Assembly: GCF_030409055.1 (NCBI RefSeq)
Contig: NZ_CP116619.1
Location: 839,628 to 903,627 of the forward strand
DNA: 64,000 nucleotides
Direction: 5' to 3'
Source: Trichocoleus desertorum NBK24
GTDB lineage: Bacteria > Cyanobacteriota > Cyanobacteriia > FACHB-46
This document shows positions 1-64,000 of this stretch, one piece after another. The notes under the pieces are model-generated. The model saw nothing but the letters and a program-made list of their open reading frames with translations, did no database searches and was not told the origin of the DNA. The first letter of the stretch is position 1, and the number at the start of each line of letters is the position of its first letter. Position numbers and translations under genes: made by a program.

Positions 1-2442
1 CGAGTCTTGGCGATCGCACCCAACTTTGCCGAAGCCCATGCCAATTTCAGCGCCACCCTCCGAGAACAAGGTAAGTTCACTGAGGCGATCGCCCACTGTC
101 AACAAGCTTTAGCACTTAACCCCAACTTTAGTAACGCCCATATCAGTTTGGGTTTAATTTACCGTCAGCAAGGTCAGGTAGAGCAGGCGATCGCTGCTTA
201 CAACCGCGCCTTAGAAGTCAATCCTGACGATATTGAAACTCACTGGAATCGCGCTTTGGCTTGGCTCCTGGCAGGCGATTTCCAGCAAGGCTTTGCCGAG
301 TACGAATGGCGCTGGCGACGACCCCACCGACAGCCTCGTCCTTTTGCCCAACCGCTGTGGGATGGCTCCGACTTACAAGGGCAAACCATTTTGCTGCACG
401 CCGAACAAGGCTTTGGTGACACAATTCAATTCATCCGGTATGCCGCTTTGGTCGCGGAGCGAGGTGGACGGGTGATTCTAGAATGCCAAGCCCCCCTGGT
501 ACGGCTTTTGTCTACGGTAGCTGGCATCGATCAACTGGTGGCGCAAGAAACCCCACTTCCCGCCTTTGATGTGCATACACCTTTGCTGAGCTTGCCCCGC
601 TTGTTCGGCACCACGGTAGACACTGTACCCGATTCAGTCCCCTATCTTTTCCCGCCAGCTCAGTCCACCGTAAAACTCACCGCTCCGGCGGGTCATCTGA
701 AAGTCGGCTTAGTTTGGTCAGGTAGCCGCACCAATCAAAACAACCATCACCGTTCTTGTGCGCCTCACTATTTTCAGCCGTTGCTGGAACTTCCAAGCAT
801 CAGCTTCTATAGTTTGCAGAAAGATGCCCCAGCCGCAGAACTCGCCCAGCTCAGCAGTGACGGTGCAACCGTAGAAGATTTGAGTGTGCAGTTTCAGGAT
901 TTTGCTGATACGGCAGCGGCGATCGCTCAGCTCGACTTAGTGATTACAGTAGATACTTCGGTTGCTCATTTAGCAGGCGCGATGGGCAAACCTGTGTGGG
1001 TGCTGCTCACCTACGCTCCCGATTGGCGCTGGATGCTAGCACGATCAGATAGCCCTTGGTATCCTACGATGCGGCTATTTCGTCAGCAACAATCGGGTGA
1101 CTGGGCCAACGTGATTGCCCGTGTCCACCAAACCTTACAAACATTAGTAGACACCTCATCATTCCAGTTCATTCCTTCTACTCCTGACATGCCGCCCTCA
1201 GATTCATCTTTCATGACTCCATCTATCCCTGCCGCCTCTACCTCTCCGCCAGTTGCAAGTATGAATACGATTAAACCGATTGGGATTGGCTGGCAACTGA
1301 GCTTAATGACTGGCTGGGGCGTTTACGGCATCAACTTCACTCTCCAGTTACAGCAGCATCCCAACTTCACACCCATGTTGCTGACTCCCGCCTCCGTCAC
1401 CTCAGAACTGCTCAATCCACTGCACCAAGTTCTGTTGCGTCCTGCGATCGCCCAACAGCAAAATTTGCAGAATCTACTGGCTAATTACCCAGACAAACAG
1501 GTTTCCTTAGATATCCCGATCTTTCACGCCCTAGGGAAAGATTTTGACTCCAAGCTGTTGTCGCGAGTTTCAGGCCAACGCAATTTTGGGGTGGTGTTTT
1601 TTGAAGATACAGCCTTAAAACCAGCAGCCATTGCGAAAGCTAAAACCTATGACGCGATCGTGGCAGGCTCAACCTGGAACGCCCAAGTCTTGCAGAGCTA
1701 CGGCCTGGAGAACGTCTACACCGCCCCTCAAGGCATTGACCCCACGATTTTTCATCCCGCGCCCAAAGCCAACTTGTTTCGCGATCGCTTTGTAATTTTT
1801 TCCGGCGGCAAACTAGAGTACCGCAAAGGTCAAGATATTGTAATTGCAGCTTTTAGGGCGTTTCGCGATCGCCACCCAGAGGCGTTGCTACTTACCGCTT
1901 GGCACAACTTTTGGCCTCAGTTCATGCTGGGTCTGGATCAAGCAAACCATGTGCAGGGCTTGCCCTCCATTTATACAGATGGCCGCTTGCGAGTGGTGGA
2001 ATGGCTAGCTGCAAACGGTATCCCTGCTGATGCCTGTATTGATGTTGGCCCAATTCCTAATCATATGGTCGGGCAAATTATCCGAGAAGCTCATGTCGCC
2101 GTATTTCCCAACCGAGCGGAAGGCGGCACCAACTTAGTAGCAATGGAAAGTATGGCTTGCGGACTCCCTACGATTCTTTCCGCCAACACAGGCCACTTAG
2201 ACTTAGTCGGGAGCGATCGCTGTTACGCCCTCACCCACCAGAAACCCGCCAAACCCATTCCCATCTTCCAAGGCGTAGAAGGCTGGGGTGAATCAGACGT
2301 AGAAGAAATAGTGGAAGTTTTAGAACAGGTCTACACCGACTACCAAACCGCCCAAGCCAAAGGGCAAGCTGCCGCCCACTTCATGCAAGATTGGACCTGG
2401 GAAAAACAAGTGCAACGCTGTCTCGCAGGTTTAAATTTGTAA
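1..2442 (+). CDS. TPR / GT9-like / GT4-like glycosyltransferase fusion, 5' end outside window
   Basis: The reading frame is open from the first base, so the protein begins upstream; a TTG at 7 is unlikely to be the true start. The visible part is about 813 residues in three blocks. Residues 1-85 are TPR repeats (A-P-N-F-A-E-A-H and N-P-N-F-S-N-A-H patterns). Residues about 95-375 are the ADP-heptosyltransferase-like (GT9-type) domain that commonly follows TPRs in bacteria, with E-Q-G-F-G-D-T-I-Q-F and D-T-S-V-A-H-L-A-G-A. After a Pro/Ser linker near 390-420, residues about 425-811 form a GT-B group 1 (GT4) domain with F-S-G-G-K-L-E-Y-R-K-G-Q and the E-G-G-T-N-L-V-A-M-E-S-M-A-C-G nucleotide-sugar site. 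It probably transfers sugars to a surface polysaccharide or protein; donor and acceptor cannot be read from sequence. Confidence 0.85.
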   Translation, partial: RVLAIAPNFAEAHANFSATLREQGKFTEAIAHCQQALALNPNFSNAHISLGLIYRQQGQVEQAIAAYNRALEVNPDDIETHWNRALAWLLAGDFQQGFAEYEWRWRRPHRQPRPFAQPLWDGSDLQGQTILLHAEQGFGDTIQFIRYAALVAERGGRVILECQAPLVRLLSTVAGIDQLVAQETPLPAFDVHTPLLSLPRLFGTTVDTVPDSVPYLFPPAQSTVKLTAPAGHLKVGLVWSGSRTNQNNHHRSCAPHYFQPLLELPSISFYSLQKDAPAAELAQLSSDGATVEDLSVQFQDFADTAAAIAQLDLVITVDTSVAHLAGAMGKPVWVLLTYAPDWRWMLARSDSPWYPTMRLFRQQQSGDWANVIARVHQTLQTLVDTSSFQFIPSTPDMPPSDSSFMTPSIPAASTSPPVASMNTIKPIGIGWQLSLMTGWGVYGINFTLQLQQHPNFTPMLLTPASVTSELLNPLHQVLLRPAIAQQQNLQNLLANYPDKQVSLDIPIFHALGKDFDSKLLSRVSGQRNFGVVFFEDTALKPAAIAKAKTYDAIVAGSTWNAQVLQSYGLENVYTAPQGIDPTIFHPAPKANLFRDRFVIFSGGKLEYRKGQDIVIAAFRAFRDRHPEALLLTAWHNFWPQFMLGLDQANHVQGLPSIYTDGRLRVVEWLAANGIPADACIDVGPIPNHMVGQIIREAHVAVFPNRAEGGTNLVAMESMACGLPTILSANTGHLDLVGSDRCYALTHQKPAKPIPIFQGVEGWGESDVEEIVEVLEQVYTDYQTAQAKGQAAAHFMQDWTWEKQVQRCLAGLNL

Positions 2443-2585
2443 GCTGTTCGTGCTTGTTTTCAGCTTTCGTCACACTGTCAAGATAGTGAGGAGACACTAA
2501 CCTCATCGGCAAGGAAAAAGACAGAGAGTTTAGTTGAACTAGCTGGGTTCTTATCTTTACGAGGTTTGCGATCACAAAATCAATA

Positions 2586-3503
2586 CTAATTCAACTGACA
2601 TCGTGATCGATGTTTCTGTAAAAAATAAATTTCTGGGAGATATTTCTTGGGTTTTCTAAACTGCATTGAGCTGTTTAAAACCAACTCAATTATATTGCTG
2701 TTCAGGCTAGCCTTGATCAAGATAGAAAAGTCATCTCTGAGAGACCAATACCGTTGCTCAAATAGAGCATCATGCAATCTACACAAGCATATAACATTAG
2801 ACAGCTTTCCTCGTAGCAAACGGGAGTCAGCCCATCTAACAATGTGGCTTGCAATGAGCAAGTCTGGATCAGTTATATCGCAAATAGCACATTGAAAATC
2901 ATAGTTTTCAAGAGTTAATTCACGTAGACGCTCTTGACCTCGACGTTGACGTTGAAGAGCCAATCTATCATCCGTCACAACGAAATCAAATAGAAGCCTG
3001 TTTGATTTTATGGCCTTATCAATCTCATCATCACTTAAATTTTCTAATTCAATATGAATCAGTTCTGATTTACGATAAGACAACAAATTAAAGTGATTTT
3101 CTCTTGCAAACTTCTCAAACTCTTCAAACATCTCACGTTTAAATTCCGCAAAATTTTCTATATCATGCCTTTTAGAAATTCTCCGTATCTCTTTAATCCT
3201 ATTTTGAGGATCTCTAATAGTGACTTCAGGGTCATGGCATAGCTTGTAAAAGTCATCTCGCAGTTTATTCCTATCGACTGGGCTCCGATGGGAATCTGAG
3301 CGCCCTCGTTTTGCCTTTTTCTCTAATAACTCTATTACTTCTCGATTTATGCTTTTGACATAACGAGTATTACCATTTATTGGGCCATAGCAAATCTGTC
3401 CTCCTTCTTTCAAAGATTTAAATCTATCAAGGAGCCATTTCCAATATTCATCGAATAGCTCATTAAACGGTTCATCACAGGATGAATTCAGCTTTTTTTC
3501 CAT
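2586..3503 (-). CDS. HNH endonuclease-domain protein
   Basis: 305 residues. The C-terminal third has the layout of an HNH nuclease: C-A-I-C at about 209-212, then a D-P-D-L-L-I-A-S-H-I segment with the first catalytic His, then N-V-I-C-L-C-R-L-H-D-A-L-F-E carrying the Asn and second His. This matches the HNH_2 type found next to restriction genes and in stand-alone predicted nucleases. The N-terminal 200 residues are charged and helical with no domain I recognise. No methylase or specificity subunit is adjacent, so a complete restriction-modification system is not supported. The gene is clearly more AT-rich than its neighbours and lies beside a toxin-antitoxin pair, which suggests acquired defence cargo. 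The ATG at 3503 is the only good start. Confidence 0.75.
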   Translation of the reverse strand: MEKKLNSSCDEPFNELFDEYWKWLLDRFKSLKEGGQICYGPINGNTRYVKSINREVIELLEKKAKRGRSDSHRSPVDRNKLRDDFYKLCHDPEVTIRDPQNRIKEIRRISKRHDIENFAEFKREMFEEFEKFARENHFNLLSYRKSELIHIELENLSDDEIDKAIKSNRLLFDFVVTDDRLALQRQRRGQERLRELTLENYDFQCAICDITDPDLLIASHIVRWADSRLLRGKLSNVICLCRLHDALFEQRYWSLRDDFSILIKASLNSNIIELVLNSSMQFRKPKKYLPEIYFLQKHRSRCQLN

Positions 3504-3635
3504 TTCATGTACACCTTGGAATACAACTTAAATAATTAAGAGAGAGTATTAACAGGGTTACAACTTAACTATGTTTTTTTTAGAATGGAGAATATAGTTC
3601 TTACAATTAAACTACACCTTACTCAAGACCCGCTT

Positions 3636-3884
3636 ATGACGATCGCTGAACAGATTTATGAGCTTGTTAAATCTCTCCCTCAAGACCAAGCTAGCAAGAT
3701 CCTCACTTTTGCTGAATTTGTTCAGGCCAAGTATCTAAAAGCTAGTCAGACTGCTACTGCCGTTGATTCAGCTTCTTGGTCAGAACTTGTTAGCTCTCTC
3801 GCTGGCACATGGCAAGAAGACTTTCCTACCCTAGAAGATATTCGAGCTGAAGCAGGACAAGATGTCCCACGGGAGAGCTTCTAG
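3636..3884 (+). CDS. VapB-type antitoxin (DUF2281-like)
   Basis: Small acidic protein of 82 residues if the ATG at 3636 is used. That start is preferred over the upstream ATG at 3585 because related proteins begin with M-T-I-A-E-Q-I-Y-E-L-V-K. The N-terminal block (L-P-Q-D-Q-A-S-K-I-L-T-F-A-E-F) matches the DUF2281 antitoxin family, and the acidic C-terminus is where such antitoxins wrap the toxin. The stop codon is directly followed by the ATG of the PIN-domain toxin, the usual antitoxin-first arrangement with translational coupling. It is expected to repress its own promoter together with the toxin. Confidence 0.75.
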   Translation: MTIAEQIYELVKSLPQDQASKILTFAEFVQAKYLKASQTATAVDSASWSELVSSLAGTWQEDFPTLEDIRAEAGQDVPRESF

Positions 3885-4277
3885 ATGTACGTTTTGGATA
3901 CTAATACCTTGATCTATTACTTCAAAGGTCAAGGACAAGTTGCTCAAAACCTTGCCAGCGTCTCTCCTCAGGAAATTAGTATTCCCACTATCGTTCTCTT
4001 TGAATTGCAGGTTGGCATTGCAAAATCTAGCTCTCCCACAAAACGAACTCAACAACTTCAACAACTTTTGAGTCAAGTTAGCCTAGCTCCATTTGATCGA
4101 GATGCTGCACTAGCTGCTGCTAGAATTCGCGCTCAGTTGGAAAAGCAAGGAACCCCAATTGGGCAGATGGATATTTTAATCGCAGGAACAGCCATAGTGC
4201 TTCAAGCAACTCTCATCACTCACAACGTCAACGAGTTTTCTAGAGTTTCGGGGCTTGCGATCGCAGATTGGTCTTGA
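3885..4277 (+). CDS. vapC: VapC-type PIN-domain ribonuclease toxin
   Basis: 130 residues, a full-length PIN domain. The signature acidic residues are visible: Asp in L-D-T-N-T-L-I-Y-Y at the N-terminus, Glu in L-F-E-L-Q-V-G near residue 45, and Asp in Q-M-D-I-L-I-A-G-T-A near residue 96, followed by the C-terminal T-H-N-V-N-E-F-S. This subgroup resembles the tRNA(fMet)-specific VapC enzymes; the target here is inferred only. It begins on the base after the antitoxin stop, so the two form one operon. The ORF is intact, so this pair is probably functional, unlike the second pair at 9711-11632. Confidence 0.85.
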   Translation: MYVLDTNTLIYYFKGQGQVAQNLASVSPQEISIPTIVLFELQVGIAKSSSPTKRTQQLQQLLSQVSLAPFDRDAALAAARIRAQLEKQGTPIGQMDILIAGTAIVLQATLITHNVNEFSRVSGLAIADWS

Positions 4278-4301
4278 AGAGTATGATTGTTTCTTACACT
4301 T

Positions 4302-4697
4302 TTAATTCAACAAAGCGAACTGCAATAATAGCAGGATCGAGGTAATTACTAGAATCCAGACTAATGGCAACCACCATTTCGCTTGCTTAATGCCATCTCG
4401 TACTGCACGGTTAAAATGAGGTTTTTCAGCGCTGTATAGGCAGATTGCAACTAACATATTGAGGATACTTCTACCAGGAGCCAGAAAACGTACACCTGAA
4501 GTAGCAGTAAACATTTCAACAATTAGAAAAGCTACTGATAATATAGCGATCGCTCTACCTCGCCATAAATAGCCGCGACGGAATATATTAATGCTGTATA
4601 AAAGTGTACCAATCCCAAAATTAGTGAAGAAGCAATAGACAGCTAGGGCACTAGGGCTGTAAAGAGGAGCTTTGAAAGGTGGCGTGTCATCAGACAT
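4302..4697 (-). CDS. Small multi-pass membrane protein of unknown function
   Basis: 131 residues from the ATG at 4697; an upstream in-frame ATG at 4757 would add 20 residues of doubtful origin. Three or four hydrophobic segments are visible: A-V-Y-C-F-F-T-N-F-G-I-G-T-L-L, then A-I-A-I-L-S-V-A-F-L-I-V, a weaker one around L-N-M-L-V-A-I-C-L, and W-W-L-P-L-V-W-I-L-V-I-T-S-I-L near the C-terminus. No domain is recognised. It converges on the vapC gene and lies downstream of the Ser/Thr kinase gene on the same strand, but the 140-base gap does not indicate coupling. Confidence 0.55.
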   Translation of the reverse strand: MSDDTPPFKAPLYSPSALAVYCFFTNFGIGTLLYSINIFRRGYLWRGRAIAILSVAFLIVEMFTATSGVRFLAPGRSILNMLVAICLYSAEKPHFNRAVRDGIKQAKWWLPLVWILVITSILLLLQFALLN

Positions 4698-4837
4698 TTT
4701 TTCAGTACGGTTCCGCACCCACAGGCTGTACCCCAAAAAATTAATATGTTTAGTCATTCTAAGGCTCTGACGAACTTAGTAGAAATAGAATTTCAAAGTT
4801 GGTTTATCAATTTGAGACATCACAAAATCTCTGATGT

Positions 4838-6232
4838 TTATTTCTTTGTCAAATTTGCTAAATCAGTTCTTGTAATGGGTAAATCCAACCAACTACTTAG
4901 CTCATGGGCCAACCAGTCAAGCTCTGGACTCGTCAGACGATCTCCACCACCTAACTCAAATTTTTTGGCTCCCACCCAAATATTTATTTGAGAAGGAACA
5001 ATAACGATATTTCCCTCTACATCTTTCTGCTGAAGAAGGTGCGTTCGTTCGAGTCCTGAAATATTTTGTCTGGCTTCAGTAAGAACCAAATGTTTTAACC
5101 GCAGCATTTCATGACATAAATAAATTTCTGATTGAGTTATGCAAAATCTCGTTTTTGCGAAGAGAGTGGAGAGAATGCTCCAAATTGTCACGCCGATTGG
5201 AAGAACCACAATCGGCCAGAAGATCCAAATAGCAATTTCGGCGGCAAGCCATATCCAGATCCATCCCCCTATTAATCCAAGCAATAATTTAGTAATAAGT
5301 TCAACAACATAAAAGCCCATTGGCGGAATTAAAATTTCTAGCATTTCGCTGGTATTTCTAACTTTTACCTTGCTGCCAGCAGGTTTCGCGATGACTGCCG
5401 ATGACAAAGTATGTTTCGGTAAATCAGGTGTTACCAAAGCTTTTAATGCCTGCTTTGCAGATTTGAGGCGTAGCTCGACATTAGGTTCTGTCATCCACTT
5501 GAGCCAGTTAATCAGAGATGGGCTGAGGTTAACCTTATGCTCAAATAGAATTCGCATCTCCCGCTGTGGCAGTTGAACCGGATGTTGGCCTGTAGCAACA
5601 TAAATTAGAGTTGCACCCAAGGCATATAGATCGGAAACGGGCGTTGTTTGTCCTCCAAATTGCTCAAATGGCATGTAGCCATAGGTGCCAACAATTGTCC
5701 TGGTTTCATCTTGAACTGCTGTCTGTACAGAACCAAAGTCAACCAGGTAGATCTGTCCCAGGCTATGACCACTGCGATCGCCTAACAAAATATTGCTGGG
5801 TTTAATATCCCGATGCACAACCGCAGGCTGGCGGCTATGGAGGTAATCTAAAATTCCTAGGAGTTCTTTTGCGATCGCCTTGAGATCTACTTCGCTAAAA
5901 GTTCGTCCAGACTGAATCCAATCTTGTAAAGGTTTCGCCTCAATGTAAGTCTGAACCAGAGCAAAACCTTTTCCTAACTCAGTTTCAACATCGAAGTAGT
6001 CAAGATATTTAGCGATAGCGGGATGATTGAGGGACTTGAGAACTTCCGCCTCCCGCTCAAAAAGTTTTAGATCTTGCCAGCTAAAGTCAGGGCCAAAGAG
6101 CAGTACCTTAACGACAACAGGTAACCATGTTTGCAAATCCTTTGCTAGAAATGTTCTGCGACTAGTTTGATGACCCAGCAGAGACTGAATGCGGTAGCGA
6201 TCGCACAAAACTTGGTTAACGAGTTGATCCAT
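4838..6232 (-). CDS. Ser/Thr protein kinase with C-terminal membrane segments
   Basis: 464 residues. The N-terminal 270 residues are a Hanks-type kinase domain: ATP-binding Lys42 in V-V-V-K-V-L, Glu61 of helix C, catalytic H-R-D-I-K-P-S-N at 140-147 and D-F-G at 165-167, then G-T-Y-G-Y-M-P-F-E-Q in the activation segment. The Gly-rich loop is degenerate (L-L-G-H-Q-T-S-R-R-T-F). After a linker there are two or more hydrophobic stretches around 310-365, rich in Trp and Ile, then a soluble C-terminal region of about 100 residues that I do not recognise. It probably phosphorylates proteins at the cytoplasmic membrane in response to an unknown cue. Such kinases are common in filamentous cyanobacteria. 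The gene stands alone on its strand. Confidence 0.88.
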   Translation of the reverse strand: MDQLVNQVLCDRYRIQSLLGHQTSRRTFLAKDLQTWLPVVVKVLLFGPDFSWQDLKLFEREAEVLKSLNHPAIAKYLDYFDVETELGKGFALVQTYIEAKPLQDWIQSGRTFSEVDLKAIAKELLGILDYLHSRQPAVVHRDIKPSNILLGDRSGHSLGQIYLVDFGSVQTAVQDETRTIVGTYGYMPFEQFGGQTTPVSDLYALGATLIYVATGQHPVQLPQREMRILFEHKVNLSPSLINWLKWMTEPNVELRLKSAKQALKALVTPDLPKHTLSSAVIAKPAGSKVKVRNTSEMLEILIPPMGFYVVELITKLLLGLIGGWIWIWLAAEIAIWIFWPIVVLPIGVTIWSILSTLFAKTRFCITQSEIYLCHEMLRLKHLVLTEARQNISGLERTHLLQQKDVEGNIVIVPSQINIWVGAKKFELGGGDRLTSPELDWLAHELSSWLDLPITRTDLANLTKK

Positions 6233-6441
6233 TGCTTTAGAGATAGGGCAAGGCGAACAGTTGAGCTAAGTGTCTGTCTGTCGATTTGCCGACTATTTCG
6301 CCTTTTGCAACAATTCATCACTTTCTATCCTGGCAACAGCGGAACAATCTTAAGGGTGAGTTGTTTGCGGTAGGAAAGTTTGAGGGCAGAGCAAGTGATG
6401 ACTGTCTCTCGATTGCGATCGCACCTGTCTTCCTAAGCAAT

Positions 6442-6495
6442 AAAAAAGCGACATATCTCACATCAGATTTCTGTTTGTGAAATGCATCGCCTTTT
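6442..6495 (-). terminator. Candidate intrinsic terminator of gyrB
   Basis: On the minus strand, an A-rich arm with GGCGA pairs with TCGC followed by six T residues. The inner arms TTTCACA and TGTGAGA also match, giving an interrupted stem about 20-75 bases past the gyrB stop. The stem has internal mismatches, so strength is uncertain. Confidence 0.45.
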
Positions 6496-6516
6496 AGGTA
6501 AAAACAGAGAGACAGA

Positions 6517-8493
<1,977 letters not shown>

Positions 8494-8576
8494 TCAAGCC
8501 TCAAGACACCAAAATCTATCAAAATTATAGCACAAAAGGGTTATAAGCGATTTTAGAGGCGTTTCCAGCGAGCTTT

Positions 8577-9536
8577 ATGGTAGGGATGGATCAAAACGTG
8601 ATACAGGTGCCGAGTTTGGTTGTGATTTGTGGCCCCACTGCATCGGGTAAATCGGGTCTGGCGATCGCCCTAGCCCAGCGCTTAAAATCTGCAGCCATCC
8701 TCAGCGCTGACTCGCGTCAAGTGTATCGAGACTTCAACATCGGCACTGCCAAACCCACCATCATTGAGCAACAACAAATTCCTCACTATTTAATAGACAT
8801 TTGTGACCCCACTCAGACGTTAACTCTGGCAGACTACCAAGAGCAAACCCAAGCCTTGATTGATGAGTTTCATCGAGGGGAAAGGCATCCTTTTCTGGTT
8901 GGCGGCACAGGTCTCTACATTCGCTCGGTGGTGCAAGGGTTGATTATTCCTCGCGTACCGCCACAACCAGAATTGCGATCGCAACTTCAGGCATTGGGGC
9001 AGCGGCAGATCTACAGCTTTTTACAGCAAGTTGATCCTGCTTCGGCAGCACGAATCCACGCGAATGATCAAGTTCGGACGTTACGGGCGCTAGAAGTGTT
9101 CTACACCACAAGCCGACCCATATCCGCCCAACAGGGAGAAAAACCACCTGATTATCCGATCTTGCAGATTGGGCTAGATGCAGAGGGCGGTCGCCTGACT
9201 CGTCGGATTGAACAGCGCACCGATCAAATGATCGCCACTGGTTTTGTCGATGAAGTAACAACGCTGTGCAATAAATATGGCCCTGACCTAGCTCTGCTCA
9301 ACACGCTGGGCTACCAAGAAATCAAGCAGTATCTAGCTGGAGACATCTCCCTTACTCAGGCGCGAGATTTAACAGTGTTGCATACCCGACAATTCGCCAA
9401 GCGCCAACGCACTTGGTTTCACGCTGACCCCACGATTACATGGTTCGATTCTGATGCCCCTGATTTGGTAGAACAAGTTTGGCAGCAGGTGCAGCAATTC
9501 TGGGAAAAGCCAGCATCCGCGATCGCTACTCTGTAG
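8577..9536 (+). CDS. miaA: tRNA dimethylallyltransferase
   Basis: 319 residues, full length. P-loop G-P-T-A-S-G-K-S near 19-26, then S-A-D-S-R-Q-V-Y-R-D, the G-T-A-K-P motif, and the tRNA-recognition block V-G-G-T-G-L-Y-I-R. The C-terminal T-R-Q-F-A-K-R-Q-R-T-W-F is characteristic. It transfers the dimethylallyl group to A37 of tRNAs reading codons that start with U, including the tRNA-Leu(UAA) encoded in this window. ATGs occur at 8577 and 8586; either could be the start. Confidence 0.97.
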   Translation: MVGMDQNVIQVPSLVVICGPTASGKSGLAIALAQRLKSAAILSADSRQVYRDFNIGTAKPTIIEQQQIPHYLIDICDPTQTLTLADYQEQTQALIDEFHRGERHPFLVGGTGLYIRSVVQGLIIPRVPPQPELRSQLQALGQRQIYSFLQQVDPASAARIHANDQVRTLRALEVFYTTSRPISAQQGEKPPDYPILQIGLDAEGGRLTRRIEQRTDQMIATGFVDEVTTLCNKYGPDLALLNTLGYQEIKQYLAGDISLTQARDLTVLHTRQFAKRQRTWFHADPTITWFDSDAPDLVEQVWQQVQQFWEKPASAIATL

Positions 9537-9710
9537 CCTTCTCAGCTCACCCAAAAACTATAATTTTATAGTTCAACTGTACCATATTTACATGGTATCC
9601 ATAGGGGTGAGATCAAACAAGCTAGCCGCCCATCATCTGAGTCATAGGGTTCTGGGCTGGATTTTGAAATATCTATAATATGGCTACAATCTCCTGGAAA
9701 AATCGCAATC

Positions 9711-9926
9711 ATGCTGGCACATCGTATTGAAACCACGATCACGCAAAACGGAACCCTTACGTTAGAGAATTTGCCATTTCATTCTGGGGAGCTAGTTGAA
9801 GTTATTATTCTGGCTCAACCCCACAGAGCATTAGAGCAAAATAGGTACCCCCTACGAGACACTAAAATTCAGTACACCAACCCCCTTGACCCGGTGGATC
9901 AAGATGAATGGGAAGGGTTGAAATGA
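9711..9926 (+). CDS. VapB-type antitoxin of the IS-disrupted pair
   Basis: 71 residues. The N-terminal half reads as an AbrB/VapB-like short beta segment (I-E-T-T-I-T-Q-N-G-T-L-T-L-E-N-L-P-F) and the C-terminal half is acidic, ending in D-P-V-D-Q-D-E-W-E-G-L-K. The stop codon TGA overlaps the ATG of the following PIN-domain gene (ATGA), so translation is coupled. The antitoxin ORF is intact while its toxin partner is broken by an insertion sequence, so it may now be an orphan repressor or antidote. Confidence 0.7.
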   Translation: MLAHRIETTITQNGTLTLENLPFHSGELVEVIILAQPHRALEQNRYPLRDTKIQYTNPLDPVDQDEWEGLK

Positions 9927-10058
9927 TCGTGCTTGATACTCATATCTGGGTGTGGTGGGTTCATGGAGATAGTCAACTTCCTGAACAGTATCAGCAGTAT
10001 ATTCAGGGGCAAGAATCTCAAGGTTTGGGTATCAGTGCTATTTCCTGTTGGGAGATTG

Positions 10059-10063
10059 CTAAG
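10059..10063. repeat. Direct repeat CTAAG, left flank of insertion element
   Basis: CTAAG occurs immediately left of the element and again at 11376-11380 immediately right, as expected for a target-site duplication. The boundary could shift so that the repeat is TAA with the inverted repeats starting GGAG. Both readings restore the same vapC sequence. Confidence 0.75.
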
Positions 10064-11375
10064 GAGGTTTCTGGCAAAGAATTTACCCAAGTCTTAAGAT
10101 CGATGTCATCCTCCTAAAAACAAGGAGCAAGCGTTTGGAAAGCCTCAATTGTTCTGAAACCTCACTCACTGCTTCTCAAATTGACGATCTATGTTTGGCA
10201 GCCTCCAAAATGAGCGGGGCGGCTCGTCGGAGCTATCAAGCGCAGATGACGTTGAAGTATTGTGACGGGAATGCTCGCATGGCTGAGCGTGTGTTTGGGT
10301 GGGGCCGAAACAATATCGAAGTGGGATTAGCAGAACAGCGCAGTGGCATCATTTGTGTCGGCGCTCAAGCGGGCTATAGCGGGAGCAAACGATGGGAGGA
10401 GAAGCACTCTGAAGTGGCAGCAGCGTTACGAGCACTGGCAGAAGCGCAGGCTCAACAAGACCCAACGTTTGAAAGCTCAGTCGCTTACACCCGATTAACG
10501 GCTCAGCAAGCATTAGCATAACTACGCCAGCAGGGATTTGCTCCAGAGCAGTTGCCAGTGCCTAGTACAATGGCCGTGATTCTCAATCGGATGGGGTACC
10601 GATTGCAACCCGTGGTGAAGGCGAAACCCCAAAAAACTTCCCGAAACAGACGCCATCTTTGACAACATCAGCGCGAAAGATTCCGGTTCAAACAGCGGTC
10701 GTGTCAAACGATTAAGCATTGACTGCAAAGCGACGGTTGCCATTGGGGAATATTCACGAGGTGGAAAAACCAGGGGCAATATCAAGGCGAGTGATCATGA
10801 TATGGGCTGTGAGGAAAAATATATTCCCTGTGGCATTGTGGATGAGGACAGTGGACAATTGCATATCTTCTTTGGTAGTTCCTACAAAACGAGTGATTTC
10901 ATTGTCGATACGCTTGAAAATTGGTGGAATGGACTGTCTAGCACTCAGCAAGCAAAGACTAAACGCTTGCAACTGAAAGTAGATAACGGAGCGGAAAGTA
11001 GCGGGATTCGGACCCAATTCCTCAAGCGGATGGTCAAGTTTTCAGACCAAATTGGCAAGCCCATTCAGTTGCTTTATTACCCGCCATATCACAGCAAATA
11101 CAATCCAATTGAACGATGTTGGGGAATTTTGGAACAACATTGGAACGGCACTCAATTGAAGGATGCAGAGACGATGCTGCAATGGGCGCGAAGTATGACT
11201 TGGAAAGGGATTCATCCCATCATTCAATTGAACCAAAAGTCTTACTTAAAGGGAATCTCCCTTAGCAAAATGGAGATGCAAAGAATCGAAAATAGACTGG
11301 AACGCAATCCTGATTTACCGAAATGGGATATCCTGATTCGACCCGCTAGTGGGTAAACTCATTCTTGGAAATCTC
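10064..11375 (+). mobile_element. ISAzo13-family insertion sequence, 1312 bp, transposase decayed
   Basis: The termini are imperfect inverted repeats of 25 bp (10064-10088 and 11351-11375). They share GAG, TTTC and the inner TTTACCC and match at 18 of 25 positions by eye. The element is flanked by CTAAG direct repeats and lies inside a PIN-domain toxin gene. It carries one transposase gene of the ISAzo13 type on the plus strand, broken by a stop and a frameshift. The transposase stop codon lies inside the right inverted repeat. Confidence 0.88.
10135..11356 (+). pseudogene. ISAzo13-family transposase with in-frame stop and frameshift
   Basis: The frame starts at TTG 10135 and runs 128 codons (M-S-G-A-A-R-R-S-Y-Q-A-Q, then C-D-G-N-A-R-M-A-E-R-V-F-G-W-G). 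A TAA at 10519-10521 interrupts it; the same frame then continues L-R-Q-Q-G-F-A-P-E-Q-L-P. At the A-run 10631-10636 the family sequence continues in the +2 frame (K-K-L-P-E-T-D-A-I-F-D-N) to 11356. DDE-type residues are all present: Asp in L-S-I-D-C-K-A, Asp in K-V-D-N-G-A-E and Glu in Y-N-P-I-E-R-C-W-G. Restoring one codon and the frame would give a full ISAzo13 transposase of about 406 residues. As read, it is not functional without recoding. Confidence 0.85.
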
Positions 11376-11767
11376 CTAAGTTAGTTGAGCGAGGACGGCT
11401 GAACTTACCTTGTCCAGTAGAGGAGTGGTTCTCTCAAGCGTTAGCCTATCCTGGTATTCAATTTTTAGAGCTAACCCCCAAAATTTGTGTGGAATCTACT
11501 CAACTTCCTGAGGATTTTCATCGTGATCCTGCTGACCAGATTATTGTTGCCACAGCTAGAGTTTATGGTTTTGCTCTAGTGACCATGGATAACAAAATCC
11601 TTAATTGCCCTCACGTCCAAAAGCAGCCTTAGCGGTATTGGGGCGTCTGTTGTACCAAACTAGCCCAGCGTTCTAATTCGCTAAAGCCTTGCATTAGGAA
11701 CATTAATCAGAGTTAGGGCTAAAACCAACTAAAATTAATTACCTATGATGGGAATCGAGCCGCCTCT

Positions 11768-12544
11768 ATGAAGAAATTGATCAAGGGTCTGCGGGAGTTT
11801 CAGACCGGATATTTCAGCCAACACCAAGACCTATTTGAACAACTCTCGCAGGGTCAGAAGCCGAGAGTGCTGTTTATCGCTTGCTCCGATTCCCGGGTTG
11901 ATCCCAACTTGATTACCCAAGCTCAACTGGGGGAGTTGTTTGTCATCCGTAATGCAGGTAACTTGATTCCTCCCTTTGGGGCCGCGAATGGTGGAGAAGG
12001 CGCAGCCGTAGAATATGCGATTCATGCCTTGGGAATTGAGCAAGTGATTGTGTGTGGTCACTCGCACTGTGGGGCTATGAAAGGTTTACTCAAGCTCAGC
12101 AGCCTAGAAGAAGAAATGCCACTGGTGTATGAATGGCTCAAACATGCCGAAGCCACGCGCCGCCTCCTGAGAGATCATTACAGCGATCGCGAAGGGGAAG
12201 AACTGTTAGAATCAGCGATCGCGGAAAACGTGATTACCCAACTAGAAAATCTGAAAACCTATCCAGTGATCCACTCCAAACTCCACGAAGGTAAGCTGGC
12301 CCTCCACGGTTGGGTTTACAGCATCGAAACGGGAGAAGTCTTGTCCTACGATCCAGAGGAGCACGAATTTTTGCCCCCTCACAGCAAAATTTCGGCAAGA
12401 ACCGCACCCAATCTTACATACTCTGAATCAAGACCTGCGCCTCCAGAGCCAAAGCCTACTCGTAATTTTCCAGAAGATGAGCTGTCTGCTTATGGCTGGC
12501 TACCCCGAGAACAAGCTCACCGGATTTATCGCGGTTCTTATTAA
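11768..12544 (+). CDS. ccaA: Beta-class carbonic anhydrase
   Basis: 258 residues. The zinc site and dyad are visible: Cys39-Ser-Asp41-Ser-Arg43, His98 and Cys101 in G-H-S-H-C-G-A-M. It interconverts CO2 and bicarbonate. The length and the C-terminal extension after residue 205 (Pro-rich, ending in W-L-P-R-E-Q-A-H-R-I-Y) resemble cyanobacterial CcaA/IcfA, the carboxysomal enzyme, whose C-terminal extension contacts CcmM. Location in the carboxysome is therefore likely but is inferred from length and family. No ccm genes are adjacent. The symbol icfA is also used. Confidence 0.88.
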   Translation: MKKLIKGLREFQTGYFSQHQDLFEQLSQGQKPRVLFIACSDSRVDPNLITQAQLGELFVIRNAGNLIPPFGAANGGEGAAVEYAIHALGIEQVIVCGHSHCGAMKGLLKLSSLEEEMPLVYEWLKHAEATRRLLRDHYSDREGEELLESAIAENVITQLENLKTYPVIHSKLHEGKLALHGWVYSIETGEVLSYDPEEHEFLPPHSKISARTAPNLTYSESRPAPPEPKPTRNFPEDELSAYGWLPREQAHRIYRGSY

Positions 12545-12569
12545 TCTGTGTTTTCTCGCCAAGCTGTAT

Positions 12570-13337
12570 CTAATGAACACCCTGCCAAAACGTCATTAAA
12601 TCACGCTGCTCCCACAACATCAGTACACCTGCGATCGCCATACTCGCCATCACTAGTTGACGGAATTGGCGATCGCTAATTTTTTGAAGCACATATTGCC
12701 CTGCCCACGTCGCGGGAGCCGCCGCCAAACCAATTAACAAGCCATAGCCTAAATATTCTGGTTTCAGCACCCCAAAAGCTGTGTAAACAAATAGCTTGGC
12801 AATATGCACCACAATCACATGCACTGCTTTAGTCGCCAACATTTGCTCTTTCACCAAGCCATAGTTGAGGTAGAACGGATTCATCACTGGCCCACTGCTA
12901 CCCACTAGGCCAGAAATAAAGGCGTGGAAAAATCCGGCGGGTAAAAACTGCCAAGTCTGAACCGTGAAGGTGCGTTCCTGTTTGCTCAACCCGTAGCTCA
13001 GCACCGTTGCTAGTAGAAACAAACCAATGAGGAGTTGCACCCATTCCACATGAATTTGGGTAAAGGTGTAGGCTCCGAGTAAAGCTCCAGCGATCGCTCC
13101 TGGCAGATACCACCAGGTCATTTCCCAGTCAATATGCTGCCAAAATAACAAAGCTCGCTGGGCATTGCCAAGCAACATGCCAATGGTGATCACGGGAGCA
13201 ACGGCGGATGCTTCTAGGAAAAAGTTGACGACTGGAATTAGCACCAGAGGGCTACCGCCACCTGCCAAAGCACTAATAAACCAAGCAAGAAGACTCGCAA
13301 CACTTAAACACAGAATGAGCATGAGAATGTTAAACAA
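12570..13337 (-). CDS. TauE/SafE-family membrane permease
   Basis: 255 residues with about eight hydrophobic segments and the two-fold repeat of the family: N-terminal G-G-G-S-P-L-V-L-I-P-V and the second-half G-L-V-G-S-S-G-P-V-M-N-P. TauE/SafE proteins export or take up sulfite, sulfoacetate and related organic anions; the substrate here is unknown. It is convergent with the carbonic anhydrase gene, with 25 bases between the stops. No sulfur-metabolism gene is adjacent to narrow the role. Confidence 0.85.
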   Translation of the reverse strand: MFNILMLILCLSVASLLAWFISALAGGGSPLVLIPVVNFFLEASAVAPVITIGMLLGNAQRALLFWQHIDWEMTWWYLPGAIAGALLGAYTFTQIHVEWVQLLIGLFLLATVLSYGLSKQERTFTVQTWQFLPAGFFHAFISGLVGSSGPVMNPFYLNYGLVKEQMLATKAVHVIVVHIAKLFVYTAFGVLKPEYLGYGLLIGLAAAPATWAGQYVLQKISDRQFRQLVMASMAIAGVLMLWEQRDLMTFWQGVH

Positions 13338-13573
13338 CTTTTAACCTAGTGTTTACATTGTCATGCTTTTACTCCCACTGTGGTTTATTTAGATAGTTTT
13401 TTGCCCACAGCGATCGCCTCACCTTACTGGGTGAACTAGCGGCAGGAGGGCGAGCGCTTTTCCTTTCAGTAAGCTAGAAGCAAGGTCAAGATTTGATCTT
13501 CCAAGCAACTAAAAGTCCCTGCGATCGCTTTTTCCAAGGGCTGAGAAAAGGCGATCGTTTTCTTAATAAAGAA

Positions 13574-14737
13574 CTATTCTGCGATCACTTCCAAACTAAC
13601 CTTGACTTGATGCTGACAGGTTTTATTAAAAGCTTCTTCAATTTTGGGGAGCCAGCGTTGATTCACCCGAAACAGGGCACTAGAGCTAATACCAATTCTG
13701 GCTTGATGACCATCAAAAGATAAAAGGCGACTTTGTTGACGGAGTAAAGACTGAGTGCTAGGAGGCCGTAACTGATTAAGAACCTTTTGCCAGAGTTGGT
13801 TCAAGTCTAAAGGTAGCTCTGGTTTTGGTTGCGGAGGCAATGCTGGTATTTGAGGCTCTTGTTTCTGAGCTTTTAGCTCTTGAATCGCAATTTCTAAACT
13901 AGTTAATTGCTCCCAAGATAGCGGATATTGCCACGAACCAATTTGGATAGAGAGTGAAGAACTAGTAAATTCTGAGGTGTAATCCAATTGAGCTTTGGGA
14001 GAGTTGAACTGTAAGGATTGAGCTTGAATAAACTCAATAAAACTTCGTAATCCCCCACCATAAAGCAGGTCTTCTAGACCCAACACGGCTTGACCATCTT
14101 GTAACTGGATCATTCCAGTCGGTAAGAAACCCGCTAAAAATAAATGGTATTCAGGTTGAGCTTCATTCACTTCCTCCCGAATCCAAATACAAACCACTAC
14201 AGAGTTCTTTTCAACTTCGTCTTTACTAACAACCCACTGAATTTTGTTAGCTTTGGTGTGCGAAGCTTTGACCTGAATACTAATTGCTGGGTTGGCTGCT
14301 AAACGCAAATAGCCAATAGGAAACAAATCTCCTGTTAAATAGCGGCTGAGATATTGGTAGCTGCGAATATAAGTAATAAATAGCTTCCACTGGCGAGCAT
14401 CAAAAGCTGCGCTCGTATCGTTACCTGTAATATCACGATAGCTACCTTTCGCGACCAAATTACTCAACTGTCTTTTAATGACAGATTCCCCCAGCTTTCC
14501 AGTTAGATGATTGATAAAGACATCATGTACTGGGGCCGTATTTTTGTAGCGCTCAGCCAATAGCCAACAAGCATCTCGAAGCTTTTTAAGTCTTTGATTG
14601 CTGACAAACGCTAATTCACTAAACTGATTTTCGACTTCGCAAAATAGCAGATTTTCTGTCCCAGACTTGAACCGCTTAATAAAGTCAGCCTGTTGGGATC
14701 TCAGCAATGTTTTCCAATCCATGCTCAGGGGTCTCAA
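13574..14737 (-). CDS. Unusual protein: nuclease-fold-like N-terminal region plus DnaX tau-like C-terminal domain
   Basis: 387 residues; a second ATG at 14722 (M-D-W-K-T-L-L) may be the start. Residues about 70-215 have a pattern reminiscent of PD-(D/E)XK-type domains: G-K-L-G-E-S-V-I-K-R helix, a later I-S-I-Q-V-K-A-S strand, and hydrophobic strands V-V-V-C-I-W-I and Y-H-L-F-L-A-G-F. A Pro-rich linker (about 292-311) follows. The last 75 residues, L-W-Q-K-V-L-N-Q-L then S-L-L-R-Q-Q-S-R-L-L-S-F-D-G-H-Q-A-R-I and V-K-V-S-L-E-V, closely resemble from memory the C-terminal domain of cyanobacterial DNA polymerase III tau. The AAA+ part of DnaX is absent. Function is unknown; a role near the replication machinery is inference. 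Downstream of ubiD on the same strand with a 35-base gap. Confidence 0.6.
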   Translation of the reverse strand: MRPLSMDWKTLLRSQQADFIKRFKSGTENLLFCEVENQFSELAFVSNQRLKKLRDACWLLAERYKNTAPVHDVFINHLTGKLGESVIKRQLSNLVAKGSYRDITGNDTSAAFDARQWKLFITYIRSYQYLSRYLTGDLFPIGYLRLAANPAISIQVKASHTKANKIQWVVSKDEVEKNSVVVCIWIREEVNEAQPEYHLFLAGFLPTGMIQLQDGQAVLGLEDLLYGGGLRSFIEFIQAQSLQFNSPKAQLDYTSEFTSSSLSIQIGSWQYPLSWEQLTSLEIAIQELKAQKQEPQIPALPPQPKPELPLDLNQLWQKVLNQLRPPSTQSLLRQQSRLLSFDGHQARIGISSSALFRVNQRWLPKIEEAFNKTCQHQVKVSLEVIAE

Positions 14738-14772
14738 GCGATCGCAAATCTAGACTGAAAACTAGAGAGTAG

Positions 14773-16281
14773 CTAGCGCATATCGTAACCGAACAAGTTC
14801 GGATTCACCTCGCCCAATTGCAAATTTGCGAGACCATATTCTGCCCAACGGCGATCGACCATTGCTGCGGTATCTGGGTCAGACTCCAACGCTGCGCCCC
14901 ATTCGTGATTGGTTTCGGGTGGGATCTTAGTTGTGGCATCAATGCCCATCCGACCGCCCAAGCCAATTTTCTCACTAGCAAAATCGAGCGTGTCAAAGGG
15001 AGTTTCTGGCAGGATAAACACATCTCGCACCGGATCGACTTTGGATGTAATCGCCCACACCACCTGCCGCGGATCGCGGATATTGATGCTTTTGTCCACC
15101 ACAATCACAAATTTGGTGTAAGTGAACTGGGGCAGCGCACTCCAGAACGCCAATGCTGCCCGCCGCGCCTGACCCGGATAAGCTTTGTCAATGGAAATGA
15201 TGGCCGCTTTGTAGCTGAGCGCTTCCATCGGCAAAAAGAAATCAACGATCTCAGAAACTTGTTGCCTCAGAATTGGGGTGTAAATGCGGTTAAGTGCGAT
15301 CGCCATCATCGCTTCTTCTTTCGGTGGCCGACCGCTGAAGGTAGTGAGGTAGATCGGGTCTTTGCGCTGGGTGACACAGTGAAAGCGAACCAAGGGCGAA
15401 TCTTCTACCCCACCGTAGTAGCCCATATGATCACCAAACGGCCCATCAGGTAGCATTTCTCCGGGGGTGATCGTGCCTTCTAAGACAAATTCAGAGTCCG
15501 CTGGAACTTCGAGGTCAACGGTTTTACACTTCGCCAGATTCACCCCAGAACCGCCATACAGCCCTGCGAACAGCCATTCTGACAAGTCTACTGGGATTGG
15601 CGTAGCCGCTGCCATGATGATGAGTGGATCGACACCTAGGGCGATCGCTACTTCTAGCTTTTTACCTCGCTCTGCCGCTTTGCGTAAGTGTCGCGCCCCA
15701 CCCCGGACAGAGAGCCAGTGCACTGTCATCGTTTTGTTCGATTGCAGTTGCAGCCGATAAACCCCGACATTCGGAGTTCCAGTTTCACAGTCTTTGGTAA
15801 TCACCAATCCCAGCGTGATGATCTTGCCTGCATCGCCACAGTAAGGGCGAATCATCGGAATTTGGTTGAGATCTAATTCATCTTCGTGAAGCACGACCTG
15901 GTGACAAGGGGGAAACAAATCTCGCCCTGGTTTAGCTCGCAGCACATCAAACAAAACTTTGCCAAACTCTACCGCTTGAGCAATTTTTTTAGGTGGCTTG
16001 GGCTGTTGTAACATGCTGAGCTTTTTCCCCAAAGCTTCTAGTTCTTCGGGTTGCTCCATATTCATAGCCCAGCAGATGCGCTCCACTGTCCCCATTGTGT
16101 TGACAGCGACCGAATAAGGAGAACCTTTGACGTTCTCAAACAGTAGGGCTGGCCCGCCTTGCTGCAACATTCGATTAGAAATTTCAGCAATCTCTAAGTC
16201 TGGGTCAACCAGAGCAGAAATGCGTTTTAGCTGCCCTCGCTGCTCTAACTGTTTTAAGAATCCTCGCAGGTCTCTCGCCAT
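14773..16281 (-). CDS. ubiD: UbiD-family decarboxylase (4-hydroxy-3-polyprenylbenzoate decarboxylase)
   Basis: 502 residues from the ATG at 16281 (M-A-R-D-L-R-G-F-L). A longer frame from 16332 begins with residues not found in the family. Recognised by the N-terminal D-L-R-G-F-L-K-Q-L-E, G-P-A-L-L-F-E-N-V-K-G, the E-F-V-L-E-G segment, G-P-F-G-D-H-M-G-Y-Y-G and the late D-P-D-T-A-A-M-V-D-R-R-W. UbiD uses prenylated FMN (made by UbiX) to decarboxylate an aromatic acid. In cyanobacteria this step is assigned to plastoquinone synthesis. Flanked downstream by the DnaX-tail protein, with no ubiX in view. Confidence 0.92.
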   Translation of the reverse strand: MARDLRGFLKQLEQRGQLKRISALVDPDLEIAEISNRMLQQGGPALLFENVKGSPYSVAVNTMGTVERICWAMNMEQPEELEALGKKLSMLQQPKPPKKIAQAVEFGKVLFDVLRAKPGRDLFPPCHQVVLHEDELDLNQIPMIRPYCGDAGKIITLGLVITKDCETGTPNVGVYRLQLQSNKTMTVHWLSVRGGARHLRKAAERGKKLEVAIALGVDPLIIMAAATPIPVDLSEWLFAGLYGGSGVNLAKCKTVDLEVPADSEFVLEGTITPGEMLPDGPFGDHMGYYGGVEDSPLVRFHCVTQRKDPIYLTTFSGRPPKEEAMMAIALNRIYTPILRQQVSEIVDFFLPMEALSYKAAIISIDKAYPGQARRAALAFWSALPQFTYTKFVIVVDKSINIRDPRQVVWAITSKVDPVRDVFILPETPFDTLDFASEKIGLGGRMGIDATTKIPPETNHEWGAALESDPDTAAMVDRRWAEYGLANLQLGEVNPNLFGYDMR

Positions 16282-16478
16282 AATTAAGATGTGTAAACCG
16301 TCCTCTCCCATTATGAGGTGAAACCTGGTCACTATTTGACGAGAGAAGAAGTTGAGCGTTCAATGATAAATTATGTCTCTCGAATGCTGTGTCAGACTGC
16401 CTGGTGGGTAGCATAGTGCCAGATCCGTGCGCCTGATCGAGCGCTTTAGGTTCCCCTCTGGCAAGTGCGACGTCCGTT

Positions 16479-17270
16479 ATGACCATTCAAAAACTCCCGC
16501 TTGAAGCCGTACAGAAAGTCAGGCAGTACATCAAAAGTACCCTGGCACTTCCAGAATCAGAGAACTACCCCAAGCCTCAAACTTTATTTGACACCAGCGA
16601 AGAACCACCAGAACCAGAGTCTTTAGATGCGCTGGGCGATTTGTTTAAGTTTGCTAGTCTCCCAGAAGAAGAAACGTCTTCACCCAACACAGAAGGGCGT
16701 TGGTTCGTGAGTGCCGTCAATCCAGGGGCAACCTTGCTGAAGCTGCCAGGATTAAGGCTAAAACCGAACTTTCGCTTAGCTGGCTACTTATATCGAGTTC
16801 CAGAAGGGGGAGCGGGATCAATTTGGGCTTTGCCCGAAGACTTTAGTACCACAGCCCAACTAGAAAAAGCTCTAGCCAATAGTGGCGATCGCGCTCAGCC
16901 GCCCCAACCGAACGGTGCCTTGGCAGATTTCATGGAGGCAGTAGAAGGCGATCGCTCGGCTTCGTCTTATTTGGTCGCTTCCATCTTAAGACGAGAATTG
17001 CAAGAATTTGGCGTGCTAGGAAAATACTGCGAGTGGAGCCATCACCATCTAATTAATGCAGTGCCACCCCAGCTCAACTGGCAGTGGCGCAGAGAAGCTC
17101 CCAAAGATCTCACGCCTAAAGTGGCAAATGCTCCGGATGGCCGCATTGCTGTGGAGTTTTTTACTTGTCGTGTCGTGCCGCCTATAGCCCTCTTCCGCCA
17201 TCTAGATCAGTATGCTGCGGGTACTTACAAAGCTACCTGTAGCAACCAAGCCTTAGCCGTTAAAGTTTGA
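16479..17270 (+). CDS. Conserved-looking cyanobacterial protein of unknown function
   Basis: 263 residues, soluble, no signal peptide or membrane segment. It has an acidic, Pro-rich stretch at about 35-70 and a later ordered part with W-A-L-P-E-D-F, L-R-R-E-L-Q-E-F-G and a S-H-H-H cluster. I do not recognise a domain. The gene is divergent from ubiD, with a 197-base gap, and its stop lies four bases from the end of the convergent RodZ-like gene. Codon use and HIP1 content match the surrounding chromosome, so it is a resident gene rather than an acquired one. Confidence 0.6.
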   Translation: MTIQKLPLEAVQKVRQYIKSTLALPESENYPKPQTLFDTSEEPPEPESLDALGDLFKFASLPEEETSSPNTEGRWFVSAVNPGATLLKLPGLRLKPNFRLAGYLYRVPEGGAGSIWALPEDFSTTAQLEKALANSGDRAQPPQPNGALADFMEAVEGDRSASSYLVASILRRELQEFGVLGKYCEWSHHHLINAVPPQLNWQWRREAPKDLTPKVANAPDGRIAVEFFTCRVVPPIALFRHLDQYAAGTYKATCSNQALAVKV

Positions 17271-17273
17271 TCC

Positions 17274-18200
17274 TCAAAGCTGCGTCGGTTGAGCGAGAGA
17301 ATCGGGCGTAAAGGTTACTTCCTTCACTTCCCCTACTTGGCCCAATGGCTTAGCAGCGTTCCGATTTACCGCCACCACCACGCCACCCGCATTTCCCGCT
17401 AATAACGTCAACTCCTTCTTAGCAGTCCAAGTTCTTTTAGTCCCTTGAGGTAGCGTCCCCTCAAAGGCCGTTTTGCCATCCACAATCACTTGTACCCACG
17501 ATTCTTGAGTCAAGTTGAGGGCGGCTTCAATGGGTGCCGCAGAACTAGGAGAAGCAGATGGCTGGGAAGGAACAGCTACAGGCTGAGTTGATTTTTTTTG
17601 GGGTTGTGCAGTCGCTGGTTTGGGCGAGGCCACTGGTTTGGGTGCCTGTTTCTGTGCCTGGGTAGAGGATGCTTTTGGAGCTGCCGCTTTTGAAGCTATT
17701 ACTTTTGGAGTTGCTGCTTTTGGAGCTGCTGCTTTTGGAGTTAAAGGTTCGGCTTGGGGGTTGGGTGCGACAGTTTTGGCTCGGTTCAGAAGCGCCATAC
17801 TTCCTAGCAAGAGTACTGCGATCGCTAACGCCGTCCCTCCCGCCAACCCAATGAGACGGGATCGCTCTGCCTTCTCTGCCACAGAGGACTTGGTATCAAG
17901 CGTTGATTCTTCTGAATTCTCTGGAGGTGGAGGGGGAAGTGCTTCTAAAGGGAAAGTCTGAGCTAACGCGGTGCCATCCAAGTGCACGGTATCACCGTAG
18001 CGACGAATGAACCCTTGAATGAACACAGGTTCGGGCAATAAATCAACTTGACCTGCATCTAAAGCCCGCAAAGCCCCCATCGAAATATAAGTTTTAGCAG
18101 CCAGTTGCTCCAGGGTCATGCCCTGTTTTTCACGCGCTTGGCGCAGCTGAGTGCTAATGGCTTGCAGCTTTTCAACTTGGTTTGGATCTAAACGATTCAC
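17274..18200 (-). CDS. RodZ-like helix-turn-helix membrane protein
   Basis: 308 residues. Residues 8-85 are an Xre-type HTH of the HTH_25 kind (L-R-Q-A-R-E-K-Q-G-M-T-L-E-Q-L-A, then F-I-Q-G-F-I-R-R-Y-G). A single membrane helix lies at about 119-140 (L-A-G-G-T-A-L-A-I-A-V-L-L-L-G). An Ala/Pro/Lys-rich linker with five imperfect pentapeptide units follows, then a C-terminal DUF4115 domain (S-W-V-Q-V-I-V-D-G-K-T-A-F-E-G). This is the architecture of RodZ, which links MreB to the membrane and helps cell shape. Divergent from the HPPD gene. Confidence 0.82.
   Translation of the reverse strand: MNRLDPNQVEKLQAISTQLRQAREKQGMTLEQLAAKTYISMGALRALDAGQVDLLPEPVFIQGFIRRYGDTVHLDGTALAQTFPLEALPPPPPENSEESTLDTKSSVAEKAERSRLIGLAGGTALAIAVLLLGSMALLNRAKTVAPNPQAEPLTPKAAAPKAATPKVIASKAAAPKASSTQAQKQAPKPVASPKPATAQPQKKSTQPVAVPSQPSASPSSAAPIEAALNLTQESWVQVIVDGKTAFEGTLPQGTKRTWTAKKELTLLAGNAGGVVVAVNRNAAKPLGQVGEVKEVTFTPDSLAQPTQL
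17671..17745. repeat. Five imperfect tandem 15-bp repeats inside the RodZ-like gene
   Basis: Units begin at 17671, 17686, 17701, 17716 and 17731, each close to GCTTTTGGAGCTGCT. They encode the A-A-P-K-A type periplasmic linker on the minus strand. The unit length is a multiple of three, so copy-number change keeps the frame. Confidence 0.8.
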
Positions 18201-18439
18201 TGGATTTTCCTACCCAAGGCTACACACGGCTTGTAATAGAGAACCTAGCGACTAAACACTACCTTTCTTCAGCAGAATACCAGCCTAGGGAGCGAAAGGA
18301 AACACAATCAACTACTTAACTGCTGGATTTTAGTTTTTGCTCAAGCCCGTAAACAGAATTATTTCTTCAGAGAGAACGCGGATTTCAACAAACAAGGGGA
18401 GAATTTACAGGCAGGCTTGGGGACTGAACTTTAGGAGTT

Positions 18440-19639
18440 ATGAAAATTGACCATGTCCACTTTTATGTAGAAGATGCTAGGGCCTGCCGCGATTGGTTTG
18501 CTCAAACTTTGGGGTTTCAAGCGGTAGCGGCGATCGCTGATTCACACACCCTTACAGAAGTAGTACAGCAAGGCTCAATTTACTTTGCACTGTCTTCTCC
18601 ACTCAGCCCTGCCAGCCCCATAGCTCAGTTTTTGCAACAGCATCCCCCTGGTGTCGTGGATGTCGCTTTTCTGGTTCAGGACTTGGCGACGGTAATGGCT
18701 CAGGCGATCGCGCAGGGGGCCAAAGTTCTAGAACCTAGGCAACAGCAGCCAATACAACAGCGACTAGGACAACAGCAACTAGGGCAAGGATGTCTTCAGT
18801 GGAGCCAGATCGCAGGTTGGGGCAATTTGCGCCACACTCTGGTGCAGCGGTCTGGATTAACGTCGCTGTTGCCTTTGGGGTTGGAGTCAGCTCTAGTGCG
18901 AGGAGCAATGCCTTGGATGAGCGATCCAGCGTTATCTCAGCCCCAGGATCAAGTTAAGGCCCAAGGTCAAGCTAGGGAGCAAGTTAGGGAAGTTGATGCC
19001 TCCGAGGTAATTTTTACCCAAATTGATCACGCCGTTTTGAACGTTGGCATTGGTGAGTTGGAACCCGCGATCGCCTGGTATGAAAAAGTTTTAGGGTTTC
19101 AACCCCAACAGCAATTTGCTATTCAAACCGAGTACTCTGGACTACGCAGCCAAGTGTTAGTGCATCCGGAAGGGGGAGCACAATTGCCGATTAACGAACC
19201 TACGTCTGCAAGTTCACAAATCCAAGAATTTCTCGACCTGAATCGTGGCCCCGGAATTCAGCATATTGCCTTGCAAACGGATGATATTGTGGCGGCGATC
19301 GCTCAACTGCGACAAAGAGAGCTATCCCTGCTATCAGTGCCCACCACTTACTATTCGCAACTCCAACAGCGGCCTGGATTTGACCCAGCAGCCACAGATT
19401 GGCAAGCGGTGACTAAGCAACAAATCTTGGTCGATTGGCAATCAGAAGTTTCTCCAGCTTTATTGCTACAGACCTTTACCCAACCAATTTTTAGACAACC
19501 CACCTTCTTTTTTGAGGTGATCGAGCGCCAGGTTTACCGCCGGAACGGTCAAGCACAAAAAGCGCAAGGATTTGGTGAAGGCAATTTTCGCGCCTTATTT
19601 GAAGCGGTAGAGCGAGAACAGATGCGGCGTCACTCTTGA
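18440..19639 (+). CDS. hppD: 4-hydroxyphenylpyruvate dioxygenase
   Basis: 399 residues, two VOC-fold halves. The catalytic C-terminal half holds the iron ligands His197 (Q-I-D-H-A-V-L-N-V), His275 (G-I-Q-H-I-A-L) and Glu359 (F-F-F-E-V-I-E-R); the N-terminal half is degenerate as usual. The enzyme converts 4-hydroxyphenylpyruvate to homogentisate, the head-group precursor of tocopherol in cyanobacteria. Two Gln-rich low-complexity stretches (about residues 98-116 and 172-182) make it longer than the simple cyanobacterial form and lie in or next to the N-terminal half, away from the iron site. The start is supported by AGGAGT upstream. Divergent from the RodZ-like gene. Confidence 0.92.
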   Translation: MKIDHVHFYVEDARACRDWFAQTLGFQAVAAIADSHTLTEVVQQGSIYFALSSPLSPASPIAQFLQQHPPGVVDVAFLVQDLATVMAQAIAQGAKVLEPRQQQPIQQRLGQQQLGQGCLQWSQIAGWGNLRHTLVQRSGLTSLLPLGLESALVRGAMPWMSDPALSQPQDQVKAQGQAREQVREVDASEVIFTQIDHAVLNVGIGELEPAIAWYEKVLGFQPQQQFAIQTEYSGLRSQVLVHPEGGAQLPINEPTSASSQIQEFLDLNRGPGIQHIALQTDDIVAAIAQLRQRELSLLSVPTTYYSQLQQRPGFDPAATDWQAVTKQQILVDWQSEVSPALLLQTFTQPIFRQPTFFFEVIERQVYRRNGQAQKAQGFGEGNFRALFEAVEREQMRRHS

Positions 19640-19797
19640 CCCTTTTTAAGAGAGTTTGGGACTTGAGCCTTAACAGAGATGGACTGGCTCTTAACCTTAA
19701 ATTAGACCCTATGGCAGATCCCCCCTACCAGCCGTAGGCAGGTGATTAGGTTTGCAGCCCTGTGTAAAAAAGTTAACAGAATATTTTCGCGCTGCCA

Positions 19798-20511
19798 ATG
19801 CTAAGGCTCATTACCGACTTCGATGGGCCGATCATGGATGTTTCTGATCGGTACTACCTCGTTTACCAATATTGCTTGAACCAGACAAAACGCTCTGGGC
19901 AACCAGTGAAACTCCTTTCCAAAGCAGAATTTTGGCGGCTCAAGCGATCGCGGGTGCCCGAACCACAAATTGGCTTACGCTCTGGTTTAGACGAAGCTCA
20001 AGCAGTCGAGTTTGCCAGGTTGCGTCGTATCACCATTCACACTTTGCCGTACTTGGCCTATGACAGCTTGATCCCCGGTTCAATTGCCGCCTTGGAAAAG
20101 ATTCAACAAGCAGGCGCTGACATTGCAGTGATGACCATGCGCCGCACTTGGGAGCTGAAATATGTCTTTGAACGCTACGACTTAGACCGGTTCTTTCCTG
20201 CTAATCGCTGCTACTGCCTCAGCGACGACTACATCAAAACCAGCGATGTCAAAGAAAAGCCGCTACTCATGGCCCAAGCCCTTCAAGAGTTGCCTCCAGC
20301 TATCGAGACCTGGATGGTTGGCGATACCGAGGCAGATATTGTGGCGGCTCAGAGCTATGGAGTGAAGGTAATTGCTGTCCTAAGTGGCATTCGCGATCGC
20401 ACCCAGCTAGAGCGATACCAGCCTAACTTGATTGTCAACAATCTAAGTGAAGCCGTAGAAGTGATTCTGGATCAGTTTTGGCAGCAAACGGGACACATGA
20501 GCATTGCTTAG
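19798..20511 (+). CDS. HAD-superfamily hydrolase
   Basis: 237 residues with the HAD motifs in order: D-F-D-G at 7-10, where the nucleophile is the first Asp and the usual second Asp is present, T-M-R-R near 117-120 (motif II Thr), Lys near 155, and G-D-T-E-A-D-I at about 180. It is probably a phosphatase of the phosphoglycolate-phosphatase-like group, with a helical cap between motifs I and II. The substrate is not evident. Its stop overlaps the stop region of the convergent CPP1-like gene by four bases. The start ATG at 19798 sits directly before L-R-L-I-T-D-F-D-G. Confidence 0.82.
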   Translation: MLRLITDFDGPIMDVSDRYYLVYQYCLNQTKRSGQPVKLLSKAEFWRLKRSRVPEPQIGLRSGLDEAQAVEFARLRRITIHTLPYLAYDSLIPGSIAALEKIQQAGADIAVMTMRRTWELKYVFERYDLDRFFPANRCYCLSDDYIKTSDVKEKPLLMAQALQELPPAIETWMVGDTEADIVAAQSYGVKVIAVLSGIRDRTQLERYQPNLIVNNLSEAVEVILDQFWQQTGHMSIA

Positions 20512-21119
20512 CGCAAAAAGCTGCTGATCAGCCACAGCAGCAACAAAGTAATCCAAGACGCAAAAGCATTACCATCAATGCTGAGCGGGATTAGTTGAGC
20601 TTGTAAGAAGGGGAAAAGTTGCAAGCCTAGAACAATGCCTAAAGTAGAGCCAACCAGTGCCAGGAGGAAAACCCGGAAAAACTTATGCTCCTTGCGGTTG
20701 AGGAAATACAAACTCACGCCGACGCCCAGTGCTATTGCTAATCCAGGGCTATACAGACTCAGCCCACCCAAACCCAAAAATAAGGTAGCAGGCCACAGCA
20801 CATCAGAGCGGCTGGGAGTATCCAAAACCAGAATATTCTGCAACCAAGCTGGAGCTTTAGATGCAGGTGCAGGCGTTACCGCAGGTGGAGCGGGAACAAT
20901 TTTCTCAGGAAACCGAATTCGATCGGGCACTTTGATCCGACCTTCTTGGCGCATCCGCAAGCGATCCATCAAAATCGCATCGTAGGCCGCCTCAATCATT
21001 TCTACCTGCTTGCGATCGCTGGCATGTTCTTCTACCAAGCGATTACGAGCATCTTGGATTTCATCAAACGAAGCGCTCTCATTCAGCCCAAGCGTTTCGT
21101 AGGGATTGTGATCACTCAT
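20508..21119 (-). CDS. CPP1-like J-domain membrane protein
   Basis: 203 residues. The N-terminus is J-like (N-P-Y-E-T-L-G-L-N-E-S-A-S-F-D-E-I) without a canonical H-P-D loop, followed by a Pro/Ala linker and four hydrophobic helices to the C-terminal S-S-F-L-R. This matches the CPP1-like family of cyanobacteria and chloroplasts; the plant member (chaperone-like protein of POR) stabilises protochlorophyllide oxidoreductase in light-dependent chlorophyll synthesis. The role in this organism is inferred from the family. Ends convergently with the HAD gene, overlapping by four bases. Confidence 0.85.
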   Translation of the reverse strand: MSDHNPYETLGLNESASFDEIQDARNRLVEEHASDRKQVEMIEAAYDAILMDRLRMRQEGRIKVPDRIRFPEKIVPAPPAVTPAPASKAPAWLQNILVLDTPSRSDVLWPATLFLGLGGLSLYSPGLAIALGVGVSLYFLNRKEHKFFRVFLLALVGSTLGIVLGLQLFPFLQAQLIPLSIDGNAFASWITLLLLWLISSFLR

Positions 21120-21609
21120 CTCAAACCTCCGAGACCCCCACTATACTCAATTATGATTGGCAACAGGAAAAATAAAATTAGCGAGCAGACAGTGCAAGCC
21201 TCGATTGCCCCCGCAGGAACTCCCTAGAAACAAGTGTAACCGCCAATCCCTATTCTCTGGCTAGAGTCCCCTGGATAGCACTGACAAATCGTCAGTTTAA
21301 CTTTATTAATAGAGACAGGGTAACTCGTAGACTTAAACAAGTAGCAAAAACATCCCCAAAAAATGTCACAAATTAAAACATGAACCCCAGAAGGCAAAAA
21401 GATCAGTTAATTTGAGGTGTCCTCACGACTGCTGATTTAGCTCAAACGATTGGCAGCCAGTCATTCCCTTTAGATAATTGTCTAAGAATGCTAGTTGCAT
21501 AATCTACTGTGAGTTTATGTCAGTCCAATGTCTTGAGTCGTTCCTTAATTCCTATCCTAATTGCTCCGGTAATTTGTTCTCTGTAGATCTACAGTTTTAG
21601 TGCAAAGTT
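21120..21609. other. 490-bp intergenic region upstream of the response regulator
   Basis: It separates the divergent CPP1-like and response-regulator genes and must hold both promoters. AT-rich stretches occur near 21290-21420. The only strong structure is the 14-bp palindrome listed separately. No RNA gene or small ORF could be supported. Confidence 0.5.
21581..21594. promoter_or_regulatory. Perfect 14-bp palindrome before the response regulator gene
   Basis: CTGTAGATCTACAG is self-complementary and ends 15 bases before the ATG at 21610. Its position suggests an operator or a 5'-UTR hairpin. The function is inferred from placement only. Confidence 0.4.
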
Positions 21610-22332
21610 ATGGCCATGGCCCCAGCCAACAAAATCCTAGTTGTTGATGATGATCCTGCGGTTCGTAATTTAATTCACCGCTTCTTGGCAAAACAAAACT
21701 ACCAAATGGAATCGGCAGAAGATGGTAAAACTGCCCTCACTCTCTTTGAACAGTTTGACCCAGACTTAGTCATCCTAGATGTCAATCTGCCTGATGCAAA
21801 TGGCTACAACCTTTGCCAGGAGATGCAGGGCCGAACAAATGTGTTTGTTTTAATGCTAACAAGTCGTACGGATGAAGCGGATAAAATTAGAGGCTTTTCT
21901 CAAGGAGCCGACGACTACATTACTAAACCCTTTAGTTTGGGTGAGCTAGGAGTCCGAGTCGAGGCACTTCTGCGGCGAATTCGGGAGCGCACTCCCGCCG
22001 AACAGCAGTGTCTCGTGTTTGACAAACTCATGATTGACCCTGTACGGCGCGAGGTCACACTCAATAGCGATATTGTGTCCCTGACGGCTTTAGAATTTGA
22101 CTTGCTACATTTTTTAGCCAGCCATCCAGGTCGAGTTTGGCGGCGGGCGGAACTGATCCAGGAAGTTTGGGACTATGAGTATGTGGGCGACCAGCGGGTT
22201 GTGGATGTCCATATTGGTCAGATTCGCAAAAAAATTGAAGTGGACACCAGCCAACCTAATCTGATTCAGACAGTGCGGGGTGTAGGCTACAAGTTTGAGG
22301 CACCAATGGCTGAAAAAGCGGGAAGCGCTTAA
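21610..22332 (+). CDS. OmpR-family response regulator
   Basis: 240 residues. The receiver domain has the acidic pair D13-D14-D15, phosphoacceptor Asp57 (I-L-D-V-N-L-P), Thr84 and Lys106 (Y-I-T-K-P-F). The winged-helix DNA-binding domain follows from about 130 (L-T-A-L-E-F-D-L-L, R-V-V-D-V-H-I-G-Q-I-R-K-K, V-R-G-V-G-Y-K-F). It is a DNA-binding output protein of a two-component system. It is convergent with a hybrid histidine kinase, 55 bases apart, which makes that kinase a possible but unproven partner. I cannot assign it to RpaA, RpaB or another named regulator. Confidence 0.92.
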   Translation: MAMAPANKILVVDDDPAVRNLIHRFLAKQNYQMESAEDGKTALTLFEQFDPDLVILDVNLPDANGYNLCQEMQGRTNVFVLMLTSRTDEADKIRGFSQGADDYITKPFSLGELGVRVEALLRRIRERTPAEQQCLVFDKLMIDPVRREVTLNSDIVSLTALEFDLLHFLASHPGRVWRRAELIQEVWDYEYVGDQRVVDVHIGQIRKKIEVDTSQPNLIQTVRGVGYKFEAPMAEKAGSA

Positions 22333-22387
22333 CCCGTTATCCAAGTATGAATCAGGGTGTATCCCTCCTAGCCTCTATCACCTGACA

Positions 22388-24670
22388 TTACCCTGCCTCT
22401 GAAGCAAATGACTGAGGCAGTTCTTCTGGTAAGTGGAGGGTAAAACAACTACCTTGGCCCAATTCGGACTGTAGCGTAATGTCCCCTTCATGCAATTGCG
22501 CCAACTTTTTAGATAAGGCGAGACCCAGACCTGTACCTTCGTATTTACGGTTCAACCCTGCATCTAATTGTCGAAAGGGTTGAAAGAGGAGAGCTTGATC
22601 TGCGGCTGAAATACCAATTCCTGTATCAATCACACAAAACTGGAGCATCACGCGATCGCCCATCTCCGTTGCGGTTAGTTCCTTCGTCACTTGCAAGGTA
22701 ATGGAGCCTGCTTCGGTAAACTTGACGGCATTGGAAAGCAGATTAAACAAAATTTGCTTTAGGCGGCGATGATCTGCCACACAGGTACTTACATCTGGAG
22801 CAATCCTCAAAATCACTTGCAGTTGTCGGTTGTGCGCTCTTTCTCGAATCAGAGATAGGCAGGCTTGACAAACATCTTCAATTACTAACGGTTCTAAGGC
22901 TAGTTCTTCTTTGCCCGCTTCAATTTTAGAGAGATCGAGTAAATCGTTAATCAGTTCCAATAGGTGCTCGCCGCAGGAGGCAATCCCCATGACGTACTGT
23001 TGTTGCTTCTCGGTTAACGGGCCAAAAATTTGTTTAATTAAGAGATTAGAGAATCCTAAAATTCCAGTTAGAGGTGTGCGGAGTTCATGACTCATGGTGG
23101 CGAGGAACTCACTTTTAGCGTGGTTGGCCGCTTCTGAAATCAGTTTTTCCGCTTCTAGCTCTTGAGTTCGCAGTTGCACCAGTTGTTCTAGTCGCTCATA
23201 GCTCTGGGCATTGTAGAGGGCGATCGCGGCTTGATCGGCAATCCGTTCTGCTAGGCGAATTTCATCGTCTGTAAAGGTGCGGTAGTAGGTCGTGGTTTGT
23301 AGGACTAACCCCCCAAATAACTGATCGCGAATGAAAATCGGGACTCGCAAAACCGAAAGTGTTTGGGTTTGCTCTATTTGAGCTTGGTAACTGGGCAAGT
23401 CAAAATTTTCGGTAAAGCGAGGGGCATGCAAAACTTTTCCCCAAAACTTATCCGAGTTGGGATCTAAGCGGTTTGCCCAAGTTGATAGAGGCACTTTGAA
23501 ATTTAAGACAGAAACTATTTGCTCATTGGCTCGCCACTCGTTGAGCACCTGAGCATACTCTGCATCTAGATAAAAAATGGTGACGCGATCGATGCCAAAA
23601 CACTCGCCTGTGCGCTCAACAATTGCTTGCAGAATATAATCTGGGTCAAGGCTGGAGTTGAGGTCACGACTAATCTGATTCAACAACTGTTCGCGCTGAG
23701 CTTGCTGCTGAATTTTCTGAAAGAGTTGCGCTTGATGAATGGCGATCGCACATTGATCTGCAACCGCTCGCACCAAAGCCACTTCATTGACAGTCCAAGA
23801 ACGTTCGCGATCGCACTGGTGTAGAGAAATAGCGCCCAAGCATTCCTCTTGGTAAAGTAGCGGCATCATTAACAGCGATTGAATGCCAAACTGTTGCGCT
23901 AAACTGCGAGGCTCAGTCAGCGAGATTTGGCCCAAGCAATCAACTTGCAGCGTTTGCCCCTGGTCGATAGACTCCCGATAAGACGCGGAAATAGGACAGG
24001 CATAGCCTAGGATTTCTTCTCGATGGACAGTAGCAGCACTGACATATTGGGCGGTCATGGCCCCGTCAGCATTGGGTTGCACAATCACGCAACGATCGGC
24101 ATTGAGAGCCTTGTGCAACTGATCTGCGGTTGTTTGCAGCACCTCTTCTAGCACCAGCGTCCCTCGCATTGCCTGGACAATGCAATTAATCATGGCTTCT
24201 TGCTGAGCTTGCTGCTGAATCTGGGCCATTGCGGCCTGCTGCTGGCGTCGGAGAGCAAATTCTTGCAGCGATCGCATTAAGACAGTCGGCAAGCGAAACA
24301 AGCGATCTTTCAGCACATAATCCGTCATGCCTGACTTGATATAGCCCACCGCCGCTTCTTCGCCTAAGCTGCCTGTGACCAAAATAAACGGGATTTCTGG
24401 CTGAGCTTGTTGCCATATTGGCAGCACCTGATAGGCCGTGAAACCGGGCATGCGATAGTCCGAGAGCAGGGCATCAAAGGATTGGGTAGCGAGCAGATGC
24501 TGACAAGCCTCAAGAGTGTCGGCAGCCTCGTAAGTAAAAATAATTCCTGCCGATTTCAGAGTAAGGATGATCAACTGTAGATCTGCACTCTCATCCTCCA
24601 TAATCAGCAACCGCAGGGGAGAAGGCTGAGGTAAATCGGGTTGAGGCATCGCTTGAGCACAGTCGAGCAT
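22388..24670 (-). CDS. Hybrid histidine kinase: REC-GAF-GAF-HisKA-HATPase
   Basis: 760 residues. An N-terminal receiver carries Asp71 (L-L-S-D-Y-R-M-P-G). Two GAF domains follow at about 165-310 and 335-490. The HisKA helix has His528 (A-T-M-S-H-E-L-R-T-P), and the HATPase has [17 protein letters not shown] and G-T-G-L-G-L-A-L. No membrane segment is seen, so it is cytoplasmic. The first GAF lacks an obvious chromophore Cys-His pair, so a phytochrome-type assignment is not made. A receiver at the N-terminus suggests it takes a phosphoryl signal from another kinase and then acts as a kinase itself. Ends near the convergent response regulator. Confidence 0.9.
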   Translation of the reverse strand: MLDCAQAMPQPDLPQPSPLRLLIMEDESADLQLIILTLKSAGIIFTYEAADTLEACQHLLATQSFDALLSDYRMPGFTAYQVLPIWQQAQPEIPFILVTGSLGEEAAVGYIKSGMTDYVLKDRLFRLPTVLMRSLQEFALRRQQQAAMAQIQQQAQQEAMINCIVQAMRGTLVLEEVLQTTADQLHKALNADRCVIVQPNADGAMTAQYVSAATVHREEILGYACPISASYRESIDQGQTLQVDCLGQISLTEPRSLAQQFGIQSLLMMPLLYQEECLGAISLHQCDRERSWTVNEVALVRAVADQCAIAIHQAQLFQKIQQQAQREQLLNQISRDLNSSLDPDYILQAIVERTGECFGIDRVTIFYLDAEYAQVLNEWRANEQIVSVLNFKVPLSTWANRLDPNSDKFWGKVLHAPRFTENFDLPSYQAQIEQTQTLSVLRVPIFIRDQLFGGLVLQTTTYYRTFTDDEIRLAERIADQAAIALYNAQSYERLEQLVQLRTQELEAEKLISEAANHAKSEFLATMSHELRTPLTGILGFSNLLIKQIFGPLTEKQQQYVMGIASCGEHLLELINDLLDLSKIEAGKEELALEPLVIEDVCQACLSLIRERAHNRQLQVILRIAPDVSTCVADHRRLKQILFNLLSNAVKFTEAGSITLQVTKELTATEMGDRVMLQFCVIDTGIGISAADQALLFQPFRQLDAGLNRKYEGTGLGLALSKKLAQLHEGDITLQSELGQGSCFTLHLPEELPQSFASEAG

Positions 24671-24821
24671 ACAGCCGCAGAAAGGTAAAATCGCAACGGG
24701 GTTAAACTACCATCAGTTTAGTCAAGACGCTGAACTGACTGAGGCATTCAAGAACTCTCCCAAATCCTAGCAAGCATTGTCCATAGTGGGAAATGAGCCC
24801 ACCCAGTAACCACAACTTGAG

Positions 24822-26285
24822 TTAAAGTTCGGACGCGGAACCAAGATTAAAGTAGAAGCAAGCACCCTGTCCCACAGTACTCTCAACCCAAATCGTCCCG
24901 CCGTGGCGATGTACAATTCGTTGCACGATCGCTAGCCCAATCCCGGTGCCTTCAAAGTCCTGCTGAGAATGCAACCGCTGAAATGCACCAAATAGCTGGT
25001 CAGATGCTTCCATTGGCAAGCCCACACCATTATCTTTGACATACACAGTGCCATTGGGCAAAGCATTCACTTCAATTCTGGCACCATAGCCTGGTGGTTT
25101 ACTCGGTAAGCGGCTGGGGCGGCTAAATTTAACGGCATTGTCGATCAAGTTACTAAACACCTGTTGCAGTAAAGTGGCATCCCCGATCACCGTCGGTAAA
25201 TCTTCGACCACAAATTCAGTGGGGTCTAGCTCAAAATCAATGTGGGGTTTGACTAAGGCGATCGCCCGCTCTACTAAAGGACGCAAGGGTACAGGCCGAG
25301 TTACTAAGGGTTGGCGGCCTACCCGTGACAATGCCAGTAAGCTCTCTACCAAAGTTCCCATTTTTTCACTACTCTGCCGCATCATCTCTAAGTAGCGAAC
25401 TGCTTCGGCATCTAGCAGCACCCCTTGATCCTCTAAGTGCTGAGTTAATATGCTAAGAAATCCGTTGATGTGGCGCAGTGGAGCCCGTAAATCGTGAGAG
25501 ACCGAATAAGAGAAGGCATCTAACTCATGATTCATCGCTTGCAGTTGTTGGTTGGCAACCTCCAGCTCAGCGGTGCGTTGCAGCACTTGGGCTTCTAAAG
25601 TTTCATTCAATCGCTGGATTTCTAGTTCGGCTTGCTTGCGTTCGGTTTCGCTATGCACGCGAGCGCTAATGTCCGTGGAAATGCCACCAACCGCATAAAC
25701 TCCCCGTGCTGGATCACTCAGAGGAAATTTGTTAGTGAGATAAATATGCCAACCATCTGGCAGCGGCGCTTGTTCCTCACACTCTAGGGGAGTTCCAGTC
25801 AAGAGCACAGCGCGATCGTGGGTTCGCAAAGTATCTGCTACTGCGGGCGGGAAAATATCGTAGTCTGTCTGGCCCAGCACTGCTTCTCGATCCAACCCAA
25901 AGAGGCGGGTAAATTGGTCATTAATGAGCAGGTAGCGCCCCTCCAAATCCTTGATATAGATGATGGCGGGGAAGTTATCTAAGAGAGCTTGTAGCTGAGC
26001 TTCGCTACGCCGTAACACCCCATAAGAGTGGTTGAGCGTTGTTACGTGGTATCGAATCAAAGCATACAGAAGGTAGGCAGTCAGGCCAATGTAGCCCCAT
26101 CCTTTAACCACCGATAAATGGAGGATCTGGTCTCGATCAGAAATGAGCAAATCTAGTAACTGATCGGAACCAAAGATCCATAAGCTGCCCACAAAGGCAT
26201 AAATCCCCACGATCGTGAGCGGGGTGAGATGGAAGGTAAAACGTCGCCGCTCGTGGGGCAGGGAGGGAGGGATACGCCTTGCCAT
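24822..26285 (-). CDS. Membrane PAS histidine kinase (bacteriophytochrome-like C-terminal half)
   Basis: 487 residues. Two membrane helices at about 21-48 and 60-80, a PAS domain at about 95-210 (A-I-I-Y-I-K-D-L-E-G-R-Y-L-L-I-N-D), a coiled coil at 215-255, then HisKA with S-Y-S-V-S-H-D-L-R-A-P-L-R and an HATPase with D-N-G-V-G-L and G-T-G-I-G-L-A-I-V. The H-D-L-R-A-P-L-R-H variant is the form seen in Cph1-like kinases, but there is no phytochrome sensor here. It probably senses through PAS at the inner face of the membrane. It is separated from the next kinase gene by 150 bases on the same strand. Confidence 0.9.
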   Translation of the reverse strand: MARRIPPSLPHERRRFTFHLTPLTIVGIYAFVGSLWIFGSDQLLDLLISDRDQILHLSVVKGWGYIGLTAYLLYALIRYHVTTLNHSYGVLRRSEAQLQALLDNFPAIIYIKDLEGRYLLINDQFTRLFGLDREAVLGQTDYDIFPPAVADTLRTHDRAVLLTGTPLECEEQAPLPDGWHIYLTNKFPLSDPARGVYAVGGISTDISARVHSETERKQAELEIQRLNETLEAQVLQRTAELEVANQQLQAMNHELDAFSYSVSHDLRAPLRHINGFLSILTQHLEDQGVLLDAEAVRYLEMMRQSSEKMGTLVESLLALSRVGRQPLVTRPVPLRPLVERAIALVKPHIDFELDPTEFVVEDLPTVIGDATLLQQVFSNLIDNAVKFSRPSRLPSKPPGYGARIEVNALPNGTVYVKDNGVGLPMEASDQLFGAFQRLHSQQDFEGTGIGLAIVQRIVHRHGGTIWVESTVGQGACFYFNLGSASEL

Positions 26286-26586
26286 CAGACCTGTTTTAGC
26301 GCGATCGGGATACCTGTATTATTGATGCTTAATTATTTTTCTAGGTCTAGTTCTAACGAAAACCATTGGTGGTTCATTAAAACTGTTGCAGTTAGCAATA
26401 AAAGTTTAGTTTAAGTAGAAAGGCACAGGTATACGTGCCTCCTACTTCAAGGTGAGTCGCCATAGAGGGTGGCATAGAGGATGGCATTGGCAGTGATGAG
26501 TTACGGAACTCATCCAAGAGATTATTGGGATTGGAGTCATATCTTTGCAGCCTCGACCGGGGCTAGTTAAATCTAGCGATCGCGGC
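26286..26586. other. 301-bp intergenic region
   Basis: Lies downstream of hetZ and upstream of the PAS kinase, both on the minus strand. It contains no ORF with recognisable content and no clear hairpin. The PAS kinase promoter is expected in the AT-rich part near 26320-26410. Confidence 0.4.
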
Positions 26587-27861
26587 TTAAGCTTGACTCT
26601 CATTGCGATTCCGCATCTGCCAAGCCAGTTCTAGCATTTGGTACCAGCGCTTCTGAACTTGCTTAAGGGTGCACTTGAGCGCTTGGGCGATCGCCTGGTC
26701 GTTGGCTTGCTCACGCTTGAATTGCAGAAGCTGCCGCTGCTCAGCCGAAAGTTGTGCCATAAATGCTTCCCACTGTTGCGAAGATAAGCCCAAGTTGGCA
26801 TCCAGATCAGCGCCTAACCACTGGTGTACCAACTGCCAGTTGTTAGACCGGGAGAACTTCTCTAGGTGATACTTAAAGCGCTGTTGCAGGTAATCGCGTT
26901 GGCGAGGGGTCAGTCCCAACACCTCATCAATTTCGGGCACGGACATATCTTGCAACTTCAGGACTAAATAATCCACACAATCTGATTGACCTTGAGCATC
27001 CAAGTACTCCACCAACTCAGCAATGACGCGATCGCGTAACACCGCTTCTGAGGGGTCTACGGTATCTGCCACCATTTGCTCACGCACCTGATGCATCGCC
27101 GCTGAACGACTATGGGCTTCCGCTTCTTCGCTCTTGGCCGACTCCACTGCCATCTCAATATCGAGGGCCGTTTCGGGGGGTTGTCGCTTCGCAAAGCCTT
27201 GCGCCCGCAGCACAACCAGTTGTTGATTCCGCCGCCCCGGAAGCGTGATCCGCCGCTTGGCATACTGCTCACTGAACGCCATATACTCGGCTAGTTCTAG
27301 CTGCGTCCGGGGAGTATAGTCTGCTGGCAACTCGTTTTCCCGCCGAAACGCTTTAAGCGACTCAATGTAAAACTGTTGAAGAAAATCTTCAATCAAGTTG
27401 TAGCGAGCTTGAAAGCCTAATTGAGTTCTGGCCGCAGCGACATGGCGATACACCATCGCACTCAGCGTCCCGTGTAGTTCTACCCGACCCTGCCGAGAGC
27501 CTAAGCGGTAATAAGAAAGGCACTTACGCAGACGATGTTGAGCCAGAGCCACCTGCCAAGACTGCACCCGACCCGAAGTTTGGATGCGATCGCTCTTTTG
27601 GCAAATGCGTTCTGCCTCCCGCACAATCCGATCCACCACTGCTTGAGCAGTCGCACTAGCCGTCTTAATTTCGGGTCGCAGTTCTTTCAGCAGCAAGTGA
27701 GACAGGCTTTGAGTATCCATACCACCCAAAGCATCAGACTCAGCCTCTAAGCCGTTAGAGTTGGCATGGAAATGAGAGTTAGTGAATTTTTCTGAAGCGT
27801 AATAAGTTCTAGATGCAGGTTGGCTGAAGGGGCTGAAGGAATTTGTAGATTCGGCGTTCAT
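26587..27861 (-). CDS. hetZ: HetZ-like regulator
   Basis: 424 residues from the ATG at 27861 (M-N-A-E-S-T-N); the longer frame from 27903 adds an unlikely leader. The central and C-terminal parts match HetZ as I remember it: R-V-E-L-H-G-T-L-S, N-L-I-E-D-F-L-Q-Q-F-Y, A-F-R-R-E-N-E-L, L-E-L-A-E-Y-M-A-F, and L-G-L-T-P-R-Q-R-D-Y-L-Q-Q-R-F-K. The last block has the look of a sigma-4-like helix-turn-helix. In Anabaena HetZ is needed early in heterocyst differentiation. It is also carried by filamentous strains that make no heterocysts, where its role is unclear. PatU, its frequent neighbour, is not adjacent here. Confidence 0.75.
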   Translation of the reverse strand: MNAESTNSFSPFSQPASRTYYASEKFTNSHFHANSNGLEAESDALGGMDTQSLSHLLLKELRPEIKTASATAQAVVDRIVREAERICQKSDRIQTSGRVQSWQVALAQHRLRKCLSYYRLGSRQGRVELHGTLSAMVYRHVAAARTQLGFQARYNLIEDFLQQFYIESLKAFRRENELPADYTPRTQLELAEYMAFSEQYAKRRITLPGRRNQQLVVLRAQGFAKRQPPETALDIEMAVESAKSEEAEAHSRSAAMHQVREQMVADTVDPSEAVLRDRVIAELVEYLDAQGQSDCVDYLVLKLQDMSVPEIDEVLGLTPRQRDYLQQRFKYHLEKFSRSNNWQLVHQWLGADLDANLGLSSQQWEAFMAQLSAEQRQLLQFKREQANDQAIAQALKCTLKQVQKRWYQMLELAWQMRNRNESQA

Positions 27862-28211
27862 GGATTTGACCCTGGTGATGCACAGCAGCGAAATGTAGCC
27901 CAACCTCTAAGAGCAACTGGGGATAGCTTTTAGGTAGCTTATGTCCCAATCGCGCCTCAACGTTGTCTACACCTTGACTTTAAGAAGTCACAGTGAGCCG
28001 TAGATAGATGAATGTGTCACTCTTTCAAGTAACTGCTTGCTGTCTTGCACCCTGATATAGCAGCGGTCGTCTAGTCCATGCGTGCGAGCCCTGACTCCAT
28101 CAGCAACAGAGGGATTTTGAGCTGTAGCGATCGCCTGGGATGCTGAAGAGTGTCATCTACTACATCCAGTGGACAATTCGTTAACTGGTTTGCCGAAGCT
28201 AAAGGAAAACT
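27862..28211. other. 350-bp region upstream of hetZ
   Basis: Should contain the hetZ promoter. Both flanking genes are on the minus strand. The stretch has some GC-rich segments near 28060-28110 but no tRNA cloverleaf or small gene could be supported. Confidence 0.4.
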
Positions 28212-28880
28212 CTAACTAACTTCCGCTGCCCAAGCAGTTACCGCTTCCCATCCCAGACCTTTACGCACTAGGATTGGTTCCTCTGATGTCAAATCCAAAA
28301 TGCTGGAAACCTGGTACCCTGGTTCCGATCCATCATCGACAATGACATCAACCAACTTGTCGAGTTGATCAAACAGCTCAAATCGCGAAATTCCTGGGTT
28401 AGTCTTGGTTTTAGCCTGAGCATCCGCTTCCTCATCAACCAAGTGAGCAGAGGTGGAAATAATGGGATTGCCCAACGCCTGGAGCATCGCAGAACAAACC
28501 GGATGATCGGGCACTCGAATGCCTGTAGTTTTGCGCTTAGGACTCATGACCAGTCGGGGCACCAACTTGGTCGCCGGAAGCAAGAAGGTGTAAGGCCCAG
28601 GAATCAACCGCCGCATCATGCGGTACGCCGGATCACTCACATACGCATAGTCAGCAATATTGGAAAGCGAAGAGCACAAAAAGGTCAAAGGCTTATCGTT
28701 AGATAATTGTTTGATGCGCCTCACTCGTTCCACTGCCGATTTTGCGTTCAAATCACAGCCAATTGCATAAACTGTATCAGTGGGATACAGCACCACTGCC
28801 CCTCGTTGTAACGCCTCCCTAATCTCTTCTATTCGCCTCGCTTGAGGGCTATCCGGATGGACAGTGTAGATTGTAGCCAT
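28212..28880 (-). CDS. Sua5/YciO/YrdC-family protein (threonylcarbamoyl-AMP synthase type)
   Basis: 222 residues, a single YrdC-type domain. Motifs include V-V-L-Y-P-T-D-T-V-Y-A-I-G-C-D, R-I-K-Q-L-S-N-D-K-P-L-T and P-G-P-Y-T-F-L-L-P-A, then I-S-T-S-A-H-L. Family members make threonylcarbamoyl-AMP for the t6A37 tRNA modification. The short single-domain form with the P-G-P-Y-T-F-L block looks like the YciO branch, whose role is less certain, so a TsaC assignment is not made. Divergent from larC with a 115-base gap. Confidence 0.85.
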   Translation of the reverse strand: MATIYTVHPDSPQARRIEEIREALQRGAVVLYPTDTVYAIGCDLNAKSAVERVRRIKQLSNDKPLTFLCSSLSNIADYAYVSDPAYRMMRRLIPGPYTFLLPATKLVPRLVMSPKRKTTGIRVPDHPVCSAMLQALGNPIISTSAHLVDEEADAQAKTKTNPGISRFELFDQLDKLVDVIVDDGSEPGYQVSSILDLTSEEPILVRKGLGWEAVTAWAAEVS

Positions 28881-28995
28881 AAAAATTTTTCTCCCTCGAA
28901 CCCCACACTCATGACCGCTTGGTGCTGGATCAAGACTGGGCTTTAATGATTTTGCTAATTTGGCTGGACTTAACCGATGAAACTTGGATTGATGT

Positions 28996-30651
28996 ATGAG
29001 TAAGCTGGCTTACCTGGAATGCCCAACCGGAATTGCAGGGGATATGTGCTTAGGAGCGCTAATCCACGCGGGAGTACCTTTGGAGTACTTGATCGAGCAA
29101 CTTAACCGTTTAGGAATTTCAGATGAATTTTGGTTGCGGGTAGAGTCAGTGCAACGCAACGGGCAGCAAGCCACCAAAGTTCACGTCGATTTGAAGCCCA
29201 ACTGCAATTCAGAGTTTGTGCCTGAACCAGTTGATCAACCGTACACGACGTTCGTCCATTCCCATTCTGCTACAGAATCTGCTCAAGCTGCCACGCATCA
29301 CCACGCTGACACCCATACTCAGGCAGGTCATTCTCATTCGGGTCATTCTCATGGTGACCACTCCCATCACCATCACTCTGAACCCAGCCAACTTCACAGC
29401 AGCGAGTCTGAGGCAGCAATTCCTCACCCTCATGTTCGCCACTTGCCAGAAATTGAACACCTGATTCAAGCGGCACATTTGCCAGCGAGAGCGGAAGCTT
29501 GGAGTTTATCAGTGTTTCGCACTTTAGCGGCAGCGGAGGGGGCAGTTCATGGCATTGCTCCAGAGCAAGTACATTTTCATGAAGTGGGTGCGACCGATGC
29601 CATTGTCGATATTGTTGGCACTTGTTTGGGCCTAGATTGGCTCGACATTGACCAGCTTTACTGCTCACCCATGCCCACGGGCGGCGGCATTATCCGAGCG
29701 GCTCATGGTCGGCTACCTGTGCCTACTCCAGCCGTTCTGAAACTGTGGGAAATGCGCCAAGTGCCGATTTACAGTAACGGCATCGATCGCGAACTAGTGA
29801 CTCCTACTGGGGCGGCGATCGCTGTCACTCTAGCCACTCGATTCGGCCCACCTCCCACGATGACCCTTCAAAAAGTGGGTTTAGGCGCTGGTTCGCGTGA
29901 TCTCTCGATTCCAAATATGGTGCGGCTCTGGCTAGGAGAAGGAGAAGCTGACCAAACAGCAGCGAAACAGCACTTCCATTCCGGCGATCGCCCCAGTCAA
30001 CCTCATCAAAAGAGTTCCGAGCCTAGTCCCCCTACCCCCCCAAGTTTGGGGGGAACCTGCTCAAAGTCCCCCAAACTTGGGGGATTTAGGGGGCAAAGCC
30101 AGGAGTTGAAACATGCTCCAAGTTCTAGCTCGTTAAGCGAAACTGTGGAAGTGCTAGAAACTCAAATTGATGACTTGAACCCCCAAGCGATCGGTTACGT
30201 CTTTAACACCTTATTTGAAGCGGGCGCGTTGGATGTCTTTACACAGGCGATCGCGATGAAGAAATCACGGCCCGGAGTGTTATTAACCGTAATCTGCCAT
30301 CCAGAGCAAGTAGCGGCTTGCGAAGAACTGATATTTCGCGAAACGAGCACTTTAGGAATTCGCCGCTCGACTCAGCAACGTCGGATTCTAGCTCGTGAAA
30401 TTCAGCAAATCCAAACCGAGTACGGATCAGTTCGAGTTAAAGTGGCTTGGACAGGGCCAGGAAAGGAAGGGGCGATCGCTAACGTCCAACCTGAATACGA
30501 AGACTGCGCCCAGATTGCTCAACAGCAAAATTTACCTTGGCGAGAAATTCATCGAGTCGCGCTGCAAGCTTGGTATCTTCAACAAAAAAGGCCGCATCAG
30601 GGAGTACAACTCATATCTCACCTGACCGACCTTATATCTGAATCTGATTAA
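28996..30651 (+). CDS. larC: Nickel-pincer cofactor biosynthesis protein LarC, with His-rich and repeat insertions
   Basis: 551 residues, longer than the usual 400-420. The family start ([17 protein letters not shown]) and [24 protein letters not shown] and [10 protein letters not shown] are clear. LarC inserts nickel into the pyridinium dithiocarboxylate precursor of the lactate racemase cofactor; no larB, larE or larA lies nearby. Residues about 90-150 contain some 20 His, a likely metal-binding loop. Residues about 330-380 are a Pro/Ser linker that includes the translation of a palindromic intergenic-type repeat (30028-30093). Many bacteria split LarC into two frames; here it is one ORF. 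Confidence 0.88.
30028..30093. repeat. Palindromic C-rich/G-rich dispersed-type repeat inside larC
   Basis: Two arms (30028-30054 and 30067-30093) are near-perfect reverse complements. Each also has an internal palindrome of CCCCCAA and TTGGGGG. It resembles the CCCCCTAAATCCCCCAA-type repeats found between genes in many cyanobacteria. Here it is translated in frame as part of LarC. Confidence 0.85.
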
Positions 30652-30704
30652 CAAAAGTAGCTAGAGCCAACTAAGCACATTAAGCAATGCAGTTGGCAGC
30701 ATGC

Positions 30705-31331
30705 CTAGCTAGCTTTGTCGATCGCCCGCTGGGTATTACGAGCTGCGTCACTAGCTTTGTCTTGAACGTAGCTAGAAGTCTTGTTTACTGCTTGCTTCGC
30801 GTTGCCGACTAAATCCTGATCCGCGACTTTACTCAGACCTTTGCTAGCACTCTTGGCATCATCACGAATGTTATCTGCTTGGTCTTTCACATTGCTGGTG
30901 ACCCGATCAGCTTTTTTGTCAAAAGATTTGCTGTCTCGCTTGAGGTTGTCACCTAGCTGTTCTAGGTTCTCGCCTTTCTTGTCGAGAATTCGCTTGCTGT
31001 TGGTGCCAATATCATCCGTTTGGTCAATCACATTACGCTCAGCATTATCTACCAAACCTTTGGCCTGAGACGTACTTCTAGATTGCACACCTTTGTTGTA
31101 ACGGGCATCTGTATCACTGTAACCGTTCATGCCACCTTGGTAGTTTTGCTGGCGATGTCCAGGGATACCTTGAGCGGGGCTATTGCTGTCTCGGCCTTGG
31201 GGACCAGTGCTCTCTCTCGCTTGAGCACCACCTGAGCAGGCAGCGGTAGAAATCATCAGAACACCTGCCAAAAATACGGCTAAAATTTGGTTCAAGCGAA
31301 CTTTTTTAAGTGCAGAAAGCAATCTTTTCAT
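30705..31331 (-). CDS. Secreted lipoprotein with amphipathic repeats
   Basis: 208 residues from the ATG at 31331; a longer frame from 31388 would put 19 residues before the signal peptide. The signal peptide is K-R-L-L-S-A-L-K-K-V-R then F-L-A-G-V-L-M-I-S-T-A-A-C, with the lipobox Cys at about 31. The mature part has Gly/Asn-rich sequence, then charged helical heptad-like repeats (D-N-L-K-R-D-S-K, D-N-I-R-D-D-A-K, Q-A-V-N-K-T) resembling apolipoprotein-like or LEA-like helices. Function is unknown. The adjacent gene at 31580-32149 has almost the same signal peptide, so the two arose by duplication. I recall such cyanobacterial proteins labelled DUF6658, unverified. Confidence 0.7.
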   Translation of the reverse strand: MKRLLSALKKVRLNQILAVFLAGVLMISTAACSGGAQARESTGPQGRDSNSPAQGIPGHRQQNYQGGMNGYSDTDARYNKGVQSRSTSQAKGLVDNAERNVIDQTDDIGTNSKRILDKKGENLEQLGDNLKRDSKSFDKKADRVTSNVKDQADNIRDDAKSASKGLSKVADQDLVGNAKQAVNKTSSYVQDKASDAARNTQRAIDKAS

Positions 31332-31579
31332 AGAAGTACTCCGTTGTATTTTCTTGAGTGAGTGGGTATTAAATTTTGAGAACTCCAACTCGCAACTCAG
31401 CTATTTTTTATGGGCGGTCAAGTTTGCTTCTTAACCCACTTTGAGTGTGTTTTTGGCGGAAAAGCATTGTCTCCTTTTAAGGAAAAATTATGTTTTTCCC
31501 AATCAGTTTTTCACTGCTATATTTTGACTGCCTTAGTTGTTGAAGCCTAGTTATTGAAGTTGGAGCCTCAGCGTGAGAA

Positions 31580-32149
31580 CTAGTAGCGTCGCTCTGCGGG
31601 GTTAGGTGCCAATTCTGGTTTTTCTAAAGCAGAATCACCCGTTTCTTTCACAAAAGCAGAAGCGTCTTTGAACTGCTCACCAACTCTTTCGAGGATCTTT
31701 TCGCCCGGATCACTGCGATCGATTACAGGCTGGCGCTCTTTAGGAAACTGTTTCACTTGGGCTTGCAGTTCTTTCTGAGCTCTCGTGCCGATCGCCGGAT
31801 TGTTTGTACCGCTAGCGTTGGCGCTGGGGTAAAGCATGTCCGATGGATTACTTTGAACATCACCGATGCTGTTAGCAGCGATCAACTGAGGAGCAACGAG
31901 TTGCAGATCTGCCCGATTGCCTCGAACTGCCTTGGCATCAGTAGACGCCTTGTAGTTGGTGTAGCCGTCTCCACCGCTCTTGTGTGGGTTGTTGTTACCA
32001 CCCATTTGCACAGGAGGATTGTTAGGACGAGCGCCATTAACATCTCCACTGTTACAAGCAGTACTGATTACCAGTAGCACGCCTGCTAAAAAGACAGTTA
32101 AAATTTGTCGTATTCGCACTTTTTCGAGAAAAGCAATTAAATTCTTCAC
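31580..32149 (-). CDS. Lipoprotein paralogue of the gene at 30705-31331
   Basis: 189 residues. The N-terminus (V-R-I-R-Q-I-L-T-V-F-L-A-G-V-L-L, then S-T-A-C) is the same lipoprotein signal as in the neighbour, with the lipobox Cys at about 32. After the signal the sequence diverges: a Gly/Asn-rich stretch (P-P-V-Q-M-G-G-N-N-N-P-H-K), a middle region without repeats, and a charged C-terminus. It lies upstream of its paralogue on the same strand, 248 bases away, so the pair may be separately transcribed. Function unknown. Confidence 0.65.
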   Translation of the reverse strand: MKNLIAFLEKVRIRQILTVFLAGVLLVISTACNSGDVNGARPNNPPVQMGGNNNPHKSGGDGYTNYKASTDAKAVRGNRADLQLVAPQLIAANSIGDVQSNPSDMLYPSANASGTNNPAIGTRAQKELQAQVKQFPKERQPVIDRSDPGEKILERVGEQFKDASAFVKETGDSALEKPELAPNPAERRY

Positions 32150-32590
32150 AGAAGACTCCTTATTAGCTCAGTGCATAAGGGCCAATGCTTCGTTAAAAGT
32201 GGCCCTCTTCAGAGAAATGACAGCCTAAAGTTCCTACAAGCTGGCGCAGTAGGATAATCGCTAGGAAGCAGGAGTTAGGCTGAAAACTTTTTCACTGATA
32301 CCTGTTCAGCTTACGCAGAGGGTCCGATCGCATCCTCTAGCCGAGGTCACATTCTCAGCATCCGATCTCAGCTATTTTCTCTAACTCCAGAGAGAGCGAT
32401 TCAAGAGCGATCGCCAATGAACAGGCAAATCAGCGTATTGATTGACACATTCAAGACCTGATTCGCTGGGGTGAAGACTCAGCAGCAGCAGGTTTTTATG
32501 CTGTGGTCACTAGGTCACAGCTAGAGATGTTGTGCAAACAGTTTGCGCAAACAGTTGCGCGAACAGACAAACAGATCGGAGTAATTCTGC
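32150..32590. other. 441-bp intergenic region
   Basis: It separates the divergent lipoprotein gene and the disulfide-oxidoreductase gene. At 32530-32575 there are short repeats of a GCGCAAACAG-like unit (three variants) just upstream of the ATG at 32591; they could be a binding site. An AGAAGACTCC stretch before the lipoprotein ATG is a probable ribosome-binding site. No gene was found. Confidence 0.4.
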
Positions 32591-33928
32591 ATGACCTTTG
32601 ACTACGATCTATTCGTCATTGGGGCGGGTTCTGGCGGTTTAGCAGCGGCTGAGCGAGCAACTACGTACGGAGCGCGAGTGGCGATCGCGGAATCAGCCAC
32701 CGTGGGAGGAACCTGCGTCAATCATGGCTGTGTCCCGGAAAGGCTGCTCAACTACGCTGCTAGCTTTGCCGATGTTCTTTCGGATGCGGTGGGATATGGC
32801 TGGAACAGCACACCTAGTCAATTTGATTGGGCAAAGTTTGTGCAGGCCAAAGACCAGCAAATTAAAAAGCTCAATCAAGTTCATCAGCGGCATCTCGACT
32901 CTGGGAAAATAGCAGTCATTCCCGGTCAAGCCGTCTTCACGGATGCTCATACCTTAAAGGTGGGGGAGCAGTCGATTACGGCAGCCAGAATTTTGATTGC
33001 GGTGGGGGCCGAGTGGGAGCACTTACCTATTCCGGGCGCAGAACATTTGATCACCTCCCGTGAGTTGTTTAACTTACCGGAGCTACCTCAACGGCTCGCC
33101 ATCATCGGAGATACTTATATTGCTGTGAAGTCAGCTAGTAGCTTGAATAGCTTAGGTTCACAAGTGGTCCAAGTCGTTCCCCAAGATTCGATCTTGGCAG
33201 ACTGGGATCACGATCTCGCGACAGCAGTGCAGACAGGTTTGGCGCAGCGCGGGGTCAGTTTTCGCTGTCAAAGCCAGTTATTAAAAGTAGAGCGCAGTTC
33301 CACAGGTTTAGAGCTAACTCTCTCCGATCGCCATGAAACCCTAACCGTTGATGCTGTAGTTGCCGCAACTCAACGCCACCCCAAAATTCAAGGCTTGAAC
33401 TTAGAAGCAGCGGGAATCCAGCTCACTCCTCAAGGCGCGATCGCAGTAGACACCTACAGTCGCACGACCCAGCCCAATATCTTTGCGATCGGAGATTGCA
33501 CGCCTAGAACTAGCCTCACACCCGTAGCGATCGCCTCTGGACGAGCGATGGCAGATACTGAGTTTGGGCCACAACCGCACGCAGTCGATTACAACTTAAT
33601 TCCAGTGTCAGTGGGTTTTCAACCAGAGGCAGCAACGGTGGGGTTGAGCGAGGCTCAGGCACGAGCACAATTCGGTGAAGCGGTACAGTGCTACCGAACC
33701 GAGATCCGACCCTTATCGCAGAAATTGATACCCCACCCTAAACCAGGACTGTTGAAACTAGTAGTTGAGGCTCAATCCCAACGAGTGGTGGGAGCACACT
33801 TGATCAGTGAACATGCAACCGAAATCATTCAATGCCTAGCAATTGCCATGCGGATGGGCGTCACGAAATCCCAACTCAGTCAAACCGTCGGTCTACATCC
33901 CTCGATCGCCGAAGAATTGGTTATGTAG
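32591..33928 (+). CDS. Glutathione reductase-like flavoprotein with degenerate NADPH site
   Basis: 445 residues, aligned end to end with cyanobacterial glutathione reductase. Present: FAD-binding G-A-G-S-G-G at 11-16, redox pair Cys42/Cys47 (G-T-C-V-N-H-G-C), the second FAD block (A-I-G-D-C-T) and the C-terminal His436/Glu441 acid-base pair (L-H-P-S-I-A-E-E). Changed: the NADPH Rossmann motif, normally G-G-G-Y-I-G-V-E, reads G-D-T-Y-I-A-V-K at 173-180, and the Arg residues that bind the 2'-phosphate are replaced (I-L-A-D-W-D-H-D-L-A). Thus a flavin and redox disulfide are likely but NADPH use is doubtful. GGAG lies before the ATG. A true gor gene would be expected elsewhere. Confidence 0.85.
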   Translation: MTFDYDLFVIGAGSGGLAAAERATTYGARVAIAESATVGGTCVNHGCVPERLLNYAASFADVLSDAVGYGWNSTPSQFDWAKFVQAKDQQIKKLNQVHQRHLDSGKIAVIPGQAVFTDAHTLKVGEQSITAARILIAVGAEWEHLPIPGAEHLITSRELFNLPELPQRLAIIGDTYIAVKSASSLNSLGSQVVQVVPQDSILADWDHDLATAVQTGLAQRGVSFRCQSQLLKVERSSTGLELTLSDRHETLTVDAVVAATQRHPKIQGLNLEAAGIQLTPQGAIAVDTYSRTTQPNIFAIGDCTPRTSLTPVAIASGRAMADTEFGPQPHAVDYNLIPVSVGFQPEAATVGLSEAQARAQFGEAVQCYRTEIRPLSQKLIPHPKPGLLKLVVEAQSQRVVGAHLISEHATEIIQCLAIAMRMGVTKSQLSQTVGLHPSIAEELVM

Positions 33929-34045
33929 GAACTCCAAGAGCAAGAACTTCAAGAACTTTACAAGAAAGATGAGGGTGACTCGGTAGGGTGGCAGCGATTA
34001 AGATATGGCTGACTACGCCTAAATCACCCAGCCTAAATCGCTTAA

Positions 34046-35002
34046 ATGAAGAGCGATCGCTCCCCCTCACCAAAATCACACATCATGAAGCAAATTGGTG
34101 CCCGCCTCAAGCCTTACCTGCGCTGGGTTGTCCTAGGTGGCACCTTAATTTTCTTGGCCAAAGCGCTGAAGGATCATTGGGCAGATGTGGTTGCCATTCG
34201 CATAGAAGCCACAGGTTGGCTATATCTGGCGATCGCACTCAGTGTGACCTTAATGGCCCATATTTGGTCAGGCTGGGTTTGGGGTTGGATTTTGCGCGAA
34301 CTGAATCAACCAGTCAATGACCTCTGGGCGATCGCAGTTTATCTGCGAACCAATGTTGCCAAGTACCTTCCCGGCAATATCTGGCATTTTTATGGGCGAA
34401 CTCAAGCGGCAACGGCGGCAGGCATTTCCCTGGGTGCAGCAACGTTAAGCGTCTTACTAGAGCCTCTTTTAATGGCGGCGGCGGCTCTACTCATTGCTTT
34501 AGTAGGAAATCGCACTCCTGATTGGGGCTGGCAAATCGTAAGCCTAGGGGTGGTGCTGGCAAGTGTTCATCCTAAAATCCTCAACTTAGGAATTCAATTA
34601 CTCAGCCGCTTAAAGGGTAAAGCCACCAATGCGGCAGCCAATTCCTCTAGTCTCACCATTACTCGCTACCCGCTACGACCGTTATTAGGAGAAATGGTTT
34701 TTGTAGGGATTCGAGGGCTGGGTTTTCTCTTTACCTTTCTCGCCATCAGTCCCCTGACTAGCAGCCAAATTCCTCCACTTTTCAGTGCTTTTGCCTTAGC
34801 TTGGCTATTAGGATTAGTCGTACCAGGGGCACCGGGAGGGATTGGCGTGTTTGAAGCCACGGCGATCGCTTTGCTAAATCAGCAATTTTCTCCAGGATTA
34901 ATCTTGAGTGTGGTCGCTCTCTATCGTCTTATTAGTATCTTGGCTGAATCTATTGGAGCTGGATTTGCCTATTTTCAAAAAACCCAAAAGTCAGGATTGT
35001 AA
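34046..35002 (+). CDS. Flippase-like / lysylphosphatidylglycerol synthase transmembrane-region family protein
   Basis: 318 residues from ATG 34046, or 305 from ATG 34085 (M-K-Q-I-G-A-R-L); neither has a strong ribosome-binding site. About eight hydrophobic helices with the family features L-R-T-N-V-A-K-Y-L-P-G-N-I-W-H-F at about 100-115 and G-A-P-G-G-I-G-V-F-E-A near 270. The family (UPF0104 / YbhN-like) corresponds to the membrane half of MprF-type proteins, thought to flip lipids. No catalytic domain is fused here. The substrate is unknown. Confidence 0.8.
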   Translation: MKSDRSPSPKSHIMKQIGARLKPYLRWVVLGGTLIFLAKALKDHWADVVAIRIEATGWLYLAIALSVTLMAHIWSGWVWGWILRELNQPVNDLWAIAVYLRTNVAKYLPGNIWHFYGRTQAATAAGISLGAATLSVLLEPLLMAAAALLIALVGNRTPDWGWQIVSLGVVLASVHPKILNLGIQLLSRLKGKATNAAANSSSLTITRYPLRPLLGEMVFVGIRGLGFLFTFLAISPLTSSQIPPLFSAFALAWLLGLVVPGAPGGIGVFEATAIALLNQQFSPGLILSVVALYRLISILAESIGAGFAYFQKTQKSGL

Positions 35003-35065
35003 GTCTCCCTTCATCCGTAGAAGAAAACTTAGAAGCAGCCTTAAAGAAGAACTCCCATAGCTATT

Positions 35066-36466
35066 TCAGTTCGTGTCAGGCAACATATCAGGATCGAAGC
35101 CATCAAGCCCAAGTTCAACCTCAGCCATTGAGCCTAAAATGTCATCATTTTTTAGCTGAGAGAATATGACGTAAGTATCTAGATGAGCCGAGGGGCCAGA
35201 GGATTTTTGCTTCACGTTATTCATCTTGATCAAGTTGTATTCCACATTTTCAGCGTAAATAGCAAAGGTAATGTTGAATACTTCCATAAATGTAATGACC
35301 CATTCGCACTCATCTTCCGAAAAGTTTTCGTAGTAGCGAACTAATTCAGCGATACAAGCTTCTAGATGAGTACGAGTATGACTACAAATTAAAACAATTT
35401 TAAGTAAGACAATAACCAAAGTCAGGGGGTTGCCTTGAGATAAAAGCAAGACAAACAAAGGCGATGGTTCTTTTTGGCCTTCAATCGTTAAATATTCTAT
35501 TACACGATTACAAGTTCTGAGTAACAGAGCACTACTCAAAACTTCATCGTGGTAGCTTTCATACAATGATTCAAACTTTTTAGATAGCTTTTTTCGGAGT
35601 GTTTCAACAAATTCTTGATTCTCCAGCGAAAAAGCTAAGTATTCCTGCAAGCTAGCCTTAAATTCCTTGTACGTCAGATGCTGAGTTTGCTTGAGAAAAA
35701 TATTGGCTACGTTAGCATAGTTAAAAGGGCCTCGTCGGGCAACAATGGCCTTGGTCAAGCGCAGCACCTCATCGCCCAATGCAGTCGGATTTCTATGGGT
35801 TTTTCCACCTACATTACCCGATTGGGATCTAGCAATATACATTGCCAAATCAAACTTAAATCGATCTTTTAATTGTTTGGAAAGGGCTCTAGCAGCTTCT
35901 CGTTGCTCAATCGGATTCTTTAAATCAACATATTGAGGAACTAATAGAAATGCAGTGTACCTTTGAGTCCAATGACTTCCCTGATCATCATACCTAGAAG
36001 CAAATAACTTAAGCTCTTCAAAATCCTGACTGTTGACAAAGCTTAAAATCCAACCTCTTAAACGTTTTAAAGTTGGAGAAACTGTGTAACGAGTAATGGA
36101 TGAATCAGAGAAAATTTGAATTAAATCTTGGATTGCTTTGTGATGTCGCTTGGTTCCCCAGTTATTAACCAGAATGTAACAAGAGCGCTTAAGAGTGTTT
36201 CTAAATTCTTCTTCATTATTTGCAAAAACAATTTCATATAAAGCAGGCACGACCGCAGAACTACTAGAATCCGCGTGATGAATAAATAGACGTTTGAATT
36301 CTAAAAGAACATCCTCAGGAGCCCAGGTATTGACAACTTCCAACAAGAAATTGAACAAAACTTCCTGAGCTTGTTGTGTACTACGCTTCGGTTTATGAGA
36401 TTTGTTGGAGGAGTCGGTATGGCGATCGCTTGTCAAAACGTCCCCAATCATTATTACAGAACTCAA
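35066..36466 (-). CDS. Large helical protein of unknown function
   Basis: 466 residues, soluble, mostly helical, no signal peptide. The N-terminal 35 residues are polar and Ser/Lys-rich (D-S-S-N-K-S-H-K-P-K-R-S). The body has long amphipathic helices, including E-E-E-F-R-N-T-L-K-R-S-C and Y-N-L-I-K-M-N-N-V-K, and the C-terminus is very acidic (L-G-L-D-G-F-D-P-D-M-L). The gene is AT-richer than the neighbours and nearly free of HIP1 sites except near its start, so it could be acquired. A full-length ORF with consistent codon use supports a real gene, but I recognise no family. Confidence 0.6.
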   Translation of the reverse strand: MSSVIMIGDVLTSDRHTDSSNKSHKPKRSTQQAQEVLFNFLLEVVNTWAPEDVLLEFKRLFIHHADSSSSAVVPALYEIVFANNEEEFRNTLKRSCYILVNNWGTKRHHKAIQDLIQIFSDSSITRYTVSPTLKRLRGWILSFVNSQDFEELKLFASRYDDQGSHWTQRYTAFLLVPQYVDLKNPIEQREAARALSKQLKDRFKFDLAMYIARSQSGNVGGKTHRNPTALGDEVLRLTKAIVARRGPFNYANVANIFLKQTQHLTYKEFKASLQEYLAFSLENQEFVETLRKKLSKKFESLYESYHDEVLSSALLLRTCNRVIEYLTIEGQKEPSPLFVLLLSQGNPLTLVIVLLKIVLICSHTRTHLEACIAELVRYYENFSEDECEWVITFMEVFNITFAIYAENVEYNLIKMNNVKQKSSGPSAHLDTYVIFSQLKNDDILGSMAEVELGLDGFDPDMLPDTN

Positions 36467-37114
36467 ACAGGATTCCCAGCAAAGGAATTATCGGATTAAA
36501 GTGCAACAATGTTACCCTTATGACTAGCTAATCAGCCTTACTTCTGGCAACATCTCACTTGATCGCAAATAACAGCTAATAACGAGATTCAAAGAAAATA
36601 TCAGCTTACTCTAAAGTTTTTTGTTTGCCCATTCTTTCCCCCAAAAGTAGTGCTACCTATGAACTTAAGACTAAAAAACCAGAGCTACAGCACACAATTG
36701 CAGGGTTTTAGCTCCAATGTTGGCGATCGCCTATCACTAGCAACGACAAAGGCTGTATTTTTTAGTACTCACTTATTGTAAGTAAAACTAAACCAGCTAA
36801 TTTACCAGATCATCATAGGAGAGAGCAACAGGGAAATAGTTCACCCCTTCGGATTAAGTTCTATAGTTTCAGGCATGTCTACTTTGAGGGTAACGCTTGA
36901 GCCTCAAAAGATACAAGTAGAGGACTGAGGAGCGCAGAAATTACGGGTATAGATAAAGCCTTTATCTAGGGCGTCTAGAGCATCTAGGGCGATCCGCCAA
37001 CTTCAAGTCCACCGCAAAAAAGTTGACAGCTAAATCGGCAGCAGAAATTATACCAAGCAAATTAATTCGGAGAATTCCTCGTTTACCAGCTTAAACGCTT
37101 ATTAGCTGATTGTA
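36467..37114. other. 648-bp gap between an orphan gene and tRNA-Leu
   Basis: AT-rich throughout. The longest notable frame is a 40-codon ORF from ATG 36659 with no supporting features, so it is not called. The promoter of the gene at 35066-36466 is expected near 36470-36560. No hairpin or RNA gene could be supported. Confidence 0.45.
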
Positions 37115-37492
37115 TGGGGGTGGAGGGACTTGAACCCTCACGACCTTGCGGTCAACGGATTTTCATTCTCCTGTAGCTTTCGCTACTACCTTCTGCTAGT
37201 ACTGTGACCACAGAAATTTGGCTTTGAGAATTGGACCCTCCCTTTACCCTCGACTTAACGTTAGGGTAGCTCCCGTCGGGCCTCTGCACCTTCCGAATCA
37301 GGTTAGACAAGTGAGTACAAGGTTGAATTGCTACTCATTGTGGTCTGAATCGGCTTGGCTCAGGATTGCCATGTCTGCCGCCGTAACGGCTAGATTTAGG
37401 TTTCCCTGAGTTTGAGAGCATCCACTTATCAAATTTCTCTGATAAGGCTCAATTTTTTAAGTCCGTAGCGTCTGCCATTCCGCCACACCCCC
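37115..37492 (-). tRNA. trnL(UAA): tRNA-Leu(UAA), split by a group I intron
   Basis: On the minus strand the 5' exon (37459-37492, 34 nt) begins GGGGGTG and ends in the anticodon stem ACGGA followed by CTT. The 3' exon (37115-37163, 49 nt) begins AAAATCCGT and ends with the T arm GGTTCAAGTCC and acceptor CACCCCC plus discriminator A. The acceptor strands and the 27-31/39-43 stem pair perfectly. Splicing between the first and second anticodon bases gives an 83-nt tRNA with anticodon UAA. CCA is not encoded. The intron interrupts the same place as in other cyanobacteria and plastids. Confidence 0.96.
37164..37458 (-). ncRNA. Group I self-splicing intron in tRNA-Leu(UAA)
   Basis: 295 nt. The conserved core is clear on the minus strand: AATCCTGAGCCAAGCC (P/Q region) and, at 37259-37293, the GAAGGTGCAGAG...CGACGGGAGCTACCC block that includes the guanosine-binding helix P7. 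The 5' end AAAAAATTGAGCC and the 3' terminal G before AAAATCC follow the Anabaena tRNA-Leu intron pattern. It encodes no homing endonuclease. It is longer than the 249-nt Anabaena intron, with the extra length probably in peripheral loops. Confidence 0.93.
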
Positions 37493-37854
37493 GTTAAACG
37501 TGCCGTTTACTCACTAATAGTCAGTAAAGAACTGCTAAGTATTGTGGATGGCATGCTCCACCTTAGCAGACCTGCAATTGTTTTTTGCAGGGCACCTTGT
37601 TTATTGGACATCAAATAGGGAATTTATGCAAGATTTTGGAAAAAATTGCTTAAAGAAGTACGGCTAAAGGCGAAGTGACGAGGGTAGAGGGCAGAAATCG
37701 GAATAAACGAGCGTGGTTTATTGGAGATCAATCCAGCGATCAACAGCAAATGGGGACTCCACGTAGAATAATGGAAGAGATGCATGTTGCAGCCTTCGTT
37801 GAGCTGATGCTGCTTAGGTCAACCACTATTGTTCAGTAGTTTCCTTCAACCTCT
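37493..37854. other. 362-bp region between tRNA-Leu and ndhL
   Basis: Holds the divergent promoters of the tRNA (minus) and the ndhL operon (plus). It contains no ORF of note. A long AT-rich segment lies at about 37600-37660. Confidence 0.45.
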
Positions 37855-38094
37855 ATGCTGACTGCACTTTCTTCAGACACTCTCTTGACTTTGGTTTTGT
37901 ACGCAGCGCTAGGCGGTGCTTACTTGCTGGTTGTACCCTTAGCCTTGTTTTTCTACTTGCAGAAACGTTGGTATATTGCTAGCTCCTTCGAGCGGGCTTT
38001 CATGTACTTTCTAGTTTTCTTCTTCTTCCCTGGGCTTTTGCTCTTAGCGCCGTTTCTCAATTTTCGGCCCCAGAAGCGCCAGATTGAAGCATAA
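37855..38094 (+). CDS. ndhL: NAD(P)H-quinone oxidoreductase subunit L
   Basis: 79 residues with two membrane helices (about 10-31 and 45-66). The pattern [19 protein letters not shown], and [16 protein letters not shown] is that of NdhL. It is a subunit of the thylakoid NDH-1 complex, specific to cyanobacteria and plastids, involved in cyclic electron flow and CO2 uptake. It heads a likely operon with a DUF3007 protein and trpA, a common cyanobacterial arrangement. Confidence 0.93.
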
Positions 38095-38133
38095 ATGGTT
38101 TTTTATTGGCAGGCTTTCTATTGGCAGGCATAG

Positions 38134-38469
38134 ATGCGGCGCATTGACGTTTTCGGAATTGGTCTAGCCATTTTTGTGTCGGGCGGCTTGATGTACTTGC
38201 TACTTCAGTTCGTCGGGCTAGATAGCGTAGAGGCAGGCATCTGGAGTCAGGCCGTTCTTGTGGCTGGGTTGGTGGGTTGGTTGCTCACCTACCTGGCAAG
38301 AGCCCTGACTCAAAAGATGACCTACAACCAGCAGGTACAGGATTATCGAGAAGCAGTCTTGCAAAAACGGCTAGAAGAACTGACGCCAGAAGAATTGGCC
38401 AAAATTCAAGCCGAAATTGAGCAGGAGCAGCAATCCTCTACTCAAGACTCAACGCCAACGCAGATCTAA
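38134..38469 (+). CDS. DUF3007 family membrane protein
   Basis: 111 residues. Two membrane helices (about 7-27 and 36-58) are followed by a charged coiled-coil-like tail (L-Q-K-R-L-E-E-L-T-P-E-E-L-A-K-I). The family DUF3007 is restricted to cyanobacteria and plastid-bearing eukaryotes and usually sits between ndhL and trpA, as here. Function is unknown. It starts 39 bases after ndhL, so cotranscription is likely. Confidence 0.88.
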   Translation: MRRIDVFGIGLAIFVSGGLMYLLLQFVGLDSVEAGIWSQAVLVAGLVGWLLTYLARALTQKMTYNQQVQDYREAVLQKRLEELTPEELAKIQAEIEQEQQSSTQDSTPTQI

Positions 38470-38582
38470 GACCTCGTAGTTTCTGGGAAACTTAGTTGCT
38501 AATTAAATGCTGATTAAATTAGGTAACTTACCTAAAATCAGCTAGCTTTTATATTGGGTTAACTTGTAGATAAATTATTCGG

Positions 38583-39383
38583 ATGACATCGGTTTCTCAG
38601 TGTTTTGAATCCCTCCGTGATCGCGGTCAATGTGCTCTGATCCCCTTCATCACAGCCGGAGATCCCGACTTGGCAACCACAGCAGAAGCGCTGCGGATCT
38701 TGGACCGTAGTGGTGCCGACTTAATCGAGTTGGGTGTGCCTTACTCAGACCCCCTGGCGGATGGGCCTGTCATCCAAGCGGCGGCAACTCGCGCTTTGCA
38801 ACGGGGCACTCGGCTAGAGGCAGTACTCGAAATGGTGGGGCAAGTTAGCCCAGAACTCAGAGCGCCGATTGTTCTGTTTATTTATTACAACCCGATCCTG
38901 AACCAAGGCATTGAGAACTTCCTCAAGCAGATTGCGGAGGCTGGGGTCAAGGGCTTAGTCGTGCCAGATTTGCCGCTAGAAGAATCGGAGACATTGATCC
39001 AAACAGCAGCCACCTTAGGAATTGAAGTCGTGTTGTTGGTGGCTCCGACCAGCCCCAAAGAGCGAATTGAGGCGATCGCTCGGCAAGCCGAAGGCTTTAT
39101 TTATCTGGTGAGTGTCACAGGTGTGACCGGAATCCGCACCCAACTGGAAGCTCGCGCCCAAGACATCTTGATGGATTTACGCACTATCACCGACAAGCCC
39201 ATTGGAGTAGGTTTTGGTATTTCCCAGCCAGAGCACGCGCGGCAAGTCATGGATTGGGGCGCAGATGCGGTGATTGTGGGTAGTGCTTTTGTTAAGCGTC
39301 TAGCCGATGGCACCCCAGCGCAAGGTTTGCAAGCGATCGAAGAATTTTGTCGCAGCCTCAAAATCGCGATCACGTCTGATTAG
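38583..39383 (+). CDS. trpA: Tryptophan synthase alpha chain
   Basis: 266 residues, a TIM-barrel enzyme of usual length. Catalytic Glu is in [17 protein letters not shown] and catalytic Asp in [11 protein letters not shown]; the phosphate-binding site appears as G-V-G-F-G-I-S. It cleaves indole-3-glycerol phosphate and channels indole to TrpB. TrpB is not in the window. The start ATG at 38583 sits 113 bases after the DUF3007 gene. No attenuator or leader peptide was recognised. Confidence 0.97.
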
Positions 39384-39403
39384 AGCTTCTGATTAGAACT
39401 AAA

Positions 39404-39478
39404 TTAAAGGTTTTGCTGCAATTGCCAACAAGCTTGAGCGATCGCCCAATCCTCCTGCGTTTGAATCACTAGAACCCG
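39404..39478 (-). pseudogene. ackA: Probable 3' remnant of acetate kinase
   Basis: On the minus strand 24 codons read R-V-L-V-I-Q-T-Q-E-D-W-A-I-A-Q-A, then C-W-Q-L-Q, ending in TAA at 39404-39406. This matches the C-terminal strand-helix of acetate kinases (V-I-x-T-x-E-E-x-x-I-A). Nothing before it on that strand continues the gene, and the match stops at 39479, where a different sequence with GC-rich hairpins begins. The identification rests on a short stretch, so confidence is moderate. An intact ackA may exist elsewhere. Confidence 0.45.
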
Positions 39479-39666
39479 GAGAGTTGAATCTCCCTGGGTT
39501 CATTCCCCGCCCCTTGGGGCGGACTAACTGCCGGGAATAGCCCCATGGGTTCATACCTTTGATTCAAGCGTGGCAAGGTCTTGGCTTCCGATATCTTGGC
39601 ACTGCCTGATCTGCATCTTACTGATCCCCTAGGCATTGCTAATAAACCACTCACATTCCTTTGCAA
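39479..39666 (-). mobile_element. Possible remnant of an IS200/IS605-type tnpB 3' end
   Basis: A short minus-strand frame with R-Y-E-P-M-G-L-F-P-A-V-S-P-P and G-A-G-N-E-P-R-E-I occurs here. A GC hairpin (CCGCCCC/GGGGCGG near 39508-39523) lies in it. From memory these tails accompany cyanobacterial TnpB-type elements, and the position exactly abuts the acetate kinase remnant. No catalytic part is present, so this is a weak call. Confidence 0.25.
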
Positions 39667-39827
39667 AGTTAGGCAAGCTATCTAGACTCAACGTCCATCC
39701 CGAGACATGTTGGCTTGCGTCTACCGGGATCTTGCGGTAGGTTGAGGAAATTTGTAGCGATCGCCTCCCCGCAATCAGGGCTTCTACTGGGAAACCACTT
39801 CAACATCTACGAGTTAGAACAAAGCGA
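39667..39827. other. Remaining spacer before the DUF11 gene
   Basis: On the minus strand a coding-like frame ends at a stop near 39636 (containing Y-R-K-I-P-V-D-A-S-Q and W-T-L-S-L-D-S-L-P). It is too short and too isolated to name. With 39384-39666 this makes a 444-bp stretch lacking an intact gene. Confidence 0.25.
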
Positions 39828-40799
39828 ATGAAAGGGTTGATACCGCTGTGGCGACACAGGCGCTGGCTTTTAACCATGCTTTTGCCTGGAATAGGGTTAC
39901 TTCAGGTTTTACCTGGCATAACTCAGGAAACTCGACAGATTCCTAATACTGGATTTGTCATCTTCAAGGCTCCTAATGAGGAAACACCGACAACAGTGCC
40001 ATCTAATCCCACCACTGTTACGGCTGTTGTTGGGGAAGCTGCCCTCGAAGTCATCAAAACAGGCGATCGCTCTGCGGCTGAACCGGGCGATACTGTCACC
40101 TATCGTCTCTTGGTTCGCAACACCGGAACCGTAGCAGTCAATAGTTTAGTAGTACAAGATGTCTTGCCCCTGGGGCTCCAATTTGTTTCTAAATCGCTGC
40201 GAGCGACTTTAATGACTGAAGCTGGTACCACATTGGCAACTCTACCAGAGCCGACGGTGAGCGGTCGTACGATTAATATTGCAGTACCCAATGGTTCAGC
40301 ACCCAAACAAACCCTAACGCTTGCCTATTCAGTAGTTCTCACTCCTGATGCAGTTCGAGGCACTGGGCGCAACTTAGCCTCAGCGGGTGGTAAGGCTGGA
40401 ACGCGCGAGGTAAAAAGTAACACCGCCAGTTTCGTCCTCCAAATTCGCCCTGGCATCTTATCGGACTGTGGCACAATTGTTGGCCGTGTCTTTGTAGACA
40501 AAAACTTTGATGGTGAGCAGCAGCGAGGAGAACCTGGTGTTCCAAATGCCGTAGTCTTCATGGATGACGGAAATCGGATCGTTACAGACCCCAACGGCTT
40601 ATTTTCAGTTGCCAATGTGATCGCGGGAAATCGCACAGGCGCTCTAGACCTAACCAGCTTACCAGGGTACACCCTGGCACCAAATTTGTATCGAATTGAG
40701 AACAACAACCAGTCACGCCTGATTCGTTTAGAACCAGGAGGATTGGCCCGAATGAACTTTGCGGTAACACCTGCTTTTGGCGAACAACAGCCAGACTAA
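39828..40799 (+). CDS. Secreted DUF11-domain protein
   Basis: 323 residues. The N-terminal hydrophobic segment (W-L-L-T-M-L-L-P-G-I-G-L-L-Q-V-L) is a signal peptide or anchor. One DUF11 (conserved repeat, Ig-like) domain spans about residues 65-200, with T-G-D-R-S-A-A-E-P-G-D-T-V-T-Y and the typical L-P-L-G-L-Q-F-V block. A second module near 215-300 looks like a SdrD-B-like fold (G-R-V-F-V-D-K-N-F-D-G-E, then G-V-P-N-A-V-V-F-M-D-D-G). Likely an extracellular or outer-membrane-associated structural protein. It precedes a large beta-barrel gene and a second DUF11 protein. Confidence 0.78.
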   Translation: MKGLIPLWRHRRWLLTMLLPGIGLLQVLPGITQETRQIPNTGFVIFKAPNEETPTTVPSNPTTVTAVVGEAALEVIKTGDRSAAEPGDTVTYRLLVRNTGTVAVNSLVVQDVLPLGLQFVSKSLRATLMTEAGTTLATLPEPTVSGRTINIAVPNGSAPKQTLTLAYSVVLTPDAVRGTGRNLASAGGKAGTREVKSNTASFVLQIRPGILSDCGTIVGRVFVDKNFDGEQQRGEPGVPNAVVFMDDGNRIVTDPNGLFSVANVIAGNRTGALDLTSLPGYTLAPNLYRIENNNQSRLIRLEPGGLARMNFAVTPAFGEQQPD

Positions 40800-41083
40800 T
40801 TTGCTTTGCCTTTAAGACTCAAGGGTTCTATCTAGAAAGTTTCCAGACTCTAACGGTTTATCTATCGCGGCTAAATTTGACATCCGTATCCAGGGACTGA
40901 TAGGCTAATGCCCTTGTTACACTCATTGCTCGCTCGGCTAGTCGAGTTGCAGAAGTAAAGCTGAGTGCAGTTGCACCAACTGTATCTTTCTGCTGCCATC
41001 GGGGGTTCTCGCATCACACTGTTGACTCTTAACACTAAGAGTTCTCTCTGTCACTTACTCAATCATTGGCAGACCAAATACTT

Positions 41084-44000
41084 ATGAGAGGGACAGCCTT
41101 TTCCGGTCAGGCGATCGCTCGTCTGTGCTTGCTAACCACGACAGTCGGAGCAATGGGGGTCATCACTGCTGCCCATGCAGCTGAGACTTCTGCACCATCT
41201 GCTTCAGATACACCAACAACTCCACAGGTATCGGAACAGCTTACTGAAGATATTGCTGAAGTAGCAGTTCAATCTACAACTCCTAGCTTGTTTAATCCGG
41301 AAAAAAACAACCTGTTTCAGGGAGAAACAACCAAATTTACAGTTGTTAATGACCCCAGTTCATTAGCTGTCCTAAAAGCAGATCCGTCAAGCTTCGTCTT
41401 GCTAAATGAAGGCGACCGCCCTTCAGCCCCAGACGCAACGGTAGCACCGCCCTCTACCAATGCCTCTAGTTCTGCCACGAATCACCCGATTCAGGTCAGT
41501 CAGGGTGAACCGCAGCCAGAAAATACTATTCCCGCATCCACCGAAACAACCCCAGTTCCCACAACTGAAACAACTTTAGACACAACTTTAGACGCGACGC
41601 TAGGGCCGACAATTACTCGTTTAGAGATTCTTCCAGCCGACGACCCACGGGTAGCAGCCGATGGTCGATCGACGGTGACGCTACAGGGTCGAATTATTGA
41701 CCAGAATGAGCAGCTGATTGCCGAAGATACAGTGGTGACGCTGACAGCGAGCGCAGGAAATTTCGTCGGAGCCGATTACGATTCAGACCGTCCTGGCTTC
41801 CAGGTATTGGCACGGCAAGGTCAATTTACAGCGCAATTGCAAGCCACTCTAGAAGCACAAAAGGTCCGGGTACGAGCAGCTGTTAACCGAGCCAAGCCAA
41901 CAGAACTGTCACCGAAAATTCCACCCGTTGAATCGAGGCAACCATTACTCAGCAAAGGGGAGCTGGAAGCCTATACGCAAGTGGAGTTTATTACCAACCT
42001 ACGCCCTTCCCTAGTTACAGGCTCGATCAATTTACGATTGGGTCAATCTGGAACAGATTTTTATAGCAGCTTCCGAGATTTTTTAGACCCTGAGCTGATT
42101 GATGACGGCACTCAATTTGATGTTGATGCTTCGGTTTTTGCGATCGGGGCGATCGGAGATTGGCTGTTTACTGGTGCTTATAACAGTCAACGACCGCTGA
42201 ATGAAACCTGTGATGGCACGACGCGGCTGTTCCGCGACATCCAGTTCTGTGATCAAAATTACCCCGTTTATGGAGATAGCTCTACCTCCACTTACCTGAC
42301 CCCCTCGATTGACAGTGTGTATTTGCGGTTTGAGCGTACCTCTCCGGTAGAGGGGGCAGAAGCAGATTATGGGATGTGGGGGGACTACAACACCCAAGAA
42401 TTTGCTCGTTCCTCGCAGCTATTTACAGCCACGACCCGCCAGTTGCATGGATTTAAGGGCAACTATAACTTAGGCAATCTCCAAGCTACATTTCTGTATG
42501 CCAACAATGTAGAGGGATTTCAGCGAGATACGATCGCGCCAGATGGTACGAGTGGTTATTATTTCGTGTCTCGTCGTCTGGTCATTCCTGGTAGCGAAAA
42601 CGTTTTTCTAGAAACAGAAGAAATTGCTCGGCCCGGAACGGTAGTTGAACGAAAGTCTCTTAGTCGCGGCCCTGATTACGAAATTGATTACGACCGAGGC
42701 ACCATTTTATTTCGGCGTCCAATTCTAGCAACGGAGTTTGACCCGTTTGGCAGAACGCTGGTGCGGCGAATTGTGGTGACGTACCAACATGAAACTACTG
42801 GCAATGATACCAACCTCTATGGTGGACGGCTGCAATACAACTTTTCTCGCTCTCTCAATAGCGAAAGCTGGGCAGGAGTTAGCTATCTTCGTGAAGACCA
42901 AGGAAGCCAGGATTTTGAGCTGTATGGTGTAGATTTTCTTTTTCCCTTAGGAGGCGATAGCAGACTGGTAGGAGAGTTCGCCCAGTCTAGTTTTGACTCC
43001 TTGTTTCGGGGTAACGTGGCTGGCTCAGCCTACCGCTTAGAACTATCAGCCAAGCTGTCGTCCGGAATTTTGGGGCAAGCCTACTACCGCTCTGTGGATG
43101 AAGGGTTCAACAACAATGCCACCTTCAGCTTTACGCCAGGGCAAACCCGATACGGGGGCGCGATCGCCGCTAATGTCACGCCGACAACGAAGCTAAATCT
43201 GCAATACGATCGCGAAACCAACTACGGCATTGCCCCACTGCTCCGAACCACCTTACCGGATCTGTTTAATCCAGCTCCAGAACCAATACCGGGAAGCGCG
43301 GTCGATAACACACTCAGAACTATTAGTGCGGGTGTACAGCAGAAAATTGGCACAGTAGACCTGAGTGTAGATTGGGTCAACCGCGATCGCAGCGACCGCG
43401 CCAATCCAGAATTGTTTGAGGGGAATACAAACCAGTTAGTGTCTCGGTTGGGCCTACCGCTCACTGAAAGCTTGACCTTCCGTGCTCAAAATGAATTGAA
43501 TTTACAAGGTAGCGATCCCCTCTATCCCGATCGCACAACCTTAGGGCTAGATTGGGCGGCTTATCCTGGTGTGACCGTGCGCTTAGCCCAACAATTTATT
43601 TCGGGGGGGCTATTCGGTAATGGCTCGATCACTAGCCTCGACACAATTCTGGAGCACCATTTTTCTGAAAACACCAGCGTTACAGGTCGTTATTCGGTTC
43701 TGAGCGGATTCAATAGCATGACGGGGCAAGGTGCTGTTGGTCTCAATCACCGTTGGACGATCGCGCCGGGGCTACGAATGAGTCTCAATTATGAGCATAT
43801 TTTCAGCAACCTGTTTTTGCGAACTGCTGCGGGTCAGCAATTTGCCCAACCCTACGCCACAGGTCAAAGTGCAGCAGCTTTGGGTTTATTGTCTGGGGAC
43901 AGCTACGGGGTGGGACTAGAGTATACTGACAATCCCAACTTCAAAGCCAGTGCTCGGTTTGAGCATCGCACCTCCTCAGCCGGAAGTAACACAGTCATTT

Positions 44001-44782
44001 CAGCGGCAGCGGCAGGAAAAGTTTCCCCGGCTGTCACTGCACTGGCTCGCTATCAACAAGCAAGCGCTTCTAACCAACTACTGACGGCACTAGGAGATAC
44101 ATCTAATCTCAGATTAGGGTTAGCTTACCGAAACCCTCATAGCGATCGCTTCAATGCCTTGCTGCGGTATGAGTATCGCTTCAATCCCGCTATTACACCA
44201 GATACGCTGTTGTTTGATCGAGCAACCGAAGCCGTAGACCATACATTTGCATTAGAAGCCATCTACGCTCCTGACTGGCGATGGGAGTTCTACGGCAAAT
44301 ATGCACTCCGCAACAGCACATCGTACCGTGCACAAGACTTATCGAACACCAATACTATTTCGCTGGCTCAGCTACGCACCACCTATCGGTTGGGTTACCG
44401 CATGGACTTGGTTGGAGAAATGCGCTGGATTAGCCAACCGACCACTGGGTTTGATGAACTGGGTTGGGTCGTTGAAACTGGGTATTACCTCACACCCAAT
44501 CTTCGCCTAGCAGCAGGCTATAGCTTCGGTCGCGTTGATGATCGCGACTTCAACGGCGATCGCTCTAAAGGTGGGCTATATCTTGGCTTGAATCTAAAAC
44601 TGAATGAACTGTTTGATGGCTTTGGTTTACAAAAAACAGTGCCGCCCCAACAGCAAGAATCGCAGGTGAAGCCTGTAGCGAGCCAACCGGGGTTGCCTAC
44701 AAGTAGCAACCCAAGCCCTGGCTCCTCTGCCTTGACCAACTCGCCTTCTGTCTTGCCCGCGATCGCAGGCACTGCTCCATGA
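41084..44782 (+). CDS. Large outer-membrane beta-barrel protein with Ig-like domain
   Basis: 1232 residues from ATG 41084 (M-R-G-T-A-F-S-G-Q); a TTG at 41066 gives six more residues before the signal peptide. The signal peptide ends in A-A-H-A-A-E near residue 30. A Ser/Thr/Pro-rich stretch is followed by a bacterial Ig-like domain (about 180-270: A-D-G-R-S-T-V-T-L-Q-G-R). Then come about 900 residues of alternating aromatic-hydrophobic strands ending D-R-S-K-G-G-L-Y-L-G-L, typical of an outer-membrane barrel, plus a Pro/Ser tail. It lacks TonB-box and plug features visible to me. The role is unknown; adhesin, secretion or transport are possible. Linked to the next gene by a 38-base gap. Confidence 0.75.
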   Translation: MRGTAFSGQAIARLCLLTTTVGAMGVITAAHAAETSAPSASDTPTTPQVSEQLTEDIAEVAVQSTTPSLFNPEKNNLFQGETTKFTVVNDPSSLAVLKADPSSFVLLNEGDRPSAPDATVAPPSTNASSSATNHPIQVSQGEPQPENTIPASTETTPVPTTETTLDTTLDATLGPTITRLEILPADDPRVAADGRSTVTLQGRIIDQNEQLIAEDTVVTLTASAGNFVGADYDSDRPGFQVLARQGQFTAQLQATLEAQKVRVRAAVNRAKPTELSPKIPPVESRQPLLSKGELEAYTQVEFITNLRPSLVTGSINLRLGQSGTDFYSSFRDFLDPELIDDGTQFDVDASVFAIGAIGDWLFTGAYNSQRPLNETCDGTTRLFRDIQFCDQNYPVYGDSSTSTYLTPSIDSVYLRFERTSPVEGAEADYGMWGDYNTQEFARSSQLFTATTRQLHGFKGNYNLGNLQATFLYANNVEGFQRDTIAPDGTSGYYFVSRRLVIPGSENVFLETEEIARPGTVVERKSLSRGPDYEIDYDRGTILFRRPILATEFDPFGRTLVRRIVVTYQHETTGNDTNLYGGRLQYNFSRSLNSESWAGVSYLREDQGSQDFELYGVDFLFPLGGDSRLVGEFAQSSFDSLFRGNVAGSAYRLELSAKLSSGILGQAYYRSVDEGFNNNATFSFTPGQTRYGGAIAANVTPTTKLNLQYDRETNYGIAPLLRTTLPDLFNPAPEPIPGSAVDNTLRTISAGVQQKIGTVDLSVDWVNRDRSDRANPELFEGNTNQLVSRLGLPLTESLTFRAQNELNLQGSDPLYPDRTTLGLDWAAYPGVTVRLAQQFISGGLFGNGSITSLDTILEHHFSENTSVTGRYSVLSGFNSMTGQGAVGLNHRWTIAPGLRMSLNYEHIFSNLFLRTAAGQQFAQPYATGQSAAALGLLSGDSYGVGLEYTDNPNFKASARFEHRTSSAGSNTVISAAAAGKVSPAVTALARYQQASASNQLLTALGDTSNLRLGLAYRNPHSDRFNALLRYEYRFNPAITPDTLLFDRATEAVDHTFALEAIYAPDWRWEFYGKYALRNSTSYRAQDLSNTNTISLAQLRTTYRLGYRMDLVGEMRWISQPTTGFDELGWVVETGYYLTPNLRLAAGYSFGRVDDRDFNGDRSKGGLYLGLNLKLNELFDGFGLQKTVPPQQQESQVKPVASQPGLPTSSNPSPGSSALTNSPSVLPAIAGTAP

Positions 44783-44820
44783 CCGTTGACCATAGCTCCA
44801 GTTTTTAAGCACATATCGCT

Positions 44821-47790
44821 ATGACACGTACCTTCAAACTTTTTTCTTTTGACAAAAGTGATAAAAGAGTTCGCTGGGCTTGGGCTACGCTCGGTCTCAC
44901 CCTCGCGATCGGCACGACAAATTTAGCAAGCCACCCTGCCCAAGCCGAGGGCAGTCGCAACTTATACCCCGCTACTACTACTGGTAATCGAGCCAACTTG
45001 GAGTGGCGTAACAGCCTCTATGCCAACCTGTTACGACGACGGACATTGTTGCAAGTCTATGCCAACCAAGGAGAAGTAATTCTCTTAGGCTCTAGTGCGG
45101 TTGGGGTGGAGCAAGGAGATGCCTTAGTCTATAACCCAGGGCGAGTAACAGGGCCAGTTGGCGACAGAATTATTCCAGGTACAGCTGACTTTCAATGCTC
45201 AACGCAACGGGCTCTGCCTGGTGCACCTGCTACTCAAGGTCAAATTCTCAGCCGCAATCAAGAACTGGTGGGGCCAGATACTATTCCTGGTGGTTCAGTA
45301 ACCAATGGCTACATTCCTTGTTTTTATGTAGCACCTACCTCTGGCATCTACAGTGTGGCCTTTTTCGGGCCTGAGGGGGGTAATAGCGATAGGGAAGTCA
45401 TTCCAACAGGCGCAATTACTCCTCTCCAAACAGGTGATAGTCAAGGAACCAGTGTTGCAGCTTGGGATGTGACGATCCGCAACAGTTTGACATCCTCGAC
45501 TGACATTAATGGCCGCCTCTTCACTGATTATTTAGCTTTATTGACTGGGGGTAATGGTCAGCCTATTGACTCAACACTGCTCACAGTCACGACAGATGGC
45601 TACCGTTACCGAACCAGCTTAAGAGGCATTGATCCCTTTGGTTTTGTCGTTTTTGGCAATCGAGTAGGCTTTTTAGATAGTGATGGTGTTACACCGCTCA
45701 ATCGCGATCTGGTGGGAGGAAGTGCCACAGATAACCAACTGATGAATCCTCAAGGAGGGATAACGATCGCGCCTCCAGAGTTCCCTCTCTTCTTTAGCAA
45801 TTCACCTGAAGCTGCAGCGTTAACTACTCTGGGAATTCCTTTAAATCCTATTGCCCCAGAGGTTGTCCAAGGTAGTTTTAGCTTCCAAGGTTCAGTAGCA
45901 GGCAATACTAGCCTAGTGTCAACAGGCGGTACTTTTAGCTATACAACTAATGTTGAACACGTCTACGAGATGGTGATCAGTCGGGACGGTACCGACTTCG
46001 ACCCAACTAACCCTCAGAACCGGGTTTTACGAGGAGTACGACCTGCAGGGACTCAAACCGTTACATGGAATGGTTTAGATAACAATGGCGATCCTTTTCC
46101 AGTCGGAACTGACTATCCAGCACGCCTTGTAGTGCGAGCAGGAGAATACCACTTTCCACTGTTAGACGTAGAAAATAGTCTTTCCGGAAGTCCTACTTAC
46201 ACCTTACTCAATCCCCCAAATAATGTTTGTCCTCCATTTGAAGGGGGGTGTAGGGCAGCTTTCTACGACGATCGCGGTTATCGCACTGCTAGTGGTGAGA
46301 CGATTGGAACTTTAAATCAAGTTCTGCCAAGTGGAAGGAATCCACCAGTACCACCAAACAGCAACTTTACTACAGGGTTTGACACCGCCTCTGGACAGCG
46401 TGCGTTTGGAGATGGGACGATTAACGGCTTTGGCAATGCCAAAGGGCTAGATCTGTGGACTTATTATCCGAGTAATCCAGAGCTGACGTTGTTGAATATT
46501 GTTGCTACGGCAAATTCTGACTTATCGCTCACAAAGACGGTTGCTGAGACCCAGGTAGTGGTTGGTCAAAATTTGACTTTCACAATTACAGTGGCGAACG
46601 CTGGCCCCGCCCAAGCCACAAATGTAGTCGCAACGGAGCAACTGCCGCCAGGGTTAACTTTTGTCTCAGCTACTCCCAGTCAGGGCACCTACGACAACGT
46701 CAGTGGCCAATGGACGATCGGCACGATCGCTAATGGCGCTAATGCAACCCTACAAGTTGTAGCTCGTGTTGATACAACTGCACCGATTACTAACACAGCT
46801 CAAATTAGTGGCTCAGACCAACCAGACCCCGACTCCACACCTGGAAATGACAATCCACAAGAGGACGACCAAGCAAGCGTTGTCTTAAGTGCTGATTTGT
46901 CGTTGACTAAAACTGTGACTCCTGCCAGAGTATCGGTTGGCCAGAACGCAACTTTCACAATTACAGTGGCAAACGCTGGCCCCTTAGATGCAACAAATGT
47001 CGTTGCCACGGAACAACTGCCGTCGGGGTTAACTTTTGTCTCAGCCACTCCTAGCCAAGGCACCTACGACAACGTCAGTGGCCAATGGACAGTTGGCACG
47101 ATCGCTAATGGAGCAACTGCGACGCTACAAGTTGTAGCTCGTGTCGATACAACTGCACCAATTACTAACACAGCTCAAATTAGTGGCTCAGACCAACCAG
47201 ACCCTAACTCCATACCGGGGAACAACAATCCCCAAGAAAATGACCAGTCCAGTGCTGCGTTAGGAGCGCCTAATCTCCGCTTCATCAAGCGAATTACGAG
47301 CCTGACTCGCGCTGGAGCGCCAATCCGCTTTACAGATTTTGTTGACGACCCTAATGACCCCAATGATAGTGTGTCAGGTTGGTCTCAACTGTCGCCTGTG
47401 GGAGTGCTAACCATCGACCCGAACAATCCTTTAAACAGTGGAGACGAGGTGGAATACACACTGTACTTCCTTTCGGATGGTGCTGTACCCGCTGAAGGCG
47501 CTAGTGTTTGCGATCAAATTCCGCCAGGAACCATATTTATTCCTGACAGTTTCGGAGCAACTACAGGCATCCAATTTAACCGAGCCAATGCCGCTAGAGC
47601 GCTGACCAATAGTGTGGACACGGATGAGGGCAATTTCTTCACGCCTCTAGCACCTCTCCCCAACGGCAATGCTTGTCCCGCCAGTGCTCAAACCAACGCT
47701 AATGGGTCTGTCATTGTCAACCTAGGAGAAGTTTCTAGTACTCCAGGCCAAAATTTTGGTTTTGTGCGCTTTCGGGTCAGGATTGATTAG
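44821..47790 (+). CDS. Secreted protein with two DUF11 repeats
   Basis: 989 residues. The signal peptide (L-G-L-T-L-A-I-G-T-T-N-L-A-S, cleavage near A-Q-A-E at 42) is followed by an N-terminal part of about 520 residues without a recognised domain. It includes many Gly/Asn/Thr turns. Residues about 567-816 are two near-identical DUF11 repeats of 125 residues (46519-46893 and 46894-47268), and a third, divergent repeat-like region follows. DUF11 proteins are usually surface-attached stalks. It probably acts with the barrel encoded 38 bases upstream. Confidence 0.75.
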   Translation: MTRTFKLFSFDKSDKRVRWAWATLGLTLAIGTTNLASHPAQAEGSRNLYPATTTGNRANLEWRNSLYANLLRRRTLLQVYANQGEVILLGSSAVGVEQGDALVYNPGRVTGPVGDRIIPGTADFQCSTQRALPGAPATQGQILSRNQELVGPDTIPGGSVTNGYIPCFYVAPTSGIYSVAFFGPEGGNSDREVIPTGAITPLQTGDSQGTSVAAWDVTIRNSLTSSTDINGRLFTDYLALLTGGNGQPIDSTLLTVTTDGYRYRTSLRGIDPFGFVVFGNRVGFLDSDGVTPLNRDLVGGSATDNQLMNPQGGITIAPPEFPLFFSNSPEAAALTTLGIPLNPIAPEVVQGSFSFQGSVAGNTSLVSTGGTFSYTTNVEHVYEMVISRDGTDFDPTNPQNRVLRGVRPAGTQTVTWNGLDNNGDPFPVGTDYPARLVVRAGEYHFPLLDVENSLSGSPTYTLLNPPNNVCPPFEGGCRAAFYDDRGYRTASGETIGTLNQVLPSGRNPPVPPNSNFTTGFDTASGQRAFGDGTINGFGNAKGLDLWTYYPSNPELTLLNIVATANSDLSLTKTVAETQVVVGQNLTFTITVANAGPAQATNVVATEQLPPGLTFVSATPSQGTYDNVSGQWTIGTIANGANATLQVVARVDTTAPITNTAQISGSDQPDPDSTPGNDNPQEDDQASVVLSADLSLTKTVTPARVSVGQNATFTITVANAGPLDATNVVATEQLPSGLTFVSATPSQGTYDNVSGQWTVGTIANGATATLQVVARVDTTAPITNTAQISGSDQPDPNSIPGNNNPQENDQSSAALGAPNLRFIKRITSLTRAGAPIRFTDFVDDPNDPNDSVSGWSQLSPVGVLTIDPNNPLNSGDEVEYTLYFLSDGAVPAEGASVCDQIPPGTIFIPDSFGATTGIQFNRANAARALTNSVDTDEGNFFTPLAPLPNGNACPASAQTNANGSVIVNLGEVSSTPGQNFGFVRFRVRID
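46519..47268 (+). repeat. Two tandem 375-bp repeats in the DUF11 protein gene
   Basis: Unit 1 is 46519-46893 and unit 2 is 46894-47268. They share long identical nucleotide runs, for example around GTCTCAGC and CACCTACGACAACGTCAG, which points to recent duplication or gene conversion. Confidence 0.85.
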
Positions 47791-47885
47791 ATAGCGATCG
47801 CCCACCCAACTCAAACCCCAAACCCAACCCCCCATCACAACCTTTAGAGTCTGTATTCTTTACAATCCTTGTAAAAGATGTAACA

Positions 47886-47918
47886 GCCCATTTGTGGTTA
47901 ATACGGTAACAAATGGGC
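47886..47918 (+). terminator. Candidate hairpin after the DUF11 gene
   Basis: A perfect 10-bp stem (GCCCATTTGT with ACAAATGGGC) and a 13-nt loop lie about 95 bases after the stop. There is no U-run, so it may be a processing or regulatory hairpin rather than an intrinsic terminator. Confidence 0.35.
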
Positions 47919-48051
47919 ATGCTAGTGCTAACGTCTGCACTGGCGCTATTGAGCTGTACAAACGACATTGAACCAATCTGATGCTTATGGGATCATGGCT
48001 TAAATCGATGTCGTCAATAACGTCAATCAGCTGAACACTGAGGAACTGGCT

Positions 48052-48891
48052 TTGAAACGGACTTGGGTGCAATTACTTCTCCTATTCGTATTAGGAATCA
48101 GCCTGCTGGCAATTGCCGATCTCGCGATCGCTCAATCCTTAAAAGTTCGAGTGAATCGTTGGCTAGAGGTACGGCAGATTCAAGGAGCAGTCAGTCTGTA
48201 CCAAGGTCAAAAATTACAACCCGCTAAAAACGGCAGTCGCATCCAAGCAGTAGGTGATGGAGTTCAAACGGCTGCTAAATCCAGCGCTGTTTTAGCGGTA
48301 GATACGGGTATTGGCTTTATTAAAGTTTCTGAGAACACCAATATCCGAGTTTTACAACTAGAACGGCTGGCTAGTGGCGGACAAGTGACGCGGCTACAGG
48401 TGACAGGTGGACAAGCTCGCCTTCAAGTCAGACCCTTCACCAATCCTGATTCGCGCTTAGAAATTCTCTCGCCTGCGGGCCTAAGTGCAGTGCGTGGGAC
48501 TGAGTTTGGCGTGAGTGTGCAGCCAGATGGCAAAACTGGGGTCGCCACCTTAGAAGGCAAAGTCGCCGCGATCGCTCAAGGAGCCAGTGTCCCCATTCAA
48601 GCGGGGTTCCAAAGTTTGGTCATCCCTGGAGAAGCACCCTTACCTCCTACCCCATTACGAGAAGATACTCGACTGCAACTCCAAGTCTTGGAGCCAGTAG
48701 GCAATAACCAAGCGCGAATTGCTGGACAAGTGGATGTTGTTAATCTGGTATTAGTGAACGATCAACCCCTTAGCCTCGATCGCGAAGGTCAGTTTGATGT
48801 CAGAGTTGCACTGCCCCGCCAGCGACGGATTCGGGCTGTAGTCAGAACTCCCTTGGGAAAACAGCAAATTTATGAATTGGCAGTTCCGTGA
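48052..48891 (+). CDS. FecR-domain protein
   Basis: 279 residues, starting at TTG 48052 (followed by K-R-T-W-V). An N-terminal signal anchor ([14 protein letters not shown]) places it in the periplasm or at the membrane. A FecR domain spans about 50-180: [14 protein letters not shown], then [19 protein letters not shown], the signature of the family. FecR proteins sense at the periplasm and pass signals across the membrane. Its last 20 bases overlap the start of the CHASE2 kinase gene, implying translational coupling and a shared pathway. Confidence 0.85.
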
Positions 48892-51800
48892 ATGGGGATG
48901 GCGGCTGCTGCCTGGTGGCATCACTGCCCTCATTGTGGTTGGTCTGCTTAAGGTAGGAGCTTGGCAGCCTTTAGAGCAGCTGTCTTATCGGCTGTTATTT
49001 CGGCTGCGAGGAGATCAAGCTTGGGATGAGCGAGTGGTGATTGTCGCCATTGATGAACCCAGTCTGAAAAAATATGGTCTCTTTCCTTGGCCCCGACAGT
49101 ATCACACCCAGCTATTGCAGCGCTTAACTAAAGCCGAACCGAGTGCGATCGCCTTTGATGTCATTCTGTCAGAACCCACTCCTCAAGATGCCAGTTTAGC
49201 AGCAGCAATGCAGCAGCAAAGCCATGTCGTTTTAGCCCAAGCCTGGGACTATCTTGGCACTCCTTTACACATCAGCCCACCCCTAAAAACCGCCGCAGTT
49301 GATGTCGGCCATGTGCTCAAGCAAGAAGACACGGATGGCGTGACTCGCAGCATTCAACCCCAGGTGAGAGGAGTAGCAGCTCTCGGATTAGCGGCGGTGC
49401 AAGTGCATTCCTTAGTTCAGGAACCCGTTCAACTACCACCGCTGGATCAACCGCTATGGGTCAATTGGCCAGGTTCAGCCCAGCGACTTCAGCAATATTC
49501 CTATGCTGCCGTATTGCAAGGGCAAGTACCGAACACTGCCTTCAAGAACAAAATTGTTTTAGTGGGCATGACAGCGATTGGGTTTGATCCACTGCCTACC
49601 CCTTTTAATCGCAATCCCTCTGCCAGCGGAGTTCACCTCCATGCAGCGGTGATTAGCAATCTCTTGCAGCAGAATTGGTTGCACCGTCCCCCGCAAAGTT
49701 GGAGTTGGCTATTGCTGCTAGCTGGCCCCAGTTTCAGCTGGCTTCTCAGTCGTGGAAATACTAGTCAGCAACTTGCCATCTGGATTGGTACTTGTTTGAG
49801 TTGGGGTGGGGTTAGCCTGCTACTGTTTGGAGCGGGCTATTGGATACCTGTCGCTGCTCCTTTGATCTTAACCACGGTGACTACAGGGGTTGTAGTTCTA
49901 CACGATCGCCTCCGGGTCAACTCTTTACTCCAAGCGAGAAGTGAGTTTCTAGCAACCATGAGTCACGAAATCCGCACGCCCATGAATGCAGTCATTGGCA
50001 TGACAGGATTGTTGCTCGACACTCCTCTTAGCGAGCAGCAGCGAGACTTTGTAGAGACGATTCGCAGCAGTGGCGATGCGTTGCTGACCATTATTAATGA
50101 CATTCTAGATTTCTCTAAAATCGAATCTGGCAAGCTAGAGCTAGAGGAGCAACCCTTTGAATTACGAACCTGTGTAGAGGAGTGTTTAGACTTACTCGCT
50201 TCTAAAGCTGCTGAGAAAAATCTAGAGCTAACTTATTGGATTGATCCAGCCGTACCCCAGCAACTGCTCGGAGATATTACCCGAATTCGGCAGATTTTGG
50301 TCAATCTACTCAGTAATGCAGTGAAATTTACCCCGGCTGGAGAAGTCGTGGTTTCGGTTAAGGCGAGTTTCGCTACTAACCAGCGCTTAAAGACGGTTGA
50401 GCCGACATCTAGCTTAAAAGCTAGTCTGAAAAACAGGGGCAAGGTCTACGAAATTTGCTTTGCTGTCAAAGATACCGGGATTGGTATCCCACCCGATCGC
50501 CTCGATCGCTTGTTTAAATCCTTTAGTCAAGCCGACTCTTCTACCACTCGGCAGTATGGCGGCACGGGTCTGGGGTTGGTCATTAGTCAGCGCCTCAGCC
50601 AGATGATGGGTGGTCGGATGTGGGTAGAAACCCATTTAAACCAAGGCTCGACGTTTTATTTCACAGTTTTAGCGCCAGCCGCACCAGAGCTAGTACCGTT
50701 GAATCTAGCCAGCTCTCAAGCCCAATTAACTGGGAAGCGGCTGTTAATCGTAGATGACAACGCCACGAACCGACGAATTTTGTCTTTGCAAGCGCAGTCC
50801 TGGCAGATGCAGCCTGAAACTGTAGATTCCGGTACTGCTGCTTTGGCATGTTTACAAGCACAGCCCGCGTTCGATCTGGTGATTTTAGACATGCAAATGC
50901 CAGGGATGAATGGCCTGACTTTGGCAGATGCGATTCGCCAGTTGCCAGGATGCCAAACCTTGCCCTTGGTGATGCTCACGTCTCTAGGCCGACCGGAAGT
51001 GAATGCTCAGGCGATCGCCGCTAAGTTTGCAGCCTTTCTGACTAAACCTGTCAAACAAACCCAGCTTTACAATGCGCTCTTGCAAGTTATGGGAGCCCAA
51101 CCGATTCTAACTAGCCATGCTCAGCCTCTCCCTAGGTTTGATCAAGGCTTAAGCGATCGCCATCCCCTCCGCTTGTTGCTGGCTGAAGACAATGTGGTGA
51201 ATCAAAAAGTGGCCTTACGCCTGCTAGAAAAAATGGGCTACCGCGCAGATGTGGCAGGGAATGGGCTGGAGGTGCTGGATGCCTTACAGCGACAAACCTA
51301 TGATGTGGTGCTAATGGATGTGCAAATGCCCGAAATGGATGGCTTGACGGCAACCCGACAAATTCATCAACACTGGCCCTCTAATCAGCGCCCCCGACTA
51401 GTCGCGATGACTGCAAATGCGATGCAGGGCGATCGCGAAGCTTGCCTAAAAGCAGGGATGGACGACTACATCAGCAAGCCCATTCGCACCGAAGAGTTGA
51501 TGCAAGCGCTCCTACGCTGTCCCTCACACCCAGTTGCTGCGGCTAGCTCTACATCGGCTACCGCAGTCGTGATCGATCCCCAAGCTCTGGAGGCTTTGCG
51601 AGAATTGGGAGGGGAGGAAGCAGAAGCACTTTTGCAAGAAATTATTGATACTTATCTAGAAGACACCCCTAAACTGCTACAGGCGATCGCCTCCGCTTTA
51701 GAAAGTCAAGACGCGATCGCCCTGAAGCATGCCATCCATACCTTGCAAGTGACTAGCACCCATATTGGGGCAGTAAGCCTCTGTAAAGTGTGCCAAGACT

Positions 51801-51919
51801 TGCAGGCTACTCAAAGCGCTGAAGACCTGGTTTCTAGAGAATGGTTGGCTCGCCTAGAAACAGAATATCGAAAAGTCGTCGTCGCTTTGCAAGCAGAGCA
51901 TCCACAAGTGCGAGCCTAA
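48872..51919 (+). CDS. CHASE2 hybrid histidine kinase with two receivers and an HPt domain
   Basis: 1015 residues. An N-terminal helix, an extracytoplasmic CHASE2 domain (about 30-270: [19 protein letters not shown]), then three hydrophobic helices at 277-340. HisKA with His365 (M-S-H-E-I-R-T-P), HATPase with N-L-L-S-N-A-V-K-F and G-T-G-L-G-L, receivers with Asp673 and Asp816, and a C-terminal HPt with His956 (I-H-T-L-Q). This is a full phosphorelay in one chain. CHASE2 next to FecR and DUF928 genes is a recurring cyanobacterial association; the ligand is unknown. Its start overlaps the FecR gene. Confidence 0.93.
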
Positions 51920-51956
51920 TAAGAGACACCTAATAGGAGACACCTAATAAGAGACA
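51915..51956. repeat. Three tandem 14-bp repeats after the CHASE2 kinase gene
   Basis: CCTAATAAGAGACA is repeated three times in a row, the middle copy having one change (AATAGG). The first unit overlaps the kinase stop codon. Similar short repeats are common in filamentous cyanobacterial intergenic regions. Confidence 0.85.
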
Positions 51957-51987
51957 ATAGAGGGTCTGGATTCTGTGCTAAACCTTC

Positions 51988-52593
51988 GTGCCTTATCGTT
52001 ACCTGCTGTTTTATAAGCCGTACGACGTGCTGACGCAATTTACAGACAATAGTGCTGAAATCCCTCGTCAGACTCTCAAAAGTTACATTCCTGTCCCTGG
52101 AATTTACCCAGTCGGTCGATTGGATCGAGATAGTGAAGGCTTGCTCCTACTGACCAATCACGGTCAACTACAACACCGCCTCAGTGACCCGCAATTTCAA
52201 CATCCTCGTACTTACTGGGTGCAGGTAGAGCGAGTTCCCGATGCCGCCGCTTTAGCTCAATTGCGCCAAGGCGTGACGATTCAAGACTACAAAACTCGGC
52301 CTGCCCAAGTGACGCTACTGCCGACAGAACCCACTTTGCCTCCTCGCGAACCTCCCATTCGATTTCGTAAAAATGTCCCTACTGCTTGGCTGGAGATGAC
52401 CTTAACAGAAGGCAAAAATCGTCAAGTGCGTCGCATGACCGCAGCGGTGGGGTTTCCGACTCTGCGCCTGGTACGAATTGCGATCGCCCACCTCCAATTG
52501 GCAGGACTAGAGCCAGGTCAATGGCGAGATCTAACCCTCCCAGAGCAGGCGAGTTTACAGCAGCTTTGCTTTCCGAGAGCAAAACTTAATTAA
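51988..52593 (+). CDS. rluE: rRNA large-subunit pseudouridine synthase (RluE-like)
   Basis: 201 residues starting at GTG 51988. The RsuA/RluB/E/F family signature is complete: [14 protein letters not shown] at 6-19, then catalytic Asp46 in [15 protein letters not shown], and [11 protein letters not shown]. No S4 domain is present, as in RluE, which makes pseudouridine at 23S rRNA position 2457 (E. coli numbering). That target is inferred from family resemblance; the protein could also be an RluF-type relative. Confidence 0.85.
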
Positions 52594-52965
52594 CTACAAA
52601 CCAAGGTCAGCGGTTAAATAGATACAATGGGGCATCCGTACAAATATCGTTAAACTACTTTATAACCACTCAAATCTAAACTCGTATTCCAGGATTTGAG
52701 CATGTTGACATCACCGACAACCAGACGCCACAACCCTGATTAACTGTCTGCTTAGCAGGTACAAGAACTCAACATAGGGTAGCTAAGGCTAAGTCGCCAA
52801 AGTTGTGAGGGCGTGTGAGTCAGAATTCGCTCAGGATATTTCTCACTTGACGTTACTAAGTATATATAACTAAGAATTTTGATAACTAAGCATCTTGATC
52901 AAATAGTTTTGTCGTTTTAGTCTCACCTCAGCATTCGCTCTGCACTTCATCCGTCAGTTGAACCA
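52594..52965. other. 372-bp region before the giant PAS kinase
   Basis: AT-rich, lacking ORFs of note. Contains the tandem 16-bp direct repeats listed separately. The kinase promoter is expected at or near these. Confidence 0.45.
52868..52899. promoter_or_regulatory. Tandem 16-bp direct repeats upstream of the PAS kinase gene
   Basis: AACTAAGAATTTTGAT and AACTAAGCATCTTGAT lie head to tail (14 of 16 bases equal), about 65 bases before the ATG at 52966. Direct repeats of this size suit OmpR-type regulators; this role is inferred. Confidence 0.4.
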
Positions 52966-55900
52966 ATGACTTCTGATCCACAACCGTACTGGTGCCAGTT
53001 TTCGTCTAGATCAGCCGCTTCAGATGAGTTGCCATCGCCTAACTTAGGTGCTAAGTATCAAGTATTTTCAGCCAACTCGCACCCAATTAGTGTGGAAGTG
53101 CAGCAATATCGCCCGTCATACAAACAAAGCCCTCTAATTCAGCTTGCTTTAGACGCTACAGGCACGATTGCAACGGTGAACCCGCTAGGTGCAGCCTGTC
53201 TGGGTTACACCGTACAGGAGTTGATTGGTAGCTCAGTTTTCCATCTCTTCCACTCAGAGGATCAAAATTTTTTACAGACAAAATTAAATGAGTGTTTGCA
53301 AAATGCTAGACCTTCGTCAGTTCCGTCAGTAGAGATAAAGACAGAGATTGCTCACAATCACTACTGGGAATTGCGACAGATTTGTAAGAATGGACGGGTG
53401 ATCTGGGTGAAAGCTTTTGTGCAACCAGATGCTTTGGGACAACCCGCGATAGAACCAACTATCAACCTTGAGGGTAGCTGCGCTCAACCAATGGCTAGGG
53501 CGACCGTGCAACTGTTGTGTGAAGACATTACTGAGTGGAAGCAAGCTGAGGCAGGACTGCAACAAGAACGCAACTTCATTGCGGCTGTGCTCGATACTGT
53601 CACCAACTTAATTGTAGTCCTAGACCCTCAAGGACATATCATTCGCTTCAATCGAGCCTGCCAGCGCGTAACTGGATACACATTTGCTGAAGTCAAAGGC
53701 ATTCCTTTCTGGGATATTCTGCTGTTGCCAGAGGAAATCGCAGGGGTCAAAGCTGGCTTTAGTCAGTTACAAGCGGGGTTGTTTCCCAACGAGTACGAAA
53801 ATCACTGGGTCACGAAGACAGGTATCCCCCGCTTAATTGCTTGGTCGAATACGGCGATCGTCGATGGTGACGGCAAGGTTGAATACATCATTGGCACTGG
53901 CCTAGATATTACGGAGCGGCGACAAACAGAGTTGGCCTTGCAGCGATCGCAACAGCAGCAATACCAGCACCTGGTGGATTCAGTCGAAGGAATTGTCTGG
54001 GAAGGCGAAGCTGACAGTCTCCAGTTCTCCTTTGTCAGCCCCAAAGCCGAACGAATTTTAGGCTATCCTCTCGCCGATTGGTTAAGAGATCCGCAATTTT
54101 GGCTCAATCATATTCACCCAGACGATCGCACCTGGGTAGTCGAGACTTGTCATCGAGAAACTCAAGCGCGACGAAACCACACGTTAGAGTACCGGATGAT
54201 TGCCCAGAATGGGCAGGTGGCATGGTTTAGAGACATGATTACGATCGTGCCTGACACTCAGCCTTTGCAGTTGCGGGGAGTCATGCTCGATATTACTGAG
54301 CGCCGCCAAGCAGAAATTGCGCTGCAAATGAGTGAGGCCCGCTACCGAGCCGTAGTGGAGCAAGCCACAGAAGGAATTTTCTTGGTTGATGTAGAAACCA
54401 AACGGTTGCTAGAAACCAACGCCGCCTGTCAAAGCTTATTAGGATATACCGCAGAGGAACTGTCGGCCTTGACGCTCTATGATGTGGTAGCTCACGATCG
54501 CGCAGACATTGAGCGAAATATTCAACACGTTCTGGCTCAGAAGCGTTATTTCATCGGGGAGCGGCAATATCGTCGTAAAGACGGCTCCTTGATTGAAGTG
54601 GAAGTGAGCGCCCATGTCATCAGCAACCACTATTGGTCATTTTTGTGTGTCGTCGTTCATGATGTCACAGCTTATAAGCAAGCAGCGGCTGCCTTAGAGC
54701 AATCCTTAGCATTGCTACGTGCCACCCTTGAGTCTACTGCCGACGGCATCATGGCTATTGGAGCAGACTGTCGAGTGTTGTGCGCCAACCGCAAACTGGT
54801 GGAAATGTGGGGAATTTCGGAGGAGTTGATGGCTCCCTCGCGGGGTGAAGAGCGCCTACAATTCTTGGCCGCTCAAATGAAAGACCCAGAAATCTTCTTA
54901 AAAAAAATTCAAGCTGTACAAGGACAACCTGATGCAGAAGTGCAGGACTTGCTCGAATTTGAAGATGGTAGAGTGGTCGAGCGCTACTCGAAACCGCAAC
55001 GCTTAGGCGATCAAATTGTCGGTCGGGTTTGGAGTTTTCGAGACATTACTCAGCGTCAGCAAGCAGAAACGGCGCTAGCCCAAAGTGAAGCCAAGTGGCG
55101 ATCGCTGATTCAAAACAGTTCCGACATTATTGCCATCCTAGAAGCTGATGGCACGGTGCGCTATCAAAGCCCTGCCGTGGAACACATTATGGGCCACTCA
55201 CCCCAGGAATTAGTGGGCAGAAATGCTTTAGAACTGATTCACCCCGAAGATGTGGAATATGTGGCTCAAGCCTTTCGGGACTTGATCGCAGGCATATTAC
55301 CCTCACTCTCGATTGAGTTTCGCTTTATGCACCAAGACGGAACTTGGCGCTTTGTGCAATCCACTGGGACGAATTTGCTAGCCGATCCGTCTGTTATGGG
55401 CATTGTCACCAACTCCCGAGACATTACCGAGCGGAAACGAGCTGAGCGAGCGTTGCAAAAGCAGACCGATCGCGAACGCTTAATGCGATTAATTGCCCAA
55501 CGCATCCACCAGTCGTTGAACTTAGAAGAAATTCTCAATACGACCGTCGCCGAGGTGCGGCAGTTTCTCAAAACCGATCGAGCGATTATTTTTCGATTTA
55601 ACCCGGATGGTAGCGGCGTTGTGAATGTGGAGTCGGTGACAGCAGGGTGGAACCCTATCCTAGGTCGGGTGATCCACGATCGCTGTTTTGCTCCGATTGC
55701 TAGCCGAGCCACACCTCGCCACACCATCCGAGCGATCGCTGATCTCGACGCTGCTGAGGTTGATCCTTGCTATGTCGAAATGTTGGCTCCCCTACAGGTA
55801 AAAGCCAGCTTGGTGGTGCCAATCTTACAGGGTGAGCAGCTATGGGGCTTATTAATTGCTCATCACTGTAGTGCGCCTCGGCAATGGTTGCCGCCAGAAG

Positions 55901-57255
55901 TGAATTTCCTAGAAGAGTTAGCAACTCAAGTCGCGATCGCAATTCAACAGTCAGAGCTATATCAGCAAGTGCAACGGCTCAACTCGGCCTTGGAGTCGCA
56001 AGTGGCAGAGCGGACTGTCCAGCTTCAGCAAGCGCTCAACTTTGAAGCCATGCTCAAGCGGATTACGGACAAAGTGCGCGACAGCTTAGACGAAAGCCAC
56101 ATTTTGCAGACAGCGGTGCGGGAACTGGCTTTGGTGCTGCAAGTTGCCTGTTGTGATACGGCGCTCTACGACGCTAACTACACCACTTCCACGATCTGCT
56201 ACGAGTACACCACTTCTCTCCCCGCATCCTGGGGACGAGTGTTGAAAATGGCAGATTTCCCTGAACTTTATAGCCAGCTTTTGCAAGGACAATATTTCCA
56301 ATTTTGCGAAATCGTGCCCAATCCTTGCCGAGACAAAGTAGCAATGTTGGCTTGCCCGATTTTTGATGACCAAGGAGCGATCGGGGATTTGTGGCTGTTC
56401 CGCTCTAGAGAAGCAGCCTTTAGTGAACTAGAAATTCGCTTAGTACAGCAAGTGACCAACCAATGCGCGATCGCCATTCGCCAAGCCCGCCTCTATCAAG
56501 AAGCACAAGCTCAAGTCCGAGAGCTAGAGAAGTTAAATCGGCTTAAAGATGATTTTCTCAGTACGGTATCTCACGAATTGAGAACTCCAGTCTGCAACAT
56601 TAAAATGGCGATCCAAATGCTGGAGTTGAGCCTCCAACGCGAAACCTTCCTCACTCAAGCATCCAGTAAAACTGGTCGCTATTTGCAGGTCTTGAAAGAT
56701 GAGTGCAACCGGGAGATTAGCCTGATCAACGACTTGCTCGATTTGCAGCGTTTGGAGGTGGGTAGCCAACCACTAAACCTAGAAATCATCCAGCCTCAAG
56801 AGTGGATTCGAGGCGTTGTCCAACCCTTTTATGACCGAGCTAGAGGGCGGGAGCAACGCTTGCGACTAGAATTACCCACTCGCTTACCTCCTATTCTTTC
56901 CCATTCTTCCAGCTTGACCCGAATTCTGGCGGAGTTGTTGAACAACGCCTGTAAGTACACCCCACCCGGTGAAGAGATTGTAGTCTCTGTCCAGCCAGCG
57001 CCGGGGCAGGTGCAACTCAAAGTCACTAACTTTGGGGTCGAAATTCCGGCGGCGGAGCTACCTTATATTTTTGACAAGTTCTACCGAGTACCGAGCACAG
57101 ACCCGTGGAAACAAGGTGGAACAGGCTTAGGATTGGCTTTAGTCCAGAAACTCGCTGAACATTTGGGTGGCGCTATTGCCGTAGAAAGTGCAGCAAGACA
57201 AACCTGCTTCACTGTGAAACTGCCTCTAACCCCTACCCAAATGGGTTCAAGCTAA
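52966..57255 (+). CDS. Multi-PAS/GAF sensor histidine kinase
   Basis: 1429 residues with no membrane segment. At least six PAS-type domains can be traced by their starts and ends (D-I-T-E-R-R and D-I-T-E-R-K C-caps near residues 315, 445 and 825, plus others). Two GAF domains at about 850-1010 and 1045-1175 are followed by HisKA with His1203 (S-T-V-S-H-E-L-R-T-P) and an HATPase with L-L-N-N-A-C-K-Y and G-T-G-L-G-L-A-L. The first GAF (C-F-A-P and V-A-I-A-I) has the cyanobacterial bilin/redox type shape but its chromophore Cys is not certain. It probably integrates several cytoplasmic signals. No partner regulator is adjacent. Confidence 0.92.
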   Translation: MTSDPQPYWCQFSSRSAASDELPSPNLGAKYQVFSANSHPISVEVQQYRPSYKQSPLIQLALDATGTIATVNPLGAACLGYTVQELIGSSVFHLFHSEDQNFLQTKLNECLQNARPSSVPSVEIKTEIAHNHYWELRQICKNGRVIWVKAFVQPDALGQPAIEPTINLEGSCAQPMARATVQLLCEDITEWKQAEAGLQQERNFIAAVLDTVTNLIVVLDPQGHIIRFNRACQRVTGYTFAEVKGIPFWDILLLPEEIAGVKAGFSQLQAGLFPNEYENHWVTKTGIPRLIAWSNTAIVDGDGKVEYIIGTGLDITERRQTELALQRSQQQQYQHLVDSVEGIVWEGEADSLQFSFVSPKAERILGYPLADWLRDPQFWLNHIHPDDRTWVVETCHRETQARRNHTLEYRMIAQNGQVAWFRDMITIVPDTQPLQLRGVMLDITERRQAEIALQMSEARYRAVVEQATEGIFLVDVETKRLLETNAACQSLLGYTAEELSALTLYDVVAHDRADIERNIQHVLAQKRYFIGERQYRRKDGSLIEVEVSAHVISNHYWSFLCVVVHDVTAYKQAAAALEQSLALLRATLESTADGIMAIGADCRVLCANRKLVEMWGISEELMAPSRGEERLQFLAAQMKDPEIFLKKIQAVQGQPDAEVQDLLEFEDGRVVERYSKPQRLGDQIVGRVWSFRDITQRQQAETALAQSEAKWRSLIQNSSDIIAILEADGTVRYQSPAVEHIMGHSPQELVGRNALELIHPEDVEYVAQAFRDLIAGILPSLSIEFRFMHQDGTWRFVQSTGTNLLADPSVMGIVTNSRDITERKRAERALQKQTDRERLMRLIAQRIHQSLNLEEILNTTVAEVRQFLKTDRAIIFRFNPDGSGVVNVESVTAGWNPILGRVIHDRCFAPIASRATPRHTIRAIADLDAAEVDPCYVEMLAPLQVKASLVVPILQGEQLWGLLIAHHCSAPRQWLPPEVNFLEELATQVAIAIQQSELYQQVQRLNSALESQVAERTVQLQQALNFEAMLKRITDKVRDSLDESHILQTAVRELALVLQVACCDTALYDANYTTSTICYEYTTSLPASWGRVLKMADFPELYSQLLQGQYFQFCEIVPNPCRDKVAMLACPIFDDQGAIGDLWLFRSREAAFSELEIRLVQQVTNQCAIAIRQARLYQEAQAQVRELEKLNRLKDDFLSTVSHELRTPVCNIKMAIQMLELSLQRETFLTQASSKTGRYLQVLKDECNREISLINDLLDLQRLEVGSQPLNLEIIQPQEWIRGVVQPFYDRARGREQRLRLELPTRLPPILSHSSSLTRILAELLNNACKYTPPGEEIVVSVQPAPGQVQLKVTNFGVEIPAAELPYIFDKFYRVPSTDPWKQGGTGLGLALVQKLAEHLGGAIAVESAARQTCFTVKLPLTPTQMGSS

Positions 57256-57348
57256 GCCCGAACAAAAATTTTGCCGTGGTTCATAATCAAGAGGAAAGAG
57301 ATGTGGCTTGAGTTCAAGCTACTGCAATGGATGCAATAGGAGGTCAGC

Positions 57349-58314
57349 ATGAGTCTGGGTATGTTGGTGAAAGGCCAATGGATGAAAGAGAGGGAGCAGG
57401 AAGACACTCATGGCCGCTTCTTAAGACCCTCCACCACCTTCCGCCATCAAATTACCGCCGATGGTTCTAGTGGGTTCAAGGCCGAATCCGATCGCTACCA
57501 TCTCTATATTTGTTGGGCTTGTCCTTGGGCACACCGTACCGCTATCATGCGCCAACTGAAGGGCTTAGAGTCTGCAATTACTCTCTCAGTGGTTGATCCG
57601 ATTATGGGAGAAGAAGGCTGGTTTTTTTCGGATTACCCTGGCTCTATCCCTGACACGGTAAATCAGACAAAATATTTGCGCGAGGTCTATCTCAAAGTAG
57701 AACCCGATTACACGGGACGAGTCACAGTTCCAGTGTTGTGGGATAAGCACACCAACAGCATCGTCAACAACGAATCCCGCGAAATTATTCGCATGTTAGA
57801 TACAGAGTTCGGGGCGATCGCTCAAAAAGAGACGAGTTACTATCCCGAAGATCTGCGATCGCAAGTCGAGCAAACCATTGATGCCATTTACCAACCGATT
57901 AACAACGGGGTGTATCGAGCTGGGTTTGCCACGCAACAGTCAGCCTACGAGGAAGCGGTCACAGAATTGTTTGACGCCCTCGACCATTGGGAGCAAGTCC
58001 TGGGCCAGCAACGGTATCTCTGTGGCGATCGCCTGACGGAAGCAGATATTTGCATGTTCACAACCTTGCTGCGGTTTGATGCGGTTTACTACAGCCACTT
58101 CAAATGCAATTTGCGACGAATTGCCGACTATCCCAACTTGTGGAACTACCTCAAAGACATTTACCAATACCCAGAAGTTAAACCTACTTGCTACTTAGAC
58201 CACATTAAGCTGCACTACTACAAGAGCCATCCCAAGGTAAACCCCACTGGCATCGTCCCCAAAGGCCCAATTATTGACTTTGACGCACCCCATAACCGCG
58301 ATCGTTTTTCCTAG
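57349..58314 (+). CDS. Glutathionyl-hydroquinone reductase
   Basis: 321 residues. The nucleophile Cys58 sits in the C-P-W-A motif (W-A-C-P-W-A-H-R), with the N-terminal thioredoxin fold and a C-terminal helical domain ending near C-Y-L-D-H-I-K-L-H-Y-Y. This is the omega-like/Xi-class GST family (YqjG, PcpF, ECM4) that reduces glutathionyl-hydroquinones using glutathione. AGGAGGTCAGC precedes the ATG, a strong ribosome-binding site. The physiological substrate is unknown; handling of oxidised quinones is inferred. Confidence 0.9.
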   Translation: MSLGMLVKGQWMKEREQEDTHGRFLRPSTTFRHQITADGSSGFKAESDRYHLYICWACPWAHRTAIMRQLKGLESAITLSVVDPIMGEEGWFFSDYPGSIPDTVNQTKYLREVYLKVEPDYTGRVTVPVLWDKHTNSIVNNESREIIRMLDTEFGAIAQKETSYYPEDLRSQVEQTIDAIYQPINNGVYRAGFATQQSAYEEAVTELFDALDHWEQVLGQQRYLCGDRLTEADICMFTTLLRFDAVYYSHFKCNLRRIADYPNLWNYLKDIYQYPEVKPTCYLDHIKLHYYKSHPKVNPTGIVPKGPIIDFDAPHNRDRFS

Positions 58315-58439
58315 AGGAGACGCAATTCAAAAATCTTCTGCAAGTGGGAGAATCAGTAGGGGTTTAGCATTTGGACATAGATGAATGCTATGCCCCTACA
58401 GGTTGCTAGAAGAGAGAAATTTATCGCCTCAACTTGCCG

Positions 58440-59189
58440 CTACTTCTGAGCCAGATCGATGGGTTCGAGAGCGGAAAACTGCACTAAGGGTTCTCCAGTT
58501 ACGCGATCGAGACCAGCGGATCTTAATAAATTGACCCAATCCTTAGCTAAAGCCGCATCGCGAGGAGCAGAGCGGCGCAACTGGGCCAAGGTGTTCAACG
58601 CTTCATACCAAAAACCCGATCGCTGGTACAGAGCAACGCGATCGCGAGGGCTGGCCTGTCGCAACTGCTGCACCAACGCAGGATTGGGGTTCACATGTTT
58701 GATCCATCCCATTACATAAGGATTGCCTGATTTATCGGGTGCCGCCTCATCGCAGATGACTGAAAAAAACCAACGATAACTTTTACCTGCTTCTAGCCCA
58801 GAAGCAGCGATCGCAGGTAGTTTGAAGCTCGTAACACCTGGTTGCCCCGCGAGCCGCAGTTTGGTTCTGTAGACCTGTTGTTTGTTTTCGTTTTGCAAAA
58901 CGAATTCAGCGGTTTTAGCAGCAGTAGGCGGAACGTGGAAAAAGAGAGTGGGAAAGCGTTCTGTGGTGAGACCTTTAGTTTGTGCCGCTGGAATCAGCGC
59001 CGTAATTGAGTTGCGTCCTAGGCAAGTTCCAGGTCGAGAACCACCCGAAGTGCGACCTCCTGGCCCATCTTTAACCGATGGCCTAACTGAGCTGGCGATC
59101 GCTGACATAGGCAAGGCCAGCGGTGCTAAGGATGAAATGAGAGCTACACAAACGGCTGTGAGGGTTGCATACGATTTTGTCCGGTACAT
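58440..59189 (-). CDS. DUF928 secreted protein
   Basis: 249 residues. A signal peptide (T-A-V-C-V-A-L-I-S-S-L-A-P-L-A-L) is followed by the D-G-P-G-G-R-T-S-G-G-S-R-P-G-T-C motif typical of DUF928. The middle has L-F-F-H-V-P and Y-R-W-F-F-S-V-I-C-D, and the C-terminus has R-D-R-V-A-L-Y-Q-R-S-G-F-W-Y-E-A. This family is cyanobacterial and often lies near CHASE2 proteins. Here the CHASE2 kinase is 6.5 kb away, so a link is only suggestive. Function is unknown. Confidence 0.85.
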   Translation of the reverse strand: MYRTKSYATLTAVCVALISSLAPLALPMSAIASSVRPSVKDGPGGRTSGGSRPGTCLGRNSITALIPAAQTKGLTTERFPTLFFHVPPTAAKTAEFVLQNENKQQVYRTKLRLAGQPGVTSFKLPAIAASGLEAGKSYRWFFSVICDEAAPDKSGNPYVMGWIKHVNPNPALVQQLRQASPRDRVALYQRSGFWYEALNTLAQLRRSAPRDAALAKDWVNLLRSAGLDRVTGEPLVQFSALEPIDLAQK

Positions 59190-59425
59190 ATATAGTGCTC
59201 TCCCTGGATGACAACATGACAGCAGCGATACTAAATGACGGACAATGAATTAAATCCCTTTCACTTCTCCAAAGGTTCACAAAACTTTTACAAGGGAAAA
59301 GTGAATTATCCGGATTTCTTACTCAAAAAAGACAAAAGTCTCCGGATAGCAAGAACTTGGGCGATCGCTGCTGAGTTCGCTTAGAGGTAGCATTCACTGT
59401 TTTGCTTCTCTAACCAACACCTCTG

Positions 59426-60388
59426 CTAAGATTGAGCCGCAAATTTATCGGTAGCCTCCAGCAAAGCGGTGCGAATTCCGGGTTCCATCATCGAGTGTCC
59501 TGCGTCTGGCACCACAATAAACTCCGCTTCGGGCCAAACCTGATGCAACTCCCAAGCGGAAATCATCGGGCAGACTACATCATAGCGACCTTGCACAATC
59601 ACCGCTGGGATATGGCGAATTCGACCGACATTCTGAAGTAGCTGATCTTCTGGCTCGAAGAAACCGCGATTAACAAAGTAATGGCATTCAATCCGAGCAA
59701 AGGCATCGGCAAAGTCGGACTCTGCAAATCTAGCTTGCAGGTCTGAATCGGGGTATAGCTTACTCGTACTCGCTTCCCACACCGACCAAGCACGAGCCGC
59801 TTCGAGACGCACCTGTAGATCTGGACTAGTCAAGCGCCGATGATAGGCTGCGATCAGATCATGCCGTTCCTCTGGTGGAATGGGTTGCAGATAGGCTTCC
59901 CAAGCATCGGGAAAGATATAGCTGGCTCCCTCTTGATAAAACCATTGCAACTCTTTTTGACGCAGCATAAAAATACCGCGCAAAATCAGACCTAGACAGC
60001 GTTCTGGATGGGTTTGGCTGTAGGCCAGGGAGAGTGTACTGCCCCAACTCCCACCAAACACAACCCATTGCTCAATGCCTAAATGCGATCGCAGTTTTTC
60101 AATATCCTCGACGAGATCCCAAGTGGTATTCTCTCTCAATTCGGCATGTGGTGTACTACGACCACATCCTCGTTGATCAAACACGACAATCCGCCACTGA
60201 TTAGCGTCAAAATATTGGCGATAGCGAGCAATACTGCCACCTCCTGGCCCCCCATGTAGAAACACAACTGGCTTGCCTTCGGGGTTGCCAGACTCTTCAA
60301 AATAAAGCGTATGCAACTCGGAGACTTGTAGGGTTCCGGTACGATAGGGTGCGATCGCCAGATAGAGGTCACGAATTTGAGCGGACAT
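59426..60388 (-). CDS. pip: Proline iminopeptidase
   Basis: 320 residues from ATG 60388 (M-S-A-Q-I-R-D-L-Y); the longer frame begins with a GTG that extends into non-family sequence. It is an alpha/beta hydrolase with the oxyanion G-G-P-G-G-G near 50, nucleophile Ser in G-G-S-W-G-S at about 110 and the late D-A-G-H-S-M catalytic His near 304. The enzyme removes N-terminal proline from peptides. Closely follows the pentapeptide gene (95 bases). Confidence 0.92.
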   Translation of the reverse strand: MSAQIRDLYLAIAPYRTGTLQVSELHTLYFEESGNPEGKPVVFLHGGPGGGSIARYRQYFDANQWRIVVFDQRGCGRSTPHAELRENTTWDLVEDIEKLRSHLGIEQWVVFGGSWGSTLSLAYSQTHPERCLGLILRGIFMLRQKELQWFYQEGASYIFPDAWEAYLQPIPPEERHDLIAAYHRRLTSPDLQVRLEAARAWSVWEASTSKLYPDSDLQARFAESDFADAFARIECHYFVNRGFFEPEDQLLQNVGRIRHIPAVIVQGRYDVVCPMISAWELHQVWPEAEFIVVPDAGHSMMEPGIRTALLEATDKFAAQS

Positions 60389-60482
60389 GAAACTATGCTC
60401 TTGCTGGACGTTCTTTAGGGTACGAGCGATCGCTCTCTGACCACAAGCCGCCACAAGTTCAGCATTCGCTCAAGCCGCAACT

Positions 60483-61028
60483 CTAGGTAGCTAAATTACT
60501 GTCGCCCCCTTCCAAAATCGTGCCTTCTAGATTTGTTTCTTCTAAATTCGCACCGCTCAGGTTGGTTTCCTCTAAAGAGGCTTGATGCAAGTTAGCTTTG
60601 TGGAGGTCTGCGATCGCTAAATCTGCCCCACTCAAGTCCGCGCCTTCCAAGTTCGCGCCACTCAAGTCTGCTTGATGTAACCGCGCATGGCTGAGATCCG
60701 CTTGGACAATATTGGCAATTTTTAGGTCAGCCTGACTTAAGTTCGCGCCGTCTAGAATCGCGCCTTCCAAGGTAGCTCCGTCTAAAATGGCATCTCTGAG
60801 ATCGGCTCCGCTCAAGTCTGCTTGAGTTAAATCTGCACCGTTGAGGTCTGCTCCACTTAAATCTGCATGGCTGAGGTTGGCTCGGCGTAAGTTGGCCCCA
60901 TCTAAAGATGCACCCGCCAGCAGTACTCCGTTGAGATCAACCCCTTCTAGGACTGCCTCACTGAGAGCGATCGCACTAAAGTCTCTTTCCCCCGCTGCAT
61001 ATCTCTGCATCAGTTCTTCAGCACTCAT
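60483..61028 (-). CDS. Pentapeptide-repeat protein
   Basis: 181 residues. From residue 28 to 173 nearly every fifth residue is Leu or a similar residue in A-(D/N)-L-x-x repeats (L-S-G-A-D, L-R-R-A-N, L-S-Q-A-D), forming a right-handed square beta-helix of about seven coils. The N-terminal 28 residues (L-M-Q-R-Y-A-A-G-E-R-D-F) match the leader seen in many cyanobacterial pentapeptide proteins. The role is unknown; some relatives mimic DNA but no evidence favours that here. Confidence 0.92.
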   Translation of the reverse strand: MSAEELMQRYAAGERDFSAIALSEAVLEGVDLNGVLLAGASLDGANLRRANLSHADLSGADLNGADLTQADLSGADLRDAILDGATLEGAILDGANLSQADLKIANIVQADLSHARLHQADLSGANLEGADLSGADLAIADLHKANLHQASLEETNLSGANLEETNLEGTILEGGDSNLAT

Positions 61029-61558
61029 ATCTCTCTCCTTCCGCTATACAGCAAAGTCACTAGCCATCCTAGAAAAGATATTTTCGCTCTCTCAAGCGAT
61101 TCATCCACAGAATGACAAAATGTCGTCCTGCTTGAGCCATTGCTTCCACCCTAAGCCAAGCCCAGGCAAGAAACATCAGACCCAAGACACAGCCCACCCA
61201 TAGCGCTTTCAGCGGCTTCAGGCTCAGGCGATCGTAGCGCCGAACACTTCAATGAGTCATTCTGTAAATCCATCAGCTACCTCGCTAGAGTGACGCCAAA
61301 AACGCTTTAGATTAGTAGGTACAACTAGAAACGCTTGATATCAAACCTTGATGTCAAACTTGCTGAGCCTAGACAGGATTGAGGACAAGGGTAGCTAAGT
61401 GCTCATCTTTAGGAGGAGACAAGAACACATCTAGACTCAGCTAGCTCTCATCCTTAGTTAGAGAGACTGACTCAACCATCGACGGACGAACAGCCAACCT
61501 GAAATGATTTAAGTTGTAAGAGGACCTAAAGGTTCCAAGCTATTAATGTTCATTCTGC

Positions 61559-61596
61559 TGTAGCTTTTACTGTACGTTAAGTCGGTAAAAGCTACA
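61559..61596. repeat. Perfect 12-bp inverted repeat, 14-nt loop
   Basis: TGTAGCTTTTAC at 61559-61570 pairs fully with GTAAAAGCTACA at 61585-61596. It could form in RNA from either strand, and a short T-run follows on the plus strand. Confidence 0.6.
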
Positions 61597-61642
61597 TTTC
61601 TGTGAATTTCTACTAGCTCTGTATACACTTCTAGACATAGCA

Positions 61643-61669
61643 AAAGCCCCTGTATTAAACAGAGGCTTT
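61643..61669 (-). terminator. Intrinsic terminator downstream of glsB
   Basis: On the minus strand AAAGCCTCTGT pairs with ACAGGGGCTTT (one mismatch), with a 5-nt loop and followed by T. It lies about 60 bases past the glsB stop codon. Confidence 0.65.
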
Positions 61670-61684
61670 ATTAGCTATTGATTA

Positions 61685-61709
61685 GCTAAGAAGAGTTTGT
61701 CTTCTTAGC
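61685..61709 (-). repeat. Perfect 10-bp hairpin just after the glsB stop
   Basis: GCTAAGAAGA and TCTTCTTAGC pair perfectly around a 5-nt loop, 20 bases beyond the stop codon. It lacks a U-run; it may stabilise the 3' end of the mRNA. Confidence 0.55.
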
Positions 61710-61728
61710 AATTCAGAACTGAGTGAAC

Positions 61729-62007
61729 TTAGTGAACACTGCTACGGCTAGTAACGGCGTAGTAGATGAACAGAGCCACAATTGCGCCCAAGACGGAAAC
61801 CACAATACCACCGATGCTCAAACCAGCGGCCCCTAAGGCCAACGTCCCCGTGGTTAGGAAGGTATAGAGAGATCCACCCAAGAAGGCACCGATAATTCCT
61901 AAGATCATGGTGCCAAGAATGCCACCGCCTTGACGGCCAGGATAAATAGCTTTTGCAATAGCACCCGCAATCAAACCTAATACGATCCAAGCTAAAATAT
62001 TGCCCAT
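61729..62007 (-). CDS. GlsB/YeaQ/YmgE-family membrane protein
   Basis: 92 residues with three hydrophobic helices and the family's Gly-rich loops (L-I-A-G-A-I-A-K, Y-P-G-R-Q-G-G-G-I-L-G-T). This transglycosylase-associated (GlsB) family is small, integral to the membrane and often stress-induced; a molecular role is unknown. AGAGGACAT precedes the ATG. Three downstream hairpins suggest a short, discrete transcript. Confidence 0.9.
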   Translation of the reverse strand: MGNILAWIVLGLIAGAIAKAIYPGRQGGGILGTMILGIIGAFLGGSLYTFLTTGTLALGAAGLSIGGIVVSVLGAIVALFIYYAVTSRSSVH

Positions 62008-62225
62008 TTTTATGTCCTCTTCAGTAAATAAGTGTTGTGCAGCAAAGCGGTAAAAATCTTTCTTAACTTCGCATTGCGCTTTCTTAATGCTCTTAGATTA
62101 GCGGTTTGGCTAGGGCTGATGGCACTATCAGAAGACTGAACTCCTGTCATGCTTGAGTAATAGTCTGAGACTATTGAGGCTCTACCTATACGTAGAGGGA
62201 TTGGTAGTAGAGTGCTTAAAAAGCT

Positions 62226-62669
62226 CTAAACTTCACCAGAAAATTGACAGAATACTGTGCGATCGCGAGGACCATCCAATTCAAAAAACAAGATTGATTG
62301 GTAGGTGCCCAAAGCCAACTTCCCCTCTACCACTGGAACCACCTCACTTGTGCTCAGAGTCAGGGCCATAAGGTGAGAGTGCGCATTCATCGGTTCGTCT
62401 TCCGGGATGTTGGGTCGTAAATGCAAGTCATTATGCAAGTAGCGATCGCCCACTGGTGCTAGTTTTTCGAGATGTGTTTTGATGTCTTCTAGCAATCTGG
62501 CTTCATATTCGTTGATCGCTAGAGCTGTAGTGGTATGGCGAGAAAACACTAATACTTGCCCATTTTGAATCGGGGTTTCTGCTAATAGAGCGGCGATTTG
62601 CGGGGTAATGTCGTGGATGTTGATGCCCTGGCTGGTTCTTACTTCAATCAGTTTGTGGATGATTGGCAT
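62226..62669 (-). CDS. YjbQ/UPF0047-family protein (secondary thiamine-phosphate synthase-like)
   Basis: 147 residues from ATG 62669 (M-P-I-I-H-K-L-I-E); the ATG at 62693 would add 8 residues. The family signatures F-S-R-H-T-T-T-A-L-A-I-N-E, N-A-H-S-H-L-M-A-L and L-G-T-Y-Q-S-I-L-F-F-E-L-D-G-P-R are complete. YjbQ proteins have weak thiamine-phosphate synthase activity but their true role is uncertain. Confidence 0.9.
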   Translation of the reverse strand: MPIIHKLIEVRTSQGINIHDITPQIAALLAETPIQNGQVLVFSRHTTTALAINEYEARLLEDIKTHLEKLAPVGDRYLHNDLHLRPNIPEDEPMNAHSHLMALTLSTSEVVPVVEGKLALGTYQSILFFELDGPRDRTVFCQFSGEV

Positions 62670-62800
62670 TTGCTCTCCTTTGGATGCAACCACTCTATAT
62701 TGAAGAGGAATTGAAGAAGATTGAGGCGCTCACACTCTCAGTCCCTCCGAAGGGGTTGATCGATGGTGCTGTAAAGCCTGAGTGACAGGGAGGAGATCAT

Positions 62801-63463
62801 ATGACCACTGCGAATTTGGAATCGGACGTTTATCAAGGCCAGTTTGGAGAGTTTACGATTACGGAAAGCGATCGCCAGGGTGTCGTGATTTATCGCGCAG
62901 GACTGACGGTAGCGGCTTGTTGTTTCGCCCTTGGGACTGCCTTAGTGTTGCGCTTTGGCGATGAGCCAGGAGTTGTGTCGTGGCTAACGCCGCTCTATGC
63001 TGGTTTTTCGCTGGCCTTGGCAGTTAGCTTGCTAACCATTCATATCTATCTAGCGCCGCTGCATCGAGCTTTGCAAGCATTCTGGGTGATTGGCAGCCTC
63101 AGTGCGATCGCATTCGCTTTGCGGGCAGATGAACCCCTGGCTAGTTTTGTTTATAGCCAGCCCCTGAGCTTATTGGGCATTGGCTTCACATTTGCGGCGT
63201 TGACCGGGATCTTTTTCAAAGAAGCTTTTTGCTTTAATCGCGCTGAGACAAAGGTCTTGACCCCACTGGTGCCAATTCTGCTGCTAGGGCATATGGTGGG
63301 AATTCTGCCACCTCAAGGAGAACAAGTCCTTTTAGCTGTATGGGCTGCGTTATTTCTGGTGTTTGCATGTCGCAAAGTCATCCAGCCCATTCCACCTGAT
63401 ATCGGAGATAAATCCGTCTTTGATTATCTCCATCAACAGCAGTTGGCAAAAGCCGAAAATTAG
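62801..63463 (+). CDS. DUF2301 membrane protein
   Basis: 220 residues with about six hydrophobic helices. The N-terminus (Y-Q-G-Q-F-G-E-F-T-I-T-E-S-D-R-Q-G-V-V) is cytoplasmic and matches DUF2301, a family largely restricted to cyanobacteria. F-K-E-A-F-C-F-N-R-A-E-T-K and the C-terminal D-I-G-D-K-S-V-F-D-Y are also typical. Function unknown. GGGAGGAG lies just before the ATG. Divergent from the yjbQ-type gene. Confidence 0.85.
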   Translation: MTTANLESDVYQGQFGEFTITESDRQGVVIYRAGLTVAACCFALGTALVLRFGDEPGVVSWLTPLYAGFSLALAVSLLTIHIYLAPLHRALQAFWVIGSLSAIAFALRADEPLASFVYSQPLSLLGIGFTFAALTGIFFKEAFCFNRAETKVLTPLVPILLLGHMVGILPPQGEQVLLAVWAALFLVFACRKVIQPIPPDIGDKSVFDYLHQQQLAKAEN

Positions 63464-63472
63464 TCTGGCTGG

Positions 63473-63694
63473 TTAAATTTTTTCTTTGCGCTCTGCATCT
63501 GCGTCTCTTTGCTGCCCTGGCATCTCTGGCATCACCGCTGGGCTGTTGAGGAGACGTTCGTTATAAACCACGTTGTCATCGGTGATCTGCAAATCATCTA
63601 AATCGGCATCAATACCGCTGTCTGTCTGCTTGGTGTTGAGGGCCGACTGATCTGACATATGGCTGGAATTCTGGCGGTCGTCTGCGGAGTTCAT
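63473..63694 (-). CDS. Small acidic protein of unknown function
   Basis: 73 residues from ATG 63694 (M-N-S-A-D-D-R-Q); an in-frame ATG at 63718 gives 81. It is polar, acidic in the middle (D-A-D-L-D-D-L-Q-I-T-D-D-N-V-V-Y-N-E) and ends in a charged tail. No domain is recognised. It converges on the DUF2301 gene with 9 bases between the stops, and codon use is normal for the window. Real status is uncertain. Confidence 0.4.
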   Translation of the reverse strand: MNSADDRQNSSHMSDQSALNTKQTDSGIDADLDDLQITDDNVVYNERLLNSPAVMPEMPGQQRDADAERKEKI

Positions 63695-63866
63695 AGAACT
63701 TAGCTTCTCAAGCAACAACTGAATATGCCCAGCGTAATGAGTTGAGGGTAATCTACCCCCTATCTGGAGACCTATTCGCCTACTACCTGAATGTTAGGTG
63801 GCATGGTCTGCTGCTTTTCGATAGAGCGGCATATATCCCAATCAAGTCCCAATCAAGTCTGATTTG

Positions 63867-64000
63867 ATGAAGTTCAAAGTTGACTTAATCCAGCGGCGAG
63901 AAGTTTGGTGGCCAACCATTCCAGGCTGGGGTGTGATCTTGGGGAGCTTGTTGCTAGCGCTCACCCTCACGATCGCGAATATCCATCCTTTCCTCGCGGT
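63867..64000 (+). CDS. 5' end of a membrane-anchored protein, cut by window end
   Basis: 44 codons are visible. The sequence starts M-K-F-K-V-D-L-I-Q-R-R-E-V-W-W-P-T, then a hydrophobic helix (L-G-S-L-L-L-A-L-T-L-T-I) and I-H-P-F-L-A. From memory this start is typical of cyanobacterial YdcF/ElyC-like proteins, whose soluble domain follows a single N-terminal membrane helix; that domain is outside the window. Confidence 0.55.
   Translation, partial: MKFKVDLIQRREVWWPTIPGWGVILGSLLLALTLTIANIHPFLA

Follow-up and report, generated by a model that had tools for sequence, protein, structure and literature searches.

A nuclease-like protein with a DnaX-type tail in Trichocoleus desertorum, and the same tail on other effector-type proteins of cyanobacteria

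What could a cyanobacterial protein do that joins a nuclease-like region to the tail of the clamp loader? The question is raised by one gene in a stretch of 64,000 nucleotides from Trichocoleus desertorum NBK24 (hereafter the window). A sequence-only reading had placed a minus-strand open reading frame at 13574-14737 and proposed that it fuses a PD-(D/E)XK-like nuclease region to a DnaX tau-type C-terminal domain. The location of the frame was confirmed. It had been read from a TTG at 14737, which adds five residues to the product of an ATG at 14722; the ATG is the likely start, since MDW also opens relatives in other families (Table 1). Orthologues, for which a search had been suggested, occur at 94-98% identity throughout the genus (three genomes), and the two-part architecture of N-terminal domain and DnaX tail recurs in three further lineages (G601, G429 and G446). 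Comparison with the two congeners gave dN/dS values of 0.03 and 0.05 (Nei-Gojobori). The fusion gene is under strong purifying selection and is functional; orthologues and dN/dS together rule out a frame or assembly artefact. Nor is it a displaced piece of DnaX, because a complete, intein-bearing DnaX is encoded elsewhere in the same genome. No PADLOC model matched the window protein up to E = 1. A viral or phage source was considered and rejected, as no relative of the protein was found in phage records, nor of its N-terminal domain in IMG/VR.

Table 1. Features of the fusion gene and its upstream neighbor (window coordinates)
Feature	Position	Strand	Description
Fusion protein CDS	13574..14722	-	382 aa, ATG start at 14722; supported by dN/dS
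N-terminal domain, residues 1-235	14018..14722	-	Unnamed cyanobacterial family with PD-(D/E)XK-like signature; from family alignment
GKLGE helix motif, residues 75-79	14486..14500	-	E79 invariant across family
Residue 106	14405..14407	-	Ala in window, Asp in 28/28 Nostocales relatives; presumed metal-binding Asp lost
Insert, ~32 residues (within 107-140)	14303..14401	-	Common only to window genus and G601
QVK motif, residues 150-152	14267..14275	-	QxK form of ExK
Linker, residues 236-303	13814..14017	-	Fastest evolving part, dN/dS 0.13-0.20
DnaX domain V/DnaA domain I-like tail, residues 304-380	13583..13813	-	pLDDT mostly above 90
ubiD	14773..16332	-	Directly upstream of fusion gene, same strand, 50-bp gap; UbiD identity confirmed

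The C-terminal part is homologous to the tau-type domain of DnaX, as had been claimed, in both sequence and fold. Residues 306-378 matched PF23007 (E = 1e-14; 54.8 bits, cut-off 27) and residues 284-379 matched the DnaX model NF011510 (E = 1.6e-15), so the resemblance lies well clear of background. By sequence this is the same domain as DnaX tau domain V (E. coli 2AYA and 5FKU; PF23007 in cyanobacterial DnaX). The tail is 48% identical to that of the separate DnaX of its own genome, and it retains 86% of the 28 columns conserved across 56 DnaX tails, compared with a median of 75% for DnaX itself. AlphaFold modeled residues 301-380 with pLDDT mostly >90. Among solved structures, the best fold matches of this model were DnaA domain I with SirA (4tps, Z 11.4), DnaA with HobA (2wp0, 9.3) and DciA bound to DnaB (8a3v, 8.4). 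DnaA domain I and DnaX domain V, which have been described as interacting with DnaB, reportedly have a KH fold in common with DciA (PMC9912922). The linker preceding the tail holds a short beta-beta-alpha element at residues 258-286.

DnaX has an AAA+ part and a C-terminal extension, whereas the fusion has neither. No match to AAA+ clamp-loader domains I-III was found within its 382 residues, which bears out the original remark that this part is missing. The window protein stops 1-2 residues after the tail domain and the fusions as a group within 1 to 11, whereas full-size cyanobacterial DnaX frames, where examined, run on for another 115-229 residues. Their extension, absent from the fusions, carries a (K/R)xLAxFFNGxVV-type motif and often an acidic tip. 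As a separate observation, many cyanobacterial DnaX proteins (L036-L059, L069) have an acidic ...DDVPF end that resembles the C-terminal tip of SSB. In E. coli, the last 23 residues of tau bind the tail of the polymerase (alpha). Homology of the FFNG motif to this alpha-binding end was considered and is not supported, as the motif HMM missed tau and reported shuffles. Because the chain ends right behind its tail domain, with the DnaX extension missing, delivery to DnaE, which the sequence-only reading had proposed, is weakened and is no longer the leading model; DnaB would be at least as likely a partner of the tail.

The DnaX of the window genome (L069, G000:C1:1575500-1580500) contains an intein (Intein_splicing, 161-593). 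DnaX frames measured 1256 and 1264 aa in G000 and G387 and 808 aa in G386, which suggests that some members of the genus have the intein and others lack it.

No model in Pfam, NCBIfam or PADLOC matched the N-terminal domain. Its family (N-family below) occurs mainly in Nostocales, where most matches are proteins of ~500-560 aa with C-terminal TPR repeats; in other members the attached parts are GUN4 domains, WD40 repeats or, at the N-terminus, pentapeptide repeats, and one plasmid copy sits under a DnaJ-domain annotation. The GKLGE (75-79) and ISIQVKAS (148-155) segments on which the nuclease proposal was built are present and fall within the most conserved columns of this family, which is found across cyanobacteria. 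The conserved core reads GKLGE ... GGDGKVDF ... (E/Q)VK. E79, D102, F107, V151 and K152 do not vary among the 29 alignment rows (window plus relatives), and E79, DGxxD and K152 are kept in each of the 28 Nostocales relatives. Helix E, DGxxD and E/QxK follow the same order and register as in Mrr-like and other PD-(D/E)XK nucleases (Mrr_cat, PF04471), although the N-family lacks an HMM match to any nuclease family. A cyanobacterial Mrr_cat set aligned with the N-family motif in register and scored 22.47, above the maximum of 21.98 in 150 column shuffles; however, the hhalign probability was only 5.8%, weak in absolute terms. We therefore label the family PD-(D/E)XK-like, with a putative nuclease fold proposed from its motifs. 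DUF4365 was rejected as the closest family of nucleases, since equally high scores came from 8 of 150 shuffles. Searching the PDB with an N-domain profile returned chance matches only, and AlphaFold gave a mean pLDDT of 56 for the window protein (mostly <60 in the N-terminal part) and 41 for a canonical relative. In G429 and G446 the nuclease-like domain is preceded by a further ~115-120 residues that the two proteins have in common (L035 814-1180; L180 5249-5597) and that had no match in Pfam.

The window copy differs from its family at the putative active site. D106, the closing residue of DGxxD in all 28 relatives, is replaced by Ala in the window and both congeners, and by Ser in G601, a distant relative (47% identity) and the only other one bearing the insert that directly follows this position. 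The D ... (D/E/Q)xK signature is thus borne by the family and broken in the window copy, where Ala stands for Asp. Between congeners, the insert showed no nonsynonymous changes, compared with 8 and 12 synonymous ones. With its catalytic Asp replaced and a conserved insert of ~32 residues after it, the window copy is probably non-cutting and, judging from the sequence, most likely not a nuclease. What stands of the original proposal for the N-terminal half is the PD-(D/E)XK-like signature of the family; an active nuclease is not supported for the window copy.

The gene neighborhood is also retained. In G601 the fusion gene again lies directly downstream of ubiD on the same strand (6-bp gap), and a search of the minus strand between the two genes in the window showed no terminator-like site. 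Fixed beside ubiD, conserved and probably non-cutting, the window copy looks domesticated. Elsewhere in the window, a DDE_Tnp_ISAZ013 transposase fragment (10802-11356; 2e-57) is flanked by miaA and a carbonic anhydrase gene and is absent from the same place in the two congeners; a frame at 10135-10521, with no Pfam match, may be its leading part. A short PIN-domain frame just below the Pfam cut-off (9908-10117) follows a 71-aa frame at 9711-9926, and these two are possibly a broken toxin-antitoxin pair.

Occurrence of the tail outside DnaX was surveyed with PF23007 or the tail alignment against 388 and 386 overlapping sampled genomes, reading the odd-sized frames. Among the matches listed, which were the best ~150 per search and make the count a lower bound, at least 15 non-DnaX proteins carry the tail. 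Six of them, among the matches listed, belong to the N-family: the three in the window genus and those of G601, G429 and G446, the last with four tail copies. The others include at least two TIR proteins, each of which ends in a pair of tails (G559 and G575; TIR_2 at 5e-24 and 1e-21), at least one HamA-like protein with two tails (G472), at least one CoiA-type nuclease (G167; CoiA_nuc 1e-4, passing the cut-off), at least two MUG113-type proteins (G157 and G262; MUG113 3e-5, passing the cut-off, G262 being placed by its near-identical tail only) and at least three stand-alone copies (G039, G099 and G336). In the TIR, HamA-like, CoiA-type and MUG113-type proteins, one to four tail copies sit at the end of the chain. 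The HamA match in G472 is weak (0.0015), and its neighbor is HamB at 3e-45, as in Hachiman (HamA-HamB); no HamB lies next to the window protein, which is not itself HamA. The same stretch of G472 (L293, G472:C6:300000-318000) contains TnsB, TniB and TniQ genes and an N-terminal fragment of HsdM. To judge from these sequences, the DnaX tail is a portable module.

Several candidates were excluded from this count: fourteen further short PF23007 frames proved to be DnaX fragments, and, of the second copies of ~460-510 aa, three were on translation short DnaX paralogues. Short second DnaX paralogues in several families (L258, L264 and L265; frames of 458-508 aa) end soon after the DnaA_N-like domain.

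The resemblance of the tails to host DnaX differs among these proteins. By alignment score, and with p values that ignore relatedness, each of the four TIR tails had its five best DnaX matches within the family to which its host belongs (hypergeometric p 1e-4 each), as did the three best matches of the CoiA-type tail (p 4e-4), and the tails of G429 and the last G446 copy leaned to own-family DnaX (p 0.06 and 0.006). No own-family preference was seen for the HamA, MUG113, stand-alone and window tails. Since the DnaX of its own genome ranks only 15th of 56 for the window tail, host matching is not seen for the window copy. A test of a single origin for the tails of the N-family fusions gave p-AU 0.22 (tree of 78 columns). 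The simplest reading of the TIR and CoiA-type cases would be repeated capture from the host's DnaX.

Cyanobacterial multi-domain conflict proteins are known to shuffle REase-fold, TIR, GUN4, TPR and pentapeptide modules on single polypeptides (Kaur et al. 2020, PMC7159879; PMC8195603). Neither of these surveys of conflict systems in cyanobacteria and multicellular prokaryotes mentions DnaX or DnaA, and the open-access literature gave no account of a DnaX tail joined to a nuclease, TIR or anti-phage protein. The DnaX tail appears to be new as a partner module of conflict-type proteins. The sequence-only reading knew of no described system with this architecture, which holds for the open-access literature searched; yet the architecture is no singleton, given the tails on TIR, HamA-like, CoiA-type and MUG113-type proteins.

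Our best explanation, which we hold tentatively, is that a nuclease-type effector gave rise to the fusion protein, which serves as a docking adaptor. Its tail would bind a surface of the replication machinery that DnaX domain V also uses; the candidate partners are DnaB and the DnaE fingers domain. The N-terminal domain of the window protein, having lost the catalytic Asp and gained the insert, would bind DNA or a partner rather than cut. Where relatives keep the site intact, and likewise in the TIR, HamA-like, CoiA-type and MUG113-type proteins, the effector would be active and the tail would bring it to the replication machinery, where its target would plausibly be invading DNA. We infer this partner, location and function from the features described above.

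Other explanations account for part of these data. An active nuclease carried to the replisome by way of the DnaE polymerase, like the contact of the tau tail in E. coli, would fit G429 and G446, which combine an intact DGxxD...QVK site with DnaX tails; given the Ala at the catalytic Asp throughout the window genus and the missing DnaX extension, the last 23 residues being what binds the polymerase tail in E. coli, we consider it quite improbable. Alternatively, the tail could be an integrated bait that mimics host DnaX (or DnaA), so that phage factors attacking or recruiting the replisome bind to it and switch on the attached effector. Host-like tails on TIR and nuclease effectors, tandem degenerate copies in G446, paired copies in the TIR and HamA-like proteins, and a HamAB locus adjoining Tn7-type transposition genes and an HsdM fragment are all in line with such a role. 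It is nevertheless unlikely, as no phage factor is known here that targets cyanobacterial DnaX, the window protein has no PADLOC match, and its conserved, syntenic and probably non-catalytic form is unlike a fast-evolving immune receptor.

About equally doubtful is that the tail is a mere oligomerization or folding module re-used from DnaX, with no replisome partner. The tail does exist alone and in tandem, the linker before it is loose and fast evolving, N-family domains elsewhere bear generic interaction modules (TPR, WD40, pentapeptide repeats, GUN4), and a KH-like fold can also serve oligomerization; but the window tail keeps most DnaX-conserved columns, and a neutral module would not need the match to own-family DnaX seen in TIR and CoiA-type tails. 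Least probable is a factor linked to UbiD and plastoquinone synthesis. The two genes do adjoin on one strand in the window genus, and in distant G601 as well, with no terminator-like site detected between them on the minus strand in the window; relatives with the same N-terminal domain or tail are not beside ubiD, however, and nothing in the protein points to quinone metabolism.

The docking adaptor may also be part of a wider pattern, which we regard as possible but rather unlikely in its full form: cyanobacteria would repeatedly weld their own clamp-loader tail to nucleases and TIR domains, giving immune effectors that travel with the replication machinery or stand guard over it, with the window protein as a domesticated, non-cutting member. 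If the tail docks, DNA- and NAD-targeting effectors would be joined to the replication fork, which invading DNA must pass. This would represent a new principle by which bacterial immunity is aimed or triggered, and would also provide a short domain with which to reveal what DnaX domain V binds in cyanobacteria.

Follow-up and report, generated by a model that had tools for sequence, protein, structure and literature searches.

What supplies electrons to a glutathione reductase (GR) paralogue that has kept its redox-active cysteines and lost its NADPH-binding signature? The question is posed by an open reading frame of Trichocoleus desertorum NBK24 at 32591..33928 (+) of the window, the 64,000-nucleotide stretch of DNA analyzed here, which encodes 445 amino acids plus a stop codon and contains no internal stop. 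A sequence-only reading of the locus had described a full-length GR paralogue with Cys42/Cys47, both FAD motifs and the His436/Glu441 pair, and all are present: the first FAD-binding motif GAGSGG (residues 11–16, 32621..32638), the redox-active pair C42...C47 within CVNHGC (32714..32731), the second FAD motif NIFAIGDC (residues 296–303, 33476..33499) and the H436...E441 dyad of the disulfide side (33896..33913), each on the + strand. Its account of an altered nucleotide site was likewise borne out. The second Rossmann motif reads GDTYIAVK (residues 173–180, 33107..33130, +) and, unlike that of GR, lacks GxGxxG/A (GDTYIA instead). The 2'-phosphate arginines are also absent, their aligned residues being P197 and A203 (span 33179..33199, +), which correspond in the alignment to R218 and R224, the 2'-phosphate arginines of the human enzyme.

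The paralogue is a full-length GR family protein. It resembles GR (PRK06116.1, TIGR01424; EC 1.8.1.7) in fold, homology, FAD motifs, C42/C47 and H436/E441, has about 36% identity to E. coli GR, and scores above the PRK06116.1 GR equivalog cut-off (499 versus 480 bits) and below the cut-offs of TIGR01424 (497 versus 606 bits) and TIGR01421 (378 versus 556 bits). Among proteins of solved structure, it is best matched by GRs of bacteria and by glutathione amide reductase. An AlphaFold model built from a 26-row alignment (mean pLDDT 88, pTM 0.86; residues 435–437 and 442–445 below 50) predicts an intact fold, reaching a TM score of 0.95 when superposed on E. coli GR, and its Rossmann fold is modeled with confidence. 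Domain searches of the protein revealed no extra domain and no extra metal-binding domain, leaving the earlier proposal of a redox sensor unsupported. An anti-phage role was rejected, with no PADLOC hit, and no Rfam match was found over 31000–36000.

We aligned 132 distinct proteins, mostly cyanobacterial GRs, drawn from own-genome, related-genome, genome-contig, pattern-matched and plasmid sequence searches. Re-fetched copies (L116, L118–L120, L125, L127 and L128), short pieces (L056_4345, L115, L122 and both pieces of L133) and seven identical duplicates were dropped before counting. Residue 50 of the query is Glu (GCVPER; 32738..32740, +) and its aligned partner is Lys180 (33128–33130, +; Glu181 of E. 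coli by alignment). Lys50 of E. coli GR corresponds to human Lys66, which sits next to flavin N5 and pairs with Glu201. E50 occurred in 16 of the 132 proteins, all 16 of which carried K180; the remaining 116 had K50 (114 proteins) or S50 (L003 and L004, distant paralogues in the query's own genome), and E180 in every case. The E50 and K180 combination was thus found in 16/16 swapped proteins versus 0/116 others, and pattern-matched loci had been chosen by E50 alone, K180 forming no part of the choice. Since Lys50 has become Glu and its partner Glu has become Lys, the charges of the flavin-side ion pair are exchanged (E50/K180) relative to the Lys50–Glu180 pair (K50/E181-type) of GR. The NADPH signature is therefore lost, as first described, but not plainly so: the Glu-to-Lys change has a matching Lys-to-Glu change at its partner, and on the aligned residues the site reads as rebuilt rather than simply lost. 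Three things had escaped the sequence-only reading: Lys50-to-Glu, the replacement of G261 and F342, and the fact that the protein belongs to a subfamily, whose 16 members we grouped as A (the query genus, three proteins, chromosomal), B (Symplocastrum and UBA11370, two) and C (11).

Judged from the alignment, the changes in the swapped proteins are one-sided and lie on the donor side. The third Rossmann glycine (175) is N, D or T in 16/16 and Gly in 116/116 others, and Phe342 is replaced by S, G or A in 16/16 (G342 in the query, 33614..33616, +) and present in 115/116 others. Gly261, found in 116/116 others, is replaced in 11/16 (Q261 in the query, 33371..33373, +), Tyr176 is Q or H in 11/16, and Leu309 is Trp in 11/16 and Phe in 2/16. 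Position 197, a 2'-phosphate site, is Arg in 2/16 swapped proteins and Arg or Lys in 107/116 others. Unchanged in all 16 are C42, C47, K/R51, T310, R318, H436, E441 and E442; with the disulfide-handling half thus unaltered, electrons most likely still pass from FAD through C42–C47 to a disulfide. Of the positions that correspond to glutathione-binding side chains, R318 is thus constant among the swapped proteins, and position 21 (human Arg37, a glutathione contact) is Glu in 8/16 of them and Lys or Arg in 114/116 others. Glutathione amide reductase of Chromatium gracile (PDB 2r9z, 2rab; 39% identity) shares Glu at position 21 with the paralogue, and the disulfide reduced in nature may accordingly differ from plain GSSG. 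That enzyme, solved with NAD according to the entry title, keeps CVPKK and GAGYIGIE, unlike the paralogue.

These replacements support well the view that the swapped enzymes probably use little or no NAD(P)H. The strongest competing reading, unlikely in our judgment, is that NAD(P)H is still used, the reciprocal change preserving the salt bridge and yielding a GR whose affinity or preference for the cofactor is altered. The pair is indeed inverted and not lost, the PRK06116.1 cut-off is passed, the Rossmann fold is confidently modeled, the query genus and group B retain Tyr176, and 5/16 proteins retain Gly261. Continued NAD(P)H use is harder to reconcile with position 175, a pyrophosphate-binding spot that has lost its Gly throughout and is acidic in 7/16, and with the absence of Arg197 from 14/16 proteins and of F342 from all.

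The query has two same-genus orthologues (93% and 87% identity), and 13 further distinct proteins share the swap pattern at about 50–53% identity; such recurrence is more than chance. Among the three query-genus species, dN/dS of the paralogue was 0.09–0.13 (NG86) or 0.14–0.21 (YN00), slightly above that of the usual GR in the same genomes (0.08–0.10 and 0.12–0.16, respectively) yet clearly constrained: the gene is under purifying selection in the genus. Simple decay of the query gene, which the sequence-only reading had doubted, was rejected because the frame is open in all three species and the ratios are low rather than near 1. Its suggestion that electrons may come from another donor gains from the same results, orthologues sharing the change under purifying selection; the donor itself we infer below. 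A second full-length GR was present in 8/8 genomes examined with the swapped gene, and in 8/8 this usual GR reads K50 and E180 (the G053 copy has Ala at position 49). The paralogue and the usual GR encoded in the same genome are 51% identical. Separately, pairs of GR paralogues about 1.6–2.2 kb apart, both K50/E180, were seen in several cyanobacteria, at L047, L050, L052, L054, L063, L076, L093, L103 and L108.

The pattern GGTC..GC[VI]PE was searched in overlapping samples of 388 genomes of the class and 386 of the phylum and found in 9/388 and 2/386, respectively. In G146 the swapped gene is a decayed remnant (L135, about 10037–9732, minus strand; GGTCVLRGCIPEKL, then stops), and in G459 it is split in two (L133, 9787–9125 and 6233–5568, minus strand, ~2.9 kb apart). 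The other seven pattern-positive genomes are G000, G001, G002, G053, G490, G517 and G527; the first residues of the G490 copy lie beyond the contig end. Among the matches listed by tblastn, nine plasmid records carry a close relative (at least 60% identity to the Brasilonema protein). The swap was read directly in seven of the nine, the protein of the eighth (L. boryana IU 594) is identical to that of G517, and the ninth record is that of L. boryana NIES-2135. The swapped gene also occurs in Calothrix PCC 7716, Symplocastrum torsivum and the MAG UBA11370. Bacteria outside the cyanobacteria were covered by plasmid tblastn, in which, apart from the nine cyanobacterial records, no record among the matches listed exceeded 45.7% identity to the Brasilonema protein. 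Within titles and abstract starts, a scope that leaves most subscription journals outside, we found no description of a charge-swapped GR or of the swapped gene in copper islands.

Whether the swap arose once depends on the columns considered. In the full tree the 16 swapped proteins form one clade (99/94), recovered in 100% of 200 bootstrap trees, and a long stem of 0.83 changes per column leads to the query genus. When 17 trait columns were masked, a careful tree no longer grouped the query genus with the remaining 13 proteins, the two being united in 1% of 200 bootstrap trees. On the masked data one clade was 1.6 log units lower, a deficit too small for the AU test to reject it (p 0.167), and a tree in which the clade was held together was 6.45 better than a quick masked tree (p 0.657). 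One origin and two convergent ones are both possible; if the swap arose twice, it would represent a convergent switch.

The genomic setting differs among groups. Synteny in both query-genus relatives includes a LarC-type nickel insertion protein, two DUF6658 proteins, an LPG-synthase-like membrane protein and a gene identified from its sequence as trpA. The adjacent DUF6658 proteins (window 30705–31388 and 31580–32149), kept in both related species, have lipoprotein-like starts. At window 35066–36466 lies a 466-amino-acid protein with no Pfam or PADLOC match and 85–96% identity within the genus. Copper-island genes, scored with 18 reference proteins from annotated copper islands, flank 11/11 group-C loci within the flank sequence examined, 0/5 loci of groups A and B, and 0/77 normal-GR control loci (mean length 11.7 kb); as the loci are related and the flanks unequal in length, these figures are counts rather than a clean test. 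The G053 flank contains only a P-type ATPase and DUF305, at 35–48%. The copper four-helix protein was rejected as a marker by itself, since distant relatives occur in 10/10 genomes examined; those of the query genus (44–47% identity) lie away from the swapped gene. The gene is a conserved, real GR variant, chromosomal in one genus and with copper-resistance genes nearby in 11/16 members.

Flavodoxin accompanies many of the same loci. It was found in the flank of 7/11 group-C loci versus 1/77 controls, counts subject to the same relatedness and unequal flanks, and all nine gene-bearing plasmid records among the matches listed carry a flavodoxin at least 76% identical to that of Chroococcidiopsis. 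Sixteen plasmid records carry the copper protein at 60% or more; among them, flavodoxin was present in 8/8 with the swapped gene versus 2/8 without it (Fisher p 0.007); dropping near-duplicates gave 6/6 versus 1/7 (p 0.005). In two Chondrocystis plasmid records without the swapped gene, flavodoxin adjoins the copper protein, so its place in the island may be independent of the swapped gene. On the Leptolyngbya sp. NIES-3755 plasmid, the copper-island flavodoxin closest to the swapped gene is annotated short (L126, 12565–12903), its 510-base reading has an in-frame stop, and a second flavodoxin copy is present. A flavodoxin query matches 6 of 10 genomes examined, with two or three matches each, some of them fragments, in G053, G459, G490, G517 and G527. 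Query-genus genomes G000, G001 and G002 gave no match at E<=1e-6, and flavodoxin as a donor in that genus is accordingly unsupported.

The swapped facing charges and rebuilt NADPH side suggest that electrons come from a different source. The usual enzymes of this class pass electrons from NAD(P)H through FAD to a disulfide without free-radical intermediates (PMC13296446). A functional likeness exists to FFTR/DTR (ferredoxin-dependent flavin thioredoxin reductase; Gloeobacter, Prochlorococcus), a cyanobacterial flavin disulfide reductase that lacks the NADPH motif, is unable to use NADPH and is reduced by ferredoxin via a neutral semiquinone (PMC9025218, PMC12796991). The likeness is one of working, not of family-level homology: FFTR is one of the low-molecular-weight thioredoxin reductases, whose CxxC is found in the second domain, and the paralogue lies outside that family. 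Because of this analogy, we propose that flavodoxin or ferredoxin may feed the swapped enzymes one electron at a time. A second GR-family enzyme, retained in addition to the usual GR of the cell, would have had its NAD(P)H hydride-accepting half rebuilt, with E50/K180 reversed, the third Rossmann Gly and 2'-phosphate Arg gone and several pocket residues replaced. It would take electrons singly from a low-potential carrier, flavodoxin in copper-island members and ferredoxin in the query genus. The carboxylate replacing Lys near flavin N5 could favor the neutral semiquinone needed for one-electron transfer, and reduced FAD would then pass electrons through C42–C47 to the disulfide of a putative glutathione-like or small-protein substrate.

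A one-electron carrier is a plausible, if tentative, choice of donor. The best reading, also held tentatively, is a specialized GR-like disulfide reductase fed by such a carrier rather than by NAD(P)H. More doubtful is its fullest form, a pyridine-nucleotide-independent GR subfamily, spread on cyanobacterial copper-resistance plasmids and retained on the chromosome of one genus, in which reciprocal charge inversion converted a hydride-accepting GR to a disulfide reductase supplied with single electrons by flavodoxin or ferredoxin. Several observations count against the carrier reading. No flavodoxin was found in the query genus, no copper genes lie near group A and B loci, and charge analysis revealed no added basic surface at which an acidic carrier could dock in the swapped proteins, whose mean total charge is -10 to -13 in groups A, B and C versus -12.1 in 42 ordinary GRs and whose FAD domain is more acidic than that of ordinary GRs. 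Retention of Tyr176 in 5/16 proteins, Gly261 in 5/16 and Arg197 in 2/16 also counts against it.

An intact disulfide side with an altered donor pocket would also fit an enzyme working in reverse, as a thiol oxidase passing electrons from a dithiol or glutathione to oxygen, a quinone or another acceptor. The cyanobacterial DDOR (diflavin-linked disulfide oxidoreductase) offers a partial precedent, in that its NADPH site is absent and glutathione may be its electron donor in vitro (PMC9025218); unlike the paralogue, DDOR belongs to the thioredoxin reductase family, with two flavins per subunit. We consider oxidation in this direction improbable, as no oxygen or quinone site was identified and the plasmid flavodoxin link points rather to a reductase. 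Slightly less probable still is direct copper handling, with the cysteine pair binding copper or shifting its oxidation state in resistant strains. Mercuric reductase is a relative by fold, and copper-island genes distinguish all group-C loci from the normal-GR controls, but they are missing near all five group A and B loci, and the protein has no extra metal-binding domain. A partner or regulator forming mixed dimers with the cell's usual GR, which is present in all eight genomes examined, is very improbable: the interface dyad H436/E441 is kept in 16/16, yet so are the cysteine pair and FAD motifs, of which a regulator would have no need.

The carrier-fed reductase remains the preferred reading. 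In a subfamily that databases call glutathione-disulfide reductase, the Lys/Glu pair of 114/116 compared proteins is inverted as a unit. Should NAD(P)H be used after all, the finding would be that of a GR with a variant cofactor site. Were the enzyme to work without NAD(P)H, the subfamily would be a natural double mutant bearing on hydride versus one-electron flavoenzyme chemistry, and disulfide reduction in these cyanobacteria would have a route that bypasses NADPH, for which the copper-island link supplies a test condition.
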